DNA from: Chryseobacterium oryctis
GTDB taxonomy: Bacteria; Bacteroidota; Bacteroidia; Flavobacteriales; Weeksellaceae
Assembly (NCBI RefSeq): GCF_025971925.1
Contig: NZ_JAPDHV010000001.1
Location: forward strand, 124,001-188,000
DNA: 64,000 bases
Direction: 5' to 3'
Part shown: piece after piece, positions 1-64,000 of the stretch
How positions within the stretch are numbered: position 1 is the stretch's first letter
Layout of the letters: each line of letters begins with the position of its first letter
Translations under genes and position numbers: made by a program
Notes under the pieces: model-generated
Seen by the model: the letters and a program-made list of their open reading frames with translations, nothing else
The model's database searches: none
Told to the model about the DNA's origin: nothing

Positions 1-1
1 C

Positions 2-1921
2 ACAAGTTTAGGCTTTACTACTGCACAAAAAATAAAAACCGGAGAAAGTGGAACTTTAGGTGTTTTGTTCTCTTTAAACCAATCAACCAAATACGAATAT
101 AAGGAAGGCGACAATAATCAATTCAGATCCTTACAAGGAACTAACGGAGCATCAAGCTATATTGATAATATGAACTTTCTAAACAGAAAACAATACACTT
201 TAGAAACAGAGTCTTCTATTTTATTAGGTTTAGGATATAAAAACAAAGGGACAAATGTAAATCTTAATGCAATTTATTTACAAAGTGCAGACAATATCAT
301 AGAAGATAATTTCGGGTATAAAGACGGACAAATACAAAATAAAAAATACGGTTTCTTTAGAACCAATCAGCTAGATATCTCCAGATTTTTGGATTTACAA
401 CTTACTGCTTCTCAAAAAATAAATGAAAGACATCAAATCAAGGCAGGAGCAAGTTATGTAATCAACAATTACAGCCAACCAGACCGAAAAATCCTTGAAG
501 GGCATAGAGAAGATCCTAATAATCTAGGAAACTATCTTCCGGGAAATAATGTATCAATGAGCTATGGAGGTAATAATCTTATCCGTCAGTATCTGGATGT
601 AAATTCTAGATTCTATGGTTCTGCATTTGCTGAATATCAGCTGAATTTAGGAGAAAAGGGGGACAGAAAAGACTTTCCGTTACAAATCGCATTAGGATAT
701 AATGGTTTTGCAGATTTAAGAAAGACATCTTATCGTTTTATTTTTGGGAGAAAGCATAACGACCCAAGTTCTTTTATAGTCAATGTAGACCAACCACAAG
801 CTGTATTCAACCAAGCGATTTCTGATGGATATCTATATTACGAAGAAGGTTCAGACCCTTCACAATTCTTTAATAGCTTCTATCAGTTTGTAAATGGAGG
901 ATATGCCAATATCAACTTTAAGCCAAATGATTCTTGGGATATTTTGTTAGGAGCAAGATATGAAAATGACATGACACTTATTAGATATTCTGAACTAAGT
1001 GCTTCAAACAAAACCAATATCGAAAAAAATAAAGACTACTTTTTACCATCTTTATCCATTAAAAAAGCGCTTAACAATAGAAATAATTTAAGATTTTCAT
1101 TCAGCAAAACAGTTACAAGACCCATCTTAATTGAAACAATGCCTATAAAATACATCAGCCCAGATAATGTAAATATTGTAGGTAATCAGGAAATACAAGC
1201 CAGTGATAATTATAATTTTGATTTGAAGTGGGAATATTTTCCGACAGGAAAAGAAATGTTTGCTGTAAATGTATTTGCAAAAAGAATTAACAATGCTATT
1301 GAACGTTCTTTAACACCTTCAGCAGATGCTACAGGATCTACGATAACATTCTTCAATGCAAAAAAGGCAGATTTATACGGAATAGAACTGGAAGGAATTT
1401 TAAGTTTAGGAAGAATCTCTGAATCTTTAAATCGTTTCACTTTAGGAGCTAATGCAACGATAATGCATACCAATATTGAAAGAAGTGAGAGACAATTGGA
1501 AATGGAAGAGCCAAGCTGGTTCAAAACTACCGGAGAGACACTTCGAAAAAGAGGATTACAAGGTGCCGCACCATATACCATTAATGCAGATTTGAAATAT
1601 GAGTATAAAAATGACAAAAACTTCACAAAAACTTTCTCATTAATATATAATGTTTCCGGAAGTAAAATTTACGCAACCGGAGGAGCAGGAACAGATAATT
1701 ATTTTGAAAAACCATTCCATCAACTAGACTTTGTACACCAAAACCAGATCGATAAAAACTGGAATGTAAAATTCGCAGTACAAAATATACTTAACAGTAA
1801 ATATAAAATTCTTTTAGGTGATAAAAACTACGCACCATTACGCCTTGAAGAAAACAATAATGTAATGACAAACTATTACAAGGGTGTTACTTTCAACCTT
1901 ACGTTAGGGTATACATTTTAA
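2..1921 (+). CDS. TonB-dependent outer-membrane receptor, 3' part
   Basis: Outer-membrane beta-barrel receptor that would import a ligand using TonB energy. The reading frame is open from base 2, so the gene begins upstream of the window; only the end of the plug and the barrel are visible, about 640 residues. The barrel shows alternating aromatic and polar strands and late TonB-receptor features (a 'FSKTVTRP' segment about 360 residues into the visible part, and 'FAVQNILNSKYKI' near the end). It finishes on a terminal Phe (LTLGYTF), typical of BAM substrates. The next gene, 30 bp downstream on the same strand, encodes a surface-type lipoprotein, so the two are probably one transport unit. 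The ligand cannot be told from sequence. Confidence 0.9.
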   Translation, partial: TSLGFTTAQKIKTGESGTLGVLFSLNQSTKYEYKEGDNNQFRSLQGTNGASSYIDNMNFLNRKQYTLETESSILLGLGYKNKGTNVNLNAIYLQSADNIIEDNFGYKDGQIQNKKYGFFRTNQLDISRFLDLQLTASQKINERHQIKAGASYVINNYSQPDRKILEGHREDPNNLGNYLPGNNVSMSYGGNNLIRQYLDVNSRFYGSAFAEYQLNLGEKGDRKDFPLQIALGYNGFADLRKTSYRFIFGRKHNDPSSFIVNVDQPQAVFNQAISDGYLYYEEGSDPSQFFNSFYQFVNGGYANINFKPNDSWDILLGARYENDMTLIRYSELSASNKTNIEKNKDYFLPSLSIKKALNNRNNLRFSFSKTVTRPILIETMPIKYISPDNVNIVGNQEIQASDNYNFDLKWEYFPTGKEMFAVNVFAKRINNAIERSLTPSADATGSTITFFNAKKADLYGIELEGILSLGRISESLNRFTLGANATIMHTNIERSERQLEMEEPSWFKTTGETLRKRGLQGAAPYTINADLKYEYKNDKNFTKTFSLIYNVSGSKIYATGGAGTDNYFEKPFHQLDFVHQNQIDKNWNVKFAVQNILNSKYKILLGDKNYAPLRLEENNNVMTNYYKGVTFNLTLGYTF

Positions 1922-1951
1922 TCTTTTAACAAATAAATAAATCTAAATATA

Positions 1952-3169
1952 ATGAAAAGAAGAGTATTATCACTTTGTTCAATAGTATTAGTAGCAAGCT
2001 TAACATTAACATCATGCACAATAGAAGTAAATGATGGTTTAGGAGAAGGTACTACCAATACACCTGGAACCACTGAAAGTGTATTAAGCGGAAGTGGAAC
2101 ATTATCTGGAACGATTACAAAAGATCTTTTAATAAAAAAAGGAAATTATACACTTGATGGTATTGTAAAAGTTGTAGCTGGTGTTACATTAACTATTGAA
2201 CCAGGTGCTACATTCAATGTAGTAACTTCAAAAACAAGTTCATTAGTAATTTTACAAGGTGCTAAAATCAATGCTCAAGGAACAGCATCTGAACCAATTG
2301 TATTTACAACTTCAACAAAAACTCCGGGTGATTGGGGAGGAATTACACTATACGGAAAAGCACCGATAAAAGCAGTAAACGGAAATACTACAGCTTTGTC
2401 TGAAGACGGAAATAATGTAAACTACGGTGGCACAGATCCTAATGACAACTCTGGAATTATGAAATTCGTAAGAGTAGAATATGCGGGTAAAAAAATCGGT
2501 GACGGAACATCAGAAACCAACTCGATGACTTTCTACTCTGTAGGAGCCGGAACCGTGCTGGAAAACCTTGTAACTTACAAAGGTACAGATGATGGATACG
2601 AATTTTTTGGAGGAACTGTAAGTGCTACCAATATTGTTTCTTACGGAAACTATGATGATTCTTTCGACTGGCAAGATGCTTGGAGCGGACAAAACAACTC
2701 TAATTGGTATGCCTTCCAAACAGGAACAGGAAACTTCGGAATGGAGATTGAAGCTTCAGGAAATGCAGATAATGTTGCTCCAAAAATTTCCAACATAACT
2801 CTTATCAGAAATGCAGGTACCAATCCTGAAAGTGCAGGATCATCAGAAATTTCAGCAATTCAGTTTAAAAAGCACGGAACTGGTATTTTCTCTAATGTTT
2901 ACATCAGTGGATACAAAAACATTGGTTCTCAGAAAGCATATTCAGTTCTTATTCAGGATGATGCTACAAATACAAATCAGGTTTTAACTGGAAAAATAAA
3001 AGTAGAACCTATAAATTATGTAAATTCTGATCAACCTGGAGTTTGGGGCTATGCACAAACAAACGGAGGTAAAACATTCACCAATACGACTACAGTTACA
3101 AAAGTATCTTTAACTCCGGGAGCTTGGGCTACAGTAGATGGAGTAAATCTTTTAGCAGCTTTACAATAA
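1952..3169 (+). CDS. Beta-helix-type surface lipoprotein, partner of the upstream TonB receptor
   Basis: A 405-residue lipoprotein. The signal peptide is residues 1-21 with a lipobox ending LTSC, so Cys22 would be lipidated. After a Gly/Thr/Ser-rich linker, the body has repeating short strands rich in Gly, Asn and Thr (for example 'GVTLTIEPGATFNV'), suggesting a right-handed parallel beta-helix. It starts 30 bp after the TonB receptor and is followed by a strong terminator, so it is the last gene of that unit. By analogy with SusC/SusD pairs it may be the cell-surface ligand-binding partner, but it is not SusD-like in sequence. The specific substrate is unknown. Confidence 0.75.
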   Translation: MKRRVLSLCSIVLVASLTLTSCTIEVNDGLGEGTTNTPGTTESVLSGSGTLSGTITKDLLIKKGNYTLDGIVKVVAGVTLTIEPGATFNVVTSKTSSLVILQGAKINAQGTASEPIVFTTSTKTPGDWGGITLYGKAPIKAVNGNTTALSEDGNNVNYGGTDPNDNSGIMKFVRVEYAGKKIGDGTSETNSMTFYSVGAGTVLENLVTYKGTDDGYEFFGGTVSATNIVSYGNYDDSFDWQDAWSGQNNSNWYAFQTGTGNFGMEIEASGNADNVAPKISNITLIRNAGTNPESAGSSEISAIQFKKHGTGIFSNVYISGYKNIGSQKAYSVLIQDDATNTNQVLTGKIKVEPINYVNSDQPGVWGYAQTNGGKTFTNTTTVTKVSLTPGAWATVDGVNLLAALQ

Positions 3170-3201
3170 GAAGTAATTAGTTTTCTTCATATCAGATTAA
3201 A

Positions 3202-3237
3202 AAAATCCCTCAGGAGAATATTCTTCTGAGGGATTTT
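3202..3237. terminator. Bidirectional rho-independent terminator
   Basis: Seventeen-base arms with one G-T wobble around a 2-base centre (core CCCTCAGGAGAA / TTCTTCTGAGGG), flanked by A on the left and T on the right. It lies between the convergent lipoprotein and hemL genes and could serve both. Confidence 0.9.
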
Positions 3238-3260
3238 GACTTTTATAAATAAGAATAGTT

Positions 3261-4544
3261 TTAAGAATACTCAAATTTTCTTACTGCTTCCAGTGTCATA
3301 TCAATTTCCTTCTCCTTAATTGCATCACTTATGAAGTAGGTTTCATATCCGCTTGGCGGAAGATAAATTCCGTTTTGAAGCATTTGATGGAAGAAATTAT
3401 TAAACAAAGAATGATTCGCATTTTGGGCTTCATCAAAATCAGAAACCCTGTTGATATGGAAGAAAACAGACATCATAGAGCCCTTTCTGTTAATTTTATG
3501 AGCAATTCCTTTTTCATTTAAAATTTTTCCGATTTCAAAATCTAAAGTTTCTGTAGTTTTATTCAGTCTGTTAAAAAATTCAGAATCATTTTTAATGATT
3601 TGAAGAGTTTTCAATCCCGCTCTCATCGCCAAAGGATTTCCGCTTAATGTACCCGCCTGATAAACTCCGCCTTTTGGAGCAAGATGATCCATAATCTCGT
3701 TTCTACCAGCAAATGCACCTACCGGAAGCCCTCCTCCGATTACCTTTCCGTAAGTTACCAAGTCTGCTTTTACATTGAAAAGTTCCTGTGCACCTCCAAA
3801 AGCTAGTCTGAAGCCTGTCATTACCTCATCAAAAATCAATAAAGCACCATTTTCGTCACAGATTTTTCTTAAATTTTGAAGATAATTATTTTCAGGGAGT
3901 ACACAACCCATATTTCCTGCAACAGGTTCAACAATTATCGCTGCAATTTCACCCTGATTATGTCTGAACAAATCTTGTACCTGCTCAACATCATTATATC
4001 TTGCCAAAAGAGTGTCTTTTGCCGTTCCTTGAGTTACTCCAGGAGAATTCGGGTTTCCAAAAGTTGCAGCCCCACTTCCCGCTTTAATCAAAAATGAATC
4101 TGAATGACCGTGATAACAGCCTTCAAACTTAATTATCTTATCTCTTCCCGTAAAACCTCTTGCCAATCTTATAGCACTCATACATGCCTCCGTTCCTGAA
4201 GAAACCATTCTGATTTGGTCAATATTCGGAACATTTTCTATGATGAATTTTGCTATTTCAGTCTCCAATTCCGTTGGTGCACCAAAAGAAAAACCTTTTT
4301 CTGCCTGAATTTTTAATTCTTCCAAAACTTCAGGATGGGTATGCCCTAAAATAGCAGGTCCCCAAGAATTAATATAATCGACATAAGTATTGTCATCTGC
4401 ATCTGTAAGGTAAGCTCCTTTTGCAGATTTCATAAAAACAGGAACACCTCCCACTGATTTGAATGCACGAACCGGAGAATTTACCCCTCCAGGAATGTAT
4501 TGGTAAGCCTCATCGAATAAAGCCGAACTTCTTTGGTATTTCAT
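3261..4544 (-). CDS. hemL: Glutamate-1-semialdehyde 2,1-aminomutase
   Basis: Converts glutamate-1-semialdehyde to 5-aminolevulinate in the C5 route to heme and other tetrapyrroles; a cytoplasmic PLP enzyme. At 427 residues it has the usual family length. Visible features are the N-terminal [11 protein letters not shown] (residues 19-28), SSGTEA at 115-120, the cofactor Asp239 in LLIFDEV, and the PLP Lys267 in [14 protein letters not shown]. The start is the ATG giving the canonical [11 protein letters not shown]-terminus. It stands alone: the next gene upstream on the same strand ends 59 bp away with a hairpin in between. The identification is firm. Confidence 0.97.
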
Positions 4545-4558
4545 ATCACTTAAACAAA

Positions 4559-4575
4559 TGCGCCTTTTCGGCGCA
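4559..4575 (-). terminator. Hairpin downstream of the glucosaminidase gene
   Basis: Six-bp GC-rich stem TGCGCC / GGCGCA with a 5-base loop. Read on the minus strand it is followed by TTTGTTT. It lies between the LysM glucosaminidase and hemL, so it probably ends the former. Confidence 0.6.
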
Positions 4576-4603
4576 CTTTTATTTTATGTTATTATTTTAG
4601 TTT

Positions 4604-5662
4604 TTAATTTCTAGGTTTTTTATCGATTAAATAAATTAATTGTCCGGCAGAAGGTTTTTGTCCCTCATCCATTCTGTTTTTAGCATATAATTTATTTAAT
4701 TTAATTCCGAATTTCTGAGCAATAGCATACATATCTTCACCAGATTCGGCTTTATATGTTGCTACATTTCCTGTAGAATTTTTTGATTCAAGAAAAACAA
4801 TATCATTTTTCTTTAGTACATCACTTTCAAGCTCATTCCATTTTTTCAATCTGCTCTCGCTTATTTTAAATTTATTTGCAATAAACTGAACGTTGGTATC
4901 TTCAGGAATGATGATATATTTTAAACCCTCATTCGGATGGCTTTTTATAAGAATAGAATTAAGAATTTCTGCTTTAGTCTTAATTCTTTCTACTCTTTTT
5001 TGTTGTTGAGCATAAGAAGTCTGCTTATAAGGAACTTCTACCGTAACAGGTTCTTTAGCTTTTTTTGCAGACTTTTCAGGTTCTAACTGAGCCATGAAAG
5101 TTCTGTCATCTTTAAGATCCGGATATTTTTTTAATACGGCATACAGAACTTCTTTAGAATTGGTATCATCAAACTCGTACAACTTATACTTTTCAATTTT
5201 ACTGATAAGTATGTGTGCATAACGAGGATTTGTAGCATATCCTGCTTTTTTCAACCCATGAGCCCAAGCTTTATAATCTTTCATATCTAGCTTGAAAAGC
5301 CCTGTATAATATTTTCTTGTAGCCAAAAATATCGAATGATCTTCGTAAGATTGTTTCGGATCATCATACACGCGGAAACATTCATTCGGAGCATCATCGG
5401 TATGTTTCATCGTTTTTCCATTCCAACCTTCTTTACATTTTATTCCGAAATGATTTTTACCCTCTTTTGCTAATCGGCTTTGTCCTCCACCTGTTTCCAA
5501 AAGTCCCTGCGCAAGAGTAATAGAAGCCGGAATCTTGTACTTTTCCATTTCTTCTACAGCATATTTTGCAAATTTTTGGATGTATTGGTCTTCAGTTGCC
5601 CAGGCTTGAGCTGAGAATTTTGATAAAACTAAAAGGCTTATTATTGAGAAAAGTCTTTTCAT
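4604..5662 (-). CDS. Exported glucosaminidase with two C-terminal LysM domains
   Basis: Peptidoglycan hydrolase likely to cleave N-acetylglucosaminyl bonds in the periplasm or at the septum. It has 352 residues with a signal peptide at about 1-20. The glucosaminidase domain spans about 25-170, with the catalytic-type Glu56 in LAQGLLETGGG followed by NHFGIKCKEGW and later KKAGYATNP. A Lys-rich linker follows, then two LysM-like peptidoglycan-binding modules at about 236-285 and 303-350. This architecture is common in Bacteroidota cell-wall hydrolases of the FlgJ/GH73 type. It is transcribed with the same polarity as the PLP enzyme upstream (67 bp gap), but no functional link is evident. Confidence 0.9.
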   Translation of the reverse strand: MKRLFSIISLLVLSKFSAQAWATEDQYIQKFAKYAVEEMEKYKIPASITLAQGLLETGGGQSRLAKEGKNHFGIKCKEGWNGKTMKHTDDAPNECFRVYDDPKQSYEDHSIFLATRKYYTGLFKLDMKDYKAWAHGLKKAGYATNPRYAHILISKIEKYKLYEFDDTNSKEVLYAVLKKYPDLKDDRTFMAQLEPEKSAKKAKEPVTVEVPYKQTSYAQQQKRVERIKTKAEILNSILIKSHPNEGLKYIIIPEDTNVQFIANKFKISESRLKKWNELESDVLKKNDIVFLESKNSTGNVATYKAESGEDMYAIAQKFGIKLNKLYAKNRMDEGQKPSAGQLIYLIDKKPRN

Positions 5663-5729
5663 CTTATAATTTTTATTGTTTTAAAATGAAAGATGGAACA
5701 CTAAGTGTTTCATGTTTTTCAATTTTTAC

Positions 5730-6632
5730 TTATATAATTAAACTTCTATTCTGTTTTTCTAAAAGCAAATTGGCTCCCTCAATTCCCTGTAAACCACCTG
5801 TATGAAAGCACAAAATCTTAGAATTTTCAGGAAAATAATCTTCATCAATAAGTTTAAAAACTCTCTGCATCATTTTTCCTGTATAAATCGGGTCCAAAGG
5901 AACTTCATACTTTTCTTTAAAATCGTTGATGAAACAAACATTTTCATCTTTTATTTTACCATAACCACCCAACCCGGAATCTATTAGAGTAAAATTCTTT
6001 TTGGAAGTTAATTCTAGAATTCTATTTTCAAGCGAATCATCTTCCACAGCCTTAATTCCTATAACTTTCTGATTATCTTCACAAAATTTTGAAATTCCGG
6101 CAATCGTTCCACCCGTTCCAACTGCGGTGCAAAGATAGTCAAAATCTTTTGTTTCATTATTTAGCATCATTTTCACGCCTTCTACAGCGTCTTCGTTCGT
6201 TCCCCCCTCAGGAACAATTAATGCTTCCGGGAATTCTTTTTGTAAAAACTCCGTCAATTTTTCTTTATGACGGTATTCTTCGCGGGTTACAAATCGCAGA
6301 TTCATTCCGTTTCTTTTAGCGAAAAGCAATGTAGAATTATCTCGCCATTTATCTTTCAGTTCCTCCCCTCGTATAATACCTAAAGTTGGAATTCCTGTTA
6401 AACTTCCAAGTGCCGATACCGCAGAAATATGATTTGAAAAAGCACCTCCGAATGTAATGACATAGGGCTTTTCTGGCTTTTTATCTAAATAATAATTGAC
6501 ATTATAAAATAGCTTCCAATATTTGTTTCCGGATATTTGAGGATGAATAAGGTCTTCTCTTTTTATAAAGAGTTTCACATTTTTCTCAATAGGAATTTCA
6601 ACAATTGGAATATGTATTTCAGGAACATTCAT
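5730..6632 (-). CDS. PLP-dependent D-cysteine desulfhydrase / ACC deaminase-family enzyme
   Basis: A 300-residue fold-type II PLP enzyme. The Schiff-base Lys37 lies in PQISGNKYWKL, which matches the SGNK context of D-cysteine desulfhydrases and ACC deaminases. The phosphate-binding loop is visible as AVGTGGTIAG and the cofactor-contacting end as CFHTGGLQG. It is somewhat shorter than typical ACC deaminases (about 338). The reaction is either breakdown of D-cysteine to pyruvate, H2S and ammonia or a related deamination; sequence alone does not settle which. True ACC deaminase activity needs specific active-site residues I cannot verify. Confidence 0.85.
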   Translation of the reverse strand: MNVPEIHIPIVEIPIEKNVKLFIKREDLIHPQISGNKYWKLFYNVNYYLDKKPEKPYVITFGGAFSNHISAVSALGSLTGIPTLGIIRGEELKDKWRDNSTLLFAKRNGMNLRFVTREEYRHKEKLTEFLQKEFPEALIVPEGGTNEDAVEGVKMMLNNETKDFDYLCTAVGTGGTIAGISKFCEDNQKVIGIKAVEDDSLENRILELTSKKNFTLIDSGLGGYGKIKDENVCFINDFKEKYEVPLDPIYTGKMMQRVFKLIDEDYFPENSKILCFHTGGLQGIEGANLLLEKQNRSLII

Positions 6633-6701
6633 TATTGCAAATTTCCTGAATTTATTTTAAATGATAATTCTTAAATTCGTTAAACAAAACTTAAAATAAT
6701 T

Positions 6702-7310
6702 ATGAAAAAGTCAAATTCATTGATAGTAATACTGGTAGTTTTCGTCACTGCAATAGTTATTGGTTATATACTTTTCAAAAATGCACTTCCTTCTCACTCT
6801 GAATTTGATGTTATAGATAAACCTAACGATAAAGTAGTCAATATGGTGAATGAGCAGATTGAAAGACAAATCGAAAATCATACTCAAAACATTATGCATC
6901 CTGGATATATCCCTGAAAGCAGACAAAACACAATTGATTATTTAAAAACCATTAAAACTATTGAAAGCTACGCTCGTCATGGTGTAGAATCTACACAACC
7001 CAGAAATTACCTTGAATTAAAAATAACTTTTAATGACGGAACTGTTGCAGAAAAAGTCTATACAGGACATCCTTGTTCAGGCTATATGTCTCCTTGTTTA
7101 TTGCTAAAAGTGGAAATGGAAAATGGCAAAGCTATACATGTATTCACCAACGGGCAAGAGAAAAAAGGCTCTCCGGATTGGATAATTAATGACCTGAATA
7201 CACTTATAAAATCAGCAATTTCTTATGACATGAGTAAAAATCAAGACAATTATTTCGCTCCGGAAAAAACTCAGAAAGATTTTGATAAAGAATGGGAAAA
7301 TCAAAAATAA
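6702..7310 (+). CDS. Membrane-anchored protein of unknown function
   Basis: A 202-residue protein with one hydrophobic N-terminal segment (about residues 7-27), acting as an uncleaved anchor or signal. The rest is polar and would face the periplasm. It includes 'YTGHPCSGYMSPCLLLK' with two cysteines five residues apart from their flanking motif, which might form a disulfide. I do not recognise the family. The gene stands alone, divergent from the PLP enzyme and convergent with the small HExxH gene that ends 2 bp beyond its stop codon. Confidence 0.7.
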   Translation: MKKSNSLIVILVVFVTAIVIGYILFKNALPSHSEFDVIDKPNDKVVNMVNEQIERQIENHTQNIMHPGYIPESRQNTIDYLKTIKTIESYARHGVESTQPRNYLELKITFNDGTVAEKVYTGHPCSGYMSPCLLLKVEMENGKAIHVFTNGQEKKGSPDWIINDLNTLIKSAISYDMSKNQDNYFAPEKTQKDFDKEWENQK

Positions 7311-7311
7311 A

Positions 7312-7641
7312 TCATCCTAAATATTTCCAGAAACTCCAAAGTTTTCTTTTTTTGAGATACTGCAAATCCCTTTCTTTTGCATAAGCCTCTCTTTCAAAAG
7401 ATATATAACGATAGGCAAGAAAGCTATCTTTCAGTTTAAAAAACCAATAATAATATTCTATAACGTAGAAAATATAGAAAAAAACGATAAGCAATTCTAA
7501 TTGTTGTCTGAGGTGAATTTTTTCGTGATTGATAAGTACTTTATTTTGCTTATCTTCGGGTTTCCTAATGAAGATAAAGGGAAAAAGAGCAATGCCGTTA
7601 ATTTTTAACTTTTTTAATGGCTTTTGGCATACAATTATCAT
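7312..7641 (-). CDS. Small membrane protein with an HExxH motif (mini M56-like)
   Basis: A 109-residue protein. Residues about 39-43 read HEKIH, a gluzincin HExxH pattern, followed by a hydrophobic segment (about 50-68) and, some 45 residues after the motif, FEREAYAKERD, which offers a candidate third Glu ligand. This spacing recalls the M48/M56 membrane peptidase core, but the protein is far shorter than those enzymes. It may be a minimal peptidase, a degenerate fragment, or a protein that merely binds metal. It converges on the upstream-strand unknown gene with a 1-bp gap. No operon partner is visible. Confidence 0.7.
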   Translation of the reverse strand: MIIVCQKPLKKLKINGIALFPFIFIRKPEDKQNKVLINHEKIHLRQQLELLIVFFYIFYVIEYYYWFFKLKDSFLAYRYISFEREAYAKERDLQYLKKRKLWSFWKYLG

Positions 7642-7679
7642 GGTAACAAATATAAAATTTTTTAATTTTAGAGATTTAA

Positions 7680-7865
<186 letters not shown>

Positions 7866-7911
7866 AATGAAATCACTGATTCGCGATTACCATAAAATAA
7901 ATTTAAAAGCT

Positions 7912-8442
7912 ATGAGCAAAAAATATATTTTTATTCTATTAGCTTCAGCTACATTGGGTTTGACGTCTTGTAGTCCTTTTCAGGTACGTTCCGACTATGC
8001 TGAAACAGCAAACTTCACTTCTTATAAAACATACAAATTAAGAATTGATGATTTAAAACTGAATGACATTGATAAAGACAGAGTTTTGAATGAGTTGTCT
8101 AAACAGCTTCAAAGCAAAGGTCTTCAGTCGGGAGAAAATCCTGATTTAATCGTAAATGTAAAAGCAAATCATAAAAAAATCACTGATATTACCAATAATT
8201 CTCCTTACGGAATGTATGGTTGGGGTGCCCCTTTCGGATGGGGTATCGGAATGAGCAGAACATGGACAAGCAATTATAATGAAGGAGCAATTATTGTAGA
8301 TCTAGTAGACGCTAAATCTCAAAAATTGGTTTGGCAAGGTATAGGAAGTGGGATTTCTGTAGATTCTCCAAAATCAAAACAAAGACAAATTCCTGAAATT
8401 ATGGTGGAGATTATGAAAAATTATCCTCCACAGAGAAAATAG
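7912..8442 (+). CDS. DUF4136 lipoprotein
   Basis: A 176-residue lipoprotein of the DUF4136 family. I chose the ATG at 7912 because it gives a clean signal peptide with lipobox LTSC (Cys20); the longer open frame overlaps the DUF5522 gene and adds a non-signal-like N-terminus. The mature part contains the typical start 'SDYAETANFTSYKTYKL', a Gly/Trp-rich loop at about 100-120 and the ending 'KQRQIPEIMVEIMKNYPP'. Such proteins are envelope lipoproteins of unknown function. It is followed by a hairpin terminator. Confidence 0.88.
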   Translation: MSKKYIFILLASATLGLTSCSPFQVRSDYAETANFTSYKTYKLRIDDLKLNDIDKDRVLNELSKQLQSKGLQSGENPDLIVNVKANHKKITDITNNSPYGMYGWGAPFGWGIGMSRTWTSNYNEGAIIVDLVDAKSQKLVWQGIGSGISVDSPKSKQRQIPEIMVEIMKNYPPQRK

Positions 8443-8466
8443 ATTTCAAATTAATCAAGTATATAC

Positions 8467-8498
8467 AAAAGTCAATGCATAAAAATGTGTTGACTTTT
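8467..8498 (+). terminator. Terminator after the DUF4136 gene
   Basis: AAAAGTCAA / TTGACTTTT arms around a 14-base loop, followed by T. It lies 24 bp after the DUF4136 stop codon. Confidence 0.7.
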
Positions 8499-8590
8499 TT
8501 ATGTTTTTGAATGCAAATCTTTAAAAATTAATAACAAAATAATTTTTAATTCATGAAAATGTAGTAATCTTACTGTGAAATAAAATCAAT

Positions 8591-10120
8591 ATGAAAAAAA
8601 TACTCTTATTTGTAACTTTTGCAGGATTAATGCATGCTCAGGCTCCTACAGGTTACTACAATTCTGCCAACGGATTATCGGGGGCAGCTTTAAAAACAGC
8701 TTTAAGTACAATTATTACCAACGGACACCAAGACAAAGGATATAGTGGACTTTGGACCGGCTACAAGACAACCGACATTGATAAAAACTATGAAAACGAC
8801 GGTTCAATTCTGGATATCTATTCTGAAAAACCGACCGGCACAGATCCTTACAAATACACTCCCGTAACCAACCAATGTGGCACATATTCTGTAGAAGGAA
8901 ATTGCTACAACAGAGAACATATCATTCCTCAAAGTTTATTTAGTGAAGCTGCACCAATGGTTTCTGATATTCATTTTATCAGAGCAACCGACGGAAAGGT
9001 AAACGGAATGCGTTCCAATTATCCTTTCGGAAAAGTAGGTACCGCAACTTTCACTTCCAAAAATGGTTCAAAACTTGGAAATTCGGTTTCTTCGGGCTAT
9101 TCAGGAACGGTTTTTGAACCGATTGATGAGTTCAAAGGTGATGTGGCAAGAATGATATTTTATTTCGTAACCCGATATCAAAGTAAACTTTCCAGTTTCA
9201 GTTCAGGAAATATGTTAGGAAACTCTACTTTCCCAGGATTACAAACCTGGCAACTTAATGTACTATTAGCTTGGCACAATCAAGACCCTGTTTCTCAAGC
9301 TGAAATCAACAGAAACAATGCCTCTTATACTTTCCAAGGAAATAGAAATCCTTTTATTGATAATCCTAATTATGTAAACCAGATTTGGGGAAGCGGTTCT
9401 ACAGATGGGGGTACAACAACTCCTTCCGGAACTAATTGTGTAAACGAAACATTTGAAAATATACCAACAGATAATACTGCTACCTACTCTACAAGAACAT
9501 GGACAAACAGCGGAGTTTCATGGACTGCAACTGATGCCAGAACAGACCAAACAATTTCAACAAAAGCAATTACAGTAAGAAGCGGTTCTCTTACATCAGG
9601 AAGTGTAGCCAACGGAATTGGTTCATTAACAGTAACCACTCAGTTGAAATTCACCGGAAGCAACGGAACTTTCAATGTAAAAGTAAACGGAACAACTGTA
9701 GGTACAATTCCTTATAATACAAATGTTACAACTACCACTATCAACAATATTAATATATCAGGAAATGTAGTTGTGACATTAGAAAACACCTCAACAAGCA
9801 ACAGAGTTGCCATTGATAATTTAAGCTGGACTTGCTATTCTGCCTCAGGAAAAATCAGCAATACTATTTCATCAGATTTGGCTGTTGAAAATAAAGACTT
9901 ACAGATATATCCTAACCCAATTTATAATCAGGAAATTTTTGTAAAAGGAAATACTGAAAACATTCAAAAAGCTGAAATCTATAATCTTCAGGGAAAAGTG
10001 GTACAAAGTATTCACACACCTTTTAAAAACAGTAGAAATTCTATTAAGGTAAACAATCTTCCGCAAGGAACTTATATTTTAAAACTCGATAAAACCAGCC
10101 TTAAATTTATAGTAAAGTAA
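8591..10120 (+). CDS. Secreted endonuclease I-family nuclease with T9SS sorting domain
   Basis: An extracellular nuclease of 509 residues. The signal peptide is residues 1-17 (cleavage after HAQ-type sequence). The endonuclease I domain covers about 40-270 and contains NREHIIPQS (His110 as the likely general base) and 'DIHFIRATDGKVNGMRSNYPFG'. A central beta-sandwich region (about 275-415) follows, and the C-terminus (about 430-509) is a type A T9SS sorting domain starting LQIYPNPI and ending TYILKLDKTSLKFIVK. It is predicted to be secreted through the type IX system and probably degrades extracellular DNA or RNA for nutrients or biofilm control. It is monocistronic, with terminators on both sides. 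Confidence 0.92.
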   Translation: MKKILLFVTFAGLMHAQAPTGYYNSANGLSGAALKTALSTIITNGHQDKGYSGLWTGYKTTDIDKNYENDGSILDIYSEKPTGTDPYKYTPVTNQCGTYSVEGNCYNREHIIPQSLFSEAAPMVSDIHFIRATDGKVNGMRSNYPFGKVGTATFTSKNGSKLGNSVSSGYSGTVFEPIDEFKGDVARMIFYFVTRYQSKLSSFSSGNMLGNSTFPGLQTWQLNVLLAWHNQDPVSQAEINRNNASYTFQGNRNPFIDNPNYVNQIWGSGSTDGGTTTPSGTNCVNETFENIPTDNTATYSTRTWTNSGVSWTATDARTDQTISTKAITVRSGSLTSGSVANGIGSLTVTTQLKFTGSNGTFNVKVNGTTVGTIPYNTNVTTTTINNINISGNVVVTLENTSTSNRVAIDNLSWTCYSASGKISNTISSDLAVENKDLQIYPNPIYNQEIFVKGNTENIQKAEIYNLQGKVVQSIHTPFKNSRNSIKVNNLPQGTYILKLDKTSLKFIVK

Positions 10121-10142
10121 TAACCTAACTTTAAATAATACA

Positions 10143-10168
10143 AAAAGACCACAAATTTGTGGTCTTTT
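10143..10168. terminator. Perfect palindromic bidirectional terminator
   Basis: Thirteen-bp perfect arms AAAAGACCACAAA / TTTGTGGTCTTTT. It lies between the convergent nuclease and CCC-motif genes. Confidence 0.9.
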
Positions 10169-10195
10169 GTATTTATCTATATTCTCTTTGTTTAA

Positions 10196-10528
10196 TTATT
10201 GTCCCATCAGTTCTTTGATTCTCTCTTGCATTAATTGAGGGTCTTTCATTGCGTCCCATCCAAGCATAGAAATCATTACAATCACGTAAATAACATACAG
10301 TATACTTAATATAATTCCGATAATTGCTAAAATTCTACCTGTACTCAAATTACTATAATTAGAGTACTCTGTAGGATTTAGTTTATACAATTCATTATCC
10401 TTTTTATAAAGAACAAGAGCGATTATTCCTGCGATAATTCCCGGAAGTCCGTAGCAACAACATCCTACGATAGATACAATTCCTAAAACTAAGACTGCCG
10501 TTGCGTTTGGTAATTTTTGTTGATTCAT
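10196..10528 (-). CDS. CCC-motif membrane protein
   Basis: A 110-residue inner-membrane protein. A first helix (about 11-40) carries the triple cysteine GCCCYG at 23-25, and a second helix lies at about 64-86. The short cytoplasmic or periplasmic tail is 'MKDPQLMQERIKELMGQ'. The triple Cys within a DUF4190-like two-helix frame defines a small Bacteroidota family called CCC-motif membrane proteins; its function is unknown. It is the last gene of a minus-strand run with the DUF2752 protein and the old yellow enzyme. Confidence 0.85.
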   Translation of the reverse strand: MNQQKLPNATAVLVLGIVSIVGCCCYGLPGIIAGIIALVLYKKDNELYKLNPTEYSNYSNLSTGRILAIIGIILSILYVIYVIVMISMLGWDAMKDPQLMQERIKELMGQ

Positions 10529-10539
10529 AGTTTATATTT

Positions 10540-10833
10540 TTAATGTGTATTTAAGTAAAAGTGTTTATAAAAATAAGAAACGACCATTATCACCGAATTA
10601 ATAATAGCCAGAAAAACTAATAAATTTCCATAGTTTCTTTTTTTATCTATAATATTTAAGATGATTGTTCCAAAAAAAAGCAAAAGAGTATATACTGCAG
10701 GAAACATATGAAAAGCCTCTGCAAATCTGCCTTCAAAAACCATGACAATAGCTCTCTGAGTTCCACAACCAAAACATTCTATTCCAAGGAATTTTTTGCT
10801 TGGGCATGACAACATGAAGTCTTCTATTTTCAT
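10540..10833 (-). CDS. DUF2752 membrane protein
   Basis: A 97-residue protein with the DUF2752 signature: Cys10-Pro, then the turn ECFGCGTQRAI (Cys20, Cys23, Arg27), followed by two or three hydrophobic helices. I chose the internal ATG at 10833, which gives MKIEDFMLSCP. The longer frame from 10911 would overlap the end of the oxidoreductase by 43 bp and adds a residue stretch untypical of the family. Function is unknown. The DUF2752-CCC-motif pairing, 11 bp apart, suggests they are co-translated and perhaps act together. Confidence 0.82.
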   Translation of the reverse strand: MKIEDFMLSCPSKKFLGIECFGCGTQRAIVMVFEGRFAEAFHMFPAVYTLLLFFGTIILNIIDKKRNYGNLLVFLAIINSVIMVVSYFYKHFYLNTH

Positions 10834-10868
10834 TTTTTCTGATTTGAATAACCAAATATAATAAAATA

Positions 10869-11918
10869 TTAAGAAATTTTTGCCCTTGTATATTGACGAG
10901 GGAAAAAGCAATCTTGCTTCATTTCAAACGACCCCTGAACTGCAATGTATGGGTTTCTCAAAATCTCTCTTGCTACAAAAATCAAATCAGCTTCGTTGTT
11001 CTGAAGAATATTTTCTGCTTGTTCAGTAGTTGTAATTAATCCTACTGCACCTGTTTTCACCTCAGCCTCTTTTTTTATTTGAGCAGAAAAAGGCACTTGA
11101 TACCCATCAAAAACAGAAATTTTTGCACCATGAATATTTCCTCCACTTGAAACATCTACTAAATCAACACCATGATTTTTTAAAACTTTTGCCAATTCTA
11201 CACTACTCTCAATATCCCATCCGTTTTCGGCATATTCAGTTCCCGAAACCCTTACAAATAAAGCCACATTTTCATTTAGTTCTTCATTTACAGCATCAAC
11301 AATTTCAATTAAAAACCTGATCCTGTTTTCAAAACTTCCTCCATATTCATCGGTTCTTACATTAGAAAGTGGTGACAAAAACTGATGAATTAAATACCCA
11401 TGAGCTGCATGAATTTCAACTACATCAAAACCTGCTTTTACAGCTCTTCTTGCCGAATTTTTAAAATTTAAAACCAATTCTTTAATCTCTCCAACTGACA
11501 AAACATGAGGTATTCTTTCTGACGGATGATAAGGAATGGCACTTGGAGCAATTGTTTCCCAACCTTCTTCTATCGGAATCTGGGTATTATTCCAAGTAGA
11601 ACCTTTTCTTCCCGCATGAGCCAATTGAATTCCCATTTTGGTTTCAGAGTTTTTGTGTACAAAATCTACTATTTTCTGTAATTGTTCAGCTTGTTGATCG
11701 TTCCAAATTCCCATACAACGATTGGTAATTCTTCCACGGGGTTCAACACCTGTTGCTTCCATCATAATTAGACCAACTCCGCCTTGAGCTCTACTTCCAT
11801 AATGTACCAAATGAAAATCATTTGCCAAACCATTTTCACAAGAATACATACACATTGGAGACATTACCCAATGGTTTTTCAGCTCAACATTTCTGAAATT
11901 TATTGAATTATACAACAT
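10869..11918 (-). CDS. namA: NADPH dehydrogenase, old yellow enzyme family (NamA/YqjM-like)
   Basis: An FMN-dependent ene-reductase of 349 residues, one TIM barrel. It shows the YqjM-class N-terminus MSPMCMYS with Cys23, a FHLVHYGSRAQGGVGL segment, the active-site pair His170/His173 in EIHAAHGYL, SNVRTDEYGGS after it, and a C-terminal IFVAREILRNP phosphate-binding end. It reduces activated C=C bonds of unsaturated aldehydes, ketones or nitro compounds using NADPH and probably serves in detoxification. The physiological substrate is not known. It is the first gene of a minus-strand unit leading into DUF2752 and CCC-motif genes. Confidence 0.93.
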   Translation of the reverse strand: MLYNSINFRNVELKNHWVMSPMCMYSCENGLANDFHLVHYGSRAQGGVGLIMMEATGVEPRGRITNRCMGIWNDQQAEQLQKIVDFVHKNSETKMGIQLAHAGRKGSTWNNTQIPIEEGWETIAPSAIPYHPSERIPHVLSVGEIKELVLNFKNSARRAVKAGFDVVEIHAAHGYLIHQFLSPLSNVRTDEYGGSFENRIRFLIEIVDAVNEELNENVALFVRVSGTEYAENGWDIESSVELAKVLKNHGVDLVDVSSGGNIHGAKISVFDGYQVPFSAQIKKEAEVKTGAVGLITTTEQAENILQNNEADLIFVAREILRNPYIAVQGSFEMKQDCFFPRQYTRAKIS

Positions 11919-12017
11919 TTTTGATTAGAATTTTTTCGATTAAAACATCAGGAATAAAAATATTGCCTACCTGACTAAAAAGAATTATTTTTATCCCCCT
12001 TTTTCAATCAACAATAT

Positions 12018-12500
12018 ATGAAAAAAGAAACTCAAATCAGTTACGAATATTTTAAAAATAGCTGCGAACTGAACGATATAGAAAATGCATTATTTGAAAG
12101 AGCAAAACAAGCTCGCGAAAATGCTTATGCCCCATATTCAAACTTTTTGGTTGGGTGCGCAGTATTACTTGAAAACGGAGAAATCTATTCGGGTAACAAT
12201 CAGGAAAATGCTGCATTTCCTTCAGGTCTTTGCGCAGAAAGAACAACTTTATTTTGGGTTTCAGCCAATTTTCCCAACGTGAAAGTAAAGAAGATTTTTG
12301 TAGTGGGAGGTCCTAAAGAATTTAATGAGAAAAATCCGCCAATTCCACCATGTGGAGCATGCAGACAAAGCTTAATAGAATACGAAACCAAGCAAAACGA
12401 GAATATAGATCTTTATTTTTCAAGTATGAATGAAGAGGTTGTAAAAGTACATGCTATAAAAGATTTACTACCATTTTATTTTGATTCTACATTTTTATAA
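12018..12500 (+). CDS. cdd: Cytidine deaminase
   Basis: Deaminates cytidine and deoxycytidine in pyrimidine salvage; cytoplasmic. It has 160 residues, consistent with the tetrameric zinc class plus a roughly 20-residue N-terminal extension. The zinc and catalytic residues are visible: Cys72-Ala-Glu74 in GLCAERT and PCGACRQ with Cys112 and Cys115. The substrate-binding NQENAAFPSG replaces the usual N-x-E-N. The gene is monocistronic and ends just before the cobalamin riboswitch promoter. Confidence 0.96.
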   Translation: MKKETQISYEYFKNSCELNDIENALFERAKQARENAYAPYSNFLVGCAVLLENGEIYSGNNQENAAFPSGLCAERTTLFWVSANFPNVKVKKIFVVGGPKEFNEKNPPIPPCGACRQSLIEYETKQNENIDLYFSSMNEEVVKVHAIKDLLPFYFDSTFL

Positions 12501-12532
12501 AATTAAAAAAAGGCAATTTTCTTAATTTTGTC

Positions 12533-12540
12533 TATCTTTG
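12533..12540 (+). promoter_or_regulatory. -7 promoter box of the cobalamin-regulated receptor
   Basis: TATCTTTG, a perfect match to the Bacteroidota -7 consensus TAnnTTTG, 5 bp before the first conserved riboswitch bases. I see no clear TTG at the expected -33 spacing. Confidence 0.65.
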
Positions 12541-12545
12541 CACAA

Positions 12546-12700
12546 CTTTTGGAAAAGGGAATCAGGTGAAAATCCTGAACTGTCCCCGCAACTGTAGATC
12601 ACACATTTTCATTTAGAAAATATTATTTTTTGCAACAAACCATTGTTCTAAAAACGAGAAGGTGCAAAAATGTGAAAGTCAGGAGACCTTACTAAAAGTT
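12546..12700 (+). ncRNA. Cobalamin riboswitch aptamer
   Basis: Conserved AdoCbl-riboswitch blocks occur in order: GGGAATCAGGTGAAAATCC at about 12557-12575, CTGAACTGTCCCCGCAACTG at about 12575-12595, a variable arm, and the 3' block AAGTCAGGAGACC at about 12675-12687. Immediately downstream is a small hairpin GCTTT-CGGAGGA-AAAGC (about 12713-12729) whose loop carries the GGAGG sequence; this may be the expression platform. The controlled gene is the TonB receptor starting at 12806, so cobalamin should repress its own uptake receptor. Confidence 0.93.
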
Positions 12701-12805
12701 TATTAATATAAAGCTTTCGGAGGAAAAGCCTGATCTAATGAGTTTTTGCAGATTCATAAATTAGCCTTTTATTTTCCGATAAGCCCTCTAAACTTTAATT
12801 ATGTT

Positions 12806-14722
12806 ATGAAAAGAAAACTAATTTTAGTTGGAGCGATGCTTGTCGTAGGAACAAAAATTTTCGCCCAACAAGAAAAGGAAACTCCAATTGAAGAAGTTAC
12901 TATTGCTTCAAAATCACCTCAACAGCTCTACAAAACCGGAAAAAACGTAAAATTGTTATCTGAAAAAGATCTTGAAAAATACCAAGGTCAAAATCTTACG
13001 GATGTTTTAGACCAAGTTGCAGGTTTTCAAATTACAGGAAATTTCAATAGCTCTACGGAACCAAAATCAATAAAAATCAGAGGAGGAAAAAGCTCAAACG
13101 TTATGATTTTATTGGATGGCATTCCGCTAAAAGACGTTACAGGAAACGATTACAATGTTTCAGATTTAAGGCTTATTGCACTTGAAAACATTGAAAGCAT
13201 TGAGGTTTTAAACGGTGCATCTTCTGTTCTTTATGGTTCAAATGCTACGGTTTCCGTTATCAATATTAAAACTAAAAAAAATACCAATAAAGTTGTTGAA
13301 GGAATTCTTTCAGCAAGAGGAGGGTCTTTTTCAACATTTGCTCAGGATGCTTCCATATTAGGAAAATTTAAAAATTTCAATTATCAGATTTCAGGTTTCA
13401 ACGAAAAGTCAGAAGGTATTTCTTCTGCAGAAGGCAATGATACATTTGACAAAGATGGTTGGGAAAAACAAAATGTATCGGCAAAACTGGGGTATTCTAC
13501 CGAAAAATTTAATGTAAATATAAACGGAGGCTGGAATCATAACCTTCATAAATATGACGGAGGAGCATTCACCGACAGTAATAACAGAGGAAACGACAAA
13601 CAATATTATGTAGGAGGAAATGCCAATTTCAAATACAACAAAGGAAATTTAGTTTTTAATTTAAGATATACCAATACCAACAGACTTGCACAAGATATTG
13701 TCAACCAATCTTATCAAGACCAGTATCAATATAAAGGAGACAATTTTTTTGCTGAACTTTACAATGTCTATACTATCAATAAATTTATTGATGTAACGGC
13801 TGGTTTACAATATGAAAAACAGTCCATGGCATATCTTGAAAAACCTTGGGGAGGTGAAAACATGGAAGAAGTTTTTAATTTTGACCAAACCAACATCACC
13901 CTTTTTGATGCTTATGTAAATGCTAATTTCAAATACAATGTTTTTCATTTAGATACAGGAACTAGGATTACGAATCATTCTAAATTTGGGAATAATTGGG
14001 TATACAGTATCAATCCTTACTATTTACAAGAGTTCAGTGATTTATACCTGAAAGCTGGATATTCTTATGCTACTGCGTTTATTGCACCTACTTTATATCA
14101 AAATTTTGGTTCTCTGCCTTGGACAGCACCTAATTTTGATTTAAAACCTGAAACCAACCGATCTCACGAAATTGATTTAAGTTTCGGTAAAAAAGACAGA
14201 AGCCTAAATATTAATGCAAGTTTCTTCTTTAGAAAAGAAAAAGATGTTTTTGCTTATATGCTTGTAGACCCTGTAAATTATGTAAGTCAGTTTCAGAATG
14301 TAGACCAAAATAAAGTAAAAGGATTTGAAGTAGGATTTGATTATACTTTCAATAGATATGCAAAAATAGGAGGAAATTTCAGTTATGTAGAAAAAGATAA
14401 AGAAGCAACAATGCTTCGTCAGCCTAAGCAAAGAATCAATTCTTATTTGGAAATTCTACCTTGTAAATCTACGAGAATCAGTTTCTCTCATCAATTTGTA
14501 GGGAAAAGAACTGATGCTTACTATGACTCAAGTATCTTTGCTACCAAAAATGTAGAAGTTGAAAACTTCCATATTTTTAATCTGAATATCAATCAGAAAA
14601 TAACTCATAAAATAGACACCTATCTAAACATCGGAAATCTATTCAACAGAAGTTATATAGATGTAATAGGATACACTACAAAACCTAGAAACTACACGTT
14701 AGGTGTAAGTTATAAATTCTAA
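12806..14722 (+). CDS. btuB: Cobalamin TonB-dependent outer-membrane receptor (BtuB-like)
   Basis: A 638-residue outer-membrane receptor for cobalamin import. I chose the ATG at 12806, which gives a signal peptide MKRKLILVGAMLVVGTKIFA; the longer frame from a TTG begins within the leader. A TonB-box-like 'PIEEVTIASK' follows, then the plug with GGKSSNVMILLDGIPLKD and VLYGSNATVSVINIKT, and a barrel ending in LGVSYKF with terminal Phe. The cobalamin riboswitch directly upstream is the main reason for naming it BtuB rather than a siderophore receptor. No BtuCDF genes are in the window. Confidence 0.9.
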   Translation: MKRKLILVGAMLVVGTKIFAQQEKETPIEEVTIASKSPQQLYKTGKNVKLLSEKDLEKYQGQNLTDVLDQVAGFQITGNFNSSTEPKSIKIRGGKSSNVMILLDGIPLKDVTGNDYNVSDLRLIALENIESIEVLNGASSVLYGSNATVSVINIKTKKNTNKVVEGILSARGGSFSTFAQDASILGKFKNFNYQISGFNEKSEGISSAEGNDTFDKDGWEKQNVSAKLGYSTEKFNVNINGGWNHNLHKYDGGAFTDSNNRGNDKQYYVGGNANFKYNKGNLVFNLRYTNTNRLAQDIVNQSYQDQYQYKGDNFFAELYNVYTINKFIDVTAGLQYEKQSMAYLEKPWGGENMEEVFNFDQTNITLFDAYVNANFKYNVFHLDTGTRITNHSKFGNNWVYSINPYYLQEFSDLYLKAGYSYATAFIAPTLYQNFGSLPWTAPNFDLKPETNRSHEIDLSFGKKDRSLNINASFFFRKEKDVFAYMLVDPVNYVSQFQNVDQNKVKGFEVGFDYTFNRYAKIGGNFSYVEKDKEATMLRQPKQRINSYLEILPCKSTRISFSHQFVGKRTDAYYDSSIFATKNVEVENFHIFNLNINQKITHKIDTYLNIGNLFNRSYIDVIGYTTKPRNYTLGVSYKF

Positions 14723-14750
14723 TATTTTTTTTCATCATTTGTGTTTTTTT

Positions 14751-14779
14751 TCCGGTCGGTTTCTTTGAAATCGACCGGA
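14751..14779 (+). terminator. Terminator of the btuB-like gene
   Basis: TCCGGTCG / CGACCGGA stem followed by TTTTTATTT, 28 bp after the stop codon. Confidence 0.85.
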
Positions 14780-14800
14780 TTTTTATTTGAAAAAATAAAA

Positions 14801-14830
14801 AAGCAACAAATTTCGATTAATCTGTTGCTT
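14801..14830 (-). terminator. Terminator of the cca gene
   Basis: AAGCAACA / TGTTGCTT stem, 22 bp beyond the cca stop, with T-rich sequence on the minus strand. Together with the btuB hairpin it insulates the convergent genes. Confidence 0.75.
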
Positions 14831-14852
14831 TAAAATTTATTTTAAATTTGAA

Positions 14853-16274
14853 CTATACTAATGATAATCCTATTTTTTCTGCTTCTGCAATTACAAACTT
14901 TCTAGCTTCTTCACTATCATTTCCTATTTCACCTTCAAGTATTGCTTCTTTTACTTTTTCTTTCAGAATACCTATTTCACGACCAGGTTTCAGATTAAAC
15001 ATTGTCATAATTTCCTCTCCTGAAATTGGAGGCTGAAAATTTCTTACCTGATCTTTTTCTTCAACTTCTTTAATTTTTACCGCGACATATTCAAAATTTT
15101 TCTTGAATTTCTCCTGTTTTTTAGAATTTTTTGTCGTGATATCTGCTTTACAAAGTGTAAACAGGTCTTCCAAATTTTCTCCTGCATCAAAAAGCAACCT
15201 TCTTAAAGCAGAATCTGAAGCATCATCCGTAATCAAAGCAATAGGACGAGACGACAGTTTTACCATTTTTTGCACATACTTCATGTCTGGTCCTAAAGGT
15301 AATTTCAGCCTTTGGAAAAGAGTTTTCACCATTTTTGAACCCAAAAATTCATGCCCATGAAAAGTCCATCCTGTACCTTCTACGAATTTTTTTGTCGGAG
15401 CTTTACCTATATCATGCAGCAGAGCCGACCAACGAAGCCAAAGATTATCCGTATTCACAGAAATATTATCCACCACTTCAAGGGTATGATAAAAATTGTC
15501 TTTATGCGTTTGACCTTCCACCTCTTCTACTCCTTTCAAATCAATTAATTCAGGAATTATCAATTTTAAAAGCCCTGTTTGTTCCATTAATTTCAGCCCA
15601 ACAGAAGGTTTTTCTGAAAGCATGATTTTGTTAAACTCAACCATGATTCTTTCCATAGAAACAATTTTAATTCTCTCAGCTTCCTGTTGTATTGCTTTCA
15701 AAGAATTTTCTTCAATCTGAAATTGTAACGTAGATGCAAAACGAATTGCTCTCATCATTCTCAACGGATCATCAGAATACGTTTGAGCTGGTTCTAAAGG
15801 TGTTCTCAGAATTTCTTTTTCTAAATCATCAATTCCGTTAAAAGGATCAATTAACTCTCCGAAATTATCTTTATTCAAAGAAATTGCCATTGCATTGATG
15901 GTAAAATCTCTTCTTTTTTGATCATCTTCAATGGTTCCGCCTTCTACATCAGGTTTTCTGCTGTTTTCTGTATAGCTCTCCTTTCTTGCTCCCACAAACT
16001 CAAGCTCAAGATCTTTATACTTGATCATCGCCGTTCCGTAGGTCTTAAAAACAGAAACTTTCATCTTCGGATCGATAGTCTTAGCTACATTTTGTGCTAA
16101 TTCGATTCCACTTTGCTCAGTCACGAAATCAATATCCGTAGAAGCCTTTCTTTTCATTAACAAATCCCGAACATAACCGCCAACAATATATACAGACTGA
16201 TTATTTTCTGCTGCTACATCAGAAATTATTTTGAAAAGTTTCAGATTTTTATTTTGATTAAGATTAATGAACAT
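14853..16274 (-). CDS. cca: CCA tRNA nucleotidyltransferase with HD domain
   Basis: A 473-residue enzyme that adds or repairs the CCA end of tRNAs. The nucleotidyltransferase core has VGGYVRDLLM at 31-40 and the metal-binding Asp47/Asp49 in TDIDFV. The tRNA-binding middle is followed by an HD phosphohydrolase-type domain (RWSALLHDIGKAPT, about 280-295, and the KYVQKMVKLSSRP stretch). This matches the usual Bacteroidota class II architecture and length. A -7 box and a long palindrome lie in its 5' leader. The CCA-adding versus poly(A) polymerase distinction cannot be made from sequence alone, but CCA is by far the more likely. Confidence 0.93.
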   Translation of the reverse strand: MFINLNQNKNLKLFKIISDVAAENNQSVYIVGGYVRDLLMKRKASTDIDFVTEQSGIELAQNVAKTIDPKMKVSVFKTYGTAMIKYKDLELEFVGARKESYTENSRKPDVEGGTIEDDQKRRDFTINAMAISLNKDNFGELIDPFNGIDDLEKEILRTPLEPAQTYSDDPLRMMRAIRFASTLQFQIEENSLKAIQQEAERIKIVSMERIMVEFNKIMLSEKPSVGLKLMEQTGLLKLIIPELIDLKGVEEVEGQTHKDNFYHTLEVVDNISVNTDNLWLRWSALLHDIGKAPTKKFVEGTGWTFHGHEFLGSKMVKTLFQRLKLPLGPDMKYVQKMVKLSSRPIALITDDASDSALRRLLFDAGENLEDLFTLCKADITTKNSKKQEKFKKNFEYVAVKIKEVEEKDQVRNFQPPISGEEIMTMFNLKPGREIGILKEKVKEAILEGEIGNDSEEARKFVIAEAEKIGLSLV

Positions 16275-16291
16275 GATTATATGTAATTTAA

Positions 16292-16352
16292 AACCACTAA
16301 GAGATTAAGTTCAACAAATTTTAGATTGATTTTTCTTAATGTCTTAATGGTT
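16292..16352. repeat. Long imperfect palindrome in the cca leader
   Basis: Arms AACCACTAAGAGATTAAG (16292-16309) and CTTAATGTCTTAATGGTT (16335-16352) match at 16 of 18 positions, with a 25-base loop. The form recalls 'TTAGTGTCTTAGTGGTT' palindromes that I remember as common between flavobacterial genes. It is a candidate REP- or MITE-like element; as it lies in the transcribed leader it could also form RNA structure. Confidence 0.7.
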
Positions 16353-16364
16353 AAAATGATTTTG

Positions 16365-16372
16365 CAAAGATA
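16365..16372 (-). promoter_or_regulatory. -7 promoter box for cca
   Basis: On the minus strand TATCTTTG matches TAnnTTTG. It would start transcription about 85 bases before the cca start and place the palindrome in the leader. Confidence 0.5.
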
Positions 16373-16388
16373 ATTAAAATCTTTTCTT

Positions 16389-16937
16389 TTATTCTCGTAG
16401 AACCTTTATTCTATTATCACTCCAGATCTTTATCACTGAAGAACCGGAATATTTTGAAACTTTCTCTCTGTCTTCCTCTACAGCATAATCTACCAAATCA
16501 ATAATTTCAGGAGAAATATCCGAAAATTTTAATGGACTTTTATCTCCACTAAAGTTTGCCGAAGTTGAAACTAAAGGTTTATTTAATTTTGAAATTAGTT
16601 TTTTACAAAAATCGTTTTTCACCAATCGAATTCCGATACTTCCGTCTTCGGCTAACAATTCTTTAGGTAAACCTCTCGGATTTTCGTAAACGATAGTTAC
16701 GGGCTTTTCACTCAAATCAATAATTTCCCAAGCCATTTCCGGAACATCTACCAAATCCTGTAATCTCTTTTCAGATTCTACAAGAATAATCATTGATTTG
16801 TTTTTTTCACGCTTTTTAATGTCGAAAATCTTATTGATAGCTTCTACATTGGTGGCATCACAACCAATTCCCCAAATTGTATCTGTAGGATAAAGAATTG
16901 TTCCGCCAGATTTTAGTATTTCTACGATATTTTCCAT
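16389..16937 (-). CDS. L-threonylcarbamoyladenylate synthase (TsaC/YrdC family)
   Basis: A 182-residue single YrdC domain. It makes threonylcarbamoyl-AMP from threonine, bicarbonate and ATP for the tRNA t6A37 modification. Visible landmarks are GGTILYPTDTIWGIGCDA (residues 12-29), a Lys-rich KKREKNKSMIILV at 41-53 and LVSTSANFSG at about 138-147. The length fits the short TsaC type, without the C-terminal Sua5 domain. A YciO-type paralogue is an alternative. The neighbouring cca gene is also a tRNA enzyme, which fits but does not prove a shared unit. Confidence 0.9.
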   Translation of the reverse strand: MENIVEILKSGGTILYPTDTIWGIGCDATNVEAINKIFDIKKREKNKSMIILVESEKRLQDLVDVPEMAWEIIDLSEKPVTIVYENPRGLPKELLAEDGSIGIRLVKNDFCKKLISKLNKPLVSTSANFSGDKSPLKFSDISPEIIDLVDYAVEEDREKVSKYSGSSVIKIWSDNRIKVLRE

Positions 16938-16984
16938 TTAACTAAAGGCAGATTAACGCCAATTTCTATATGATAATAAAGATT

Positions 16985-17488
16985 TTATAACCTTGACAAG
17001 TATCTTTCTTTAATAATATTCAAATGATGATAATTGTGTCCTACAATTAATTTGGCAATTGTTTCTGCTGAAATTTGATTTCCGTTGGCAATTCCTATAT
17101 TATTTAAAACTAACGGATGAAGTGTTTCTACCAAAATTTCTGACGATTTTCTTACCAACTTAAATTCATCAATTAAAGAAATTAAACTTCTTTCATTGGC
17201 AAAAGAATTTTTAGCATAATTCTCTTCATCAAAACCTGGTAATTCATTTTTGTCACCTCTTGCGAAAGCCAAAATTCTGTACTGAAAAACCCTTTCCGTA
17301 TCTGATAAATGCAAAAGCAATTCTTTTAAGCTCCATTTTCCTTCATCATAAGCAAAGTAAGATTGCTCTTCTGTAAGGTTTGAATAAATTTGAATGGTCT
17401 TTTCTCCTACCTTATTTAATTCTTCCAACCAATTTTCTGATGGAATTTTATCTAAATACCTCTGAACGTATTTTTGAAAATCTGACAT
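16985..17488 (-). CDS. DinB-family (YfiT-like) metal-dependent protein
   Basis: A 167-residue DinB four-helix-bundle protein. The three metal-binding histidines expected for the fold are visible: His60 in KELLLHLSDTE, and His151/His155 in GHNYHHLNIIKERYL. Members of this superfamily include thiol transferases (for mycothiol or bacillithiol) and hydrolases. The particular function here is unknown. It is 18 bp downstream of the NTF2-like gene on the same strand, so the two may be co-transcribed. Confidence 0.88.
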   Translation of the reverse strand: MSDFQKYVQRYLDKIPSENWLEELNKVGEKTIQIYSNLTEEQSYFAYDEGKWSLKELLLHLSDTERVFQYRILAFARGDKNELPGFDEENYAKNSFANERSLISLIDEFKLVRKSSEILVETLHPLVLNNIGIANGNQISAETIAKLIVGHNYHHLNIIKERYLSRL

Positions 17489-17506
17489 AATAAAAAAATT
17501 ATGAAT

Positions 17507-17986
17507 TTATAAATGATGATCGTAGCTCAGAACACGCTTCATTTTCCAAACGCCTCCATCCAAAATCCAAAGAATGGTAAATTTGGCTCTGCTACCTTTA
17601 ATCCATTTTCCGTTAGAAAGCTCTGCAAAATCATGTTCTCCTTCCTGAATAAAAGCATAAAGCACATTATTATTGTACAAAGGGTATACTTTCATACTGC
17701 CAGATACAAGTTCTCGTTTTACTTTATTTGTATTTCCACAAATATTGTTTGCAATGGAAGCTTTAAAAGCTTCTTTTCCTAAAGTAATTCCTCCTTTATC
17801 GTGATAAAATTCAAGATCATCGCTCACTATAGAATCATAATGAGAAAGATTACAATTATTAAATCCGATATCGAATATCAAACTGTCTAATTTTTTCGCA
17901 GTTTTGTATAATTCGTCGGTAATCTTCACCTGAGAATATGCAAATTGACTTAATATCAGAGTCAAAAAAAGCTGAATCTTTCTCAT
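17507..17986 (-). CDS. Exported NTF2-like protein (DUF4440)
   Basis: A 159-residue protein with a signal peptide (residues 1-18, ending FAYSQ). The mature part has the cone-shaped NTF2-like pattern of DUF4440: an N-terminal helix pair, then 'DDLEFYHDKGGITLGKEAFKASI', and three C-terminal strands ending WKMKRVLSYDHH. These proteins often bind small ligands or act as isomerase-like enzymes; the role here is unknown. It sits between the trans-sulfuration enzyme and DinB, all on the minus strand with short gaps. Confidence 0.85.
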   Translation of the reverse strand: MRKIQLFLTLILSQFAYSQVKITDELYKTAKKLDSLIFDIGFNNCNLSHYDSIVSDDLEFYHDKGGITLGKEAFKASIANNICGNTNKVKRELVSGSMKVYPLYNNNVLYAFIQEGEHDFAELSNGKWIKGSRAKFTILWILDGGVWKMKRVLSYDHHL

Positions 17987-18002
17987 TATGTTTTATATTA
18001 AA

Positions 18003-19142
18003 CTAAGAAAAAGCTTTCTCTAAATCTGCAATAAGATCTTCTGCATCTTCAATTCCAACACTTAAGCGAACTAAATCATCAGTAATTCCTAATTCTGCAC
18101 GTTTTTCAGCAGGAATAGACGCGTGAGTCATTAAAGCCGGATGATTTGCCAAAGATTCTACTCCACCCAAAGATTCTGCCAATGTGAAAACTCTTACTTT
18201 TTCTAAGAATTTAATAGCATCTTCTTTTTTACCCGATTTGAAAGTAAAAGAAACCATACCACCGAAATCTTTCATTTGAGATTTAGCCAATTCATGTTGA
18301 GGATGAGATTCTAATCCCGGATAAATAACTTTATCTACTGCAGGGTGAGACTCTAAATATTTTGCAACTGCCATTCCGTTTTCAGAATGTCTTTGAACTC
18401 TTAAAGCTAACGTTTTAATTCCTCTTAATACCAAATAAGAATCGTGAGGTCCTAAAATTCCGCCACTTGCAAACTGAATGAAATGAAGTTTTTCTCCCAA
18501 TTCCGCATCTTTTGCAATTAAAGCACCTGCTATAACATCTGAGTGACCTCCTAAATATTTCGTAGCTGAATGCATCACGATATCAGCTCCCAAATCAATT
18601 GGTCTTTGAAGATACGGAGTTGCAAAAGTATTATCTACTGCAACCAAAATATCTTTTCCTTTAGCTACTTCTACAACTGCTTTAATGTCTACCAATTTCA
18701 TCAAAGGATTTGTAGGTGTCTCTACCCAGATTAATTTAGTTTTATCAGTAATTACATCTGTAATTTTAGAAGCATCATCAAAATTCACGAACGTAAATTT
18801 TAGCTGATATTTTTCAAAAAGTCTTGTGAACATTCTGTAAGTTCCTCCATACAAATCGTCAACAGCAATTACCTCATCACCAGGATTTAATAACTTCAAA
18901 ACACAATCAATTGCAGCTAAACCAGAACCAAATGCGAGACCTCTTGCCCCGTTTTCTATACTAGCCAAAGAGTCTTCCAAAGCCTGTCTTGTTGGGTTTG
19001 CAGCTCTTGAGTATTCATAACCGGAATGTACTCCCGGGCTTTTTTGTGCGAATGTAGATGTTAAAAATACGGGAACGTTTACAGAACCAGTTGAAGATTC
19101 GTGGTGTTGTCCTCCGTGAATAACTTTTGTATTGAAATTCAT
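18003..19142 (-). CDS. Trans-sulfuration PLP enzyme (cystathionine gamma-synthase or gamma-lyase)
   Basis: A 379-residue Cys/Met-metabolism PLP enzyme. Visible motifs are YEYSRAANPTRQALE (43-57), the PLP Lys195 in SATKYLGGHSDVIAG, ETPTNPLMKLVDI (141-153) and the C-terminal 'RLSVGIEDAEDLIADLEKA'. The family catalyses cystathionine synthesis from an activated homoserine and cysteine, or the reverse gamma-cleavage to cysteine. Which of the two is run here cannot be decided from sequence alone. Its closest neighbours are unrelated, so genomic context does not help. Confidence 0.93.
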   Translation of the reverse strand: MNFNTKVIHGGQHHESSTGSVNVPVFLTSTFAQKSPGVHSGYEYSRAANPTRQALEDSLASIENGARGLAFGSGLAAIDCVLKLLNPGDEVIAVDDLYGGTYRMFTRLFEKYQLKFTFVNFDDASKITDVITDKTKLIWVETPTNPLMKLVDIKAVVEVAKGKDILVAVDNTFATPYLQRPIDLGADIVMHSATKYLGGHSDVIAGALIAKDAELGEKLHFIQFASGGILGPHDSYLVLRGIKTLALRVQRHSENGMAVAKYLESHPAVDKVIYPGLESHPQHELAKSQMKDFGGMVSFTFKSGKKEDAIKFLEKVRVFTLAESLGGVESLANHPALMTHASIPAEKRAELGITDDLVRLSVGIEDAEDLIADLEKAFS

Positions 19143-19166
19143 AACTTGTATAATTTATTAAGGGAA

Positions 19167-19868
19167 TCAATCCCAAATTTTAATTCCTAAAAATTTAAAA
19201 CATTTCTTTTTTGTATAATATCCTCTTGAAAGTGAAAGTTTCTGCCCATACTTCAAATCATACAAAATGAATAAAAGAAATATATGAAATGACTTTGCTG
19301 ATATTTTATCAGTTATGATTTCTTCTTCAATTTCTTTATTATTATTTGTATAATTAGTAGTAAGAAATTCATAAACCTCATCATTCATTATAAAAGAATA
19401 TTTCCAAAATAAATCTTTCCACGAAATTTTTCGGGTGTAATGTTGAAAATAATTTTCTTCAAATTTTAAAATCGGATACTCATTATTTTGAACATAATAA
19501 TATTCTGTAGAAATATTATTTGCTTCTGCATAGCTTTTACAATCTAAGTTTTGTATAAAATTTACAATTTCAGAAGGTGTAAAGTTCCTTTTAATATCAT
19601 ATTTCTTTTGTTTGTAAAATTCTCTATAGAAAATATAACTAACAATATCCGAATGCTTTTTTTCAAATCTCCGATTTAAGTTTCTCGTCACCAGATAACT
19701 AAGAAATAAATATATTAAAATTAAGAAAACAAAAATTAAAATTTTGTACCGTACTAGATTTAATAATACAAATAATATTACACTGATGAAAAATGAAATA
19801 ATGAAAGTAAAAAGATTAATCCTACTTTTCTTTTTCTCTAATTTTTCAAAATCATCAATAGAAAACAT
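19167..19868 (-). CDS. Two-helix membrane protein of unknown function
   Basis: A 233-residue protein of very high Lys/Asn/Phe content. Two adjacent hydrophobic helices lie at about 19-41 and 46-66, followed by a polar domain of about 165 residues with many Tyr and Phe. No recognised motif. It starts 2 bp after gldC's stop and is followed by the trans-sulfuration gene 24 bp away, so it lies inside a minus-strand run. Its base composition is more AT-rich than the neighbours. It may be strain-specific; I do not recognise a family. Confidence 0.7.
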   Translation of the reverse strand: MFSIDDFEKLEKKKSRINLFTFIISFFISVILFVLLNLVRYKILIFVFLILIYLFLSYLVTRNLNRRFEKKHSDIVSYIFYREFYKQKKYDIKRNFTPSEIVNFIQNLDCKSYAEANNISTEYYYVQNNEYPILKFEENYFQHYTRKISWKDLFWKYSFIMNDEVYEFLTTNYTNNNKEIEEEIITDKISAKSFHIFLLFILYDLKYGQKLSLSRGYYTKKKCFKFLGIKIWD

Positions 19869-19870
19869 TT

Positions 19871-20197
19871 TTACATTTTTATAGCAGATTTAATAGCAAA
19901 TTCTTCCGCCATCTGCTCCATCCATTGCGCTACGTCTTCCTCTCCTGTTGCTCTTTGATAAGTATTTCCAAGAGATATTATTATTTGGTGAATAAACATT
20001 TTCATTTGATCAACAGGCATTTCTTTTGTCCAAAGATCAATTCTTAAAGCTTCCATTGCTTTTTCATCCCAAACCGAAATCATTACTGCTTTTGTGTCTT
20101 CTTTTTCAACTCCACCATCCTGAGCATTCCAAGTTAGGGTTTCAGGAATATGGTTTTCATCAAGCTCTACATCTATCGTTATCTGAGTTTTTCTCAT
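19871..20197 (-). CDS. gldC: Gliding motility protein GldC
   Basis: A 108-residue cytoplasmic protein with the GldC pattern: MRKTQITIDVELDENHIPE at the start, then WNAQDGGV, VWDEKAMEALRIDLWT and QRATGEEDVAQWMEQMAEEFA. In Flavobacterium johnsoniae GldC increases the efficiency of gliding and is encoded next to GldB; neither has a clear biochemical function. Here gldC follows gldB on the same strand after 38 bp. Chryseobacterium-type bacteria often do not glide visibly but keep these genes, so the presence does not prove motility. Confidence 0.95.
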   Translation of the reverse strand: MRKTQITIDVELDENHIPETLTWNAQDGGVEKEDTKAVMISVWDEKAMEALRIDLWTKEMPVDQMKMFIHQIIISLGNTYQRATGEEDVAQWMEQMAEEFAIKSAIKM

Positions 20198-20235
20198 ACT
20201 TTCTATCTATTTCTAATAATTTTAAAATTTAGTCT

Positions 20236-21222
20236 TTAGTTTTCTAATTTTGGTTTGTAAGCTGATTGATTAAAAATCGTAGTAGCATCCATTTTCAGGA
20301 AATCAACCAATTTAGTATCAGATTTTTCCACAAAATATTTTCTGCAAATCTGCCACCCTGTAAAAATTCCAATTTGAGGAGAAGATTCATTATCAATTTC
20401 TGTATAAAACTTTGAAAAAGGACCAGGAGAAATAAAACGGTCTACTAATCTGTGATCATCACCAAAAATCAAATTATTTTCTACAAAATAATTCCAGATA
20501 TTAGCTTCGTTCGCAACAGCCCAGTCATATTGTTTTTGGGTATAATTTATTTTCAAATAATCCGGGAAATTGGGCAAAAATGCATCCTGAAGTATCATTA
20601 TTTTACCATTAAGAATCAACTGATCTATAAATTTTTGATGATCCGGTGAATCGGGAACTGCATTTTCTGCAAAAATCTGCGAAACTTTAGGTACTATATT
20701 CTGTGGATTCATTGATTTTTGAAAATACATTTCCAGACCTTTATAGTTTGTATTATTTTCCCCCATAAACCCTGAAACATCTATGAATAAAACGTTTTCA
20801 TTCGGATCATAGAGTATTGGATCCTGAACCATCTGCAAATACGAAGAAAACAAATAAACTTTCGGGCTTTTGAATTGCGGAAAATAATATTTTATATGCG
20901 AAAATAATTCCTGAAGCTCTTTTTGCAATTTTTGCAGGTCGATTTTAGCAATAGCTTCTTTGTAAAGCTTTACCTCACCTTCATCTATCCTTCTTCTTCC
21001 GAAATCTTCATCAGAAACAGTACCCTGGAACCAAGGAAATTTTGCTTTGAATTGCTCCAAAGAAACATTTGAATCATAAAATTCTTTTGAAATATCAGTA
21101 ATTTCAACTTTTTCTGCCGGATTCTTCACCTCTACCTTCCATTGATTCTGACTTTCTTTTTTACAAGAATTCAAACCCAATATGAAAACAAGAGAAAGTG
21201 CAATTGTTCTGAAAATCTTCAT
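20236..21222 (-). CDS. gldB: Gliding motility lipoprotein GldB
   Basis: A 328-residue lipoprotein with signal peptide and lipobox LNSC (Cys20). The mature part matches GldB: 'FKAKFPWFQGTVSDEDFGRRR' near residue 60, PQFKSPKVYLFSS and the later 'NYFVENNLIFGDDHRLVDRFISPGPFSKF'. GldB is a lipoprotein needed for gliding and associated with type IX secretion in F. johnsoniae, with an unassigned biochemical role. It is the first gene of the gldB-gldC pair. The window also encodes three proteins with T9SS sorting domains. Confidence 0.95.
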   Translation of the reverse strand: MKIFRTIALSLVFILGLNSCKKESQNQWKVEVKNPAEKVEITDISKEFYDSNVSLEQFKAKFPWFQGTVSDEDFGRRRIDEGEVKLYKEAIAKIDLQKLQKELQELFSHIKYYFPQFKSPKVYLFSSYLQMVQDPILYDPNENVLFIDVSGFMGENNTNYKGLEMYFQKSMNPQNIVPKVSQIFAENAVPDSPDHQKFIDQLILNGKIMILQDAFLPNFPDYLKINYTQKQYDWAVANEANIWNYFVENNLIFGDDHRLVDRFISPGPFSKFYTEIDNESSPQIGIFTGWQICRKYFVEKSDTKLVDFLKMDATTIFNQSAYKPKLEN

Positions 21223-21278
21223 TATTTTTACAAAAATTTTGAATCACAAAAATACGGATTATAAATACAAACATCATG

Positions 21279-21914
21279 ATGAATAAAAAAATATTTACTG
21301 TATTGTTTATCTTCTTAACATATACTTTTTACCATGCTCAGAAACTGGAATTCAAGGACAAAAACATGGAAAAAGCAGTCTTAGAAAATTTTGATTTGAA
21401 CAAAAACGGTTCTCTTGAAAAGTTTGAAGCCGAAATGATTTCAAACCTTTTTTTAGTTCAAAAGAACATCACTTCTACAGACGATCTGAATCTTTTCACA
21501 AACGCAAAAATGATTGTTCTGGATGACAATACAATTCCCCTTGCAACAGTAAAAGATTTGAAAAATCTTGCTTTATTTTCTTGTACAGGATGTAAAATTT
21601 CAACTTTCAAGGCAGAAAACCTCAAAAGTCTAGCTTCTCTATATCTTGATAATAATAGTATTGAAAACTTTTCGGTAAAACTAACTCCAAGAATTGACCA
21701 ATTAACCATATCTTTAAATAAATTAAAAACAATTGACGTAAGCTCACTTAAAAATTTGAGAAAACTGAACGTTGAGCATAACCAGCTTCAAAAATTAGAC
21801 ATTACAGGAAATCCGGACTTGCAAACCTTGAATGTAGGAGGAAATAAAATGAAAGAAACCGACATAAAAAAAGGAACAAAAAGCAATCCTACTATTTTTG
21901 GAACTGAACAATAA
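21279..21914 (+). CDS. Secreted leucine-rich-repeat protein
   Basis: A 211-residue protein (one fewer residue than the 21276 start because two ATGs are adjacent). The signal peptide is about 1-20. A loop DLNKNGSLEKFEAE (about 39-52) has the acidic spacing of an EF-hand or dockerin calcium site. From about 70 on, short leucine-rich repeats of 20-23 residues are visible (LYLDNNSI, LTISLNKLKTIDV, LRKLNVEHNQLQKLDI, LQTLNVGGNKM). No T9SS sorting domain or anchor is seen, so it is probably periplasmic or released. The role is unknown. It is followed by two acetyltransferase genes. Confidence 0.82.
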   Translation: MNKKIFTVLFIFLTYTFYHAQKLEFKDKNMEKAVLENFDLNKNGSLEKFEAEMISNLFLVQKNITSTDDLNLFTNAKMIVLDDNTIPLATVKDLKNLALFSCTGCKISTFKAENLKSLASLYLDNNSIENFSVKLTPRIDQLTISLNKLKTIDVSSLKNLRKLNVEHNQLQKLDITGNPDLQTLNVGGNKMKETDIKKGTKSNPTIFGTEQ

Positions 21915-21929
21915 TTTAACCTAGAAAAA

Positions 21930-22463
21930 ATGCAAATAGAAACCGAACGACTTATTCTTCGAAAACTTCAGGAAGATGATGCAGAGCGCATGTTCTTGCT
22001 AGATTCTAACCCTGAAGTCATGAAATATATCGGGATGCCTCCGTTAACTGACATTGATGAATCTAAAAATGTTATTAAAATGATTCAGGATCAATATGAA
22101 GCAAACGGGGTGGGAAGACTTGCTGTAATTGAAAAGTCTACCGGTTTATTAGTCGGATGGAGTGGTTTGAAATTCTTAACCCAAGAAATCAATGGGTACA
22201 AGAATGTTTATGATTTAGGTTACCGCTTTTTACCTGAAACATGGGGAAAAGGTTATGCTTCTGAATCTGCAAAAGCTTCTTTACATTATGCTTTTAATGA
22301 TTTGAAAACCGAAATAATTTATGCTCATGCACATTCTGAAAATATAGCTTCTAATCATATTTTAACCAAACTTGGCTTTGAGAAAACAAGTGAATTTATA
22401 GAACCCGATGGAGTTTGCTTCTGGTATGAACTAAAACGTGAAAAATACTTTTCTAAAAAATGA
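21930..22463 (+). CDS. GNAT-family N-acetyltransferase (RimJ/RimL-like)
   Basis: A 177-residue acetyl-CoA-dependent N-acyltransferase. It shows the RimJ/RimL style start 'ETERLILRKLQEDDAERMF', a central beta-strand with DLGYRFLPETWGKGYASE as the acetyl-CoA pyrophosphate loop (R/Q-x-x-G-x-G/A), and ASNHILTKLGFEKT at about 147-160. The acceptor may be a ribosomal protein, a peptide or a small molecule. It overlaps the next GNAT gene by 4 bp, so they are translationally coupled. Confidence 0.88.
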   Translation: MQIETERLILRKLQEDDAERMFLLDSNPEVMKYIGMPPLTDIDESKNVIKMIQDQYEANGVGRLAVIEKSTGLLVGWSGLKFLTQEINGYKNVYDLGYRFLPETWGKGYASESAKASLHYAFNDLKTEIIYAHAHSENIASNHILTKLGFEKTSEFIEPDGVCFWYELKREKYFSKK

Positions 22464-23008
22464 TAACACTAAGACAGGAAGAAGAAAAAGACCAAGAAAA
22501 GGTTATTAAAATTATCGAAGAAGCCTTTAAAACAGTAAAGGAAAGTGACCATCAGGAACATTTTTTAGTTGAAAGATTAAGAAAATCATCTTCCTTTATT
22601 CCTGAATTATCAATTGTTGCAGACTATACTGATGATGATACAAGTAAAACAGAACTTGTGGGACATATTTTATTTACAGAGATTACTATAGAAAATAACT
22701 CAGAATCTTTTGTATCATTGGCTTTAGCTCCTGTTTCGGTAAAACCAGAATATCAAAATCAAGGAATTGGCGGACATCTTATCGCTTTCGGTCATGTCAT
22801 TGCAGAGGAAATGGGTTATCAATCTGTTGTTTTAATCGGTCATGAAAAATATTACCCGAAATTTGGCTACAAAAAAGCAAGTAATTTTGGAATCAGCTTT
22901 CCATTTGAAGTTCCCGAAGAGAATGGAATGGCTCTTGAATTAAAAGAAAATGGACTAACAAGTGTGAAAGGAGTCGTAAAATATCCTAAAGAGTTTGAAA
23001 TAGAGTAA
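22460..23008 (+). CDS. GNAT-family N-acetyltransferase (YhbS-like)
   Basis: A 182-residue acetyltransferase of a different GNAT subgroup than the upstream gene. The acetyl-CoA loop is VKPEYQNQGIGGHL (about 94-107), and the sequence 'GHEKYYPKFGYKKA' at about 130-143 is typical of YhbS-like members. Its ATG overlaps the stop of the preceding gene (ATGA). The substrate is unknown. Confidence 0.87.
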   Translation: MITLRQEEEKDQEKVIKIIEEAFKTVKESDHQEHFLVERLRKSSSFIPELSIVADYTDDDTSKTELVGHILFTEITIENNSESFVSLALAPVSVKPEYQNQGIGGHLIAFGHVIAEEMGYQSVVLIGHEKYYPKFGYKKASNFGISFPFEVPEENGMALELKENGLTSVKGVVKYPKEFEIE

Positions 23009-23034
23009 AAAATAAAAAATACCACAAATAAATA

Positions 23035-23829
23035 ATGCAAACACAAAAAGTAATAGACCATATTGTAAACTGGCTAAAAGATTATGCAATAAAAGCTAAT
23101 GTAAAAGGATATGTAATTGGGGTTTCAGGAGGTGTAGACTCAGGAGTGGTTTCTACACTTTGCGCTATGACCGGACTTGATCTTTTATTATTAGAAATGC
23201 CAATTCGCCAAAAAGAAGATCAGGTAAACCGCGCCCAAGAACATATTGCAGATTTAAAAAGAAGATTTCCGAATGTACAAGCAAAAACAATAAATTTAAC
23301 TCCGGTTTTTGAGAGTTTTGAAGATACCGTGGAAGATCACGTTGAAGGAAGATGGAGCAATAATCTAGCTCTTGCCAATACCAGATCCCGTTTCAGAATG
23401 TTGACGTTATATTACTTTGGTCAGCTTAATGGTCTTTTGGTCTGTGGAACAGGAAATAAAGTAGAAGATTTTGGAATCGGTTTTTATACAAAATATGGTG
23501 ATGGAGGTGTAGATGTATCTCCAATTGCAGATCTTTACAAAACTGAAGTTTATAAATTAGCAAAAGCCCTGAATCTTATTGAAAGTATTCAAAATGCTAT
23601 TCCTACAGATGGACTTTGGGATGCAGAAAGAACCGATGAAGACCAAATTGGTGCAACTTACCCTGAACTGGAAAAAATTCAGAAAGAATATGGTACAAAA
23701 ACTGTTGACGACTATCAAGGAAGAGACAAAGAAGTTTTCCTTATCTTCGAAAGAATGAATAAAGCGGCTCAACATAAAATAAACCCAATCCCGGTTTGTG
23801 ATATTCCAGAAGAATGGAGAGAAGGATAG
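23035..23829 (+). CDS. nadE: NAD(+) synthase
   Basis: The last step of NAD biosynthesis, amidation of deamido-NAD with ATP. At 264 residues it lacks the N-terminal glutaminase domain, so it should be ammonia-dependent. The ATP pyrophosphatase loop is GVSGGVDSG (residues 29-37, Ser31-Gly-Gly-x-Asp35-Ser36), followed by LANTRSRFRM at 117-126, CGTGNKVEDFGIGF, and KYGDGGVDVSPIADLYKTEV. It begins 26 bp after the second GNAT and is followed 28 bp later by the barnase-like gene, so it probably heads or extends into the toxin-like cluster. Confidence 0.96.
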   Translation: MQTQKVIDHIVNWLKDYAIKANVKGYVIGVSGGVDSGVVSTLCAMTGLDLLLLEMPIRQKEDQVNRAQEHIADLKRRFPNVQAKTINLTPVFESFEDTVEDHVEGRWSNNLALANTRSRFRMLTLYYFGQLNGLLVCGTGNKVEDFGIGFYTKYGDGGVDVSPIADLYKTEVYKLAKALNLIESIQNAIPTDGLWDAERTDEDQIGATYPELEKIQKEYGTKTVDDYQGRDKEVFLIFERMNKAAQHKINPIPVCDIPEEWREG

Positions 23830-23857
23830 TTTCAGCGGAAATAACATTTTCAAAATT

Positions 23858-24373
23858 ATGAACAGTAAATTGAGACCCTTATTTTTTGCATGTTTAGGCC
23901 TTCTTTTCGGGATGTCTGTGATGTATGTTTATAATAATTTTACAATTGAGAGAAAAAACAATACAAAATCTTCAAAAGCAGAATACAATTCATCGAATGA
24001 AAGCAGAAATGATAAATCTGCATCACAAAATTATTCATCAAACCAATCAATTGACGATCTAACCGAAGAAAAACGAGTTATTGATTTCGTAAAACAAAAT
24101 CATAAACTACCTGATTATTATATCACAAAAAATGAAGCTAAAAGGCAAGGCTGGAATCCTTCAAAAGGAAACTTATGCGAAGTTTTGCCCGGTCGCGCAA
24201 TTGGTGGTGATAAATTCAGTAACAGAGAAGGAAAACTGCCTAAAGACGAAAAATACTTTGAAGCTGATGTAAATTATAATTGTGGAAACAGAAACGCAGA
24301 CAGAATTGTTTTTACAAAAAACGGAGATGTTTATCTTACTAAAAATCATTACAGAAGTTTTGATAAACAATAA
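23858..24373 (+). CDS. Exported barnase-type ribonuclease
   Basis: A 171-residue secreted or membrane-anchored ribonuclease. The start at 23858 gives a hydrophobic N-terminus (8-25); the longer frame overlaps nadE. A Ser/Asn-rich linker (about 30-64) precedes a barnase domain of about 107 residues. Every barnase catalytic residue has an equivalent: Lys91 (K27), Glu135 (E73), Arg145 (R83), Arg149 (R87) and His164 (H102). Long stretches match barnase, for example HKLPDYYITKNEA and GDKFSNREGKLP. Two cysteines, 107 and 142, map to barnase positions 43 and 80. A protease-like gene and a barstar homologue follow; see findings. Confidence 0.94.
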   Translation: MNSKLRPLFFACLGLLFGMSVMYVYNNFTIERKNNTKSSKAEYNSSNESRNDKSASQNYSSNQSIDDLTEEKRVIDFVKQNHKLPDYYITKNEAKRQGWNPSKGNLCEVLPGRAIGGDKFSNREGKLPKDEKYFEADVNYNCGNRNADRIVFTKNGDVYLTKNHYRSFDKQ

Positions 24374-24379
24374 ATTGTC

Positions 24380-25006
24380 ATGGCAATGACTAAAATGTTT
24401 AAAATTAATTATTTATATATTATTCTATTATTCGTTCTCTTTTTCTGTTCCGAAAAGCAACAGAAAACCGAGGAAGGAAAAGCTATTACAATATTAGTTC
24501 AGCCTTTTAAGGATTTGAATTCAGAAAGAGTTAATTTTGTAACAAAAGAAATAAAAAAGGTTTATCCTCACGTCAAAATCCTCAACCCAATAGATTTTCC
24601 TGAAAATGCTTATTACAAACCCAGAAACAGATACAGAGCGGATTCAATTATTAAATTTTTAAGTGAAAAAACTCAAAATGGTTTTGTAACGATAGGATTG
24701 ACTTCAAAAGATATAAGTGTTTCTAAAGGAAATATAAGTGATTTTGGAGTAATGGGATTAGGATACAGACCAGGAAAAGCATGTGTAGCTTCAGCTTTCA
24801 GATTGAATAAGCAAAAAACTAACGAACAGTTTTTCAAAGTTGCCATTCATGAGCTGGGTCACACACAAGGCTTGAAACATTGTCCTGAAAAAATGTGTTT
24901 CATGAGAGATGCGGAAGGAAAAAACCCAACAGATGAAGAAAAAGATTTCTGCAAAAAATGTAAATCGATTTTAATAACTAAAAATTGGAAATTTAGTTCA
25001 ATATGA
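24380..25006 (+). CDS. Archaemetzincin-like zinc protease, membrane-anchored or lipoprotein
   Basis: A 208-residue protein with the archaemetzincin (peptidase family M54) signature: HELGHTQGLKHC with His157, Glu158, His161 and the third ligand His167, then Cys168, Cys173, a conserved Met175, and CKKC (Cys191, Cys194). Residues 8-22 are hydrophobic and end FFCS, so Cys23 could be lipidated or the segment may be a simple anchor; the lipobox is weak. ATGs at 24380, 24386 and 24395 are possible starts. The gene overlaps barstar by 4 bp and follows the barnase after 6 bp. Archaemetzincin functions are poorly known. Confidence 0.87.
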   Translation: MAMTKMFKINYLYIILLFVLFFCSEKQQKTEEGKAITILVQPFKDLNSERVNFVTKEIKKVYPHVKILNPIDFPENAYYKPRNRYRADSIIKFLSEKTQNGFVTIGLTSKDISVSKGNISDFGVMGLGYRPGKACVASAFRLNKQKTNEQFFKVAIHELGHTQGLKHCPEKMCFMRDAEGKNPTDEEKDFCKKCKSILITKNWKFSSI

Positions 25007-25296
25007 AAACAATATATATAGATTTTACTGAGATTGGAGATTACGAAGATTTCTATGCTCAGCTAAAGGAAAAAATCACACTTCCCGATTATTTCGGGGA
25101 TAATTTGGATGCACTGTCTGATGTTATCAGCGGTGAATTGGAAATGCCTTTGCACATTGAATTTGTAAACATGAGTGTAGACCAGTTAGAAATTTTTGAG
25201 GATTTACTAACTACTCTGGAAGATGCCGAAGATGAAGTGGAAGATTTCTCTTTTACCTATTATCTTGAACAGTATGAAGATGATGAAAATGAATAG
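25003..25296 (+). CDS. Barstar-family ribonuclease inhibitor
   Basis: A 97-residue cytoplasmic protein with no signal peptide, as expected for immunity. The inhibitory helix TLPDYFGDNLDALSDVI (residues 26-42) aligns with barstar's LPEYYGENLDALWD: Tyr30, Asn34, Asp36 (barstar D35) and Asp40 (D39) are kept, but barstar Trp38 is Ser39. Its C-terminal third (65-97) is strongly acidic. It is the last gene of the cluster; the ATGA overlap with the protease gene couples their translation. A symmetrical terminator follows 21 bp later. Confidence 0.92.
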   Translation: MKTIYIDFTEIGDYEDFYAQLKEKITLPDYFGDNLDALSDVISGELEMPLHIEFVNMSVDQLEIFEDLLTTLEDAEDEVEDFSFTYYLEQYEDDENE

Positions 25297-25317
25297 TTTC
25301 AATAAAATAATAAAAAC

Positions 25318-25346
25318 AAAGACTCGCAGAAATTCTGCGAGTCTTT
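25318..25346. terminator. Bidirectional terminator after barstar
   Basis: GACTCGCAGAA / TTCTGCGAGTC arms extended by A and T runs, one central base. It separates the convergent barstar and HAF-repeat genes. Confidence 0.9.
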
Positions 25347-25382
25347 TGGTCTGTCTACTAATTTTTGTTTGTTTTTAAATTT

Positions 25383-26696
25383 TTACTGTTTTATGAATTT
25401 TAAACTTTGTGAAACTTCCCCTTTCACGAAAAACTCCAATACGTAAGTTCCTTTTGATAATGAAGAAACATCAATCTGGTTCCCAACAGAATCATAGGTT
25501 CTTACTTTTTGACCGACCATATTGTATAGCTGTGCTTTATCAATTTTATTTGCTCCTTTTATATTAATAACATCTTTTGCAGGATTCGGATAAATAGATA
25601 TTTTATCTTCATTATGTTTTACTCCCTCATTTGTAGATAGATAAGAAGTAATATCAAGATAAAAAGCTACTACCTGAAAAGATGAATCCCTTCCAACACC
25701 TACAATTTTTTTACCATCTTTAGATATTGCTAACGGAAGAGCCATTATGATACCCTGAGTATTAATCCCTAAGCTTGTAGCATAATCATTTAAATTAACT
25801 CTTCCACCTGCTGCAGTCCATATAAAACCTTCTCCAGCCGCCGCTGGTCCAGGAAAAGACCTGAAATAACCTAATACGGTTCCACCATCAGCGGAAATTG
25901 CTGTTGCTGCACCTCTGAAGAAGGCTGAGGAATTTGGATGTGTTATGTATATAAGTCCCGTTGTATTATTCCAAACATAAGGGTTCGGAATTGCGGAACC
26001 AATTATTGTATTTCCATCTGATGAAACACCTCCTGCTTCACCAACATTATTACCACTATTATCTGTAATGAAACTTTCTACACCATTTACCCATTTTGCA
26101 CCTCTTCGCGCTCCATCTGCTTGATCTTGCCACCCTACAACTACTGTTCCGTCATCATTTACCGCATTTGCTCTTGAACTTCTTTCAGGCACAATACTAC
26201 CCAAATCTACTACTCCATTGGTTGCATCCCATTTTACAGCGTGTGCCATAGCTCCTGTAAGCCATCCCAAACCAACAATTGTATTTCCATCGGGAGTCAT
26301 TCCCCAAGTAGAGCTTACACTTCCATCCCAACCTGTAGGAACAAGCCCTCCTCTATTCGTCCAGGTTGAAGTTGCAATATCATAAGTAGAAATTTCGTTA
26401 AAACCTGTTGCTGTATTAGTTATTGTAGATGCAATTTTAGTCCCATCAACAGAAATAGGAGCATTTCCAGCCAATGGATAGCCATTTGCAACCGTACCAA
26501 TCTGTACTAAACCATTTACAGCATCCCATTTAAATACCCCTCCACTTGTACTAAGACTTACAATTCCATTATTAGAAACACCTCCTGGTGTATAGGCACC
26601 AACTGCCATTACTGTTAATTGAGCTTCAATTTGTAAAAAATTAAACAAGAAAAGAGCTGTAGCAATTTTAATTGATAGTTTGTAAATATTTCTCAT
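25383..26696 (-). CDS. Secreted HAF-repeat protein with T9SS sorting domain
   Basis: A 437-residue secreted protein. Signal peptide about 1-25. The body carries HAF-type repeats, a roughly 40-60-residue pattern with W-D-x-x-N-G at strand ends and 'DGTVVVGWQ', 'DGNTIIGSA', 'DGNTIVGLG', 'DGGTVLGYF' turns, suggesting a beta-propeller. The C-terminus (about 360-437) is a type A T9SS sorting domain with KISIYPNPAKDVINI and ends VSQSLKFIKQ. Function is unknown; surface or extracellular location is likely. Its upstream region shares a repeated element with the next T9SS gene. Confidence 0.88.
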   Translation of the reverse strand: MRNIYKLSIKIATALFLFNFLQIEAQLTVMAVGAYTPGGVSNNGIVSLSTSGGVFKWDAVNGLVQIGTVANGYPLAGNAPISVDGTKIASTITNTATGFNEISTYDIATSTWTNRGGLVPTGWDGSVSSTWGMTPDGNTIVGLGWLTGAMAHAVKWDATNGVVDLGSIVPERSSRANAVNDDGTVVVGWQDQADGARRGAKWVNGVESFITDNSGNNVGEAGGVSSDGNTIIGSAIPNPYVWNNTTGLIYITHPNSSAFFRGAATAISADGGTVLGYFRSFPGPAAAGEGFIWTAAGGRVNLNDYATSLGINTQGIIMALPLAISKDGKKIVGVGRDSSFQVVAFYLDITSYLSTNEGVKHNEDKISIYPNPAKDVINIKGANKIDKAQLYNMVGQKVRTYDSVGNQIDVSSLSKGTYVLEFFVKGEVSQSLKFIKQ

Positions 26697-26729
26697 ATGT
26701 TTAGATTTAATGTTTCCTGATTATGGGAG

Positions 26730-26790
26730 CAATATTAATATTACATCTACTCATTGAAAAGAAATCAACTTTCATAATTCATGAATTCTA
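26730..26790 (-). promoter_or_regulatory. Copy A of a repeated upstream element
   Basis: A 61-bp sequence that matches 52 of 61 bases of copy B (28112-28172). It begins 34 bp before the HAF-repeat gene start. Read on the minus strand it contains the inverted repeat TTCAT-GAATT-ATGAA, a TTTTCAATG block and TAATATTG, which is close to the -7 consensus. The conserved parts suggest promoter plus operator; see findings. Confidence 0.65.
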
Positions 26791-26890
26791 TAAAACATAT
26801 ATAAACAAAACATTAATTTACAATGCTTTATAAAATTCATGAAACCTTCTCTCACTTACTTTATTTAGCCAAATACGAGATATTTAAAAT

Positions 26891-27994
26891 TTATTTTTTA
26901 ATAATTTTTGTTTGATATGTCTTTCCGTTTTCAAAAGTAAATTCTACAAAATAATTTCCACGGATCAACTTATTCATTCTCATTGAACTTATTCCTTTAC
27001 CTTGCTCAGAAAGTACTAATTTACCATCAACAGCATATACATTTAGTTTTACTACATTAATTTTAGAATTAATATGCAATACATCTTCTACAGGATTTGG
27101 ATAAAAACTAAAATCTTTGCTGTTTCCTACTTCGTTTACAGCTAAACATCCTGAAGAATTTACTGTAACAGCCAGACGAGTAGTACTTTCACACGCTCCA
27201 ACCACTTGAGAGGCATAATAGGTAGTACCACTAACCAACACAGTGTTAGCAGGAAGTAAAGTTCCCCCCGTTGCATCTGTATACCATTTTATATTAGATC
27301 CCGAGACAATTAAATCGGTCAGAGTTTGTGATGAACAAAAAACCTGAGAAGAGTTCCCTGTAGGAGCAGGTGTGCTTCCGTCACATATTTCAAAAATTAC
27401 ATGATCTAAATAAGCAAAATTCCCTGCTTGATTCACATTGTTTTTTATTCCTTTAAAATTTACTCTATTCGTTCCTGCGGGAAGCAGTATATTTTTCGTA
27501 ACCCACTGAGTCGCATTTGGAGTAAAAATTGATGAAGTTATACCCCCTGTATTTAACTCTCCCGATTTTCCGATTTCATAATCATGAGCTAATGTATACG
27601 TTTGACCTCCATCAGTTGAATATTCTAATAAAATATGATCATCTGCAAAAACAGTCTGAAGTGCAACAGGCATTGTATATCGGTTAGCCGCTGCGAATTG
27701 AAACGAAACACCAACCTGCCCATTAGTAGAGTTATTAAAAACTGGGGATTTAACATTATAGGTAGACAAACCTGCACTGTTATAAAAATTATACATTAAA
27801 CTTCCGCCAGTACCTCCATTGGGCGAGTTTACTGAGGTATTCTCAACAACAATAGTTGAAGGATTGGAATAGTCCCATTGACTCTGAGTTGTACTTCCTC
27901 CAAAATTTTCAGTGTAAGGAAAGTTGACCTGTGCACCAATTAATATAGGAAAAAAAGCTAAAAGCTTAAAAAAACGAAAGTAGTTCTTCTTCAT
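26891..27994 (-). CDS. Secreted jelly-roll protein with Ig-like and T9SS sorting domains
   Basis: A 367-residue protein. I use the ATG at 27994, giving a signal peptide MKKNYFRFFKLLAFFPILIG. A beta-sandwich region (about 25-205) is rich in Ser, Asn and aromatic residues and holds the phrase WVTKNILLPAGTNRVNFKG. Next is an Ig-like domain typical of Bacteroidota surface proteins (IKWYTDATGGTLLP and SGTTYYASQVVGAC, about 235-280). The C-terminal sorting domain runs from FSFYPNPVEDVLHI (about 297). It is likely a secreted or surface protein, perhaps ligand-binding. It is divergent from the TPR-AraC regulator gene. Confidence 0.85.
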   Translation of the reverse strand: MKKNYFRFFKLLAFFPILIGAQVNFPYTENFGGSTTQSQWDYSNPSTIVVENTSVNSPNGGTGGSLMYNFYNSAGLSTYNVKSPVFNNSTNGQVGVSFQFAAANRYTMPVALQTVFADDHILLEYSTDGGQTYTLAHDYEIGKSGELNTGGITSSIFTPNATQWVTKNILLPAGTNRVNFKGIKNNVNQAGNFAYLDHVIFEICDGSTPAPTGNSSQVFCSSQTLTDLIVSGSNIKWYTDATGGTLLPANTVLVSGTTYYASQVVGACESTTRLAVTVNSSGCLAVNEVGNSKDFSFYPNPVEDVLHINSKINVVKLNVYAVDGKLVLSEQGKGISSMRMNKLIRGNYFVEFTFENGKTYQTKIIKK

Positions 27995-28111
27995 AAATAA
28001 TAACATTAATTGTTATTTTCCAGATAACTTTAAAAAAGACATTTTATAAAATTATTCTAAAAAAGTAAATTCAAAAATTACTATATCATTAACATTTTGA
28101 ATTAATGATTA

Positions 28112-28172
28112 CAATATTAATATTATATTTACCCATTGAAAAGAATTAAGCTTTCATAATTCATGAAATTTT
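28112..28172. promoter_or_regulatory. Copy B of the repeated upstream element
   Basis: Lies in the intergenic region between the second T9SS gene (minus) and the TPR-AraC regulator (plus). The inverted repeat is perfect here, TTTCAT-AATTC-ATGAAA (28153-28169), and the TTTTCAATG and TAATATTG blocks are conserved. It could regulate both divergent genes. Confidence 0.65.
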
Positions 28173-28249
28173 AAAGTTTAAAGTTTAAAAACAACTAAAA
28201 ATCAATTACATAAAAAAAAATTACATTGGATAAAGATTTCACTGAAATA

Positions 28250-29830
28250 TTGAAAAAAAGTATAAAAATTTATATTTTTTTACTTTTCTCAATATTTGTT
28301 AATGGACAATCAAGCCCCGATTTTAATATTTTAGCTGATAAAGCTTTTCAGAAATTATATCAAAATCCTGATGATTGTATCAATTACTCGTTAAGCATTC
28401 TGATCAGTGACCAAAACATTGAGCATCGGATTGTATTACGAAACATTATTTCTCAGGCTTATGCCATGAAAGGAGATTATGTACAGGCTGTAAATATCTC
28501 TAGCCAGAATGATGAATCTTCTGAAAAAGAAAAGCTATCTTACTTCATGCAAGTATTTGCAAACTACAGTCTTGCAGATCAATATCAGAATTTAGATCTT
28601 TATAACCAGTCTCAAAAAATCATCTCAACCCTTCTTACAGACAAAAAATTATTAAATAGCGACGATTTAAAAATAAAAGCCACAGTTGGAAAGCTGTATC
28701 AATTACAAGCCTTAAACCTAGGAATCAAAAAATATAATTTAGCCCTAGAAAATCTAAATAAAAGTGATTCTTATCTTAACTATAATAATGAAGAGAATTT
28801 TATTCTTAAAATTGAGAACAGGATTTTCAGTTCTGTTTATCTTATGCGTCAAAACAAGATGGAAGAAGCAAAAAATCTTCTTGAGGGTACCTTATTACTT
28901 ATAGAGCAAAACGGGAAACATTATTATTATCTCAAATCTTTTGTTTACGAAAATTTAGCACGATACTATTTTCTGCAAGGGAACTACACTCTGTCTATCA
29001 AAAATTCAGATACTGCTCTTTCAAATCTTCAAAATCTACCTTATAACACATTAAAAGCCAGAATATATGAGTTATTAGCAAAAAATTATTTTGCATTACA
29101 TAATGATGAAAAATATCATGAATACAACAAACTTTACACTGAAACCAATGTAAAAATAGACACAAACACTAAAGAAGGTATTCGATACATCGTAAAGCTA
29201 GTTGAAAACTACCACAACAAAAGTCTTGAATTTCAACAACAAAATGAATTAAAGAATTTTTGGATTATAACTACATTTTTTTCTCTAGCTGCTATTATTC
29301 TATTGATTTATTTTTTGTCACTTAATAGCAAAAGTAGGGATTTGAAAAAGCAGTCAGAGTTCTTTGTAAAGCAAAAAAAATGGGAAAGCACCCATCTGGA
29401 AAGTACTCAAAAAGAATTAGAACACCAAGAAGTAATTCTTACTGAGAGAGATACAAATAAAATTTCAAAAGAAAAAGAAGATGAAATTCTTCAAAAGCTT
29501 GAAGAATGGGAACTCTCTCATGCTTATTTAAGTAAAAGTATGTCGCTTTCCACGCTTTCTGTACACATGGGGGTTAATACAAAATATCTTTCTGAGGTAA
29601 TTAATTCTAATAAAGGAAAAAATTTCAACGGATATATTAATGAACTGAGAATTAATCATATTGCTCATTTATTAAAAACAAACCCTACCTTTTTGAATTA
29701 CAAAGTGAGCTATTTAGCTGAATTTTCAGGATTTTCTTCTCACAGTGCATTCACAACTATCTTCAAATCTATTACAGGCATGTCTCCTAATGCTTATATT
29801 CAAGAAATCAGTAAAAACAGAGTATCATGA
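28250..29830 (+). CDS. Membrane-bound TPR regulator with C-terminal AraC-type HTH
   Basis: A regulatory protein of about 526 residues. The frame has no ATG near its start; TTG codons at 28226 and 28250 are candidates, and the second gives a clean signal-peptide-like N-terminus (LKKSIKIYIFLLFSIFVNGQ), so I prefer it. The periplasmic part consists of TPR-like helical repeats. One transmembrane helix (about 337-360) is followed by a Lys/Glu-rich coiled segment and an AraC-family DNA-binding domain (about 430-526) with SLSTLSVHMGVNTKYLSEVI and FSGFSSHSAFTTIFKSITGMSP. It probably senses an envelope signal and binds DNA from the membrane. It overlaps the next gene by 4 bp. Confidence 0.88.
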   Translation: MKKSIKIYIFLLFSIFVNGQSSPDFNILADKAFQKLYQNPDDCINYSLSILISDQNIEHRIVLRNIISQAYAMKGDYVQAVNISSQNDESSEKEKLSYFMQVFANYSLADQYQNLDLYNQSQKIISTLLTDKKLLNSDDLKIKATVGKLYQLQALNLGIKKYNLALENLNKSDSYLNYNNEENFILKIENRIFSSVYLMRQNKMEEAKNLLEGTLLLIEQNGKHYYYLKSFVYENLARYYFLQGNYTLSIKNSDTALSNLQNLPYNTLKARIYELLAKNYFALHNDEKYHEYNKLYTETNVKIDTNTKEGIRYIVKLVENYHNKSLEFQQQNELKNFWIITTFFSLAAIILLIYFLSLNSKSRDLKKQSEFFVKQKKWESTHLESTQKELEHQEVILTERDTNKISKEKEDEILQKLEEWELSHAYLSKSMSLSTLSVHMGVNTKYLSEVINSNKGKNFNGYINELRINHIAHLLKTNPTFLNYKVSYLAEFSGFSSHSAFTTIFKSITGMSPNAYIQEISKNRVS

Positions 29831-30957
29831 GAATAATTTTTAAAGCCTTAGTATTTGCTTTTTTAATATATGGAATGACTGTTACTGCACAAGAAATCCC
29901 GTTTGATACAATATTAAAAAAAGCCCGTTCAGAAATCTATAATAATCCGGACAATTCAATTGCAATTGCCAATAATTTATTGAAAAAAAATAAAAATGTT
30001 GATCAGACAATTCAAATATATATGCTTCTTTCAACTGCAAACATTGCGAAAAGAAATTTTGATGAATCATTACAATATATTTTGAAAGCAAAAGAATTAG
30101 CTCAAAAATCTAATAATCCCAAAACCCAAGTAAGGGTTCTAACTACCGTTGCAATTCAATATCAACAAATGGAACTTTTTAGTAAAAGTTTTGAGACATT
30201 AGAAGAAGCTGATATATATTTAGCCAAACTTCCGGATAGTATTCCTGAAAAACACATTGAAACAGCACGAGGCTATGCCATTCGTGGAATGATATATAAA
30301 AGCCAGTCTAATTCTGAAATTGCTCTTAAAAAGTTTTTAAAATCTATTGAAAGCTTTGAAAAAGCAGGTTCTAAAAAAGATACTTATGCCAATATAAGTG
30401 TCGTATATTATAATATTGGCTATTGCTATCTTTACCTCAACCAAACTGATAAAGCCCACGAAGCTTTTGTACAATCTATAGACTATGCCAAAAAGAATAA
30501 TGCAAAAAGTTTAGAAGCATTTGCTCTAAAAGGGATGTCTGAACTTTATAAGCAAAATCGAGAAAACCAAGCTGCTTTAAACCTTTTAATAAAAGCGGAA
30601 AATCTATGTAGAGAGACTAAAGACCTTATTTTAAATGAAGGTATTTATAAAGAAATGGCTGACAATTATTTGGCAATGGGCAAACAAGATTTATATCAAA
30701 AATACAATAGAAAGTTTTTTGAAATGCGCTTCAAAAGAGGTCAAAATGAGCTAAAATCCATCAATCATGACATTAACAACCACAATAGTGAAACTTTGAA
30801 GAAAAGTGAAAAGATTAAAACCCATTATTATTGGCTCAAGTTTTTTGTCATTTGTTTGGGTTCTATCATTATCATCTTTCTTTTATATTTTATATTAAAA
30901 ACCAAGAAACAAAATAATAAATATCAAAAAGAAATTCAGCAAATGCTTCGTTCTTAA
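29827..30957 (+). CDS. TPR membrane protein lacking the HTH domain
   Basis: A 376-residue paralogue of the sensory half of the upstream regulator. It has a signal peptide (1-21, ending VTAQ), five or six TPR-like repeats (about 35-300, such as 'SVVYYNIGYCYLYLNQTDKAHEAFVQSIDYAKKNN'-type units) and one transmembrane helix at about 338-358. It ends only 17 residues after the helix (QNNKYQKEIQQMLRS), so there is no DNA-binding domain. The start ATG overlaps the regulator's stop (ATGA), implying coupled translation. It may form a heterodimer with the regulator and tune it. Confidence 0.85.
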   Translation: MRIIFKALVFAFLIYGMTVTAQEIPFDTILKKARSEIYNNPDNSIAIANNLLKKNKNVDQTIQIYMLLSTANIAKRNFDESLQYILKAKELAQKSNNPKTQVRVLTTVAIQYQQMELFSKSFETLEEADIYLAKLPDSIPEKHIETARGYAIRGMIYKSQSNSEIALKKFLKSIESFEKAGSKKDTYANISVVYYNIGYCYLYLNQTDKAHEAFVQSIDYAKKNNAKSLEAFALKGMSELYKQNRENQAALNLLIKAENLCRETKDLILNEGIYKEMADNYLAMGKQDLYQKYNRKFFEMRFKRGQNELKSINHDINNHNSETLKKSEKIKTHYYWLKFFVICLGSIIIIFLLYFILKTKKQNNKYQKEIQQMLRS

Positions 30958-31030
30958 TGTATTTTAAATTTATTTTTTATCAATTTTAGATTTATAAATC
31001 TGAAATCATTAAAAAATATTATAAAATAAA

Positions 31031-31055
31031 AATCCCTGATTTTGTATCAGGGATT
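31031..31055. terminator. Bidirectional terminator between the TPR gene and pafA
   Basis: AATCCCTGAT / ATCAGGGATT arms with a 5-base loop, A run on the left and TTCTTTA on the right. Confidence 0.88.
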
Positions 31056-31078
31056 CTTTATATCGGGTAATTTTAAAA

Positions 31079-32725
31079 TTATTTACCTATTACTTCAGTA
31101 ATCGGGTTTCCGACATTTCCACTTGGAAACTGGATTTTCAGTAATGCAGACACAGTTGGTGCAATGTCTGTCATATTATAAGGTTTATTACTTTCCCCAT
31201 GTTGTATTCCCCAACCCATAAATAATAACGGAATATGTGAGTCATAAGAATTCCAAACACTGTGTGTCGTTCCTTTCTTTGCATAAGGAGGAAGCATTGA
31301 GTCGTGAGAAATCAATTGAATATCACCACTTCTCTGTCTATTGATTCCGTTGATAATTCTTTGTTTAATTGGTTCAGGAATTGTTGATTCCTGAACTTTA
31401 TCTGTAGAAACAGCATATAAAACCGTAGGATCATTTTCCACCTCATGAATAGCAAATTCTCTTACATCATCCAATTCAAGTTTATTTTCCTTCATCAATT
31501 TTCTATCAAAATAAATCTGATAATTGTCAATTGCATTAATCAGTTTATCAACCCCAAACTTTTCTTTTAATTTTTGATTGATATTTTGTTCCATCCCTTC
31601 TCCGAAGAATCCTGTTGTAATTTTATGTTCCTGTAAAAAACCTACAGAATGTGCTCCTCCATGATCCGCAGAAAGAAAAACAGTATACTGCCCTTTTCCG
31701 ATTTTTGAATCTAAATAATTGAAAAATTGAGCTAAATCCTGGTCTAATCTTAAATAAACATCTTCTACTTCAATAGAATTTGGACCAAATTTGTGCCCAG
31801 CATAATCTGTAGAAGCCAAATTAACTGCTAAAAAGTCTGTAATATCATCACTTCCTAACTTTTCTCCTTCTACAGAAGCTTCAGCCATTTTCAAAGTCAA
31901 TGTATTTCCAAAAGGAGTATAACGAATGTTATCCTTTTTTTCCTGATAATCCTTAGCTAAATTATTATATGGAAAAGTAGGTGTTTTTGCACTTCCTAAG
32001 AGGCCTTCCCAAGGCGAATTATCTGGTGAACTTTCTGTATATTGATTAATTGGAAGAAGTGTATTCCATCCGTTAGCAACCAATTTATCAGGCAAATTCT
32101 GAGAATTAAAAGATTTTACCCATTGAGGTAAATCATTCATATACCAAGTACTTGTAATAAAGTTTCCTGAAGAATCATCAAACCAGAAAGCTCCAGTTGG
32201 AGTATGACCTGCAGGAAGAATAGATGCTCTGTCTTTTAAAGAAACTCCAATTACTTTTCCCTGAAAATTTGTTGCTAATCTCAACTCATCAGTTACTGTT
32301 GTTGACCAAAGATTTTTTGGAGAATGGCTTCCTGTTTTAACGTTTGTTGTTCCGACAGGCTGAACGCTTTCATCAGTTGTGCAGTATACATTTTTACCTG
32401 TTACCTTATCTGTCCAATCATTCCCTGCAATTCCGTGAATCGCCGGAACCGAGCCGGTATAAATAGAAGTATGACCTATTGCTGTCACGGTAGGAACATA
32501 ATTAATATGAACATTATTCAGAGAATATCCTGTATTCAACAATCTTTTGAAACCATCATTTCCATATTTATTATAAAAACGATACAAATAATCCCATCTC
32601 ATCTGGTCTACCACCAAACCCACAACCAGTTTTGGTCTTTCCACCTGAGAGTTCTTGTTTTTCTGAGCATTGATTGTAATTACGGAAAGAAAAGTAGCTG
32701 CCGCAATCGAAATTTTCCTAAGCAT
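31079..32725 (-). CDS. pafA: PafA-type alkaline phosphatase
   Basis: A periplasmic phosphate-irrepressible alkaline phosphatase of 548 residues. I choose the ATG at 32725 because a -7 box lies at 32747-32754, inside the longer frame, and because it gives a good signal peptide (ending TINAQ). The metal ligand Asp40 (VGLVVDQMRW), the nucleophile Thr79 (YVPTVTAIGHTS), GNDW at 101-104, the SLKDRASILPAGH Lys164/Arg166 pair, FLAVNLASTDYAGHKFGP and FLSADHGGAH are all visible. These correspond to the well-studied Elizabethkingia meningoseptica PafA, in which the nucleophile is also Thr79. It releases phosphate from organic monoesters. Confidence 0.94.
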   Translation of the reverse strand: MLRKISIAAATFLSVITINAQKNKNSQVERPKLVVGLVVDQMRWDYLYRFYNKYGNDGFKRLLNTGYSLNNVHINYVPTVTAIGHTSIYTGSVPAIHGIAGNDWTDKVTGKNVYCTTDESVQPVGTTNVKTGSHSPKNLWSTTVTDELRLATNFQGKVIGVSLKDRASILPAGHTPTGAFWFDDSSGNFITSTWYMNDLPQWVKSFNSQNLPDKLVANGWNTLLPINQYTESSPDNSPWEGLLGSAKTPTFPYNNLAKDYQEKKDNIRYTPFGNTLTLKMAEASVEGEKLGSDDITDFLAVNLASTDYAGHKFGPNSIEVEDVYLRLDQDLAQFFNYLDSKIGKGQYTVFLSADHGGAHSVGFLQEHKITTGFFGEGMEQNINQKLKEKFGVDKLINAIDNYQIYFDRKLMKENKLELDDVREFAIHEVENDPTVLYAVSTDKVQESTIPEPIKQRIINGINRQRSGDIQLISHDSMLPPYAKKGTTHSVWNSYDSHIPLLFMGWGIQHGESNKPYNMTDIAPTVSALLKIQFPSGNVGNPITEVIGK

Positions 32726-32746
32726 CCAGTAAATTTTTATTTGATG

Positions 32747-32754
32747 CAAATTTA
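32747..32754 (-). promoter_or_regulatory. -7 promoter box for pafA
   Basis: On the minus strand TAAATTTG matches TAnnTTTG, 21 bp before the chosen pafA start. It overlaps the alternative, longer start and argues against it. Confidence 0.55.
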
Positions 32755-32976
32755 CACTTTTTGAAGGTTTTGGAATATGAAGTTTTATTCAAATTTGATG
32801 CACTTTCAGCTATTATAATTATTTCAAATATTTTTATTGACTAGCTTCATCCATTAACAAACAAATACCTAAAAGCATCAACTAATCTCAAACAATAACA
32901 AAAAGATTTAAAGTATCTAAATTTAAATTAGAATATTTTTTCTAAATTGGTTGATGCAAATCAAAATATTAATCAA

Positions 32977-33219
32977 ATGAAAAATCTAAAAAAACTTACA
33001 AGAAAAGAGCTTGTGAACATTAGTGGAGGTGATACAGCGTATGCATTTTGTGATGAAAGCGGAGTGTGTCCTCCAACATTTCCAAGTAGTGCTTCTACTT
33101 ACTGTAGTAACGGAATTTGCTATAGAGTAACCAGTGGAGGTGGTTCTGGCGGAGGCGGATGCAATGAACCGCAAAGACTTTGCCAACCTTGGGAAACAGG
33201 TTGTGGATGTGTTTACTAA
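32977..33219 (+). CDS. GG-leader cysteine-rich peptide precursor (bacteriocin-like)
   Basis: An 80-residue peptide. The leader MKNLKKLTRKELVNISGG ends in the double-Gly site at residues 17-18, the form cleaved by C39-peptidase ABC transporters. The 62-residue core has eight cysteines, a Ser/Gly-rich linker (GGGSGGGGC) and ends QPWETGCGCVY. The start at 32977 is chosen because it gives this canonical leader. In Chryseobacterium such 'bacteriocin-like' peptides are common, and their true activity is unknown. No modification enzyme or exporter gene is nearby. A second such peptide lies at 36553. Confidence 0.82.
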   Translation: MKNLKKLTRKELVNISGGDTAYAFCDESGVCPPTFPSSASTYCSNGICYRVTSGGGSGGGGCNEPQRLCQPWETGCGCVY

Positions 33220-33242
33220 TGTAACTTTTCCTTTCAAAAACA

Positions 33243-33270
33243 AAAACCTCGCTCTAAAGAACGAGGTTTT
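33243..33270. terminator. Terminator between the GG peptide and mdh
   Basis: AAAACCTCG / CGAGGTTTT arms with a 10-base loop. It serves both convergent genes. Confidence 0.88.
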
Positions 33271-33290
33271 ATGATTATATAAATCTAAAA

Positions 33291-34217
33291 TTAGAATTTC
33301 AAATCTCCATTTACTTCTCTTACAGCTTTTGCTGCTTCAGCAAATTTTGCTTTTTCTTCTTCAGTAAGAGTTACATTTACGATTTTTTCTACTCCATTTG
33401 CTCCAATTATTGCAGGAACACCTAAGCAGATATCGCTTTCTCCGTATTCTCCGTCAAGCATTAAAGAACAAGGAATCATTTTTTTCTGATCACAAGCAAT
33501 TGCCTGAACCATTACAGAAACTGCTGCCCCCGGAGCATACCAAGCTGAAGTTCCTAATAATTTCGTAAGAGTAGCTCCCCCTACTTTAGTTTCTTCAATT
33601 ACATATTTTTGTTTTTCTTCATCTAAGAATTCAGTTACAGGAACTCCGTTTCTTGTAGCTTTACTCAATAAAGGAAGCATACCTGTATCACTGTGAGCTG
33701 CGATTACCATTCCATCAACATCAGAAATCGGAGCTTCTAAAGCTTCTGCTAATCTGTATTTGAATCTTGCTGAATCTAGTGCACCACCCATTCCGATAAT
33801 TTTATTTTTCGGAAGACCTGAAGTTTTGTGTACTAAATAAGCCATTGTATCCATTGGGTTAGAAACAACGATGATAATTACATCAGGAGAATGTTTTACC
33901 AGGTTTTCAGTAACATCTTTTACAATTCCTGCATTGATACCGATTAGCTCTTCTCTCGTCATCCCTGGTTTTCTAGGAATACCTGAAGTAATAACAGCTA
34001 CATGAGAACCTGCAGTTTTGCTATAATCTCCTGTTGTTCCGGTAATTTTTGTATCGAATCCGTTTAAAGATGCTGTTTGCATCAAATCCATTGCTTTACC
34101 TTCAGCAAATCCTTCTTTAATGTCTACTAAAACTACTTCTGAACAGAAGTTTTTCATAGCGATGTATTCTGCACAACTTGCACCTACAGCGCCCGCACCT
34201 ACTACAGTTACTTTCAT
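33291..34217 (-). CDS. mdh: Malate dehydrogenase
   Basis: NAD-dependent oxidation of malate to oxaloacetate in the TCA cycle; cytoplasmic. 308 residues, the LDH-like type of malate dehydrogenase. The Rossmann glycine motif is VGAGAVGAS (6-14), and the catalytic region contains 'GIPRKPGMTREELIGINAG' with Arg residues for substrate binding, VSNPMDTMAYL, and the MVIAAHSDTGMLPL stretch where the catalytic His171-equivalent lies. The gene is monocistronic with a -7 box 56 bp upstream. Confidence 0.96.
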   Translation of the reverse strand: MKVTVVGAGAVGASCAEYIAMKNFCSEVVLVDIKEGFAEGKAMDLMQTASLNGFDTKITGTTGDYSKTAGSHVAVITSGIPRKPGMTREELIGINAGIVKDVTENLVKHSPDVIIIVVSNPMDTMAYLVHKTSGLPKNKIIGMGGALDSARFKYRLAEALEAPISDVDGMVIAAHSDTGMLPLLSKATRNGVPVTEFLDEEKQKYVIEETKVGGATLTKLLGTSAWYAPGAAVSVMVQAIACDQKKMIPCSLMLDGEYGESDICLGVPAIIGANGVEKIVNVTLTEEEKAKFAEAAKAVREVNGDLKF

Positions 34218-34272
34218 TTTTATTTATTTTTTAAATTATTGTTTTATGTTCAATTCTAAATTTGTAACAGCC

Positions 34273-34280
34273 CAAATTTA
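34273..34280 (-). promoter_or_regulatory. -7 promoter box for mdh
   Basis: Minus-strand TAAATTTG matches TAnnTTTG; it would start transcription about 50 bases before the mdh ATG. Confidence 0.5.
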
Positions 34281-34282
34281 AC

Positions 34283-34316
34283 AATTCCTGAAAAATTGAG
34301 CAATCTTTCAGGAATT
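34283..34316. terminator. Hairpin downstream of the DUF3592-like gene
   Basis: AATTCCTGAAA / TTTCAGGAATT arms with an inner ATTG/CAAT helix. It lies 120 bp after the upstream minus-strand gene and just before the mdh promoter, so it probably ends the former. Confidence 0.65.
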
Positions 34317-34436
34317 TTAATTATAATTAATGAAATTTATCAACTTTTAAAAGAACTAATTGGTGAATTTTCATTCAAAAATCTTAATTCTAACACCTAA
34401 AATCCGACAATATTTGCAATTAATTATAGTTTAGGT

Positions 34437-35402
34437 CTAAAATATTTTAGGAATAATAATTTTATCCGGGTTCTTTTCATCGTACAAAATATTGATTTTT
34501 CCTTCTTTGGGTATTGAGACAATATTTAAGAGGCTGATTATTTCTTTATACACAGCAATATGTTCCTTCCCTCTATAATCTGAATACTTCAACTGAAACA
34601 TTACTTGTGGTTGATCATTTATAGTTAATCCGGTTTGGCTTACATTCAAAATCTCAGCTTCTGCATTTCTTCCTGCAAAAAGTATTCTCTCATCTTTATT
34701 TACTTTGAAAAGTAACCCTTGCATGAGTATCATGTCAAACAGAATATACAGTAACATCATAATTCCGCTAAAAACAATAGGATGCATAAAAGTTAAAAAA
34801 CGCCATCCGAAATCATATGATTCTTTGTTATAGAAGTATATATAGAGACCCAATATATAAGCTATTAATGCAATTATCATTAAAACTTTAAATATTATTG
34901 CTTTAACATTCCATGATACTTTTTGGTCTTTCAATATGAAATAAGGAGGGTGATTGAAATCAGGATTGAGTAATATTTTAACAGACTTTCCTTCGTCATA
35001 TCTTTTTTCATTTGGTTTAGTATCAATAAAATACATTTCATGTTCAATCAATACATTTCTATAATTATGGAAAGACAATAAAATTTTTATAAAATTGTAA
35101 TTTGTCTTAGAATTAAAATGAAGCAATTGATATTTAACCACTTCAGCATCACGAAAAATACCGTTTTTTGAAATTTTTTCCATTCGGTATTTTGTGATAA
35201 AATCTTTAAAAATAAGTTTCGTTATTAAATACCCAACTACAAATAACCAGATTAGCAGTGATAGTCCCAAATAAATATAGCTCAGAAATTCTGAGCTTTT
35301 AGGTTCTGAACCCAAACCTGAAGTTTTAAGATAAATAAATATCGGAAATGGGATACAGAAAAATAACATGTAAAGTGCCCAAAAGACAGACCAAAATTTC
35401 AT
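34437..35402 (-). CDS. Multi-helix membrane protein, DUF3592-like C-terminus
   Basis: A 321-residue protein with four likely transmembrane helices: two near the N-terminus (about 5-25 and 40-65) and two in the middle (about 165-190 and 200-225). The C-terminal soluble part (about 240-321) has the strand pattern 'AEILNVSQTGLTINDQP' to 'KINILYDEKNPDKIIIPK', which resembles the DUF3592 fold, and a similar strand pattern occurs between the helix pairs, suggesting an internal duplication. Function is unknown. It stands between mdh and ndpA, on the same strand. Confidence 0.75.
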   Translation of the reverse strand: MKFWSVFWALYMLFFCIPFPIFIYLKTSGLGSEPKSSEFLSYIYLGLSLLIWLFVVGYLITKLIFKDFITKYRMEKISKNGIFRDAEVVKYQLLHFNSKTNYNFIKILLSFHNYRNVLIEHEMYFIDTKPNEKRYDEGKSVKILLNPDFNHPPYFILKDQKVSWNVKAIIFKVLMIIALIAYILGLYIYFYNKESYDFGWRFLTFMHPIVFSGIMMLLYILFDMILMQGLLFKVNKDERILFAGRNAEAEILNVSQTGLTINDQPQVMFQLKYSDYRGKEHIAVYKEIISLLNIVSIPKEGKINILYDEKNPDKIIIPKIF

Positions 35403-35458
35403 ATTTCATATTTTTGATTGTCTTAAAGGTAAAAATTATTTCAATAATGAGTAATTCC

Positions 35459-36472
35459 CTAAACTTCTTTATCGAAATACAACATATAATATTTTCCGTT
35501 TTCATCTTCACCCTGAGCCAGTTTTTGGCGGTCACCATGAATATAAATATGGAAGTTTTTATCTAGTTTGATAATACTTTTGAAATGTCTCTGTGTCTTT
35601 TTAACAGCAGTTTCGTTAATAGGAAACTCTTCTGCAATATTGATTTGCATATCCTGCTCGTAATCTGTTTTAAAGTTTACAAAACTTTCAATTACATGCT
35701 CATCTCCCAAAACTTCTTTCGTAAAATCATCTAATTTAAATTCTTCTTTTTCTTTGAAAAAATTAATTGATTTATTTAAAAAATCTGCCTGATCCGCCTT
35801 AGAAACCTCAAATTCTTGTGGCAATTGCTTCGTGATATAATCTTTATACACCATCAAAGCTTCCTGCGTATGAAAATATTCATCATCACGCTGTTTTACC
35901 TTTAAAAAATCTTCAAACCAGTAATACATGTCTCCGTTTTTGTTGTTGTCTACAACAGAAAGGACATAACCAGTCTCTTTATCGTTATTATAAATCAAAG
36001 CTGCTTTATCGATTTTAGATAAGCCAATTCCTTGATCTTTTTCTATATCAAAGGTTTCATTTTGAGGGAAAATTTTAAGGAAAGATTCTCTTTTTTCTGT
36101 TTTAAAAATGCCTATTTTATCAACTTTCTCTCCATTTTCTCTTTCATCTTCAAAATATACAATAAACAGTTCTCCACCTTGAACTCTTGGATTTTCGGCA
36201 GCCTCAAAAAGGTGTTTTGCAATGTTTTCGGATTCCCAAATAAATTTGGCTTTGTCATCAAAAATTTCAGACACAGAACTATAAACCGGATTATTGACCA
36301 GATAAGTATCACTATAAAAATGATATGTCTCTTCTGACTTGAATGAACCTAAAAAATAATCTTCCAGTAACTCTGCCATTCCCTCTTCCAACTGCAATTC
36401 TTCCTGAGAAAGTATCAAAGATTCTCCGTTTATTTTATTTCCTACTCTGTGTACTATGATTTTTGAAAACAT
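35459..36472 (-). CDS. Nucleoid-associated protein (NdpA/YejK family)
   Basis: A 337-residue protein of the 37-kDa nucleoid-associated family. The N-terminal 'KIIVHRVGNKINGE' and the central 'GELFIVYFEDERENGEKVDKIGIFKTE' are characteristic, as is the late 'FHIYIHGDRQKLAQGEDENGKYYMLYF'-type segment. Family members bind DNA and co-purify with the nucleoid; a catalytic role is not known. A -7 box lies 20 bp upstream of the start. It is monocistronic or the first gene of a short minus-strand run. Confidence 0.88.
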   Translation of the reverse strand: MFSKIIVHRVGNKINGESLILSQEELQLEEGMAELLEDYFLGSFKSEETYHFYSDTYLVNNPVYSSVSEIFDDKAKFIWESENIAKHLFEAAENPRVQGGELFIVYFEDERENGEKVDKIGIFKTEKRESFLKIFPQNETFDIEKDQGIGLSKIDKAALIYNNDKETGYVLSVVDNNKNGDMYYWFEDFLKVKQRDDEYFHTQEALMVYKDYITKQLPQEFEVSKADQADFLNKSINFFKEKEEFKLDDFTKEVLGDEHVIESFVNFKTDYEQDMQINIAEEFPINETAVKKTQRHFKSIIKLDKNFHIYIHGDRQKLAQGEDENGKYYMLYFDKEV

Positions 36473-36491
36473 TTTTTATTAAATTTAGCTA

Positions 36492-36499
36492 CAAATATA
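36492..36499 (-). promoter_or_regulatory. -7 promoter box for the NdpA-like gene
   Basis: Minus-strand TATATTTG, a perfect TAnnTTTG match, 20 bp before the ATG; the leader would be very short. Confidence 0.5.
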
Positions 36500-36552
36500 C
36501 AGCGGATTCTGAAAAGCTTAAAGAGTAGGAATAAATTAAATCACATTTTAAA

Positions 36553-36729
36553 ATGAAAAATCTCAAAAAAATCTCTAGAAACGATTTAAAAGAAATTAAA
36601 GGCAATGGATTTATTACCAAATGTACAGGTAAAGAAGAAGGTGCTTTTTGCGACTGGGTAAGTGCTGGTGGATATGGCACAGGCTCATGTGGATATCAAG
36701 GAAGTATTTTCATTTGCATTCCTGACTAA
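36553..36729 (+). CDS. Short GG/KG-leader peptide precursor (bacteriocin-like)
   Basis: A 58-residue peptide too short for most ORF calling. The leader MKNLKKISRNDLKEIKGNG is nearly identical in form to that of the peptide at 32977 (MKNLKK-x-[ST]R-x-[ED]L), but the double-Gly site is replaced by Lys-Gly-Asn-Gly. The core has four cysteines (24, 33, 46, 55) and several Gly-Tyr/Gly-Ser steps. A terminator follows directly, supporting a real, independently transcribed gene. It may be a bacteriocin, a signal or a surface peptide; no exporter or immunity gene is adjacent. Confidence 0.78.
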   Translation: MKNLKKISRNDLKEIKGNGFITKCTGKEEGAFCDWVSAGGYGTGSCGYQGSIFICIPD

Positions 36730-36739
36730 AATAAAACAG

Positions 36740-36767
36740 AAAACCCTGAGTCTTTGCTCGGGGTTTT
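36740..36767 (+). terminator. Terminator of the short peptide gene
   Basis: AAAACCCTGAG / CTCGGGGTTTT stem with one T-G wobble, ending in TTTTATTATTTT, 10 bp after the stop codon. Confidence 0.88.
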
Positions 36768-37046
36768 ATTATTTTCTTTACTACTCTTTCCTTTAGTTAT
36801 TATCTACAAAATATAACATTTAGTCAGAATAAAATAATATCAAGAATTTTTGTCCGTTTTATTACTATGACAGGAAACAACACAAATGTTAATATTTTAT
36901 AATTAACATTTCTTTGAACCTCCTGATTATAAACACATCATGTAAATTTTGAAAAAATATTATTTATATCGATTCTAAATAATGAAAATATTTAGTATTT
37001 TTGGTATAGTTTTAGTCACCAAAAAAGTATCTGAAAAATATTAATT
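36768..37046. other. AT-rich intergenic stretch
   Basis: Holds no ORF I can support. It contains TATTTTTG (36996-37003), a TAnnTTTG match 43 bp before the next gene, which could be its -7 box; no clear -33 element is seen. Confidence 0.4.
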
Positions 37047-37442
37047 ATGATGAGTGTACAAATGCAAACGATCAATCAAAAGACGGCTATTGAGTATTTA
37101 AAATTTTTCTATCCTCGACTTCGTAAAGAAATTACACAATTATCAATTCAGGATAATTTTGCAGGAGTAATCCAAACCATTATAGACTATTTAAAAAATC
37201 TTTTACAAGAATCTAAGATTAGTATTATAGCCCATCATATTAAACTAATGGACTGTATTTACAGAAATGGAAATTGCTATGTGAGAAGTATCATAGAAAA
37301 TCTTTTTATAAGATCATTTGAAAGTTTCAAGAAACACGCTAAAATTCAGCATTGGAGACTTCTTTACCAATATATGCCTGTAAGTTTCCAAATCGTTTAT
37401 AACGAACAACAGAAGAAAGATAAATTATTCTTTGGTAAATAA
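37047..37442 (+). CDS. Small helical protein of unknown function
   Basis: A 131-residue, probably all-helical cytoplasmic protein. It is basic and rich in Ile, Tyr and His, with the segment 'LMDCIYRNGNCYVRSIIENLFIRSFESF' in the middle. I recall similar short proteins in Chryseobacterium without known function but cannot name the family safely. The start could be either of the two first methionines. It is flanked by terminators, so it is monocistronic. Confidence 0.75.
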   Translation: MMSVQMQTINQKTAIEYLKFFYPRLRKEITQLSIQDNFAGVIQTIIDYLKNLLQESKISIIAHHIKLMDCIYRNGNCYVRSIIENLFIRSFESFKKHAKIQHWRLLYQYMPVSFQIVYNEQQKKDKLFFGK

Positions 37443-37453
37443 AACTTGAAATA

Positions 37454-37488
37454 AAAAACTCCTCAAGCATTTTGCTTGAGGAGTTTTT
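37454..37488. terminator. Strong bidirectional terminator
   Basis: Sixteen-bp arms AAAAACTCCTCAAGCA / TGCTTGAGGAGTTTTT with a 3-base loop, between the small helical protein and the Dcu transporter. Confidence 0.92.
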
Positions 37489-37533
37489 GCTTTTACACTA
37501 CAAATTCTACTCAGTTTAGTATTTAATTTTAAG

Positions 37534-39117
37534 TTAAAGAAAATTTACCAGTAAAAAGCCTATTCCTGTAGCAGCCCAAACGGCTATCATTCCAGGAATC
37601 ATCATACTATGATTAACAAGGTATGTCCCTGCATGAGTAGTTCCTGACCTATCAAAATTAATTGCAGCTAAATCACTTGGATAAAAGCAAAAAAAGAAAT
37701 AAGCATAAGAGGCAGGAATACAAGCAATAAGAGTATGTACAGGAATCCCTAGAGAAATTCCCAACGGTATCATCACCAATAATACCGCAGCCTGACTTTT
37801 CAGGAATGCTGATACACAAAACATCGCAATGGCAAACGTCCAGGGATGCTCACGAACTATATCACTAATAAGATACAGAATATAAGGTTTATTATTTTCT
37901 ATCACACTTTCGCTCATCCAGGCAATACCAAAAATCATAATGACAGCAACCATTCCTGCGTTGAAAACTTTAGTATCAGATATTTTTTTTGCAGAAATAT
38001 TTGTTACGAATAAGATAATAGCTCCCACAGCAAACATCACAAACTGCAATACAACACTCATTCTCAACGGCTTGCCTTCACCATCAAGAGGAAGAAGTTT
38101 TTCAGGAAAAACAGCAAGTATAACGATGGCTAAAATACCTAATAAGAAAAATGTTAAAGCCCTACCAGACTTAGTGTTAGTTTCAAGTTCATTGCTTTGC
38201 ATCTCACCAAAAATGTATTTTCTTTGTTCAGGATCTGCAATTTTAGCCTGAAATTCAGAATCATTTTCTAAATCTTTCCCTCTTTTAATACTCCAAATAG
38301 ACGCAAGAAGAAGACCAATAAAACAAGAAGGAATTGTAATTTTAAGAATATCTATTAAACTGACACCCAATCCCGCTGTAGCAAACATACCGACCAGTGC
38401 TGCGGCGGCGGCAGATATAGGACTTGCCGTAATTCCGAGCTGACTGGCTATCGCGGCAACAGCCATTGGTCTTTCCGGGCGAATTCCCTTTTTGATAGAA
38501 ACATCATAAATTACAGGCAAAAGAGGATAAACGGCATGCCCTGTTCCTACAAGCATTGTAAGAAAAAAAGTACTCATAGGAGCAAGAAAAACAACAAATG
38601 ATGGATTTTTACGAAGAATTTTTTCTGCAAACTTTACAATAAGTCCCAACGCGCCTGTAGCCTCAAGAGTTGCTGAAGTAGTTGCTACAGCAAGAATAAT
38701 CAGCATAACTTCTATTGGTGGTTTAGCAGGAATTGCCCCAAAAACAAAAACTAATAATGTTACTCCAAGCCCACCAAGCATTCCCAAAGCAACACCTCCG
38801 TATTTAATTCCGAAATAAATAATGACTAAAAGCAATGCCAATTGAGTCCAAAACAACATCGAAGCCTTAGGATCTTGAGGTTTTTCACCCATTTCTTCTT
38901 CATGTTTTATTTTATTTAGGCTAATCACTTTATTATCGCCTTTATTTTCAGAAGCCACAATAGTTTTTTCGATATCAAGAGATGGAATTTTAATTTCTTC
39001 TTTTAACGTAGTAGCCAAAGGTATGACCGGTTCTGCAGCATTTAGCATGTTCAACTGTAGTGTGCACAATAGCACAGCTAAAGCCATTAATGCTTTTCTT
39101 AAAATTGAAAATTTCAT
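37534..39117 (-). CDS. Dcu-family C4-dicarboxylate transporter with signal-peptide extension
   Basis: A 527-residue inner-membrane transporter of the DcuA/DcuB family for fumarate, malate, succinate or aspartate. From Met87 on the sequence follows the family (LALLLVIIYFGIKYGGVALGMLGGLGV, and GTGHAVYPLLPVIYD at about 190). Before this it has an extra 86 residues: a signal peptide (1-27, ending NAAEP) and a polar, Lys-rich region that would lie in the periplasm. Met87 would be a family-typical alternative start (38859), but the annotated start is only 24 bp after the porin gene, favouring the long form. It is probably translated with that porin. Confidence 0.85.
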   Translation of the reverse strand: MKFSILRKALMALAVLLCTLQLNMLNAAEPVIPLATTLKEEIKIPSLDIEKTIVASENKGDNKVISLNKIKHEEEMGEKPQDPKASMLFWTQLALLLVIIYFGIKYGGVALGMLGGLGVTLLVFVFGAIPAKPPIEVMLIILAVATTSATLEATGALGLIVKFAEKILRKNPSFVVFLAPMSTFFLTMLVGTGHAVYPLLPVIYDVSIKKGIRPERPMAVAAIASQLGITASPISAAAAALVGMFATAGLGVSLIDILKITIPSCFIGLLLASIWSIKRGKDLENDSEFQAKIADPEQRKYIFGEMQSNELETNTKSGRALTFFLLGILAIVILAVFPEKLLPLDGEGKPLRMSVVLQFVMFAVGAIILFVTNISAKKISDTKVFNAGMVAVIMIFGIAWMSESVIENNKPYILYLISDIVREHPWTFAIAMFCVSAFLKSQAAVLLVMIPLGISLGIPVHTLIACIPASYAYFFFCFYPSDLAAINFDRSGTTHAGTYLVNHSMMIPGMIAVWAATGIGFLLVNFL

Positions 39118-39141
39118 AATTAATTTTTTATAAAAGTTGTA

Positions 39142-40320
39142 TTAGAATCTCCCTTGTACCTGGACTATAAACAGATTGCTGTTGTATTGATTAGTATTTT
39201 CCATCTGTTTTTTATAGCGATCCATTTGGAGTCCCAACTGTATTCTTGCACCATAATTTTTCAGGAATTCCAGTGCTATCATTGGTGTAATAGTCTGTCG
39301 AGGGTTAGAATTTAATCTAAAATTGCTATCCAAATATTCATAACGAACCGATAAATCAATAGCATTAAGATTGTGATAGTTTACTTCGTATCTCAGATTG
39401 GGCAAAAAATAAATACCTCGTACTAGATAATCATCGGGATTAGATGTTCTGACATTTTCAGCCAAAGAATTGTACAATACGTGATTGGTTGCCTGCTTAG
39501 CCTCCAATTGTATATCTAGACTCAAAAGAGAGTTCAGTTTCACGTTTCCTGTAACATCTACTCCAACTGCATAAACTTTTTTACTGAAAACTTCCCCAAC
39601 TCCCCCATTTAATCCTAGGTTTAGATTGTATTTCGGAGATAAACCCAATACCAAACGTGTAGAATATTGCTTACCATTATCATTATCGTTGATTTGATTT
39701 TTACCATTTCCATTTACCACAGACACGGCATATTGCAAAGGAAGTTTCCCCAGTTTTACCTGTCCTCCAACTGAAACTCCTATTTGGAAACTTGTCCACC
39801 CTAATTTGCCAAATTGTGAATATTGATTAGACCAATCTAATGACCTGATGATATCAATAGGATACGTTTCTTCAATACCAAACCATGGGCGAAATTGTCC
39901 TACTGTAACAGCTATTTTAGGATTTAAGGTATATTTTATATAGGCATTTTCGAGAACGCCTCCTTTAGGATCATTTTTAAAATCAGCGAGGTTAGCTAGT
40001 ACAACCACTTCAGTTCTTTTACTAATCTGGACTTGTGCCTGAGCTCTCATATATTTAATTAGAAAACCATTATCAGTACCACTATGGTCGCTATGATGCA
40101 AACCATTTACATCTACATCTTTGGTCATACCTAATGTATAACGACTTTGAAAGAGTCCTTTAAATTGAATTTGGGGGTACTTAATCTCTGGGGCTTTCGG
40201 TTTTACTGACAATGAATCTGCTAATGGAGCACGTACGGAATCTTTAGTTTGTGCATTACTCAAAATAACTCCTACAAATAACGGAACAAATACTAAGTTC
40301 CGAAAATTTCTCTTTCTCAT
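39142..40320 (-). CDS. OprO/OprP-type outer-membrane porin
   Basis: A 392-residue porin with a signal peptide (1-23, ending SNAQ). The family features of the phosphate-selective porin O/P group are seen: 'FLIKYMRAQAQVQISKRTEVVV' near residue 90, then ENAYIKYTLNPKIAVTVGQFRPWFGIEE, followed by alternating beta-strands to the final VQVQGRF with terminal Phe. Because its gene precedes a dicarboxylate transporter in the same operon, it more likely passes dicarboxylates than phosphate here. It begins the operon. Confidence 0.85.
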   Translation of the reverse strand: MRKRNFRNLVFVPLFVGVILSNAQTKDSVRAPLADSLSVKPKAPEIKYPQIQFKGLFQSRYTLGMTKDVDVNGLHHSDHSGTDNGFLIKYMRAQAQVQISKRTEVVVLANLADFKNDPKGGVLENAYIKYTLNPKIAVTVGQFRPWFGIEETYPIDIIRSLDWSNQYSQFGKLGWTSFQIGVSVGGQVKLGKLPLQYAVSVVNGNGKNQINDNDNGKQYSTRLVLGLSPKYNLNLGLNGGVGEVFSKKVYAVGVDVTGNVKLNSLLSLDIQLEAKQATNHVLYNSLAENVRTSNPDDYLVRGIYFLPNLRYEVNYHNLNAIDLSVRYEYLDSNFRLNSNPRQTITPMIALEFLKNYGARIQLGLQMDRYKKQMENTNQYNSNLFIVQVQGRF

Positions 40321-40529
40321 AAATATTTCATGCTTTTCTCTATATAAAGGTCTGATTTTTCATTTCATTTTAAAAGAGGATAAACATGTCTTATTTCAGG
40401 TCGTCATATGATTCATAACATGGTGAAAAACTTTTATATCAATAATTATTTTATTAAACTTCTGATCATTGTTTTGCTCAATACAGATACTTTGTAATGA
40501 GCATTTTTTTCCGCAAAAATCTATATAAA

Positions 40530-40564
40530 AAAACTGCTGTAAACACATGGTTTACAGCAGTTTT
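40530..40564 (-). terminator. dnaK terminator
   Basis: Fifteen-bp perfect arms AAAACTGCTGTAAAC / GTTTACAGCAGTTTT with a 5-base loop, 22 bp beyond the dnaK stop. Confidence 0.92.
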
Positions 40565-40585
40565 ATAATTACTTATATATAATTA

Positions 40586-42478
40586 TTACTTAACTTCTTC
40601 GAAGTCTGCATCTTGCACATCTTCACCTCCTGCATTATTTGCTCCAGCATTTTGAGCTTCTGCACCTTGAGCTTGCTGTCCTGCTGCATATAACTCTTCT
40701 GAAGCTGCCATCCAAGCTGCATCTAATGCTTCTGTTTTAGCCTTCACATCATCTGCATTTTTAGCTTCAAAAGCTGTTTTCAATTCTCCATGAGCTGTTT
40801 CAATCGCAGCTTTTTTGTCAGCAGATAATTTATCACCAAACTCTTTCAATTGTTTTTCAGTTTGGAAGATTAATCCGTCTGCTTTGTTGAATATTTCAAC
40901 TTCTTCTTTTCTCTTAGCATCTGCTGCAGAATTTTCCTGAGCCTCTTTCTTCATTCTTTCGATTTCTTCATCAGAAAGACCTGAAGATGCCTGAATTTTA
41001 ATAGATTGCTCTTTACCTGTTCCTTTATCTTTAGCAGAAACACTTAGAATACCGTTTGCATCGATATCGAAAGTAACTTCGATTTGAGGAACTCCTCTTG
41101 GCGCTGGCGGAATATCTGTAAGGTCGAATCTACCAATCTCTTTATTGTCGTTGAACATTGGTCTTTCCCCCTGTCCTACTCTGATACTTACAGCCGGCTG
41201 ATTGTCAGAAGCTGTAGAGAATACTTCGGATTTCTTAGTTGGGATTGTAGTATTAGCTTCAATTAATTTAGTAAATACAGAACCCATCGTTTCGATACCT
41301 AAAGAAAGCGGAGTAACATCAAGAAGTAATACATCTTTTACATCCCCTGTTAATACTCCTCCTTGGATAGCCGCACCAATAGCTACAACCTCATCTGGGT
41401 TAACTCCTTTAGATGGTTTTTTACCGAAGAACTTTTCTACTTCTTCCTGAATGATTGGGATTCTTGTAGAACCACCTACCAAGATAACCTCATCGATGTC
41501 AGAAACTGAAAGACCAGCATCAGACAACGCTTTTTTACAAGGCTCCATAGATCTTCTTACCAAATCAGCAGATAATTGCTCAAATTTAGCTTTAGTTAAA
41601 GTTTTCACTAAGTGTTTAGGACCTGTAGCTGTAGCTGTAATATACGGAAGGTTGATTTCAGTTTGCGGAGAAGAAGATAATTCGATTTTAGCTTTTTCAG
41701 CAGCTTCTTTCAATCTTTGAAGAGCAATTGCATCAGATTTTAAATCTACACCTTCTTCAGACTTGAATTCATCAGCCATCCAATTGATAATAACATCATC
41801 AAAGTCATCACCCCCTAAGTGAGTATCTCCGTTTGTAGACAATACTTCAAACACCCCGTCACCTAAATCAAGGATAGAAATATCGAAAGTACCACCACCA
41901 AGATCATATACAGCGATTTTTTGGTCTTTGTGGCTTTTATCAAGACCATAAGCTAAAGCAGCTGCTGTAGGTTCGTTGATAATCCTTTCTACTTTAAGAC
42001 CAGCAATTTCACCAGCTTCTTTAGTAGCTTGTCTTTGTGCATCATTGAAATATGCAGGAACAGTAATTACCGCTCTTGTTACTTCTTGTCCAAGATAATC
42101 TTCAGCAGTTTTCTTCATTTTTTGAAGCGTCATTGCAGAGATTTCCTGTGGAGTATATTCTCTATCGTCGATTTTTACTTTTACAGTATCGTTTGGTCCG
42201 GAAACCACTTTATATGGTACTCTTGATATTTCAGAAGCATCATCTTTAAAGTGAGTTCCAATAAATCTTTTGATAGAGTAAACAGTTTTCGTTGGATTCG
42301 TTACAGCCTGTCTTTTTGCAGGATCCCCTACTTTTCTTTCACCATCTTCTGTAAACGCTACAATAGAAGGAGTTGTTCTTTTTCCTTCTGCATTAGGAAT
42401 AACAACAGGGTCTTTCCCCTCCATTACAGCAACACAAGAATTGGTTGTTCCTAAGTCGATTCCAATTATTTTACTCAT
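40586..42478 (-). CDS. dnaK: Molecular chaperone DnaK
   Basis: The Hsp70 chaperone, 630 residues. The ATPase domain (1-about 380) has the phosphate loop [13 protein letters not shown] (6-18) and [14 protein letters not shown]; the substrate-binding domain includes [12 protein letters not shown]; the Gly/Ala-rich C-terminus ends [11 protein letters not shown], the short EEVK tail. It is not followed by dnaJ or grpE within the window, which differs from many genomes where the genes are linked. Monocistronic, with a strong terminator. It is divergent from ppk1, with a 425-bp region between them. Confidence 0.99.
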
Positions 42479-42903
42479 AATATTTTTATTTTTTCTAAAT
42501 TTTTAATTCAATTTACATTCTCAATTTCTCAATATTTATACCATTCATTTTTTTATGACAAATTGACATATTCAAGCCAAAAACATAGAAGAATTTAAGG
42601 TTAAAAAAATCATTAATCACCCCAAAAACTCAATTTAATATACAAGAAGGCTCATTTATTTAATGATTGTTGTTTTGTCATAAACATTTAACAATCATTA
42701 TCAATTTTGTCATTTTAGATTCAAATAACTTTTAAATTGTGTCTTTTAAAATTATCCGTTATACATTTATATTTATTGTTATTTTTTAATAACTTTAATC
42801 TAATTAATCCCATTAGAATAAAGGTTATTTAACTAAACCTTAACGTTAAAAAGCCTTCTGAGACGCAATGAATCATTATTTTTGATAAAATATAAACTAA
42901 CGA
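42479..42903. other. dnaK-ppk1 divergent regulatory region
   Basis: No ORF is supported here. It holds an 11-bp perfect inverted repeat TAATGATTGTT / AACAATCATTA (42661-42671 and 42690-42700) and three TTTGTCAT copies, two in the ppk1 direction (42674 and 42706) and one in the dnaK direction (about 42557). TATTTTTG at 42877-42884 is a possible ppk1 -7 box. Confidence 0.5.
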
Positions 42904-44976
42904 ATGTCATTACATTTTAATCCGAGAGATATTACTTGGCTTGCCTTTAACGAAAGGGTTTTACAAGAGGCCATGGACGAAAAAGTTCCTTTACATTTAA
43001 GAATCAGATTTTTAGGAATCTTTTCAAACAATTTAGATGAATTTTTCAGAGTACGCGTTGCCGGTCTAAAACGTGCAATGGATTTTAAAGAAAAAGTAAT
43101 TGCAGAATCTTTTTATCAGCCACCCTCAAAGATTCTTCAGAGGATTAATGACGTTGTTATCCGACAGCAGCAAAATTTTGACAAAACCTGGAAAAAAATT
43201 CAGGGAGAGATGGCTGAACACAAAGTTTTCATTAAAACTTCAAAAAATTTAACTTCTAAACAAAAAGAATTTGTCAGAACATATTTTGATGAAGTTGTAG
43301 AATCTAATGTTATTCCCATTCTTCTCCACGAAAACACCCCAATGCCTTATATGAGGGATAAAAGTCTTTATCTTGGAGTTGCTATGAGAAAAAAAGACTG
43401 GCAATATTCTAGTAATTATGCCATTATTGAGATTCCTTCAAGGTTTGTAGGTAGGTTTGTTTTGCTTCCTACAGAAAATCCTGAGGAAAAAAACGTTATG
43501 CTATTGGAAGATGTGATTACATTCAACCTACCTCATATTTTTTCTTATTTCGGATATGATGAGTTCTCTGCCCATGCCTTTAAAGTGACAAAAGATGCAG
43601 AATTAGATTTAGACAACGACATCCGAACCAATTTTGCAGAAAAGATTGAAAAAGGATTAAAGAACCGAAGAAAAGGAAAACCTACTCGTTTTGTTTTTGA
43701 TAAAGATATGGACAAGGCCTTATTAGAATTGCTTATCCGAAAATTAAATCTAACAAAAAAGGATAGTATTATTCCTGGTGGAAAAATTCATAATTTCAAA
43801 CATTTCATGGATTTTCCGGATGTTTTTGAAGACTATGAACGACCAATTGAAAGAACATCTTTCACTCACCCAGCTTTTCAACACGGGGAAAGAGTCACCG
43901 ATGTTATTTTAAAACATGATGTACTTCTAAGCTTTCCTTATCATAAATACAATCCTGTAATTGACCTACTCCGAGAATCAGCACTGGATCCGGATGTAAA
44001 ATCTATTCAGATTACAGCTTATCGTTTAGCGAGTAACTCAAAAATCATCAATGCTTTGATTTATGCAGCAAGAAACGGCAAAGAAGTGACAGTAATGTTG
44101 GAACTTCAGGCAAGATTTGATGAAGAATCGAACCTTAAATGGAAAGAAATGCTGGAACCTGAAGGAATCACTGTTTTGGTAGGAATTCCTAATAAAAAAG
44201 TTCATGCTAAACTTTGTATCATTAAAAAAAGAGCACACAACAAAACCATTCAATATGGTTTTATAAGTACAGGAAACTTTAATGAAAAAACAGCAAGAAT
44301 TTATGGTGATCATTTAGTAATGACCTCGGATCGTGGCATAATGGCAGACATTAATAAAGTTTTCAATATATTAAAGAAGCCGAAAGATGATTATCTTCCT
44401 GTATTGAAAACCTGTAAAAATTTATTAGTTTGCCCACAATTCATGCGTGAAAAGATTGTTCATCATATAGACAAAGAAATTGAAGAGGCCAAAGCAGGAA
44501 GAAAAGCAGAAATGATTATTAAAGCCAATTCTTTAAGTGACAAAGCTTTGATTTTAAAGTTATATGATGCCGCTTCAGCTGGAGTAACGATAAAAATGAT
44601 TGTGAGAGGAATTTACTGCGCTGTTAATCAGAAAAATTTTAAAGAAAAGATTAAAACAATCAGTATTGTAGACGAATATCTTGAACACGCGAGAGTAATG
44701 TATTTTTACAACAAAGGAGCTGAAGATATGTATATCTCTTCTGCAGACTGGATGACAAGAAACCTTGACTATAGAATTGAAGCCGCCGTAAAAATCACAG
44801 ACAAAAATTTAAGAAAAGAACTAAAAGATATTTTAGACATTCAGTTGAGAGACAATGTAAAAGCTCGTATCTTAGACAAAAAATTAAGCAACGAATATAT
44901 CACGAATGACAAGGAAGCATGTCGCTCTCAAATCGAAACCTATAAATATTTAAAAGCCAAAACGAAAAAAGAATGA
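42904..44976 (+). CDS. ppk1: Polyphosphate kinase 1
   Basis: Makes inorganic polyphosphate from ATP. At 690 residues it is the normal PPK1 length. The N-terminal domain starts FNPRDITWLAFNERVLQEA (5-23), with SNNLDEFFRVRV. The phosphorylated catalytic histidine is His434 in NKKVHAKLCII, and the sequence YGFISTGNFNEKTARIYGD follows as in other PPK1s. The C-terminal domain carries IISSADWM-type sequence near residue 615. It is coupled to the exopolyphosphatase gene by a 4-bp overlap, so synthesis and breakdown are co-expressed. Confidence 0.98.
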   Translation: MSLHFNPRDITWLAFNERVLQEAMDEKVPLHLRIRFLGIFSNNLDEFFRVRVAGLKRAMDFKEKVIAESFYQPPSKILQRINDVVIRQQQNFDKTWKKIQGEMAEHKVFIKTSKNLTSKQKEFVRTYFDEVVESNVIPILLHENTPMPYMRDKSLYLGVAMRKKDWQYSSNYAIIEIPSRFVGRFVLLPTENPEEKNVMLLEDVITFNLPHIFSYFGYDEFSAHAFKVTKDAELDLDNDIRTNFAEKIEKGLKNRRKGKPTRFVFDKDMDKALLELLIRKLNLTKKDSIIPGGKIHNFKHFMDFPDVFEDYERPIERTSFTHPAFQHGERVTDVILKHDVLLSFPYHKYNPVIDLLRESALDPDVKSIQITAYRLASNSKIINALIYAARNGKEVTVMLELQARFDEESNLKWKEMLEPEGITVLVGIPNKKVHAKLCIIKKRAHNKTIQYGFISTGNFNEKTARIYGDHLVMTSDRGIMADINKVFNILKKPKDDYLPVLKTCKNLLVCPQFMREKIVHHIDKEIEEAKAGRKAEMIIKANSLSDKALILKLYDAASAGVTIKMIVRGIYCAVNQKNFKEKIKTISIVDEYLEHARVMYFYNKGAEDMYISSADWMTRNLDYRIEAAVKITDKNLRKELKDILDIQLRDNVKARILDKKLSNEYITNDKEACRSQIETYKYLKAKTKKE

Positions 44977-45845
44977 AAATCGCAGCCATAGATATAGGCA
45001 GTAATGCAGCCAGACTTTTAATAAATGAAGTAAAGATTAATAACAAACAACCCGAATTCATCAAACTAAATCTTTTAAGAATACCTCTAAGATTAGGAAT
45101 GGATGTATTTACCTTAGGTAAAATTGGAGAAGAAAGGGAAAAAATGGTTATTGATTCTATGAAAATTTTCAGTGACTTAATGAAAATTTACAAAGTAGAA
45201 CATTACAGAGCCTGTGCTACAAGTGCAATGCGAGATGCAACCAACGGGAAAAGTATTATTGCCAATGTAAAGGAAACTTCAGGCATTAATATTGAAATTA
45301 TTTCCGGAGATGAAGAAGCGGCTTTAGTTTTTGAAAATCATATTGCGGAAGGCTTAGATAAAGAATTTGCTTATTTATATGTTGATGTTGGAGGAGGTTC
45401 AACCGAACTTACATTCTATGAAAATGGCAAAATGAAATATGAAAAATCTTTCAATATAGGAACCATTCGTTTACTAAACAACTTGGTAATTGTCGACAAC
45501 TGGCAGGAAATGAAGGATGAAATCAAAAAAAATATTGTCAGTAAAAAGCCTATTGTAGCTATTGGTTCTGGAGGAAACATCAACAAAGTTTTTTCGATGA
45601 GCAAAACCAAAGACGGAAAACCAATGTCACTTTCTCATCTTAAAAAAGTTCATAAAGAATTGAACGATCTTACCGTTGAAGAAAGGATGACGAAACATAA
45701 TTTAAGAGAAGACAGAGCAGATGTATTGGTTCATGCATTAAAAATATTTAACAATGTAATGTCTTGGGGAGAAATCAACAAAATTTTTGTTCCTAAAATT
45801 TCTGTTGCAGATGGTCTTATTCATAACATTTACAGTAAACTATAG
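44973..45845 (+). CDS. ppx: Ppx/GppA-family exopolyphosphatase
   Basis: A 290-residue single ASKHA-fold enzyme that removes terminal phosphates from polyphosphate or acts on pppGpp. Motifs: IAAIDIGSNAARLLI (3-17), SGDEEAALVFEN, the phosphate-binding YVDVGGGSTELTFY (about 133-146), and VAIGSGGNINKVF. It lacks the extra C-terminal HD-like domain of E. coli Ppx, so it is the short form. The start ATG overlaps the ppk1 stop. A terminator follows 34 bp later. Whether it prefers polyP or pppGpp cannot be told, though pairing with ppk1 suggests polyP. Confidence 0.92.
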   Translation: MKIAAIDIGSNAARLLINEVKINNKQPEFIKLNLLRIPLRLGMDVFTLGKIGEEREKMVIDSMKIFSDLMKIYKVEHYRACATSAMRDATNGKSIIANVKETSGINIEIISGDEEAALVFENHIAEGLDKEFAYLYVDVGGGSTELTFYENGKMKYEKSFNIGTIRLLNNLVIVDNWQEMKDEIKKNIVSKKPIVAIGSGGNINKVFSMSKTKDGKPMSLSHLKKVHKELNDLTVEERMTKHNLREDRADVLVHALKIFNNVMSWGEINKIFVPKISVADGLIHNIYSKL

Positions 45846-45879
45846 GATAAAAAATAATTTTCACATTCAATAAATTAGA

Positions 45880-45907
45880 AAACCAGCTATATTTTATTAG
45901 CTGGTTT
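45880..45907 (+). terminator. Terminator of the ppk1-ppx operon
   Basis: AAACCAGCTA / TAGCTGGTTT arms with an 8-base loop followed by TTTTATTT. Confidence 0.9.
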
Positions 45908-46148
45908 TTTATTTGGAAACAACAAATTCTTTTACTCATAAATTTAAAGTAAAATAAAACCTGAAGCGTCATAAACAATAGTTTACAGGAATAAATAAGA
46001 ATGATTGATATGTAATTATAAGTATAAAAACAGTATAATTTTATTAAATCATCAGTGTTTTATTATTTTAATACCTTATTTTCATATTTTTTAATCCTAA
46101 AAATTATTAACTTTACGAAAACGAGAAAATAATTATAAATCTAGCAAC
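45908..46148. other. AT-rich intergenic stretch before the micropeptide
   Basis: No gene supported. A small TAAAC-AATA-GTTTA hairpin flanked by CCTG/CAGG occurs around 45960-45990. A promoter for the micropeptide may lie near 46100-46130, but no full consensus match is seen. Confidence 0.3.
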
Positions 46149-46289
46149 ATGAGAGAAATGTTAAGACGAATTGTTCTGGTCATTTTTGTATTACTGCTCA
46201 TAACGGTAATCTCAGCATTTTTCTATATGCAAAAACATCCATTAGAAAAATCATCAAACCAGATATACTTCACGCAGCCTAAAAAGTAA
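46149..46289 (+). CDS. Single-span membrane micropeptide
   Basis: A 46-residue ORF: basic start MREMLRRIV, one transmembrane helix of about 20 residues (8-27, very rich in Val, Leu and Ile), and a polar tail ending QIYFTQPKK. Its basic N-terminus would stay inside by the positive-inside rule. It is followed by a hairpin terminator 38 bp later and preceded by a plausible intergenic gap, supporting an independent gene, but it could be chance in AT-rich DNA. No family is recognised. Confidence 0.5.
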   Translation: MREMLRRIVLVIFVLLLITVISAFFYMQKHPLEKSSNQIYFTQPKK

Positions 46290-46327
46290 TTCAAAAAGTT
46301 CTTTGAACAAAAAAAACATTACAAAAA

Positions 46328-46351
46328 AAAGACAAGCTAAAGCCTGTCTTT
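46328..46351. terminator. Hairpin terminator between the micropeptide and the NifU gene
   Basis: AAAGACA / TGTCTTT stem (extended by AGCT/AGCC with a mismatch), A run on the left and T plus A run on the right. Confidence 0.65.
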
Positions 46352-46375
46352 AAAAAATATATGCTGTTATTTTTT

Positions 46376-46624
46376 TTATTCTACGTTTATCACTTTTTCA
46401 ATCTCCGGAGCATGTTGTTTTATGGTATTTTCCACACCTAATTTCAATGTAGAAAAGTTTAGTGAACATCCGGAACAATTTCCTAAAAGTTTTACATAAA
46501 CCACATTACCCTTCACATCAATAAGCTCAATATCACCGCCGTCTTTATTCAAAAACGGCCTGATGCTTTCAAGAGCTTCCATTACTCTTGTTACTGTATC
46601 TTCGTGTGTTATATTTGTCTCCAT
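46376..46624 (-). CDS. NifU C-terminal domain Fe-S protein
   Basis: An 82-residue NifU-type scaffold or carrier for Fe-S clusters. The CxxC that binds the cluster is Cys50/Cys53 in LGNCSGCSLN, with the usual 'IRPFLNKDGGDIELIDV' before it. The gene lies 41 bp downstream of an Mrp/ApbC-type carrier on the same strand, which is a classic pairing for Fe-S cluster delivery. Confidence 0.93.
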   Translation of the reverse strand: METNITHEDTVTRVMEALESIRPFLNKDGGDIELIDVKGNVVYVKLLGNCSGCSLNFSTLKLGVENTIKQHAPEIEKVINVE

Positions 46625-46665
46625 ATTTTTTCAGTTCAATTCGGTTTTTTCAAAATTTGAAAAAA

Positions 46666-47772
46666 TTATTTTGCTTTTGGCGAACAACCTGCCATTGTTG
46701 TAATTTTCACCGCTTCAGTCGGAGGAAGGTTTTTATTTCTTTCCACAAGACTTTCTATCATTTTACGGGCAGTTTCAGTATAAATTTCAGCTATTTTAGA
46801 ATTTTCCTGCAAGGCTGCCGGTCTTCCAACATCTCCCGCTTCTCTTATACTCTGAATTAAAGGAATTTCACCCAACACAGGAATTCCTAAATCTTCTGCC
46901 AAATATTGCGCTCCTTGGTTTCCAAAGATATAATATTTATTCTCAGGTAATTCTTCTGGTGTAAAATACGCCATATTTTCGATTAATCCAAGAACCGGAA
47001 TATTAATACTTTCCATCTGGAACATCGCAATACCTTTTCTAACGTCTGCCAAAGCAACATGTTGAGGAGTACTTACAATCACCGCTCCTGTTACAGGAAC
47101 TTCCTGAATAATTGATAAGTGAATATCACCTGTTCCCGGAGGTAAATCTATTAATAAAAAGTCTAATTCTCCCCAAGCTGCATCTCTAATCATTTGATTC
47201 AACGCTTTTGAAGCCATCGGACCTCTCCAAACCACCGCCTGATTGGCTCCTGAGAAATATCCTATTGAAAGCATTTTTACTCCATAATTCTCAATAGGTC
47301 TCATCAAATTTTTCCCATCAACTTCTACCGAGATTGGTTTTTGTCCTTCAGTATCAAACATCGTAGGAACGGACGGGCCATAAATATCTGCGTCTAATAA
47401 ACCAACCTTAAAGCCCATTTTTGCCAATGTAACTGCCATATTTGCAGCAACAGTAGATTTACCAACACCTCCCTTTCCGGAAGCAATGGCAATAATATTT
47501 TGAATTCCGGGAATTTGTTTTCCTTTAATCTGACTTTGCTGAATTTCACTAGGTTCCGGAGAAACTATTTTTAATTTTAGATGAACTTCTTCTCCAAACT
47601 CACTAATAAAAGCCTGCTTCATAGCAGCTTCCAGCTTTTTTTTCTCGTGCATCGCCGGTGAATGTGCCGTCATATCGATATACACGTCATTACCCATGAT
47701 TTGAAGATTATTCACCAAATCATCAACTTCTATCTCTTTAAGGAAACCTTGTACCTTTTCTTTCGTCAACAT
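46666..47772 (-). CDS. apbC: Mrp/NBP35-type Fe-S carrier ATPase
   Basis: A 368-residue P-loop ATPase that binds and transfers Fe-S clusters. A DUF59/MIP18-like N-terminal domain (about 1-85) precedes the deviant Walker A IASGKGGVGKSTVAANMAVTLA (97-118), LLDADIYGPSVP, FLLIDLPPGTGDIHLS, and an 'APEELPENKYYIFG'-like region later. A -7 box lies 20 bp upstream. Co-directional with the NifU gene, it forms a Fe-S delivery unit. Confidence 0.94.
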   Translation of the reverse strand: MLTKEKVQGFLKEIEVDDLVNNLQIMGNDVYIDMTAHSPAMHEKKKLEAAMKQAFISEFGEEVHLKLKIVSPEPSEIQQSQIKGKQIPGIQNIIAIASGKGGVGKSTVAANMAVTLAKMGFKVGLLDADIYGPSVPTMFDTEGQKPISVEVDGKNLMRPIENYGVKMLSIGYFSGANQAVVWRGPMASKALNQMIRDAAWGELDFLLIDLPPGTGDIHLSIIQEVPVTGAVIVSTPQHVALADVRKGIAMFQMESINIPVLGLIENMAYFTPEELPENKYYIFGNQGAQYLAEDLGIPVLGEIPLIQSIREAGDVGRPAALQENSKIAEIYTETARKMIESLVERNKNLPPTEAVKITTMAGCSPKAK

Positions 47773-47791
47773 AAACTAAATAAATTGTTTA

Positions 47792-47799
47792 CAAATTTA
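47792..47799 (-). promoter_or_regulatory. -7 promoter box for the mrp-nifU unit
   Basis: Minus-strand TAAATTTG matching TAnnTTTG, 20 bp before the mrp ATG. Confidence 0.5.
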
Positions 47800-47900
47800 C
47801 GCAATTTTTAGCTATTTAGAATAAGTAAACTCAATGATAGATATTTTCTTTTGTGAAATAAAATATTGTAGTATTTTAGGTGGAATTTTACCAACCATCA

Positions 47901-50705
47901 ATGAAAAACAAAATATTTACAATTCTTTTAGGAATTATTTCACTCAACTTATTTGCGCAGAATTATTCACAATACGTGAATCCGTTCATCGGGACAGGAG
48001 GACACGGACATACATTTCCAGGAGCAACCGTACCTTTCGGAATGGTACAACTTTCACCGGATACAAGAATCGACGGAAGTTGGGATGGTTGCAGCGGCTA
48101 TCATTATTCAGATTCTGTAATTTATGGTTTTTCTCACACCCACCTCAACGGAACAGGAGTTTCTGATTATGGAGACATCATGTTGATGCCAACAATGGGA
48201 GAACCTAATTTGGATAACAAAGATTATTCATCAAAATTTTCTCATAAAAACGAAAAAGCATCTGCTGGATTTTATTCAGTAAAACTAGATAAACACAATA
48301 TTGATGTTCAATTAACCACAACAAAAAGAGTTGGTTATCATGAATACACTTTCAATAAAGCAGGAAACGCCAATATTATTTTGGATTTAAATCATAGAGA
48401 TAAACTTCTGGAAGGCGAAGTAAAAATTATAGATAATAAAACTATTGAAGTTTTTCGAAGAAGTGAAGCTTGGGCAACCAATCAATACGTTTATGCGAGA
48501 ATTGAGTTTTCAAAACCTTTGAAAATTTCAAAAAAAGAAGTAAATGGGAAACAAGAAAGTAATTTTTTTACAGGCACAAAATTGGCTTTAGCTTTTTCCA
48601 CACAAGTAAAAAAAGGTGAAAAAATTAGTGTAAAAGTTGCTATTTCACCGACTGGCTATGAAGGAGCAGCAAAAAATATGTTAGCCGAAGGAAAATCTAA
48701 TGATTTTAACGAAATTCAAAAACAAGCCGTTGCAGATTGGAATAAAGAACTATCAAAAATTGAAGTAAAATCTGACGATAAAGATAAACTGACTATTTTC
48801 TATACGGCTTTATACCATGTCTTTACCCAACCTAACATTTACATGGATGTTGACAGGAAATACAGAGGAAGAGATAATAAAATTTATACAGCTGCAGATT
48901 TTGATTATTATACAGTTTTCTCACTTTGGGATACTTTCAGAGCAGCTCATCCTTTAATGACTTTAATTGATAAGAAAAGAACCGCAGACTTCATCAATAC
49001 TTTCATTAAACAATACGAACAAGGCGGAAAACTTCCCGTTTGGGAACTTGCAGCCAACGAAACCGAATGCATGATTGGATATCATGCTGTTTCTGTAATT
49101 GCGGATGCCATGGCGAAAGGAATCACAGGATTTGATTATGAAAAAGCATTTCAGGCTTCCAAAAACTCTGCGATGTTGGATATTTTTGGCTTAAATGCTT
49201 ATAAACACAATAACTATATCAGTATTGATGATGAACACGAAAGCGTTTCTAAAACCTTAGAATATGCCTATGACGATTGGTGCATTGCTCAAATGGCAAA
49301 AATTTTGGGCAAAAAAGAGGATTATCAATACTTTATGAAGCGTTCTCAAAACTGGAAAAACCTTTACAATCCTAAAAACGGTTTTATGCAACCCAGAAAA
49401 AACGGAAATTGGCTACAACCATTTGACCCGAGAGAAGTTAATAACAATTATACAGAAGGAAATTCGTGGCATTACTCTTACTCAGTTCAGCAAGATATTC
49501 CAGGATTGATTTCCGCTCATGGAGGAAAGGAAAAATTTGAACAATTTATTGATGCTATTTTTGCTGCACCCGACAAAACTACAGGAAGAGAACAAGTAGA
49601 TATCACAGGATTGATGGGACAATACGCTCAAGGAAACGAACCAAGTCATCATATTGCCTATTTGTACAATTATGTTGATAAACCTGAGAAAACGGATGCT
49701 AAAATCAAATATATTCTTGATAATTTCTACAAAAACACTCCTGATGGATTGATTGGAAATGAAGATTGCGGACAAATGAGCGCATGGTATATTCTAAGCT
49801 CAATGGGAGTTTATTCTGTAACCCCCGGATTACCGGAATGGCAAACAACAACTCCATATTTTGATGAAATTAAAATTCATTTAGAAGACGGAACAACAAA
49901 AATCATCACAAAAAATACACCTAAAACAGAATTAAAAAAACTAGGTTTTGAAAATACTAAATCATTCAAAGATTTCAAATATGATGAATTAACAGCTGCT
50001 CCTGTAATCGCTGCGGATAGAATTTTTGATTTTTCGACTAAAGTTGAAATTACACCATTACACCCTTCCGATAAAATTTATTACATGACATTGGATGAAA
50101 GCGATGCCAACAAAAGAAAGACTTTCAAACCATATAAAGAACCATTTACCATAACAAAAACAACAACCGTATCAGCTTATGCCGAAAGAAATGGTGAAAA
50201 AAGCTCTTTTGTAACTGCGAACTTCAACAGAAGACCCAATCATTGGGATATTACAATCAATTCAAAGGCAACTCCACAATATTTTGCAACAGGAAAATTG
50301 GCATTAATTGACGGAATCTACGGAGATGTAAACTGGAGAAAAGGTGAATGGCATGGTTATCAAGGTCAGGATTTGGAAGCTATTATTGATTTTCAATCTC
50401 CTCAGCAAATTACCCACCTTTCCTCAACTTATCTTCAAGACAGCAGAGCATGGATTTTAATGCCTAAAAAAGTAGAATATTATGCTTCCATGAATGGTAA
50501 AGATTATATACTTTTAAAATCTATCGACAATACAATAGAGCCTAAAGACGAAGTTGTTCAGATTAAAGATTTTTCTACAGAAATCCTTCCAACAGAAGCT
50601 CGTTACATTAAGGTAAAAGCCTATTATTTTGGAAAACTTCCGGAATGGCATCAAGGTGCAGGTGGAGAAGCCTATATCTTTGTTGATGAAATTTCTGTAA
50701 AATAA
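47901..50705 (+). CDS. GH92 alpha-mannosidase
   Basis: A 934-residue glycoside hydrolase of family 92, exo-acting alpha-mannosidases. I choose the ATG at 47901, giving a signal peptide (ending FAQ) after which the family N-terminus YVNPFIGTGGHGHTFPGA begins. GH92 blocks are clear: NGTGVSDYGDIMLMP, LWDTFRAAHPL, ELAANETECMIGYHA, EGNSWHYS and NEDCGQMSAWYILSSMG. After the catalytic region come a chitobiase-like C-terminal beta domain (about 690-770) and a discoidin-like CBM (about 790-934). It is not in a SusCD locus. It likely trims mannose from glycoproteins or glycans in the periplasm. A TTG-N18-TATTTTAG promoter candidate lies at about 47851-47879. Confidence 0.94.
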   Translation: MKNKIFTILLGIISLNLFAQNYSQYVNPFIGTGGHGHTFPGATVPFGMVQLSPDTRIDGSWDGCSGYHYSDSVIYGFSHTHLNGTGVSDYGDIMLMPTMGEPNLDNKDYSSKFSHKNEKASAGFYSVKLDKHNIDVQLTTTKRVGYHEYTFNKAGNANIILDLNHRDKLLEGEVKIIDNKTIEVFRRSEAWATNQYVYARIEFSKPLKISKKEVNGKQESNFFTGTKLALAFSTQVKKGEKISVKVAISPTGYEGAAKNMLAEGKSNDFNEIQKQAVADWNKELSKIEVKSDDKDKLTIFYTALYHVFTQPNIYMDVDRKYRGRDNKIYTAADFDYYTVFSLWDTFRAAHPLMTLIDKKRTADFINTFIKQYEQGGKLPVWELAANETECMIGYHAVSVIADAMAKGITGFDYEKAFQASKNSAMLDIFGLNAYKHNNYISIDDEHESVSKTLEYAYDDWCIAQMAKILGKKEDYQYFMKRSQNWKNLYNPKNGFMQPRKNGNWLQPFDPREVNNNYTEGNSWHYSYSVQQDIPGLISAHGGKEKFEQFIDAIFAAPDKTTGREQVDITGLMGQYAQGNEPSHHIAYLYNYVDKPEKTDAKIKYILDNFYKNTPDGLIGNEDCGQMSAWYILSSMGVYSVTPGLPEWQTTTPYFDEIKIHLEDGTTKIITKNTPKTELKKLGFENTKSFKDFKYDELTAAPVIAADRIFDFSTKVEITPLHPSDKIYYMTLDESDANKRKTFKPYKEPFTITKTTTVSAYAERNGEKSSFVTANFNRRPNHWDITINSKATPQYFATGKLALIDGIYGDVNWRKGEWHGYQGQDLEAIIDFQSPQQITHLSSTYLQDSRAWILMPKKVEYYASMNGKDYILLKSIDNTIEPKDEVVQIKDFSTEILPTEARYIKVKAYYFGKLPEWHQGAGGEAYIFVDEISVK

Positions 50706-50711
50706 TTCCAA

Positions 50712-50750
50712 AAAAACACCCCGATTTCTAATCGAAATCGGGGTGTTTTT
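50712..50750. terminator. Strong bidirectional terminator
   Basis: Sixteen-bp arms AAAAACACCCCGATTT / AAATCGGGGTGTTTTT around a 7-base loop. Confidence 0.92.
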
Positions 50751-50755
50751 ATACT

Positions 50756-51469
50756 TTAATTCATCCTTTCAGACCAATTCAGTTGTTCAGGAAGTTCTAA
50801 ATCTGAAAACTCAATATGAATAACTCTTCTTCTTTTTCCGTTTGTTGTTCTGTTGGAACCGTGAAGAATTAAAGGTTTCATAATCATTATTCCGCCTTTT
50901 TCTACATTGCAGATTTCTTCTTTCTCAATTTTCCAATCAATTGTTTCAGGTCTGTAAATTCCTTTAGAATGAGATTTTGGAATCACTTTTAATGCTCCGT
51001 TATTTTCATCTGTATCATCTAAATGAATTCGAATGGTAAAAATATTTTCAAGGATATTTAATGGCGGCTGAACCGCAAATTGATTCTGCTTTGTTGTCCA
51101 AGGTCCAAAATTTGGCAACTCAATCTTCTTATCAACAGAAATTGTTAAATCTTGATGATAAGCGACATACCAATTCGATTTTTCTGGTTTATCAAAATAA
51201 ATACTTTTTACTACAAAATATTTATCCCCGAAAATTTCCCCGATAATCTTTTTGATATTTTCATTAAAAATCAAATCTTTGACTTCAGGAATTTCTTTTA
51301 AAAACTGTCTTATTGCAAAAAGGTCTTCCGATTTCCTAAAAGTATCTTTTGAAGTATCAATATTCTGAATTGCCTCACTTATTTTTTCAATTTCTTTAAC
51401 TGAAAAAACATCATTAATAATAGTGAATCCTTCTTCAAGAATCGAATCTTTATGATTTTGCAAGTTCAT
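50756..51469 (-). CDS. Phytanoyl-CoA dioxygenase (PhyH)-family oxygenase
   Basis: A 237-residue non-heme iron(II)/2-oxoglutarate oxygenase. The iron-binding residues are visible: His105 and Asp107 in VAYHQDLTI, and the distal His203 in LILHGSNRTT, followed by Arg residues around 213-215 for the 2-oxoglutarate carboxylate. The family includes hydroxylases of fatty acyl-CoA, amino acids and ectoine; the substrate here cannot be inferred. It lies 11 bp downstream of the symporter stop on the same strand, so the two may form an operon. Confidence 0.88.
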   Translation of the reverse strand: MNLQNHKDSILEEGFTIINDVFSVKEIEKISEAIQNIDTSKDTFRKSEDLFAIRQFLKEIPEVKDLIFNENIKKIIGEIFGDKYFVVKSIYFDKPEKSNWYVAYHQDLTISVDKKIELPNFGPWTTKQNQFAVQPPLNILENIFTIRIHLDDTDENNGALKVIPKSHSKGIYRPETIDWKIEKEEICNVEKGGIMIMKPLILHGSNRTTNGKRRRVIHIEFSDLELPEQLNWSERMN

Positions 51470-51480
51470 TCAAAATTTAC

Positions 51481-52731
51481 TTAAAGTTCACCTCCGTGGT
51501 CGCTCAATTCACCTTCCCATTTAGAAACGGCAGAAGTTGCCAATGCATTTCCTAACACGTTTGTCATACTTCTTCCCATATCACAAAAGTGGTCAATTGG
51601 TAAAATCAACGCAATTCCTTCAGGCGGAATCCCAAACATAGAACAAGTTGCCACGATGATTACCAACGAAGCTCTAGGAACACCTGCAATACCTTTTGAA
51701 GTTAACATTAAAACTAAAAGCATTGTAATTTGTTGACCTATTGACATTTCTATACCGTAAATCTGAGCAATGAAAATGGATGCAAACGTCATGTACATCA
51801 TACTTCCGTCTAAATTGAAAGAATATCCTAAAGGTAAAATGAATGATACTACTCTATTATTACACCCGAATCTTTCTAATTCTTCTACCAGTTTCGGAAA
51901 AACAGCCTCAGAACTTGTTGTTGAAAATGCAATCAATAAAGGTGCTTTTATTCTTTTTAACAAATCAAACAGTCTGTTTCCTAAAATAAGATACCCAACC
52001 AACAATAATACCAGCCAAAGTATTCCTAACGCAAAGAAAAAGTCTCTCAGATAAACAGCATATACCTTAAATATTTCAAAACCATTGGTTGCCACAACAG
52101 CAGCAATAGCTCCCAAAACTCCAAGAGGAGCAAACCACATAATATAACCTACCATTTTAAGAATAGCATGAGCTATAATATCAAATAATTTGACAACCGG
52201 CTGAGCATATTCTTCTCCCAAATTAGCCAAAGCAACCCCAAACATAATTGAAAAGACCACAATTTGTAATACTTCGTTGGTAGCAAAAGCTTCAAATAAA
52301 CTTTTAGGAATCACATGCTTTACAAAATCTTCCAAAGAAAAACCTTTGCTGCTTTTCAATAATTCATCCGCAGAAGCTGCATCCTGAATAGGAAGTTTGG
52401 TAACGTGTCCCGGTTCCAGCCAGTTTACCAGCACCAAACCAATAAAAAGTGAAATTAAGGAAGCTGAAATAAACCACAACATAGCTTTTGTTCCAACTCT
52501 ACCAATCATTTTGATATCACTCATTTTTGCAATTCCCACAACCAATGTCGTAAAAACTAGCGGCGCAATAATCATCTGCACTAATCTGATAAATATTGTT
52601 CCTAAAAGTTTTATATTTTTAGAAAAAGGCTCAGCGCTTTCAGGATACTGAGTATGCACCAATCCTCCAATTCCTACTCCCACTACAAGTGCTACAATAA
52701 TTGCTATAAATAGTTTGTTTTGTCCCTTCAT
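51481..52731 (-). CDS. Dicarboxylate/amino acid:cation symporter (DAACS family)
   Basis: A 416-residue symporter of the GltP/DctA family for glutamate, aspartate or dicarboxylates with H+ or Na+. It shows IAPLVFTTLVVGIAKM, LLIAFSTTSSEAVFPKLVEEL (the serine-rich hairpin loop), GYSFNLDGSMMYMTFASIFIAQ (the NxxGT-like substrate and cation site) and SKGIAGVPRASLVIIVAT near the end. A -7 box lies 20 bp before the start. The ion and substrate cannot be told apart by sequence. Confidence 0.94.
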   Translation of the reverse strand: MKGQNKLFIAIIVALVVGVGIGGLVHTQYPESAEPFSKNIKLLGTIFIRLVQMIIAPLVFTTLVVGIAKMSDIKMIGRVGTKAMLWFISASLISLFIGLVLVNWLEPGHVTKLPIQDAASADELLKSSKGFSLEDFVKHVIPKSLFEAFATNEVLQIVVFSIMFGVALANLGEEYAQPVVKLFDIIAHAILKMVGYIMWFAPLGVLGAIAAVVATNGFEIFKVYAVYLRDFFFALGILWLVLLLVGYLILGNRLFDLLKRIKAPLLIAFSTTSSEAVFPKLVEELERFGCNNRVVSFILPLGYSFNLDGSMMYMTFASIFIAQIYGIEMSIGQQITMLLVLMLTSKGIAGVPRASLVIIVATCSMFGIPPEGIALILPIDHFCDMGRSMTNVLGNALATSAVSKWEGELSDHGGEL

Positions 52732-52750
52732 ATAAATAATTCAAGTTTCG

Positions 52751-52758
52751 CAAATATA
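52751..52758 (-). promoter_or_regulatory. -7 promoter box for the symporter
   Basis: Minus-strand TATATTTG, matching TAnnTTTG, 20 bp before the ATG. Confidence 0.5.
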
Positions 52759-52913
52759 ATATTTTTACAATTGGGATTAAATTTCCGTTAACAAATCTCA
52801 TTTACCCATTAAATTCAGCATAAAATAAAATTAATGGATTGATTTATAAAATATTGCAAAAATTTTAAGAAATATTTATCTCTTTTTTATCCTTTTGGTA
52901 CAAATTTTATTAT

Positions 52914-52921
52914 TACATTTG
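52914..52921 (+). promoter_or_regulatory. -7 promoter box for the BON lipoprotein
   Basis: TACATTTG matches TAnnTTTG; TTTTGG (52893-52898) lies 15 bp upstream as a possible -33 element. The leader would be about 25 bases. Confidence 0.5.
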
Positions 52922-52952
52922 ATTGTATTAACAATGTTAAAAATATACAACT

Positions 52953-53441
52953 ATGAAAAAAACTATCGCAATGGCTGCATTGGCTGTAGCTGTATCTTTC
53001 GGAGCTGTTTCTTGTAAAAAGAAAGTTTCTGACGCTGACCTTCAAACTCAGGCTACTACAGTAGTAACATCTAATCCTAACGCTTCTGTAGAAGTAAAAG
53101 AAGGTGTGGCTCACTTAAGTGGAACTTTCGAAACTCAAGAAGCTAAAGATGCTATGATTGCTCAATTAAAAGCAATTACTGGTGTGAAAGAAGTTATGGA
53201 CATGGCTACTGTTGCACCTGCTCCTGTTGCTGCCCCTGTTGAAACTCAGTCTGCTGTAGCTCCTGAAGTTCAACAAAAAGTAAAAGATGCTTTAAAAGAT
53301 TTCCCAACTGTAAAAGTAGAAGTAGTAAACGGAGAATTAACTCTTACAGGAACGGCTTCTTCTACACAAGCTAGAAAAATCAAAGAATCTGTAGATGCTT
53401 TGAAAGTAGGAAAAGTAAACTTTAACTATACAGTAAAATAA
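52953..53441 (+). CDS. Lipoprotein with two BON domains
   Basis: A 162-residue lipoprotein: signal peptide with lipobox AVSC (Cys21), then two BON domains (about 25-83 and 103-162), separated by an Ala/Pro-rich linker. Each BON shows the V-x-G-x-[AV]-x-L-x-G turn (VKEGVAHLSGTF and VVNGELTLTGTA). BON domains bind lipids or other envelope components, as in OsmY. Such genes are often stress-induced, but nothing in the sequence shows that here. The next gene starts 6 bp after its stop and has a similar BON-like unit. Highly used codons and a strong promoter suggest good expression. Confidence 0.92.
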   Translation: MKKTIAMAALAVAVSFGAVSCKKKVSDADLQTQATTVVTSNPNASVEVKEGVAHLSGTFETQEAKDAMIAQLKAITGVKEVMDMATVAPAPVAAPVETQSAVAPEVQQKVKDALKDFPTVKVEVVNGELTLTGTASSTQARKIKESVDALKVGKVNFNYTVK

Positions 53442-53447
53442 TTTAAA

Positions 53448-53867
53448 ATGAGTACATTACAAGATAAATATTCAAGTGTAGTTTCTGCGGCTCAGTCTGC
53501 AGGAATCTCTAATCTTCAGGTTCAGGAGCAAGACGGAATTCTTTATGTTTCAGGAAATGCTTCAAATTCTGCTGCTAAAGATGCTGTTTGGAATGCATTA
53601 GGTGCTATTGATGCCTCTTATTCTGCTTCAGACATTAATATTGATGTACAAGTTGCAGGTCTTGAAGCTGGTGCTACTCTTACTGTGGCTACAGAAGAAT
53701 CTAACCTTAACATCAGACAAGAGCCTTCTACAGAAGCTGCTGTTGTAGGAAAAGCTGCTAAAGGTTCTTCAGTTACATTAATCGAACAGACTTCTGACGA
53801 TTGGTGGAAAGTAAGAAGTGCTGACGGACAAGAAGGTTACGCTTATGCAAGATATTTGAAAGCTTAA
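53448..53867 (+). CDS. BON-SH3 domain protein without signal peptide
   Basis: A 139-residue protein. The N-terminal half (about 1-72) is BON-like (VQEQDGILYVSGNASNSAAKDAVW), and the C-terminal half is a bacterial SH3 domain (NIRQEPSTEAAVVGKAAKG and DDWWKVRSADGQEGYAYARYLKA). The start MSTLQDKYSSVV shows no export signal, so it is predicted cytoplasmic, unlike most SH3b proteins. The BON plus small domain layout recalls E. coli Kbp (BON-LysM), a cytoplasmic K+-binding protein; that is an analogy only. It is 6 bp downstream of the BON lipoprotein, likely co-transcribed. Confidence 0.88.
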   Translation: MSTLQDKYSSVVSAAQSAGISNLQVQEQDGILYVSGNASNSAAKDAVWNALGAIDASYSASDINIDVQVAGLEAGATLTVATEESNLNIRQEPSTEAAVVGKAAKGSSVTLIEQTSDDWWKVRSADGQEGYAYARYLKA

Positions 53868-53893
53868 TTGAGATTTAACATTATTTAAGTCAT

Positions 53894-53917
53894 AAACATC
53901 CTTTTTCAGGGATGTTT
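53894..53917 (+). terminator. Terminator after the BON pair
   Basis: AAACATCC / GGATGTTT stem, 8-base loop, followed by a T run. Confidence 0.85.
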
Positions 53918-53948
53918 TTTTATATTTTAGCAATCCAAAAAAGCACTA

Positions 53949-56669
53949 ATGAAGAAAGTTTTAGGATTATTATTGTTTATATTCAGTTTTTTGTTCATTC
54001 ACGGACAAAAATTCAGCATTGAAGGGAAAGTCTCAGATTATGAAAAAAAAACTGTGGAAAATGCTACTGTTTATCTTATCAAGCAAAAGGATTCATCTAT
54101 AATAAATTATACCGCCACCAATAAAGAAGGAAAATTTTCATTAAAAACCGATGCTGTATCTGAATCTTCCGTTTTAAAAATTGATGCTGATAAATTAGTT
54201 TCCTATTCAAAAAAATTGGATAAAATAGAGCAATCCCTAACCTTAGGAGAAATTATACTTGATAAAAACCAAATCTCGGATATTGAAGAGGTAAAAATTA
54301 CGGTTTCACCTATTAAAATAAAAAAAGACACTATCGAATTTAACGCTAGTGCCATCAAAGTTCGTCCAGACAGTAATATTGAGGAGCTTTTAAAAAATAT
54401 CAACGGGGTAGAAATCGATAACGACGGAAAAATAACAATCAACGGAAAAGAAGTCGACCAAATAATGATAAATGGCAAACCTTTCTTTGATAAAGACGGA
54501 AAAATTGCTCTTAAAAATATCCCTGCAGATATTATCAAAAATATTCAGTTTACCACCACAAAAACAAAAGAAGAAGAACTAAATGGAAAAACTCCAAAAT
54601 CTGAAAATGCAACCATCAATTTCAATATAGACGAGAAAAAAAACAAAGGACTCCTCTCTAAAATCACAGCAGGTTATGGCTCTGATAAGCGATATGAAGG
54701 CAACGCTTTTTTGAGTTATTTTAAGGATAAAACCAAAATAAGTCTTATCGCATCTTCAAATAATATCAACTCACAAGGTTTTTCCAACGATGATGTATTT
54801 GACAGTATGGGAAGCCGAAATTCCGGAAATTCGGAAAACTCAGGTAATAAAAGTAAAGGAATCAGAAAATCTACAACAATCGGCATTAATTATAGTGATG
54901 TATTAAGCAAAGATGTAGATTTAGACGCGCTTGGAATAAATCGTACAGAATCTAATCTTCAAACAGCTTCAAAAAGTTCAAAAATTACATTTTTACCTAC
55001 AAACACCCTGAAAACAGATTCAGAAAACAATGCTGAAAATATCAGTGAACAATACGGTTTTAATTCTTCTGTGAAAATAAAAGCAGATTCTTTGAATACC
55101 ATTTATTTTTCACCAGTATTTTCAACATCCAAAACTTCAGGTAAAAGAAATTCAAAATCTTCCACTTTTAAAGATGAGGCTCTTTTAAATGAAAGTCAAT
55201 CTTATAATAATACAGATTCTGAAAGCAATACTTTTAGCCCTAGCTTATTTTTTTCAAAAAAATTTAAAAAGAAAAGAAGATTTTTCAATGCAAGTATCAA
55301 CACTTCAATAACACAAGCAAAAGACAATAATCTCATTCAGTCTCAAACAATTTTCTTCGAAAACCCTAACCAAAACGATATAAGAAACCAGTTGAGCCAA
55401 ACCAAAAAGCAAACTAACAATTATGGCTTCAACATCAAATATTCAGAACCTATTACAGATTCTATGAGCATTAATTTCGGATTAAACTATGAATCAAAAA
55501 GAGACCTGAATGCAAGAAATGTAAATGATTTTGATGAAAATACAGGAAACTATTCTCTAAACAACATCAATTTATCAAACAGTCTGGAACAAAAAAACAA
55601 TGAGCTCTCTCCTGAAATAACATTGGAAATCAATAAAAAGAAATTTAATTTATGGGCATCTGCCGGAATTGATATTGTAAACCTGAATTTAGATGCAATT
55701 TTCAATGGGAAACAATATGATTTAGAGAAAAAATATTTCTTACCCGACTACAATATCGGTTTACAATACAAAATTTCAGAAAACACCAGATTAAGTATTT
55801 ACAATTCTTCAAATTATACCATTCCGTCTGCGGAAAGACTTATTCCTTATGTTGATACATCCGACCCTTTGGTAACCAATGAAGGAAATTCAAATCTTAA
55901 AAATACCTGGAGCAACAGTACAAATATTCTTATAAACAATCATAATGTTCCTAAAGGTATTAATTATCATGTGAATGCAGGATTTACGTATAATAACAAT
56001 GATATTACCAACTATTCTTATTATGATGAGTCCGGAAAACAGTTTATAACCTATAGAAATATCAGCGGAAACAAAATGGCAAATCTTGGAGCCGGATTTA
56101 CCAAAACGTTTAAATGGAAAGACAATAAATTTTCCATCAGACCTCGTGCAAGTTTCTCATACAGATACAATAAAGGCTATATCAACGGACAAGAATTTAC
56201 AGGAAATTCTTATACTTTCTCTCCCGGAATTAATTTAACTTATGACAAAAAAGACAAAATCAACATAAAGCCATCTTATAGAATCAATTATTCTTTTTCA
56301 GATTATAAAAACTACAGTGTTGAAAACATAAAAAACACTTACCAAACCTTCCGACTTGAGCTTACAAATTATTTTTTAAGTACTAATTTGTTTTTCGGAA
56401 ATGATTTCGAATACAACACAAGCTCCAATATTGCACCGGGTTTCAAAAGAGATTTTTATTTCTGGAATACAAGCATGGGATATTCTTTTTATAAAAAGCA
56501 AATTACCGCCAAAATCAAAGTTTATGATGTTCTCAACCAAAACCAAAGTGTAAAAAGAAATATTACCGCTTCTTATGTAGAAGACCGCGAAGATTTAATT
56601 TTGAAACGATACATCATGTTTTCTTTAACGATGAAACTGAATAAATTTACAGGAAAGAAAAAGAAGTGA
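53949..56669 (+). CDS. Outer-membrane beta-barrel protein of the TonB-receptor superfamily
   Basis: A 906-residue outer-membrane protein. Signal peptide about 1-19 (ending IHGQ); a carboxypeptidase-regulatory-like domain (about 20-115) as in many Bacteroidota receptors; a plug-like region around 130-230 with ELLKNINGVEIDNDGKITINGK and IMINGKPFFDKDGK; then a barrel with many Asn/Ser-rich loops. The family is usually annotated as outer-membrane beta-barrel family (OMP_b-brl_3), related to but distinct from SusC. Ligand unknown. The hydrolase gene follows 50 bp later and may be in the same transcript. Confidence 0.88.
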   Translation: MKKVLGLLLFIFSFLFIHGQKFSIEGKVSDYEKKTVENATVYLIKQKDSSIINYTATNKEGKFSLKTDAVSESSVLKIDADKLVSYSKKLDKIEQSLTLGEIILDKNQISDIEEVKITVSPIKIKKDTIEFNASAIKVRPDSNIEELLKNINGVEIDNDGKITINGKEVDQIMINGKPFFDKDGKIALKNIPADIIKNIQFTTTKTKEEELNGKTPKSENATINFNIDEKKNKGLLSKITAGYGSDKRYEGNAFLSYFKDKTKISLIASSNNINSQGFSNDDVFDSMGSRNSGNSENSGNKSKGIRKSTTIGINYSDVLSKDVDLDALGINRTESNLQTASKSSKITFLPTNTLKTDSENNAENISEQYGFNSSVKIKADSLNTIYFSPVFSTSKTSGKRNSKSSTFKDEALLNESQSYNNTDSESNTFSPSLFFSKKFKKKRRFFNASINTSITQAKDNNLIQSQTIFFENPNQNDIRNQLSQTKKQTNNYGFNIKYSEPITDSMSINFGLNYESKRDLNARNVNDFDENTGNYSLNNINLSNSLEQKNNELSPEITLEINKKKFNLWASAGIDIVNLNLDAIFNGKQYDLEKKYFLPDYNIGLQYKISENTRLSIYNSSNYTIPSAERLIPYVDTSDPLVTNEGNSNLKNTWSNSTNILINNHNVPKGINYHVNAGFTYNNNDITNYSYYDESGKQFITYRNISGNKMANLGAGFTKTFKWKDNKFSIRPRASFSYRYNKGYINGQEFTGNSYTFSPGINLTYDKKDKINIKPSYRINYSFSDYKNYSVENIKNTYQTFRLELTNYFLSTNLFFGNDFEYNTSSNIAPGFKRDFYFWNTSMGYSFYKKQITAKIKVYDVLNQNQSVKRNITASYVEDREDLILKRYIMFSLTMKLNKFTGKKKK

Positions 56670-56719
56670 TTGGGTAAATATCCAGTCATTTATTTTTAAA
56701 TTAGCATCAAATTATATTT

Positions 56720-58579
56720 ATGAAAACCCATATTTCGATAGTATTTATTTTCTTCTTCCTTTTTGGAAACTCACAAACTAAACCATCACAAGATACTTTT
56801 GTGAAAGATAATTTCACAAAGAAAGAATTTTATATCACAATGCGTGACGGAGTAAAACTTTTCACAATTGCATACATTCCCAAAGATATTTCCAGTAAAA
56901 ACAAATATCCGTTTTTGATGCAGAGAACCTGCTACAGCATCGCTCCTTACGGTGAAAATGAATATAGAACAAAACTTGGTCCCAATCCATATATTATGAA
57001 AGACAAATATATTTTTGTGTTTCAGGATGTTCGCGGAAGATATATGAGTGAAGGCACTTTTACCAATATGACTCCGCAAGTTGACCGTAAAACCAAGAAA
57101 GATGTAGACGAAAGTACAGATACTTATGACACCATAGAATGGCTCATCAAAAACATTAAAGATAACAATGGAAAAGTAGGACAATACGGAACATCATATC
57201 CCGGATTTTATACTGCAGCAGGAATTTTAGCTCAACATCCGGCTTTAGTTGCCTCTTCTCCACAAGCGCCGATTTCAGATTTTTGGAATGATGATTTTCT
57301 TCACAACGGGAGATTTATGTTAGGCTATTTCAGAACATTTCCTGTTTTCGGGGTGCAAAAAACAAAACCTGAAAACAAAGCATGGTACACTGATTCTATG
57401 ATTAAAACAACTTCGGAAGATGGTTTGAAATTCTACAGAGATATGGGAACTCTAAAAGATGGTTATGAAAAATATTACAAAGACAATTTTTTCATGACAG
57501 AAGTAATGAATCATCCCAACTACGATGAGTATTGGCAAAAAAGAAATCTTTTACCTCATCTTAAAAATGTAAATCATGCAGTAATGACAGTGGGAGGCTG
57601 GTTTGATGCCGAGGATTTATCAGGACCATTAAATATTTATAAAACTATCGAAAAAACAAGTCCTAAAGCTAAAAACACTATCGTAATGGGACCTTTTTCT
57701 CATGGAGCTTGGGCTCACGAACAGGGAAAACATTTCCATAATCAGATATATTTCGGAGATAGCATCGCAACATATTATCAAAAAAATATTGAAACAAAAT
57801 TTTTCCATCATTATTTAAAAGGAAATACAAAGCAAGATGCAGGTTTACCAGAAGCATTAATGTACGATACAGGAGCAAAACAATGGAAAGAATTTGCAAC
57901 TTATCCCCCGAAAGAAGCTAAGAAAGTTAATTTCTATTTAGCAAACGGAACATTAAAAAATTCGGCAGGTCAAGGCTTTTCGGAATATTACAGCGACCCA
58001 AGCAATCCTGTTTTAAGTTCGGATAATTTAAAAGATTTCAACGGATTTACACCGAGAAATTATATGTCTGAAGACCAAAGATTTGCAGTAGGAAGACCTG
58101 ATGTTTTAACTTTCACAACAGATGTTTTAACGGAAGACATCACTTTTGCCGGAGAAATTATGGCTAAACTGAATATCGCTTCAACTTCCACAGATGCCGA
58201 TTTTGCTGTAAAATTAATAGACGTTTACCCAGAAGATTTCAAACCTACAGAGAAAAAAGATGGGGTAATTTACGGAAACTATCATCAAATGGTAAGAAGT
58301 GAAATTATGCCTGCAAGATTCAGAAATTCAAGAGAAAAAGCAGAAGCATTGATTCCAAATCAAAAAACAGCCGTGAATTTCAGATTGCAAGATGTAGTTC
58401 ATACCTTTAAAAAAGGACATAAAATTCAAATCCAAATAAGCAGCACATGGTTCCCTTTATTTGCCGTTAATCATCAAAAATTCTTAGATAACCCCAATTT
58501 TGCAACGAAAGAAGATTACACAAAAGCATTTATTAAAGTTTTTGATGACAGTTCAATTGAAGTTGAGGTTTTAAAATAA
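56720..58579 (+). CDS. CocE/NonD-family alpha/beta hydrolase (X-Pro dipeptidase/acylase type)
   Basis: A 619-residue exported serine hydrolase. Signal peptide about 1-18; the alpha/beta hydrolase domain begins FYITMRDGVKLFTIAYIP. The nucleophile is Ser159 in YGTSYPGFYTAA; the later acid and His would be in the VGGWFDAEDLSGPLNIYKTI and GPFSHGAWAHE stretches. The C-terminal jelly-roll domain (about 390-619) contains 'FAGEIMAKLNIASTSTDADFAVKLIDVYPED'-type sequence, as in CocE and glutaryl-7-ACA acylase. It may cleave peptides, esters or amides in the periplasm. Expression may be linked to the outer-membrane gene upstream. Confidence 0.9.
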   Translation: MKTHISIVFIFFFLFGNSQTKPSQDTFVKDNFTKKEFYITMRDGVKLFTIAYIPKDISSKNKYPFLMQRTCYSIAPYGENEYRTKLGPNPYIMKDKYIFVFQDVRGRYMSEGTFTNMTPQVDRKTKKDVDESTDTYDTIEWLIKNIKDNNGKVGQYGTSYPGFYTAAGILAQHPALVASSPQAPISDFWNDDFLHNGRFMLGYFRTFPVFGVQKTKPENKAWYTDSMIKTTSEDGLKFYRDMGTLKDGYEKYYKDNFFMTEVMNHPNYDEYWQKRNLLPHLKNVNHAVMTVGGWFDAEDLSGPLNIYKTIEKTSPKAKNTIVMGPFSHGAWAHEQGKHFHNQIYFGDSIATYYQKNIETKFFHHYLKGNTKQDAGLPEALMYDTGAKQWKEFATYPPKEAKKVNFYLANGTLKNSAGQGFSEYYSDPSNPVLSSDNLKDFNGFTPRNYMSEDQRFAVGRPDVLTFTTDVLTEDITFAGEIMAKLNIASTSTDADFAVKLIDVYPEDFKPTEKKDGVIYGNYHQMVRSEIMPARFRNSREKAEALIPNQKTAVNFRLQDVVHTFKKGHKIQIQISSTWFPLFAVNHQKFLDNPNFATKEDYTKAFIKVFDDSSIEVEVLK

Positions 58580-58584
58580 ATTGA

Positions 58585-58611
58585 AAAAGCTGTTCAAATT
58601 GAGCAGCTTTT
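58585..58611 (+). terminator. Terminator of the hydrolase gene
   Basis: AAAAGCTG / CAGCTTTT stem with an 11-base loop, followed by TGTTTTTT. Confidence 0.8.
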
Positions 58612-58677
58612 GTTTTTTAGTTATGTCGTCGATTTTAAAGGTAAACACCTTATAAATTTGCTCAATTTGCAGGAAAG

Positions 58678-59289
58678 TCACTCCTCAATCGTTCTAAATG
58701 TAAGATTCACTCTCGGAGTTTTTACTTTTGTAGTTGGAGGAAGTCTGTGCAACCAATTATCCTGTGTTGTTCCTTTCATTACCAACAAACTTCCGTGTTC
58801 CAGAAATATTTCTACTTTTTCTTTTGTTGTTTTATGTTTGAATAAAAACTTCCTTTCTGCTCCAAAAGTTAAAGAAGCAATTGCGCCGTGTTTTTTCAAA
58901 TCTTTTTCTCCATCGCTGTGATAAGCCATTCCTTCACTTCCGTCATGATACAAATTCAATAAACAGGAATTGTAAGTTTCTCCTGTTACTTCTTCACATT
59001 TCTTTTTAAGTTCCAATAATTCGGGAGTCCAGTGTTTTGCTAGTTTTGTTCGCTTTGAATAAGTATATTCAAAAGGTTTTTCACCAAACCAAGCCACTTT
59101 TCTTTTCGTTAAAATCAACTTTCCGAAAATCACTGCTTCATCATTTTCCCAAGGAATTTGATTGAATAAATAATTATAATATTCATCCGATTTTTCTTTA
59201 GAGAAAACTTTTCCATAATAATGAACAATCCCATCATTCGGAATGATATTTAGAGGGTAATCTGATATTTCTTCGAATAGACTTACCAT
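58678..59289 (-). CDS. alkB: Alpha-ketoglutarate-dependent DNA dealkylase AlkB
   Basis: Repairs 1-methyladenine and 3-methylcytosine by oxidative demethylation; 203 residues. The iron triad is His124 and Asp126 in AYHSDGEKDL and His181 in WLHRLPPTTK; Arg193 and Arg199 in TPRVNLTFR fit the 2-oxoglutarate site. SLTFGAERKFLFKHK is a typical AlkB strand. It sits 30 bp downstream of the Ada-like gene on the same strand, forming an alkylation-repair operon. Bacterial AlkB homologues of this type are usually DNA enzymes. Confidence 0.95.
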   Translation of the reverse strand: MVSLFEEISDYPLNIIPNDGIVHYYGKVFSKEKSDEYYNYLFNQIPWENDEAVIFGKLILTKRKVAWFGEKPFEYTYSKRTKLAKHWTPELLELKKKCEEVTGETYNSCLLNLYHDGSEGMAYHSDGEKDLKKHGAIASLTFGAERKFLFKHKTTKEKVEIFLEHGSLLVMKGTTQDNWLHRLPPTTKVKTPRVNLTFRTIEE

Positions 59290-59319
59290 TTTATATTGAG
59301 TGTTTGGCGTTTAAAGAAT

Positions 59320-60180
59320 TTATAGTAATGTCGGATTTTCAGAGTAGACTTTGGCACTTTCCCAACCTATAATCAATTGTTTTCTATCACTTCCCCATCT
59401 GTAACCTCCCAAATTTCCTGTAGATTGAATAACACGATGACAAGGAATTAAAAAAGCGACAGGATTGCTCCCAATTGCAGTTCCGACTGCTCTCGATGCA
59501 TTTGGGCTACCTATTTTTTTCGCTAAATTTCCGTAGGTTGATAATTTACCCATCGGAATTTTAAGAAGGCTTTCCCAAACTTTTAACTGAAAATCAGTTC
59601 CTTTTAAATGTAATTTGATGGTGTTTAGCTTCGTCCAGTCTTTATCAAAAATGGATAATGCATTTTGCTGAAAGTCATCCTGACTTTCAAAAAAAGAAGC
59701 ATTAGGAAATTTACTTTGCAAATCTCCCAATGCTTTATTTTTATTATTTTCAAAAGCCATAAAGCAGATTCCTTTTTCTGTGGAAGCTGTAATTACACTT
59801 CCAAAAGGAGTTTCGGAAAAACTAAAATTAATCTTTAAACTTTTTCCTCCGTTTTTATATTCTGCAGGAGACATCCCTTCAATTTTCACAAACAAATCAT
59901 GCAATCTGCTTGTGCTTGAAAGTCCTGTCTCATAAGCTGTATCAAATAAACTCGCTTTTTCTTCTTTCAACAAATTTTTCGCATGTTCAAGACTGATGAA
60001 TTGCAAAAATTTCTTCGGACTCGTTCCTGCCCAGTCAGAAAACATCTTCTGAAAATGAGTCGGACTCAAGTGGATATTTTCGGCCACTTCCTCCAAACTC
60101 GGCTGAAGTTTAAAATTCTTCTGAATATATTCTATTGCTTTGGCAATTCTGTTATAATCAATTTGACTTTGTGTAGCCAT
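59320..60180 (-). CDS. Ada-like AraC regulator/O6-methylguanine-DNA methyltransferase fusion
   Basis: A 286-residue fusion. Residues about 1-108 form an AraC-type HTH domain (EVAENIHLSPTHFQKMFSDWAGTSP), and about 118-280 form the O6-alkylguanine methyltransferase, with acceptor Cys247 in FLIPCHRVIQ and SRAVGTAIGSNP before it. The N-terminal Ada zinc domain that senses methyl phosphotriesters is absent. It therefore removes alkyl groups from O6 of guanine, but the inducing signal, if it still regulates, must come from elsewhere. It heads the ada-alkB unit. Confidence 0.93.
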   Translation of the reverse strand: MATQSQIDYNRIAKAIEYIQKNFKLQPSLEEVAENIHLSPTHFQKMFSDWAGTSPKKFLQFISLEHAKNLLKEEKASLFDTAYETGLSSTSRLHDLFVKIEGMSPAEYKNGGKSLKINFSFSETPFGSVITASTEKGICFMAFENNKNKALGDLQSKFPNASFFESQDDFQQNALSIFDKDWTKLNTIKLHLKGTDFQLKVWESLLKIPMGKLSTYGNLAKKIGSPNASRAVGTAIGSNPVAFLIPCHRVIQSTGNLGGYRWGSDRKQLIIGWESAKVYSENPTLL

Positions 60181-60255
60181 AACATTTTATTTTACCTCAC
60201 AAATTTCCAAAGAATACACAACAGAAAAAATCCGATTCTTGCGAAATTTTAGTTA

Positions 60256-61110
60256 CTATTTGTTGTAAATATGATAATAAGCAAGCATCTTGTAATACAA
60301 CTTTGCAGCCAAGAATGCACTTGGTTTTGCCATTGGAGAATCCATCAATTCTACAATATCAAATGCTACAACGTTACATTTTTCAAATACTTTTCTTAAT
60401 AATTCCAAGGTTGGATACCATTGTAGTCCACCAGGTTCAGGAGTTCCTGTTGACGGAGCAATTGAAGGGTCAAAAGCATCTAAGTCAATTGTGATATAAA
60501 CATTTCCTGATACTTTTTCCAAAACATCATTTACCCAATTCTCATTATTTGCAATTTCGTGAGCAAAAAACACTCTTCCTTCCGGTAAATATTGAGCTTC
60601 CTCAACATCCATAGAACGGATTCCCACTTGTACCAAATTATGTTTCTGATTCGCTTCAAAAACTGCACAAGCATGATTAGAAGTAGAACCATGAAACTCA
60701 GGGCGTAAGTCTGTATGAGCATCCAGTTGAAGAACCGTTAAATTTTCGTACTTCTCTCCAACCGCACGAATTGAACCTATAGAAACCGAGTGCTCTCCTC
60801 CGAAAAGTGTAAATAATTTGCCCTCATTATTCAAAAGTTCTTTAGTTTTTTGATAAACGGCATCTGTCATCGCTTCAGGACTAGAGTTTTCAGAAACTTC
60901 TCCTGCCAAATAAACCCCTTCAAGATAAGGTTCTGTTTGTGTCTCTATATCATAAAGCTCCATATTTTCGGAAGCATCTAAGAACAATTCCGGACCTTTA
61001 TCAGCTCCTTTCCCCCAAGTTGACGTTCCATCGTAAGGAACCGTTACCAACATTACTTTAGAGTTTTCTAACGATGCATTTTCTTCAGGAATTCCTGCGT
61101 ATGTTTTCAT
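60256..61110 (-). CDS. speB: Agmatinase
   Basis: Hydrolyses agmatine to putrescine and urea. A 284-residue ureohydrolase whose Mn2+-binding residues are visible: His107 in GGEHSVSIG, Asp130/His132/Asp134 in QLDAHTDLRP, and the later VYITIDLDAFDPSIAPSTGTPEPGG with two Asp ligands. This is agmatinase-like rather than arginase-like. With the arginine decarboxylase at 62100 it completes the arginine to putrescine route. A -7 box lies about 30 bp upstream. Confidence 0.93.
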   Translation of the reverse strand: MKTYAGIPEENASLENSKVMLVTVPYDGTSTWGKGADKGPELFLDASENMELYDIETQTEPYLEGVYLAGEVSENSSPEAMTDAVYQKTKELLNNEGKLFTLFGGEHSVSIGSIRAVGEKYENLTVLQLDAHTDLRPEFHGSTSNHACAVFEANQKHNLVQVGIRSMDVEEAQYLPEGRVFFAHEIANNENWVNDVLEKVSGNVYITIDLDAFDPSIAPSTGTPEPGGLQWYPTLELLRKVFEKCNVVAFDIVELMDSPMAKPSAFLAAKLYYKMLAYYHIYNK

Positions 61111-61138
61111 ATATTTTTAAGAAATTAAATGATTACGG

Positions 61139-61146
61139 CAAAGATA
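61139..61146 (-). promoter_or_regulatory. -7 promoter box for speB
   Basis: Minus-strand TATCTTTG, a perfect TAnnTTTG match, 29 bp before the ATG. Confidence 0.55.
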
Positions 61147-61177
61147 CAAAGAAGTTAGAAGATGAGAGTTAGTTATA

Positions 61178-61268
61178 AGTGATGAATTATGAGTTTCGAG
61201 TGGCATTATTTCAGTTAATTAAATTCAAAATTTCTGTACGCATGACTTATAACTTATAATTCATTACT
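61178..61268. repeat. Imperfect inverted repeat between speB and the HAD gene
   Basis: Arms AGTGATGAATTATGAGTT (61178-61195) and AACTTATAATTCATTACT (61251-61268) match at 16 of 18 positions, separated by 55 bases. The ATTATGAGT/ATTATAAGTT type is one I remember seeing often in Chryseobacterium intergenic regions. It is a candidate REP/MITE-like element between two divergent promoters. Confidence 0.55.
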
Positions 61269-61276
61269 CAAATGCT

Positions 61277-61284
61277 TATCTTTG
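61277..61284 (+). promoter_or_regulatory. -7 promoter box for the HAD gene
   Basis: TATCTTTG, 16 bp before the ATG, implying a leader of only about 10 bases. Confidence 0.55.
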
Positions 61285-61300
61285 TAAAAAAAACAAAAAT

Positions 61301-61960
61301 ATGCCTTTAAAAGCTGTTCTTTTCGATATGGATGGGGTAATTGTAGATACGGAACCATTGCATAGAAAAGCTTATTTTAAAACATTCAGTGAACTTGAAA
61401 TTAATGTTTCGGAAGACTTGTATACTTCTTTTACAGGAGCTTCTACAAAAAGGGTTTGTGAGACTTTGATTGTTCAATTTAATTTAAACAAAACCCACGA
61501 AGAAATTGCAAAAATCAAAAGAGCTCATTTCAAGGATTATTTTTACAACGATGATGAGTTTGACTTGATTCCCGGAGTGAGAAATTTAATTCAACATTAT
61601 CATGAAAACGGTATAAAATTAATTCTGGCATCTTCTGCAACCATGACTACCATCAATATGGTTTTTGAAAAATTCGGATTAGAAAAATATTTCAGCGGAA
61701 AAATAAGCGGAGCAGACTTAAAAGAATCAAAACCTCATCCCGAAGTTTTTCTTTTAGCAGCAGAAATGGCAGATGAAACACCTGAAAACTGCATGGTTAT
61801 AGAAGATTCTACAAACGGAATTTTAGCAGCACACAGAGCCAATATTTTCTGTAGTGCTTATAGAAGTCCACATTCTAAAAATCAGGATTATACTTTAGCA
61901 AATAATGTTGTTTCAGATTATGCAGAACTAGAATTAGATAAAATATCAATATATTTCTAA
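61301..61960 (+). CDS. HAD-family phosphatase/beta-phosphoglucomutase-like
   Basis: A 219-residue HAD hydrolase of the beta-phosphoglucomutase-like subgroup. Motif I is FDMDGVIVDTEPLH with Asp9 and Asp11; motif II is LASSATMTTINMV (about 103-115); motifs III/IV are KPHPEVFLLAAEMADETPENCMVIEDSTNG. The helical cap lies between residues 20 and 90. It removes phosphate from a sugar phosphate or similar small molecule or acts as a phosphoglucomutase; the substrate is not predictable here. It is monocistronic. Confidence 0.92.
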   Translation: MPLKAVLFDMDGVIVDTEPLHRKAYFKTFSELEINVSEDLYTSFTGASTKRVCETLIVQFNLNKTHEEIAKIKRAHFKDYFYNDDEFDLIPGVRNLIQHYHENGIKLILASSATMTTINMVFEKFGLEKYFSGKISGADLKESKPHPEVFLLAAEMADETPENCMVIEDSTNGILAAHRANIFCSAYRSPHSKNQDYTLANNVVSDYAELELDKISIYF

Positions 61961-61961
61961 A

Positions 61962-61990
61962 AAAATCTCTCAAAAATTTTGAGAGATTTT
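61962..61990 (+). terminator. Terminator of the HAD gene
   Basis: Fourteen-bp palindrome arms AAAATCTCTCAAAA / TTTTGAGAGATTTT with one central base. Confidence 0.92.
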
Positions 61991-62004
61991 TTATTTGCTT
62001 TTGT

Positions 62005-62084
62005 TATTGTCATTCTGAATAAAACGAAGTGAAATGAAGAATCTATTTTAAATATTAGATTTCTCCTATCGTCGAAACGACAAA
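62005..62084. repeat. Dispersed-repeat-like intergenic element
   Basis: The sequence starts TTGTCATTCTGAAT, continues AACGAAGTGAAATGAAGAATCT, and closes with AGATTTCTCC...CGTCGAAACGACAA, so its ends are related as an imperfect inverted repeat. I remember this 'GTCATTCTGAACGAAGTGAAGAATCT' form as widespread between flavobacterial genes. Only one copy is in the window. Confidence 0.55.
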
Positions 62085-62099
62085 CCCAAGTTCAATATT

Positions 62100-63494
62100 C
62101 TATTTATATCCAAGAATTTTCAATACATCCTCAGGTTCTTGCTTTTCACGGAAAATTTCATATTGCAATTCTCCATTCTCATCTTTTTGAATCAAAATAT
62201 GTCTCGGCTGAGGCATCAAACAGTGATGAATTCCTCCAAATCCACTGATTGTTTCCTGATACGCTCCTGTATGGAAAAACCCAATATATAAAGGTTTTGT
62301 ATCACTGAAAACAGGCAAATAAATGGCATTGGTATGTTGTTCGGAGTTGTAATAATCATCTGAATCACACGTTAAACCACCCAAGAAAACTCTTTCATAA
62401 GTATCTTCCCATCTGTTCAGAGGAAGCATGATAAAGTGTCTCGAAATTGCCCAAGTATCAGGAAGTGTTGTCATGAAAGAAGAATCAATCATGTTCCATT
62501 TTTCTCTATCATTCTGACGTTTTTGAGAAATAATTTTATAAATATTTGCACCACTTTCTCCCACAGTAAAACTTCCGAATTCTGTGTAAATATTTGGCTC
62601 TTCAACCCCTTCTTCCTCACAGAATTTCTTGATTTGAGAAACAATTTCCTCAACCATGTACTGATAATCATAATCAAAGTTCAAAGAAGTTTTAATAGGA
62701 AAACCACCACCAATGTTTAATGAATCAACTTCCGGTGCAATTTTCTTCAAACGCGCATACACACGAAGACATTTATACAATTCGTTCCAATAATATGCTG
62801 TATCCTTAATTCCGGTATTGATGAAGAAATGAAGCATTTTCAATCTTGCATTCGGGTGCTCAGCAATTTTTTGACTGTAATATGGAATAATATCTTTATA
62901 TCCGATGCCTAATCTTGAGGTATAAAATTCGAATTTAGGCTCTTCCTCTGAAGCAATTCTTATTCCGATGTCAAAAGTTGAATCAATACTTTCCGTAAGC
63001 TTATCCAGCTCACGGTAATTATCTAAAATTGGAGTAATATTTTCAAAACCGCTATTGATCATATCCGAGATTTTCGCCAGATAATCATCAGTTTTAAAAC
63101 CATTACATATAACTTCAATATTTTTATCTACTTTTCCGTTTTCGTACAAAGATTTTACAATATCCATGTCATAGGCAGAAGAAGTTTCAATAGAAATATC
63201 ATTTTTTAAAGCTTCCTCTAATACAAATTTGAAATGACTTGATTTTGTACAATAACAATAAGTATAACTCTTTTTATATTCGGTTTTCTCAAAGGCCTCC
63301 TTAAACCAGCTTTTCGCTTTCTGGATATTTTGAGAAATTCTCGGCAGGTAGCTAATTTTTAGCGGGGTGCCAAATTTTTCAACAACATCCATTAAAGGAA
63401 TGTCGTGAAATAACAAATTGTTCTCAGAAACATTAAACTCTTCTGTCGGGAAGTATAACGTCTGATCAATAAGTTCCGAGTATTTTATTTTCAT
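62100..63494 (-). CDS. speA: Arginine decarboxylase
   Basis: Makes agmatine from arginine. The 464-residue protein is a fold-type III PLP decarboxylase, shorter than the E. coli SpeA (658), which has insertions. The PLP lysine is Lys84 in YCYCTKSSHFKFV, with the preceding EKFGTPLKISYLPR (39-52) as the usual strand. Later landmarks are LHFFINTGIKDTAY and NIGGGFPIKTSLNFDY, then CDSDDYYNSEQH with the second active-site Cys. Together with speB in the window it gives the arginine-agmatine-putrescine route. It and speB are not in one operon. Confidence 0.9.
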   Translation of the reverse strand: MKIKYSELIDQTLYFPTEEFNVSENNLLFHDIPLMDVVEKFGTPLKISYLPRISQNIQKAKSWFKEAFEKTEYKKSYTYCYCTKSSHFKFVLEEALKNDISIETSSAYDMDIVKSLYENGKVDKNIEVICNGFKTDDYLAKISDMINSGFENITPILDNYRELDKLTESIDSTFDIGIRIASEEEPKFEFYTSRLGIGYKDIIPYYSQKIAEHPNARLKMLHFFINTGIKDTAYYWNELYKCLRVYARLKKIAPEVDSLNIGGGFPIKTSLNFDYDYQYMVEEIVSQIKKFCEEEGVEEPNIYTEFGSFTVGESGANIYKIISQKRQNDREKWNMIDSSFMTTLPDTWAISRHFIMLPLNRWEDTYERVFLGGLTCDSDDYYNSEQHTNAIYLPVFSDTKPLYIGFFHTGAYQETISGFGGIHHCLMPQPRHILIQKDENGELQYEIFREKQEPEDVLKILGYK

Positions 63495-63605
63495 TTCTAA
63501 ATAAGTGAATTAAGAAATGCAAAATTGCTAAAAAAGTTTGATTTTTTAGCGTTAAATTTATTATAAATTTTCAAGCATTTCTCGGTAAAAACATCATATT
63601 GATTA

Positions 63606-64000
63606 TCAGTATGTAAACTTCTGAATGTATTGCTGTCTTTTATCTTCAGAAATTCCCAAAACCTGTTGAATATATATATCAATTGAACCGTATTTTTTAT
63701 TAATTTCATTAAAAGCAGCATCAAGATAGGCTGTTTCAACCCAGCTCAATTTTTCTAAAACTTTCAAATCCATTTTGGGATATAAAAAATGTAAATTATT
63801 TGCCTGTTTAAGCCTTTTCTGAACAAGTTTTTCTCTATAATTATTGGACAAAAGATATTCATTATAAATAGTTTGCTTGTCAAATTTCAAAATTGTCAAA
63901 AGCAAAGCAGTCGTAATTCCGGTTCGGTCTTTTCCGGCAGTACAATGGTATAAAACAGGCAGATCTGAATCTAAAATTTCCGTGATAATTTTCTTGATAA
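63606..64000 (-). CDS. Tyrosine/dual-specificity phosphatase, 3' part
   Basis: A partial protein-tyrosine-phosphatase-like gene whose 5' end lies beyond the window. The minus-strand frame is open to the last base and contains the P-loop HCTAGKDRTG (63918-63947), with the catalytic Cys and Arg, then ITTALLLTILKFDKQ. After this a helical segment with 'WVETAYLDAAFNEINKKYG' and 'ISEDKRQQYIQKF' ends the protein. The TTG at 63905 is not the true start. The type is the tyrosine phosphatase Y_phosphatase3 family, common in bacteria; substrates may be phosphotyrosine proteins or phosphoinositide-like molecules. Confidence 0.85.
   Translation of the reverse strand, partial: IKKIITEILDSDLPVLYHCTAGKDRTGITTALLLTILKFDKQTIYNEYLLSNNYREKLVQKRLKQANNLHFLYPKMDLKVLEKLSWVETAYLDAAFNEINKKYGSIDIYIQQVLGISEDKRQQYIQKFTY

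Follow-up and report, generated by a model that had tools for sequence, protein, structure and literature searches.

A 61-bp element of Chryseobacterium as predicted operator and promoter of a small T9SS regulon under an adjacent TPR-AraC regulator

The locus described here lies in a window of 64,000 nucleotides of Chryseobacterium oryctis, by which we mean the whole stretch of DNA that was analysed, and it comprises two T9SS cargo genes on the minus strand and two TPR genes on the plus strand. The first cargo gene (25383-26696, hereafter T9SS-1) encodes 437 aa with a Por_Secre_tail domain (Pfam, 2.7e-12) and a sub-cutoff HAF-repeat match (NCBIfam). The second (26891-28006, hereafter cargo 2) encodes 371 aa with Ig_7 and Por_Secre_tail domains (Pfam) and is an extra gene between T9SS-1 and the regulator. 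In both proteins the C-terminal sorting domain Por_Secre_tail scores above its cut-off.

The regulator gene (28226-29830, plus strand) encodes a TPR region (TPR_12), a transmembrane stretch at aa 347-365 recognized by hydropathy, and a C-terminal AraC-type HTH (HTH_18, 1.4e-12), which exceeds the curated cut-offs of both models (HTH_18 48.2 bits vs 33.6; HTH_AraC 26.8 vs 26.6). The transmembrane stretch sits between TPR and HTH, and it was found in all 55 regulator proteins tested, from a scan of 57 loci of which two were dropped for a longest frame below 450 aa; a shorter hydrophobic N-terminus is visible by eye but falls below the scan threshold. The closest relative of this regulator is that of Chryseobacterium sp. 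FH2, at 72%. The regulator gene of the window is overlapped by 4 bases by that of an HTH-less TPR partner (29827-30957, plus strand; TPR_12), which has a hydrophobic N-terminus at aa 3-21 and a C-terminal transmembrane stretch at aa 339-357 and is 22% identical to the TPR part of the regulator (E 1.2e-9). No match to a kinase family was found in either protein at E 0.001.

Both cargo genes are preceded by a copy of the same 61-bp element on the minus strand. Copy 1 (26730-26790) would be the promoter and predicted operator of T9SS-1, and copy 2 (28112-28172) the promoter and predicted operator between cargo 2 and the regulator gene. The two are identical without gaps at 52 of 61 bases, while the 10-bp blocks flanking them match at 1-7 positions of 10, near chance, and the next-best 61-mers in the window reach 35/61 with copy 1 and 39/61 with copy 2 as query; the counts given in the initial annotation, which had placed the similarity far above that of the neighbouring DNA, were thus reproduced exactly. 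A blastn search of the whole 3.53-Mb genome returned two good matches only, at E 1.6e-36 (self) and 6.6e-15. The third match (E 8e-4, 33 bases) lies at the junction of two convergent reading frames and not before a gene. Against the R1 profile the copies score 46.7 bits (copy 1) and 55.5 bits (copy 2), although each was left out of it. The element occurs twice in this strain because the second T9SS gene, with a copy of its own, lies between the first T9SS gene and the regulator. The operator core, as it reads in copy 2, is also seen as AATTCATGAAA at 26834-26844; this sequence lies 58 bases from the copy-1 core and some 50 bases beyond the end of the cargo-2 gene, and it may be what is left of another element.

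A scan with the regulator yielded 63 loci, 54 of them from Chryseobacterium and some from the same genome. In 53 of these 54, a sequence that matches the element at 40 or more of its 61 bases stands upstream of the regulator, the same place as that of the second copy between T9SS gene and regulator in the window, as had been proposed. The exception is L060, a draft-genome locus in which the regulator is shortened and T9SS-1 is absent from that place. The usual gene order is T9SS-1, element, regulator and TPR partner. In a second class of 13 loci (class 2) T9SS-1 is replaced by a T9SS gene of about 740-790 aa, and the three such genes examined (L028, L045, L027) encode GEVED, fn3 and sorting domains. 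The regulator of L027 groups with class 1, yet its T9SS gene is of the GEVED/fn3 type (756 aa), and its predicted operator (L027:4823-4848) is palindromic over 26 bp save for the two central bases. IgGFc-binding-domain proteins are found beside paralogous modules, at L028:1-2143 next to the class-2 T9SS gene and, in a more distant module, at L134:3953-6595 next to the regulator. Outside the genus, L063 (Aequorivita) carries a regulator of about 29% identity, behind which come a gene of 376 aa and then a T9SS cargo gene in the same direction.

Within the element, the promoter boxes can be assigned by position. The -7 box TAATATTG occupies 26730-26737 in copy 1 and 28112-28119 in copy 2 (minus strand), with predicted transcription starts at about 26725 and about 28107; both TAATATTG and CTTTTCAATG (minus strand) are present in the two copies. 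Bacteroidetes promoters have the -7 consensus TAnnTTTG at -12 to -5 (PMC9723704, available part), to which TAATATTG fits at 5 of the 6 specified bases. All eight of its bases are invariant in 57 elements (40 of class 1, 13 of class 2 and 4 unlinked copies); the box, described earlier as near the consensus, is one base off TAnnTTTG. A CTTT box follows at 26758-26761 in copy 1 and 28140-28143 in copy 2 (minus strand), for which a -33-like role may be assumed. Class 1 and the unlinked copies conserve the corresponding AAAG (element positions 29-32), of which class 2 retains the middle AA only. The TTTTCAATG block named in the initial annotation survives accordingly in part: its CTTT is kept as just described, less so in class 2, but its CAATG is not kept between species, and the CATTGA spacer common to both window copies occurs at that place in only 3 of 53 other loci.

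When a TTG-type -33 box was looked for 17-23 bases upstream of the -7 box, a combined TTG plus -7 score of at least 8/9 was reached by 47% of 53 loci vs 10% of shuffles, the window copies scoring 7/9. On the T9SS strand the promoter-like match exceeds shuffles; the scan of the regulator strand for a promoter toward the regulator gave scores at or below shuffles. Two other explanations of the conserved 61 bases were rejected. The distance from the element to a fixed regulator residue is a multiple of three in 12 of 18 loci and not in the other 6, so a coding role is unlikely, and a structured RNA or riboswitch found no Rfam match at gathering score in 25000-29500.

Upstream of the boxes lies a 26-bp dyad, the predicted operator, at 26769-26794 in copy 1 (one mismatch to the consensus, at the last base) and at 28151-28176 in copy 2, which is exact and the sole exact match in the genome. 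Of 105 possible centres, that of the dyad at 52.5 ranks first in all four sequence sets, with complementarities of 0.69 in class 1, 0.65 in class 2, 0.67 in the unlinked set and 0.73 in the window, vs medians of 0.30-0.35. An inverted repeat TTTCAT-N5-ATGAAA had been reported for each copy. A dyad does exist, but in the conserved one the centre is 3.5 bp more distant from the -7 box than claimed, the earlier centre of 49.0 being second-ranked in three of the four sets, and the exact motif is confined to copy 2, copy 1 reading TTTCAT-N5-ATGAAT. Counted from the -7 position given in the available part of PMC9723704, the dyad spans about -44 to -69 with its centre at about -57.

In the 37 elements compared, strict complementarity at the dyad centre is 67% and drops to 17-45% when slid by 1-3 columns; with G-T pairing allowed the values are 77% and 28-56%. 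Two-sided changes number 18 cells at 6 pairs under strict pairing and 17 cells at 5 pairs with G-T allowed, the latter count falling to 0-4 when slid. Few independent events underlie this signal, since much of it comes from pair 43/62, which separates the two classes (G/C in 13/13 of class 2; T/A in 21, A/A in 14, G/A in 4 and C/A in 1 of the 40 of class 1), and further pair types were not unusual in a shuffle measure (108/500). All three sets (class 1, class 2 and unlinked) conserve CTT at 40-42, TTC at 49-51 and AAG at 63-65; class 1 and the unlinked set also conserve GAA at 54-56, and class 2 has it shifted by one base (TTC-N3-GAA). A direct repeat of AAAG with a spacing of 33 bp was likewise considered as a possible pair of half-sites.

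With one mismatch, the dyad occurs in its own genome at copy 1 and at 7 further sites (1 for the reversed pattern). Each of the 7 falls within a reading frame (188 to 900 aa), which leaves the two element copies as the sole dyads with up to one mismatch that are not inside genes, and a wide regulon in this genome was rejected on the same finding.

To follow the element through the genus, a profile was built from 37 elements, the window copies being excluded, and run on 148 genomes. Strong matches were defined as those of at least 38 bits, a cut-off chosen after a gap from 38 to 26 bits had been seen among the matches listed, and a regulator was counted as present at a match of E 1e-70 or better. 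On these terms there are 96 strong matches in 76 of the 148 genomes, all 76 being among the 77 regulator-positive ones, and none in the 71 regulator-negative genomes of the genus. In the 77th regulator-positive genome, G090, the regulator match begins at base 122 of its contig. A search of 296 genomes across the family, with Chryseobacterium among them, gave no strong match beyond the genus. The T9SS-1 orthologue occurs in 62 of the 148 genomes, all of them regulator-positive as compared by eye. More distant regulators, of 46-47% identity (G139, G018), are accompanied by diverged elements only.

Among the 96 strong matches, 91 lie in regulator clusters, 4 before orthologues of cargo 2 and 1 in G129; the genome-wide search for further copies proposed earlier thus turned up none before an unrelated gene. 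Most (87/96) are divergent and within 400 bases of the regulator match. Three precede T9SS-1 in two-copy clusters (the window, G028 and G124), and that of G118 lies 501 bases from the match to a regulator that is broken into two frames. The layout of G028 is that of the window, with the extra T9SS gene between T9SS-1 and the regulator, and the regulators of the two strains each pair with a relative whose T9SS-1 directly adjoins the regulator; this speaks against a single origin of the cargo-2 insertion, although one origin would be compatible with the cargo-2 tree. In C. indologenes J31 (L033/L133; G124 C78) T9SS-1 and the element are duplicated in tandem, and between the duplicated copies (G124/L033) there remains a 96-aa frame with a piece of the regulator.

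The co-occurrence of linked copies with the regulator is partly due to one shared intergenic region. Cases independent of linkage are five unlinked matches, three of them nearly identical, and one in another genus. Four of the unlinked copies stand directly before cargo-2 orthologues (G027, G112, G126, G146), the predicted start codon being 19-33 bp away. The remaining one (G129:C9:62175-62243, L127; 46.6 bits) has no reading frame directly behind it, the next frame on the same strand being about 740 bases away. Cargo-2 orthologues are present in 10 of 173 genomes, and six of them carry the element (G000, G028, G112, G027, G126, G146). No element was found for those of G054, G038 and G124, where the best similarity within 400 bases upstream is 31-33/61, and no profile match near the gene in G058; all four genomes contain the regulator. 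The cargo-2 copy of G058 is broken, and that of G054 carries a stop according to the search.

In other genera, weak profile matches in 4 genomes lie beside a regulator homologue in one (G175) and not in three. The regulator of G175 is 45-47% identical, and its frame is preceded, at 232 bases, by an exact dyad; in place of the -7 box there is TTTATGTG, and AAAG reads AAAC. Regulator and dyad are flanked by cytidylate kinase and SHMT genes, the neighbours also including a YtxH-type gene, and a homologue was found for neither T9SS gene within the 12 kb examined. Within Chryseobacterium, exact dyads occur in 64 of 77 regulator-positive genomes (84 sites) and in 11 of 71 regulator-negative ones (11 sites), vs 12 sites for the reversed pattern in the 148 genomes; at least 12 of the 84 lie away from an element, which is about the background rate. 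Together with the presence of the dyad in G175 without T9SS genes, these counts link the dyad with the regulator and not with the T9SS gene.

We therefore arrive at a reading in which the element is the operator of the adjacent TPR-AraC regulator, to which we assign a probability of roughly 0.8 from sequence comparison. That the adjacent regulator is the likely controller follows from the element being kept beside its gene across the genus, and binding of the regulator near the promoter that it would control is supported by the conserved dyad upstream of the boxes. A conserved promoter box and dyad, their tie to the regulator, the unlinked copies and the persistence of the dyad in another genus emerge from the comparison. 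The initial annotation had seen here the operator and promoter of a small regulon under the adjacent regulator, and this proposal gains from the confinement of strong matches to regulator-positive genomes, from the four unlinked copies before orthologues of the second T9SS gene, from the exact dyad in G175 and from the two-sided changes in the dyad.

Under this reading, each copy would serve as promoter and operator of one T9SS cargo gene, with the -7 box, the -33-like CTTT box and the dyad following one another outward from the gene. A dimer of the AraC-type domain of the transmembrane regulator would occupy the dyad and, from this upstream position, activate the T9SS genes. The TPR part, which is probably periplasmic and perhaps paired with the partner protein, would receive a signal, and the copy beside the regulator may also allow self-control. 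Physical binding, activation, periplasmic sensing and its signal, the role of the partner and autoregulation are all inferred. More speculatively, and in our view improbably, regulator and partner could form a membrane receptor whose periplasmic TPRs sense passing T9SS cargo or its peptide. If so, the dyad would complete a feedback circuit through which the traffic of cargo sets the transcription of its genes, and such genes could join or leave the circuit by taking the element with them.

The strongest competitor keeps the same site and the same regulator and overlaps with the operator reading in everything but sign: the T9SS genes would be repressed until a signal arrives, or the regulator would mainly repress its own gene. 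The persistence of the dyad beside the regulator alone in G175 agrees with this, as does the regulator strand, on which no promoter-like match exists, so that the regulator promoter may overlap the dyad. Before both T9SS genes, however, the dyad lies upstream of the -33-like box and not over the -7 box, and a position upstream of the -33 box is the usual place of an activator. Given the operator claim, activation would be favoured over repression by about three to one, judged from position alone, and we regard repression as the less likely sign, though one to be taken seriously.

Much less probable is that the element is a duplicated strong promoter only, copied recently when the second T9SS gene entered, with the regulator taking no part. 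The CATTGA spacer, scarce in other loci and common to both window copies, would fit a recent duplication or conversion, and G124/L033 offers a plain case of tandem duplication with a piece of the regulator gene. Yet the unlinked copies of G027, G126 and G146 keep boxes and dyad while their -7/-33 spacer differs, G175 keeps the dyad beside the regulator without a -7 box, and the regulator-negative genomes of the genus lack strong matches. Equally improbable in our estimate, the boxes could be a promoter recognized by a special sigma factor, ECF or variant, with the dyad serving as the site of another, unlinked regulator. The invariance of the -7 bases, stricter than TAnnTTTG, speaks for such a factor, as does the use of an ECF-type motif by several T9SS components in F. 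psychrophilum (PMC9723704, available part), but the strict co-occurrence with this particular regulator speaks against it, and so does a dyad that is retained in another genus where the -7 box is missing. Very improbable, finally, are a structured RNA leader and a repeated or mobile sequence such as a transposon end or REP-like repeat, which the inverted repeat and the direct duplication flanking one gene might suggest. The genome has only two strong copies, on which ground the mobile repeat was rejected; against the RNA leader stand a dyad upstream of the predicted transcription start and the Rfam scan of 25000-29500, whose three weak matches (E 0.1-0.2) all fall outside the element.

The operator reading provides an exact target of 26 bp, operators of two paralogous classes and a module of three or four genes; if true, it would connect surface proteins secreted by the T9SS with a one-component sensor anchored in the membrane. 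The small regulon would be new, though of a known kind; among the matches listed from the open literature, no paper dealt with a regulator of this type, or with its DNA site, in Chryseobacterium. Its promoter part may be compared to the sigma-A promoters of Bacteroidetes, with TAATATTG as a -7-like box and a TTG/CTTT element upstream, and differs from them in that the box is one base off the consensus and invariant at all eight positions. Control of T9SS-related genes within the same phylum also links it to the ECF-sigma systems of F. psychrophilum (motif SM6) and P. gingivalis; as far as the available part of PMC9723704 goes, these concern several secretion-system components, whereas cargo genes and an AraC-type site are involved here (PMC9723704).

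The AraC/XylS family shares with the regulator the C-terminal HTH_18/HTH_AraC domain and a site upstream of the promoter boxes, but here a TPR part and a transmembrane stretch take the place of a soluble sensor. Members of the AraC family usually bind direct repeats, and in this element a 26-bp inverted repeat fits best. A sensor with TPRs is known from Porphyromonas gingivalis, where FimS, an inner-membrane histidine kinase with periplasmic TPRs, controls surface proteins through FimR (PMC11053733, available part). The regulator described here has the TPR sensor part and the transmembrane stretch in common with FimS, and its HTH-less partner matches the FimS model below cut-off (27.6 bits vs a cut-off of 600). 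By analogy of architecture, FimS would be the nearest described sensor that we have met, but it is a kinase, whereas here the HTH is carried by the sensor itself and in neither protein was a kinase domain found.
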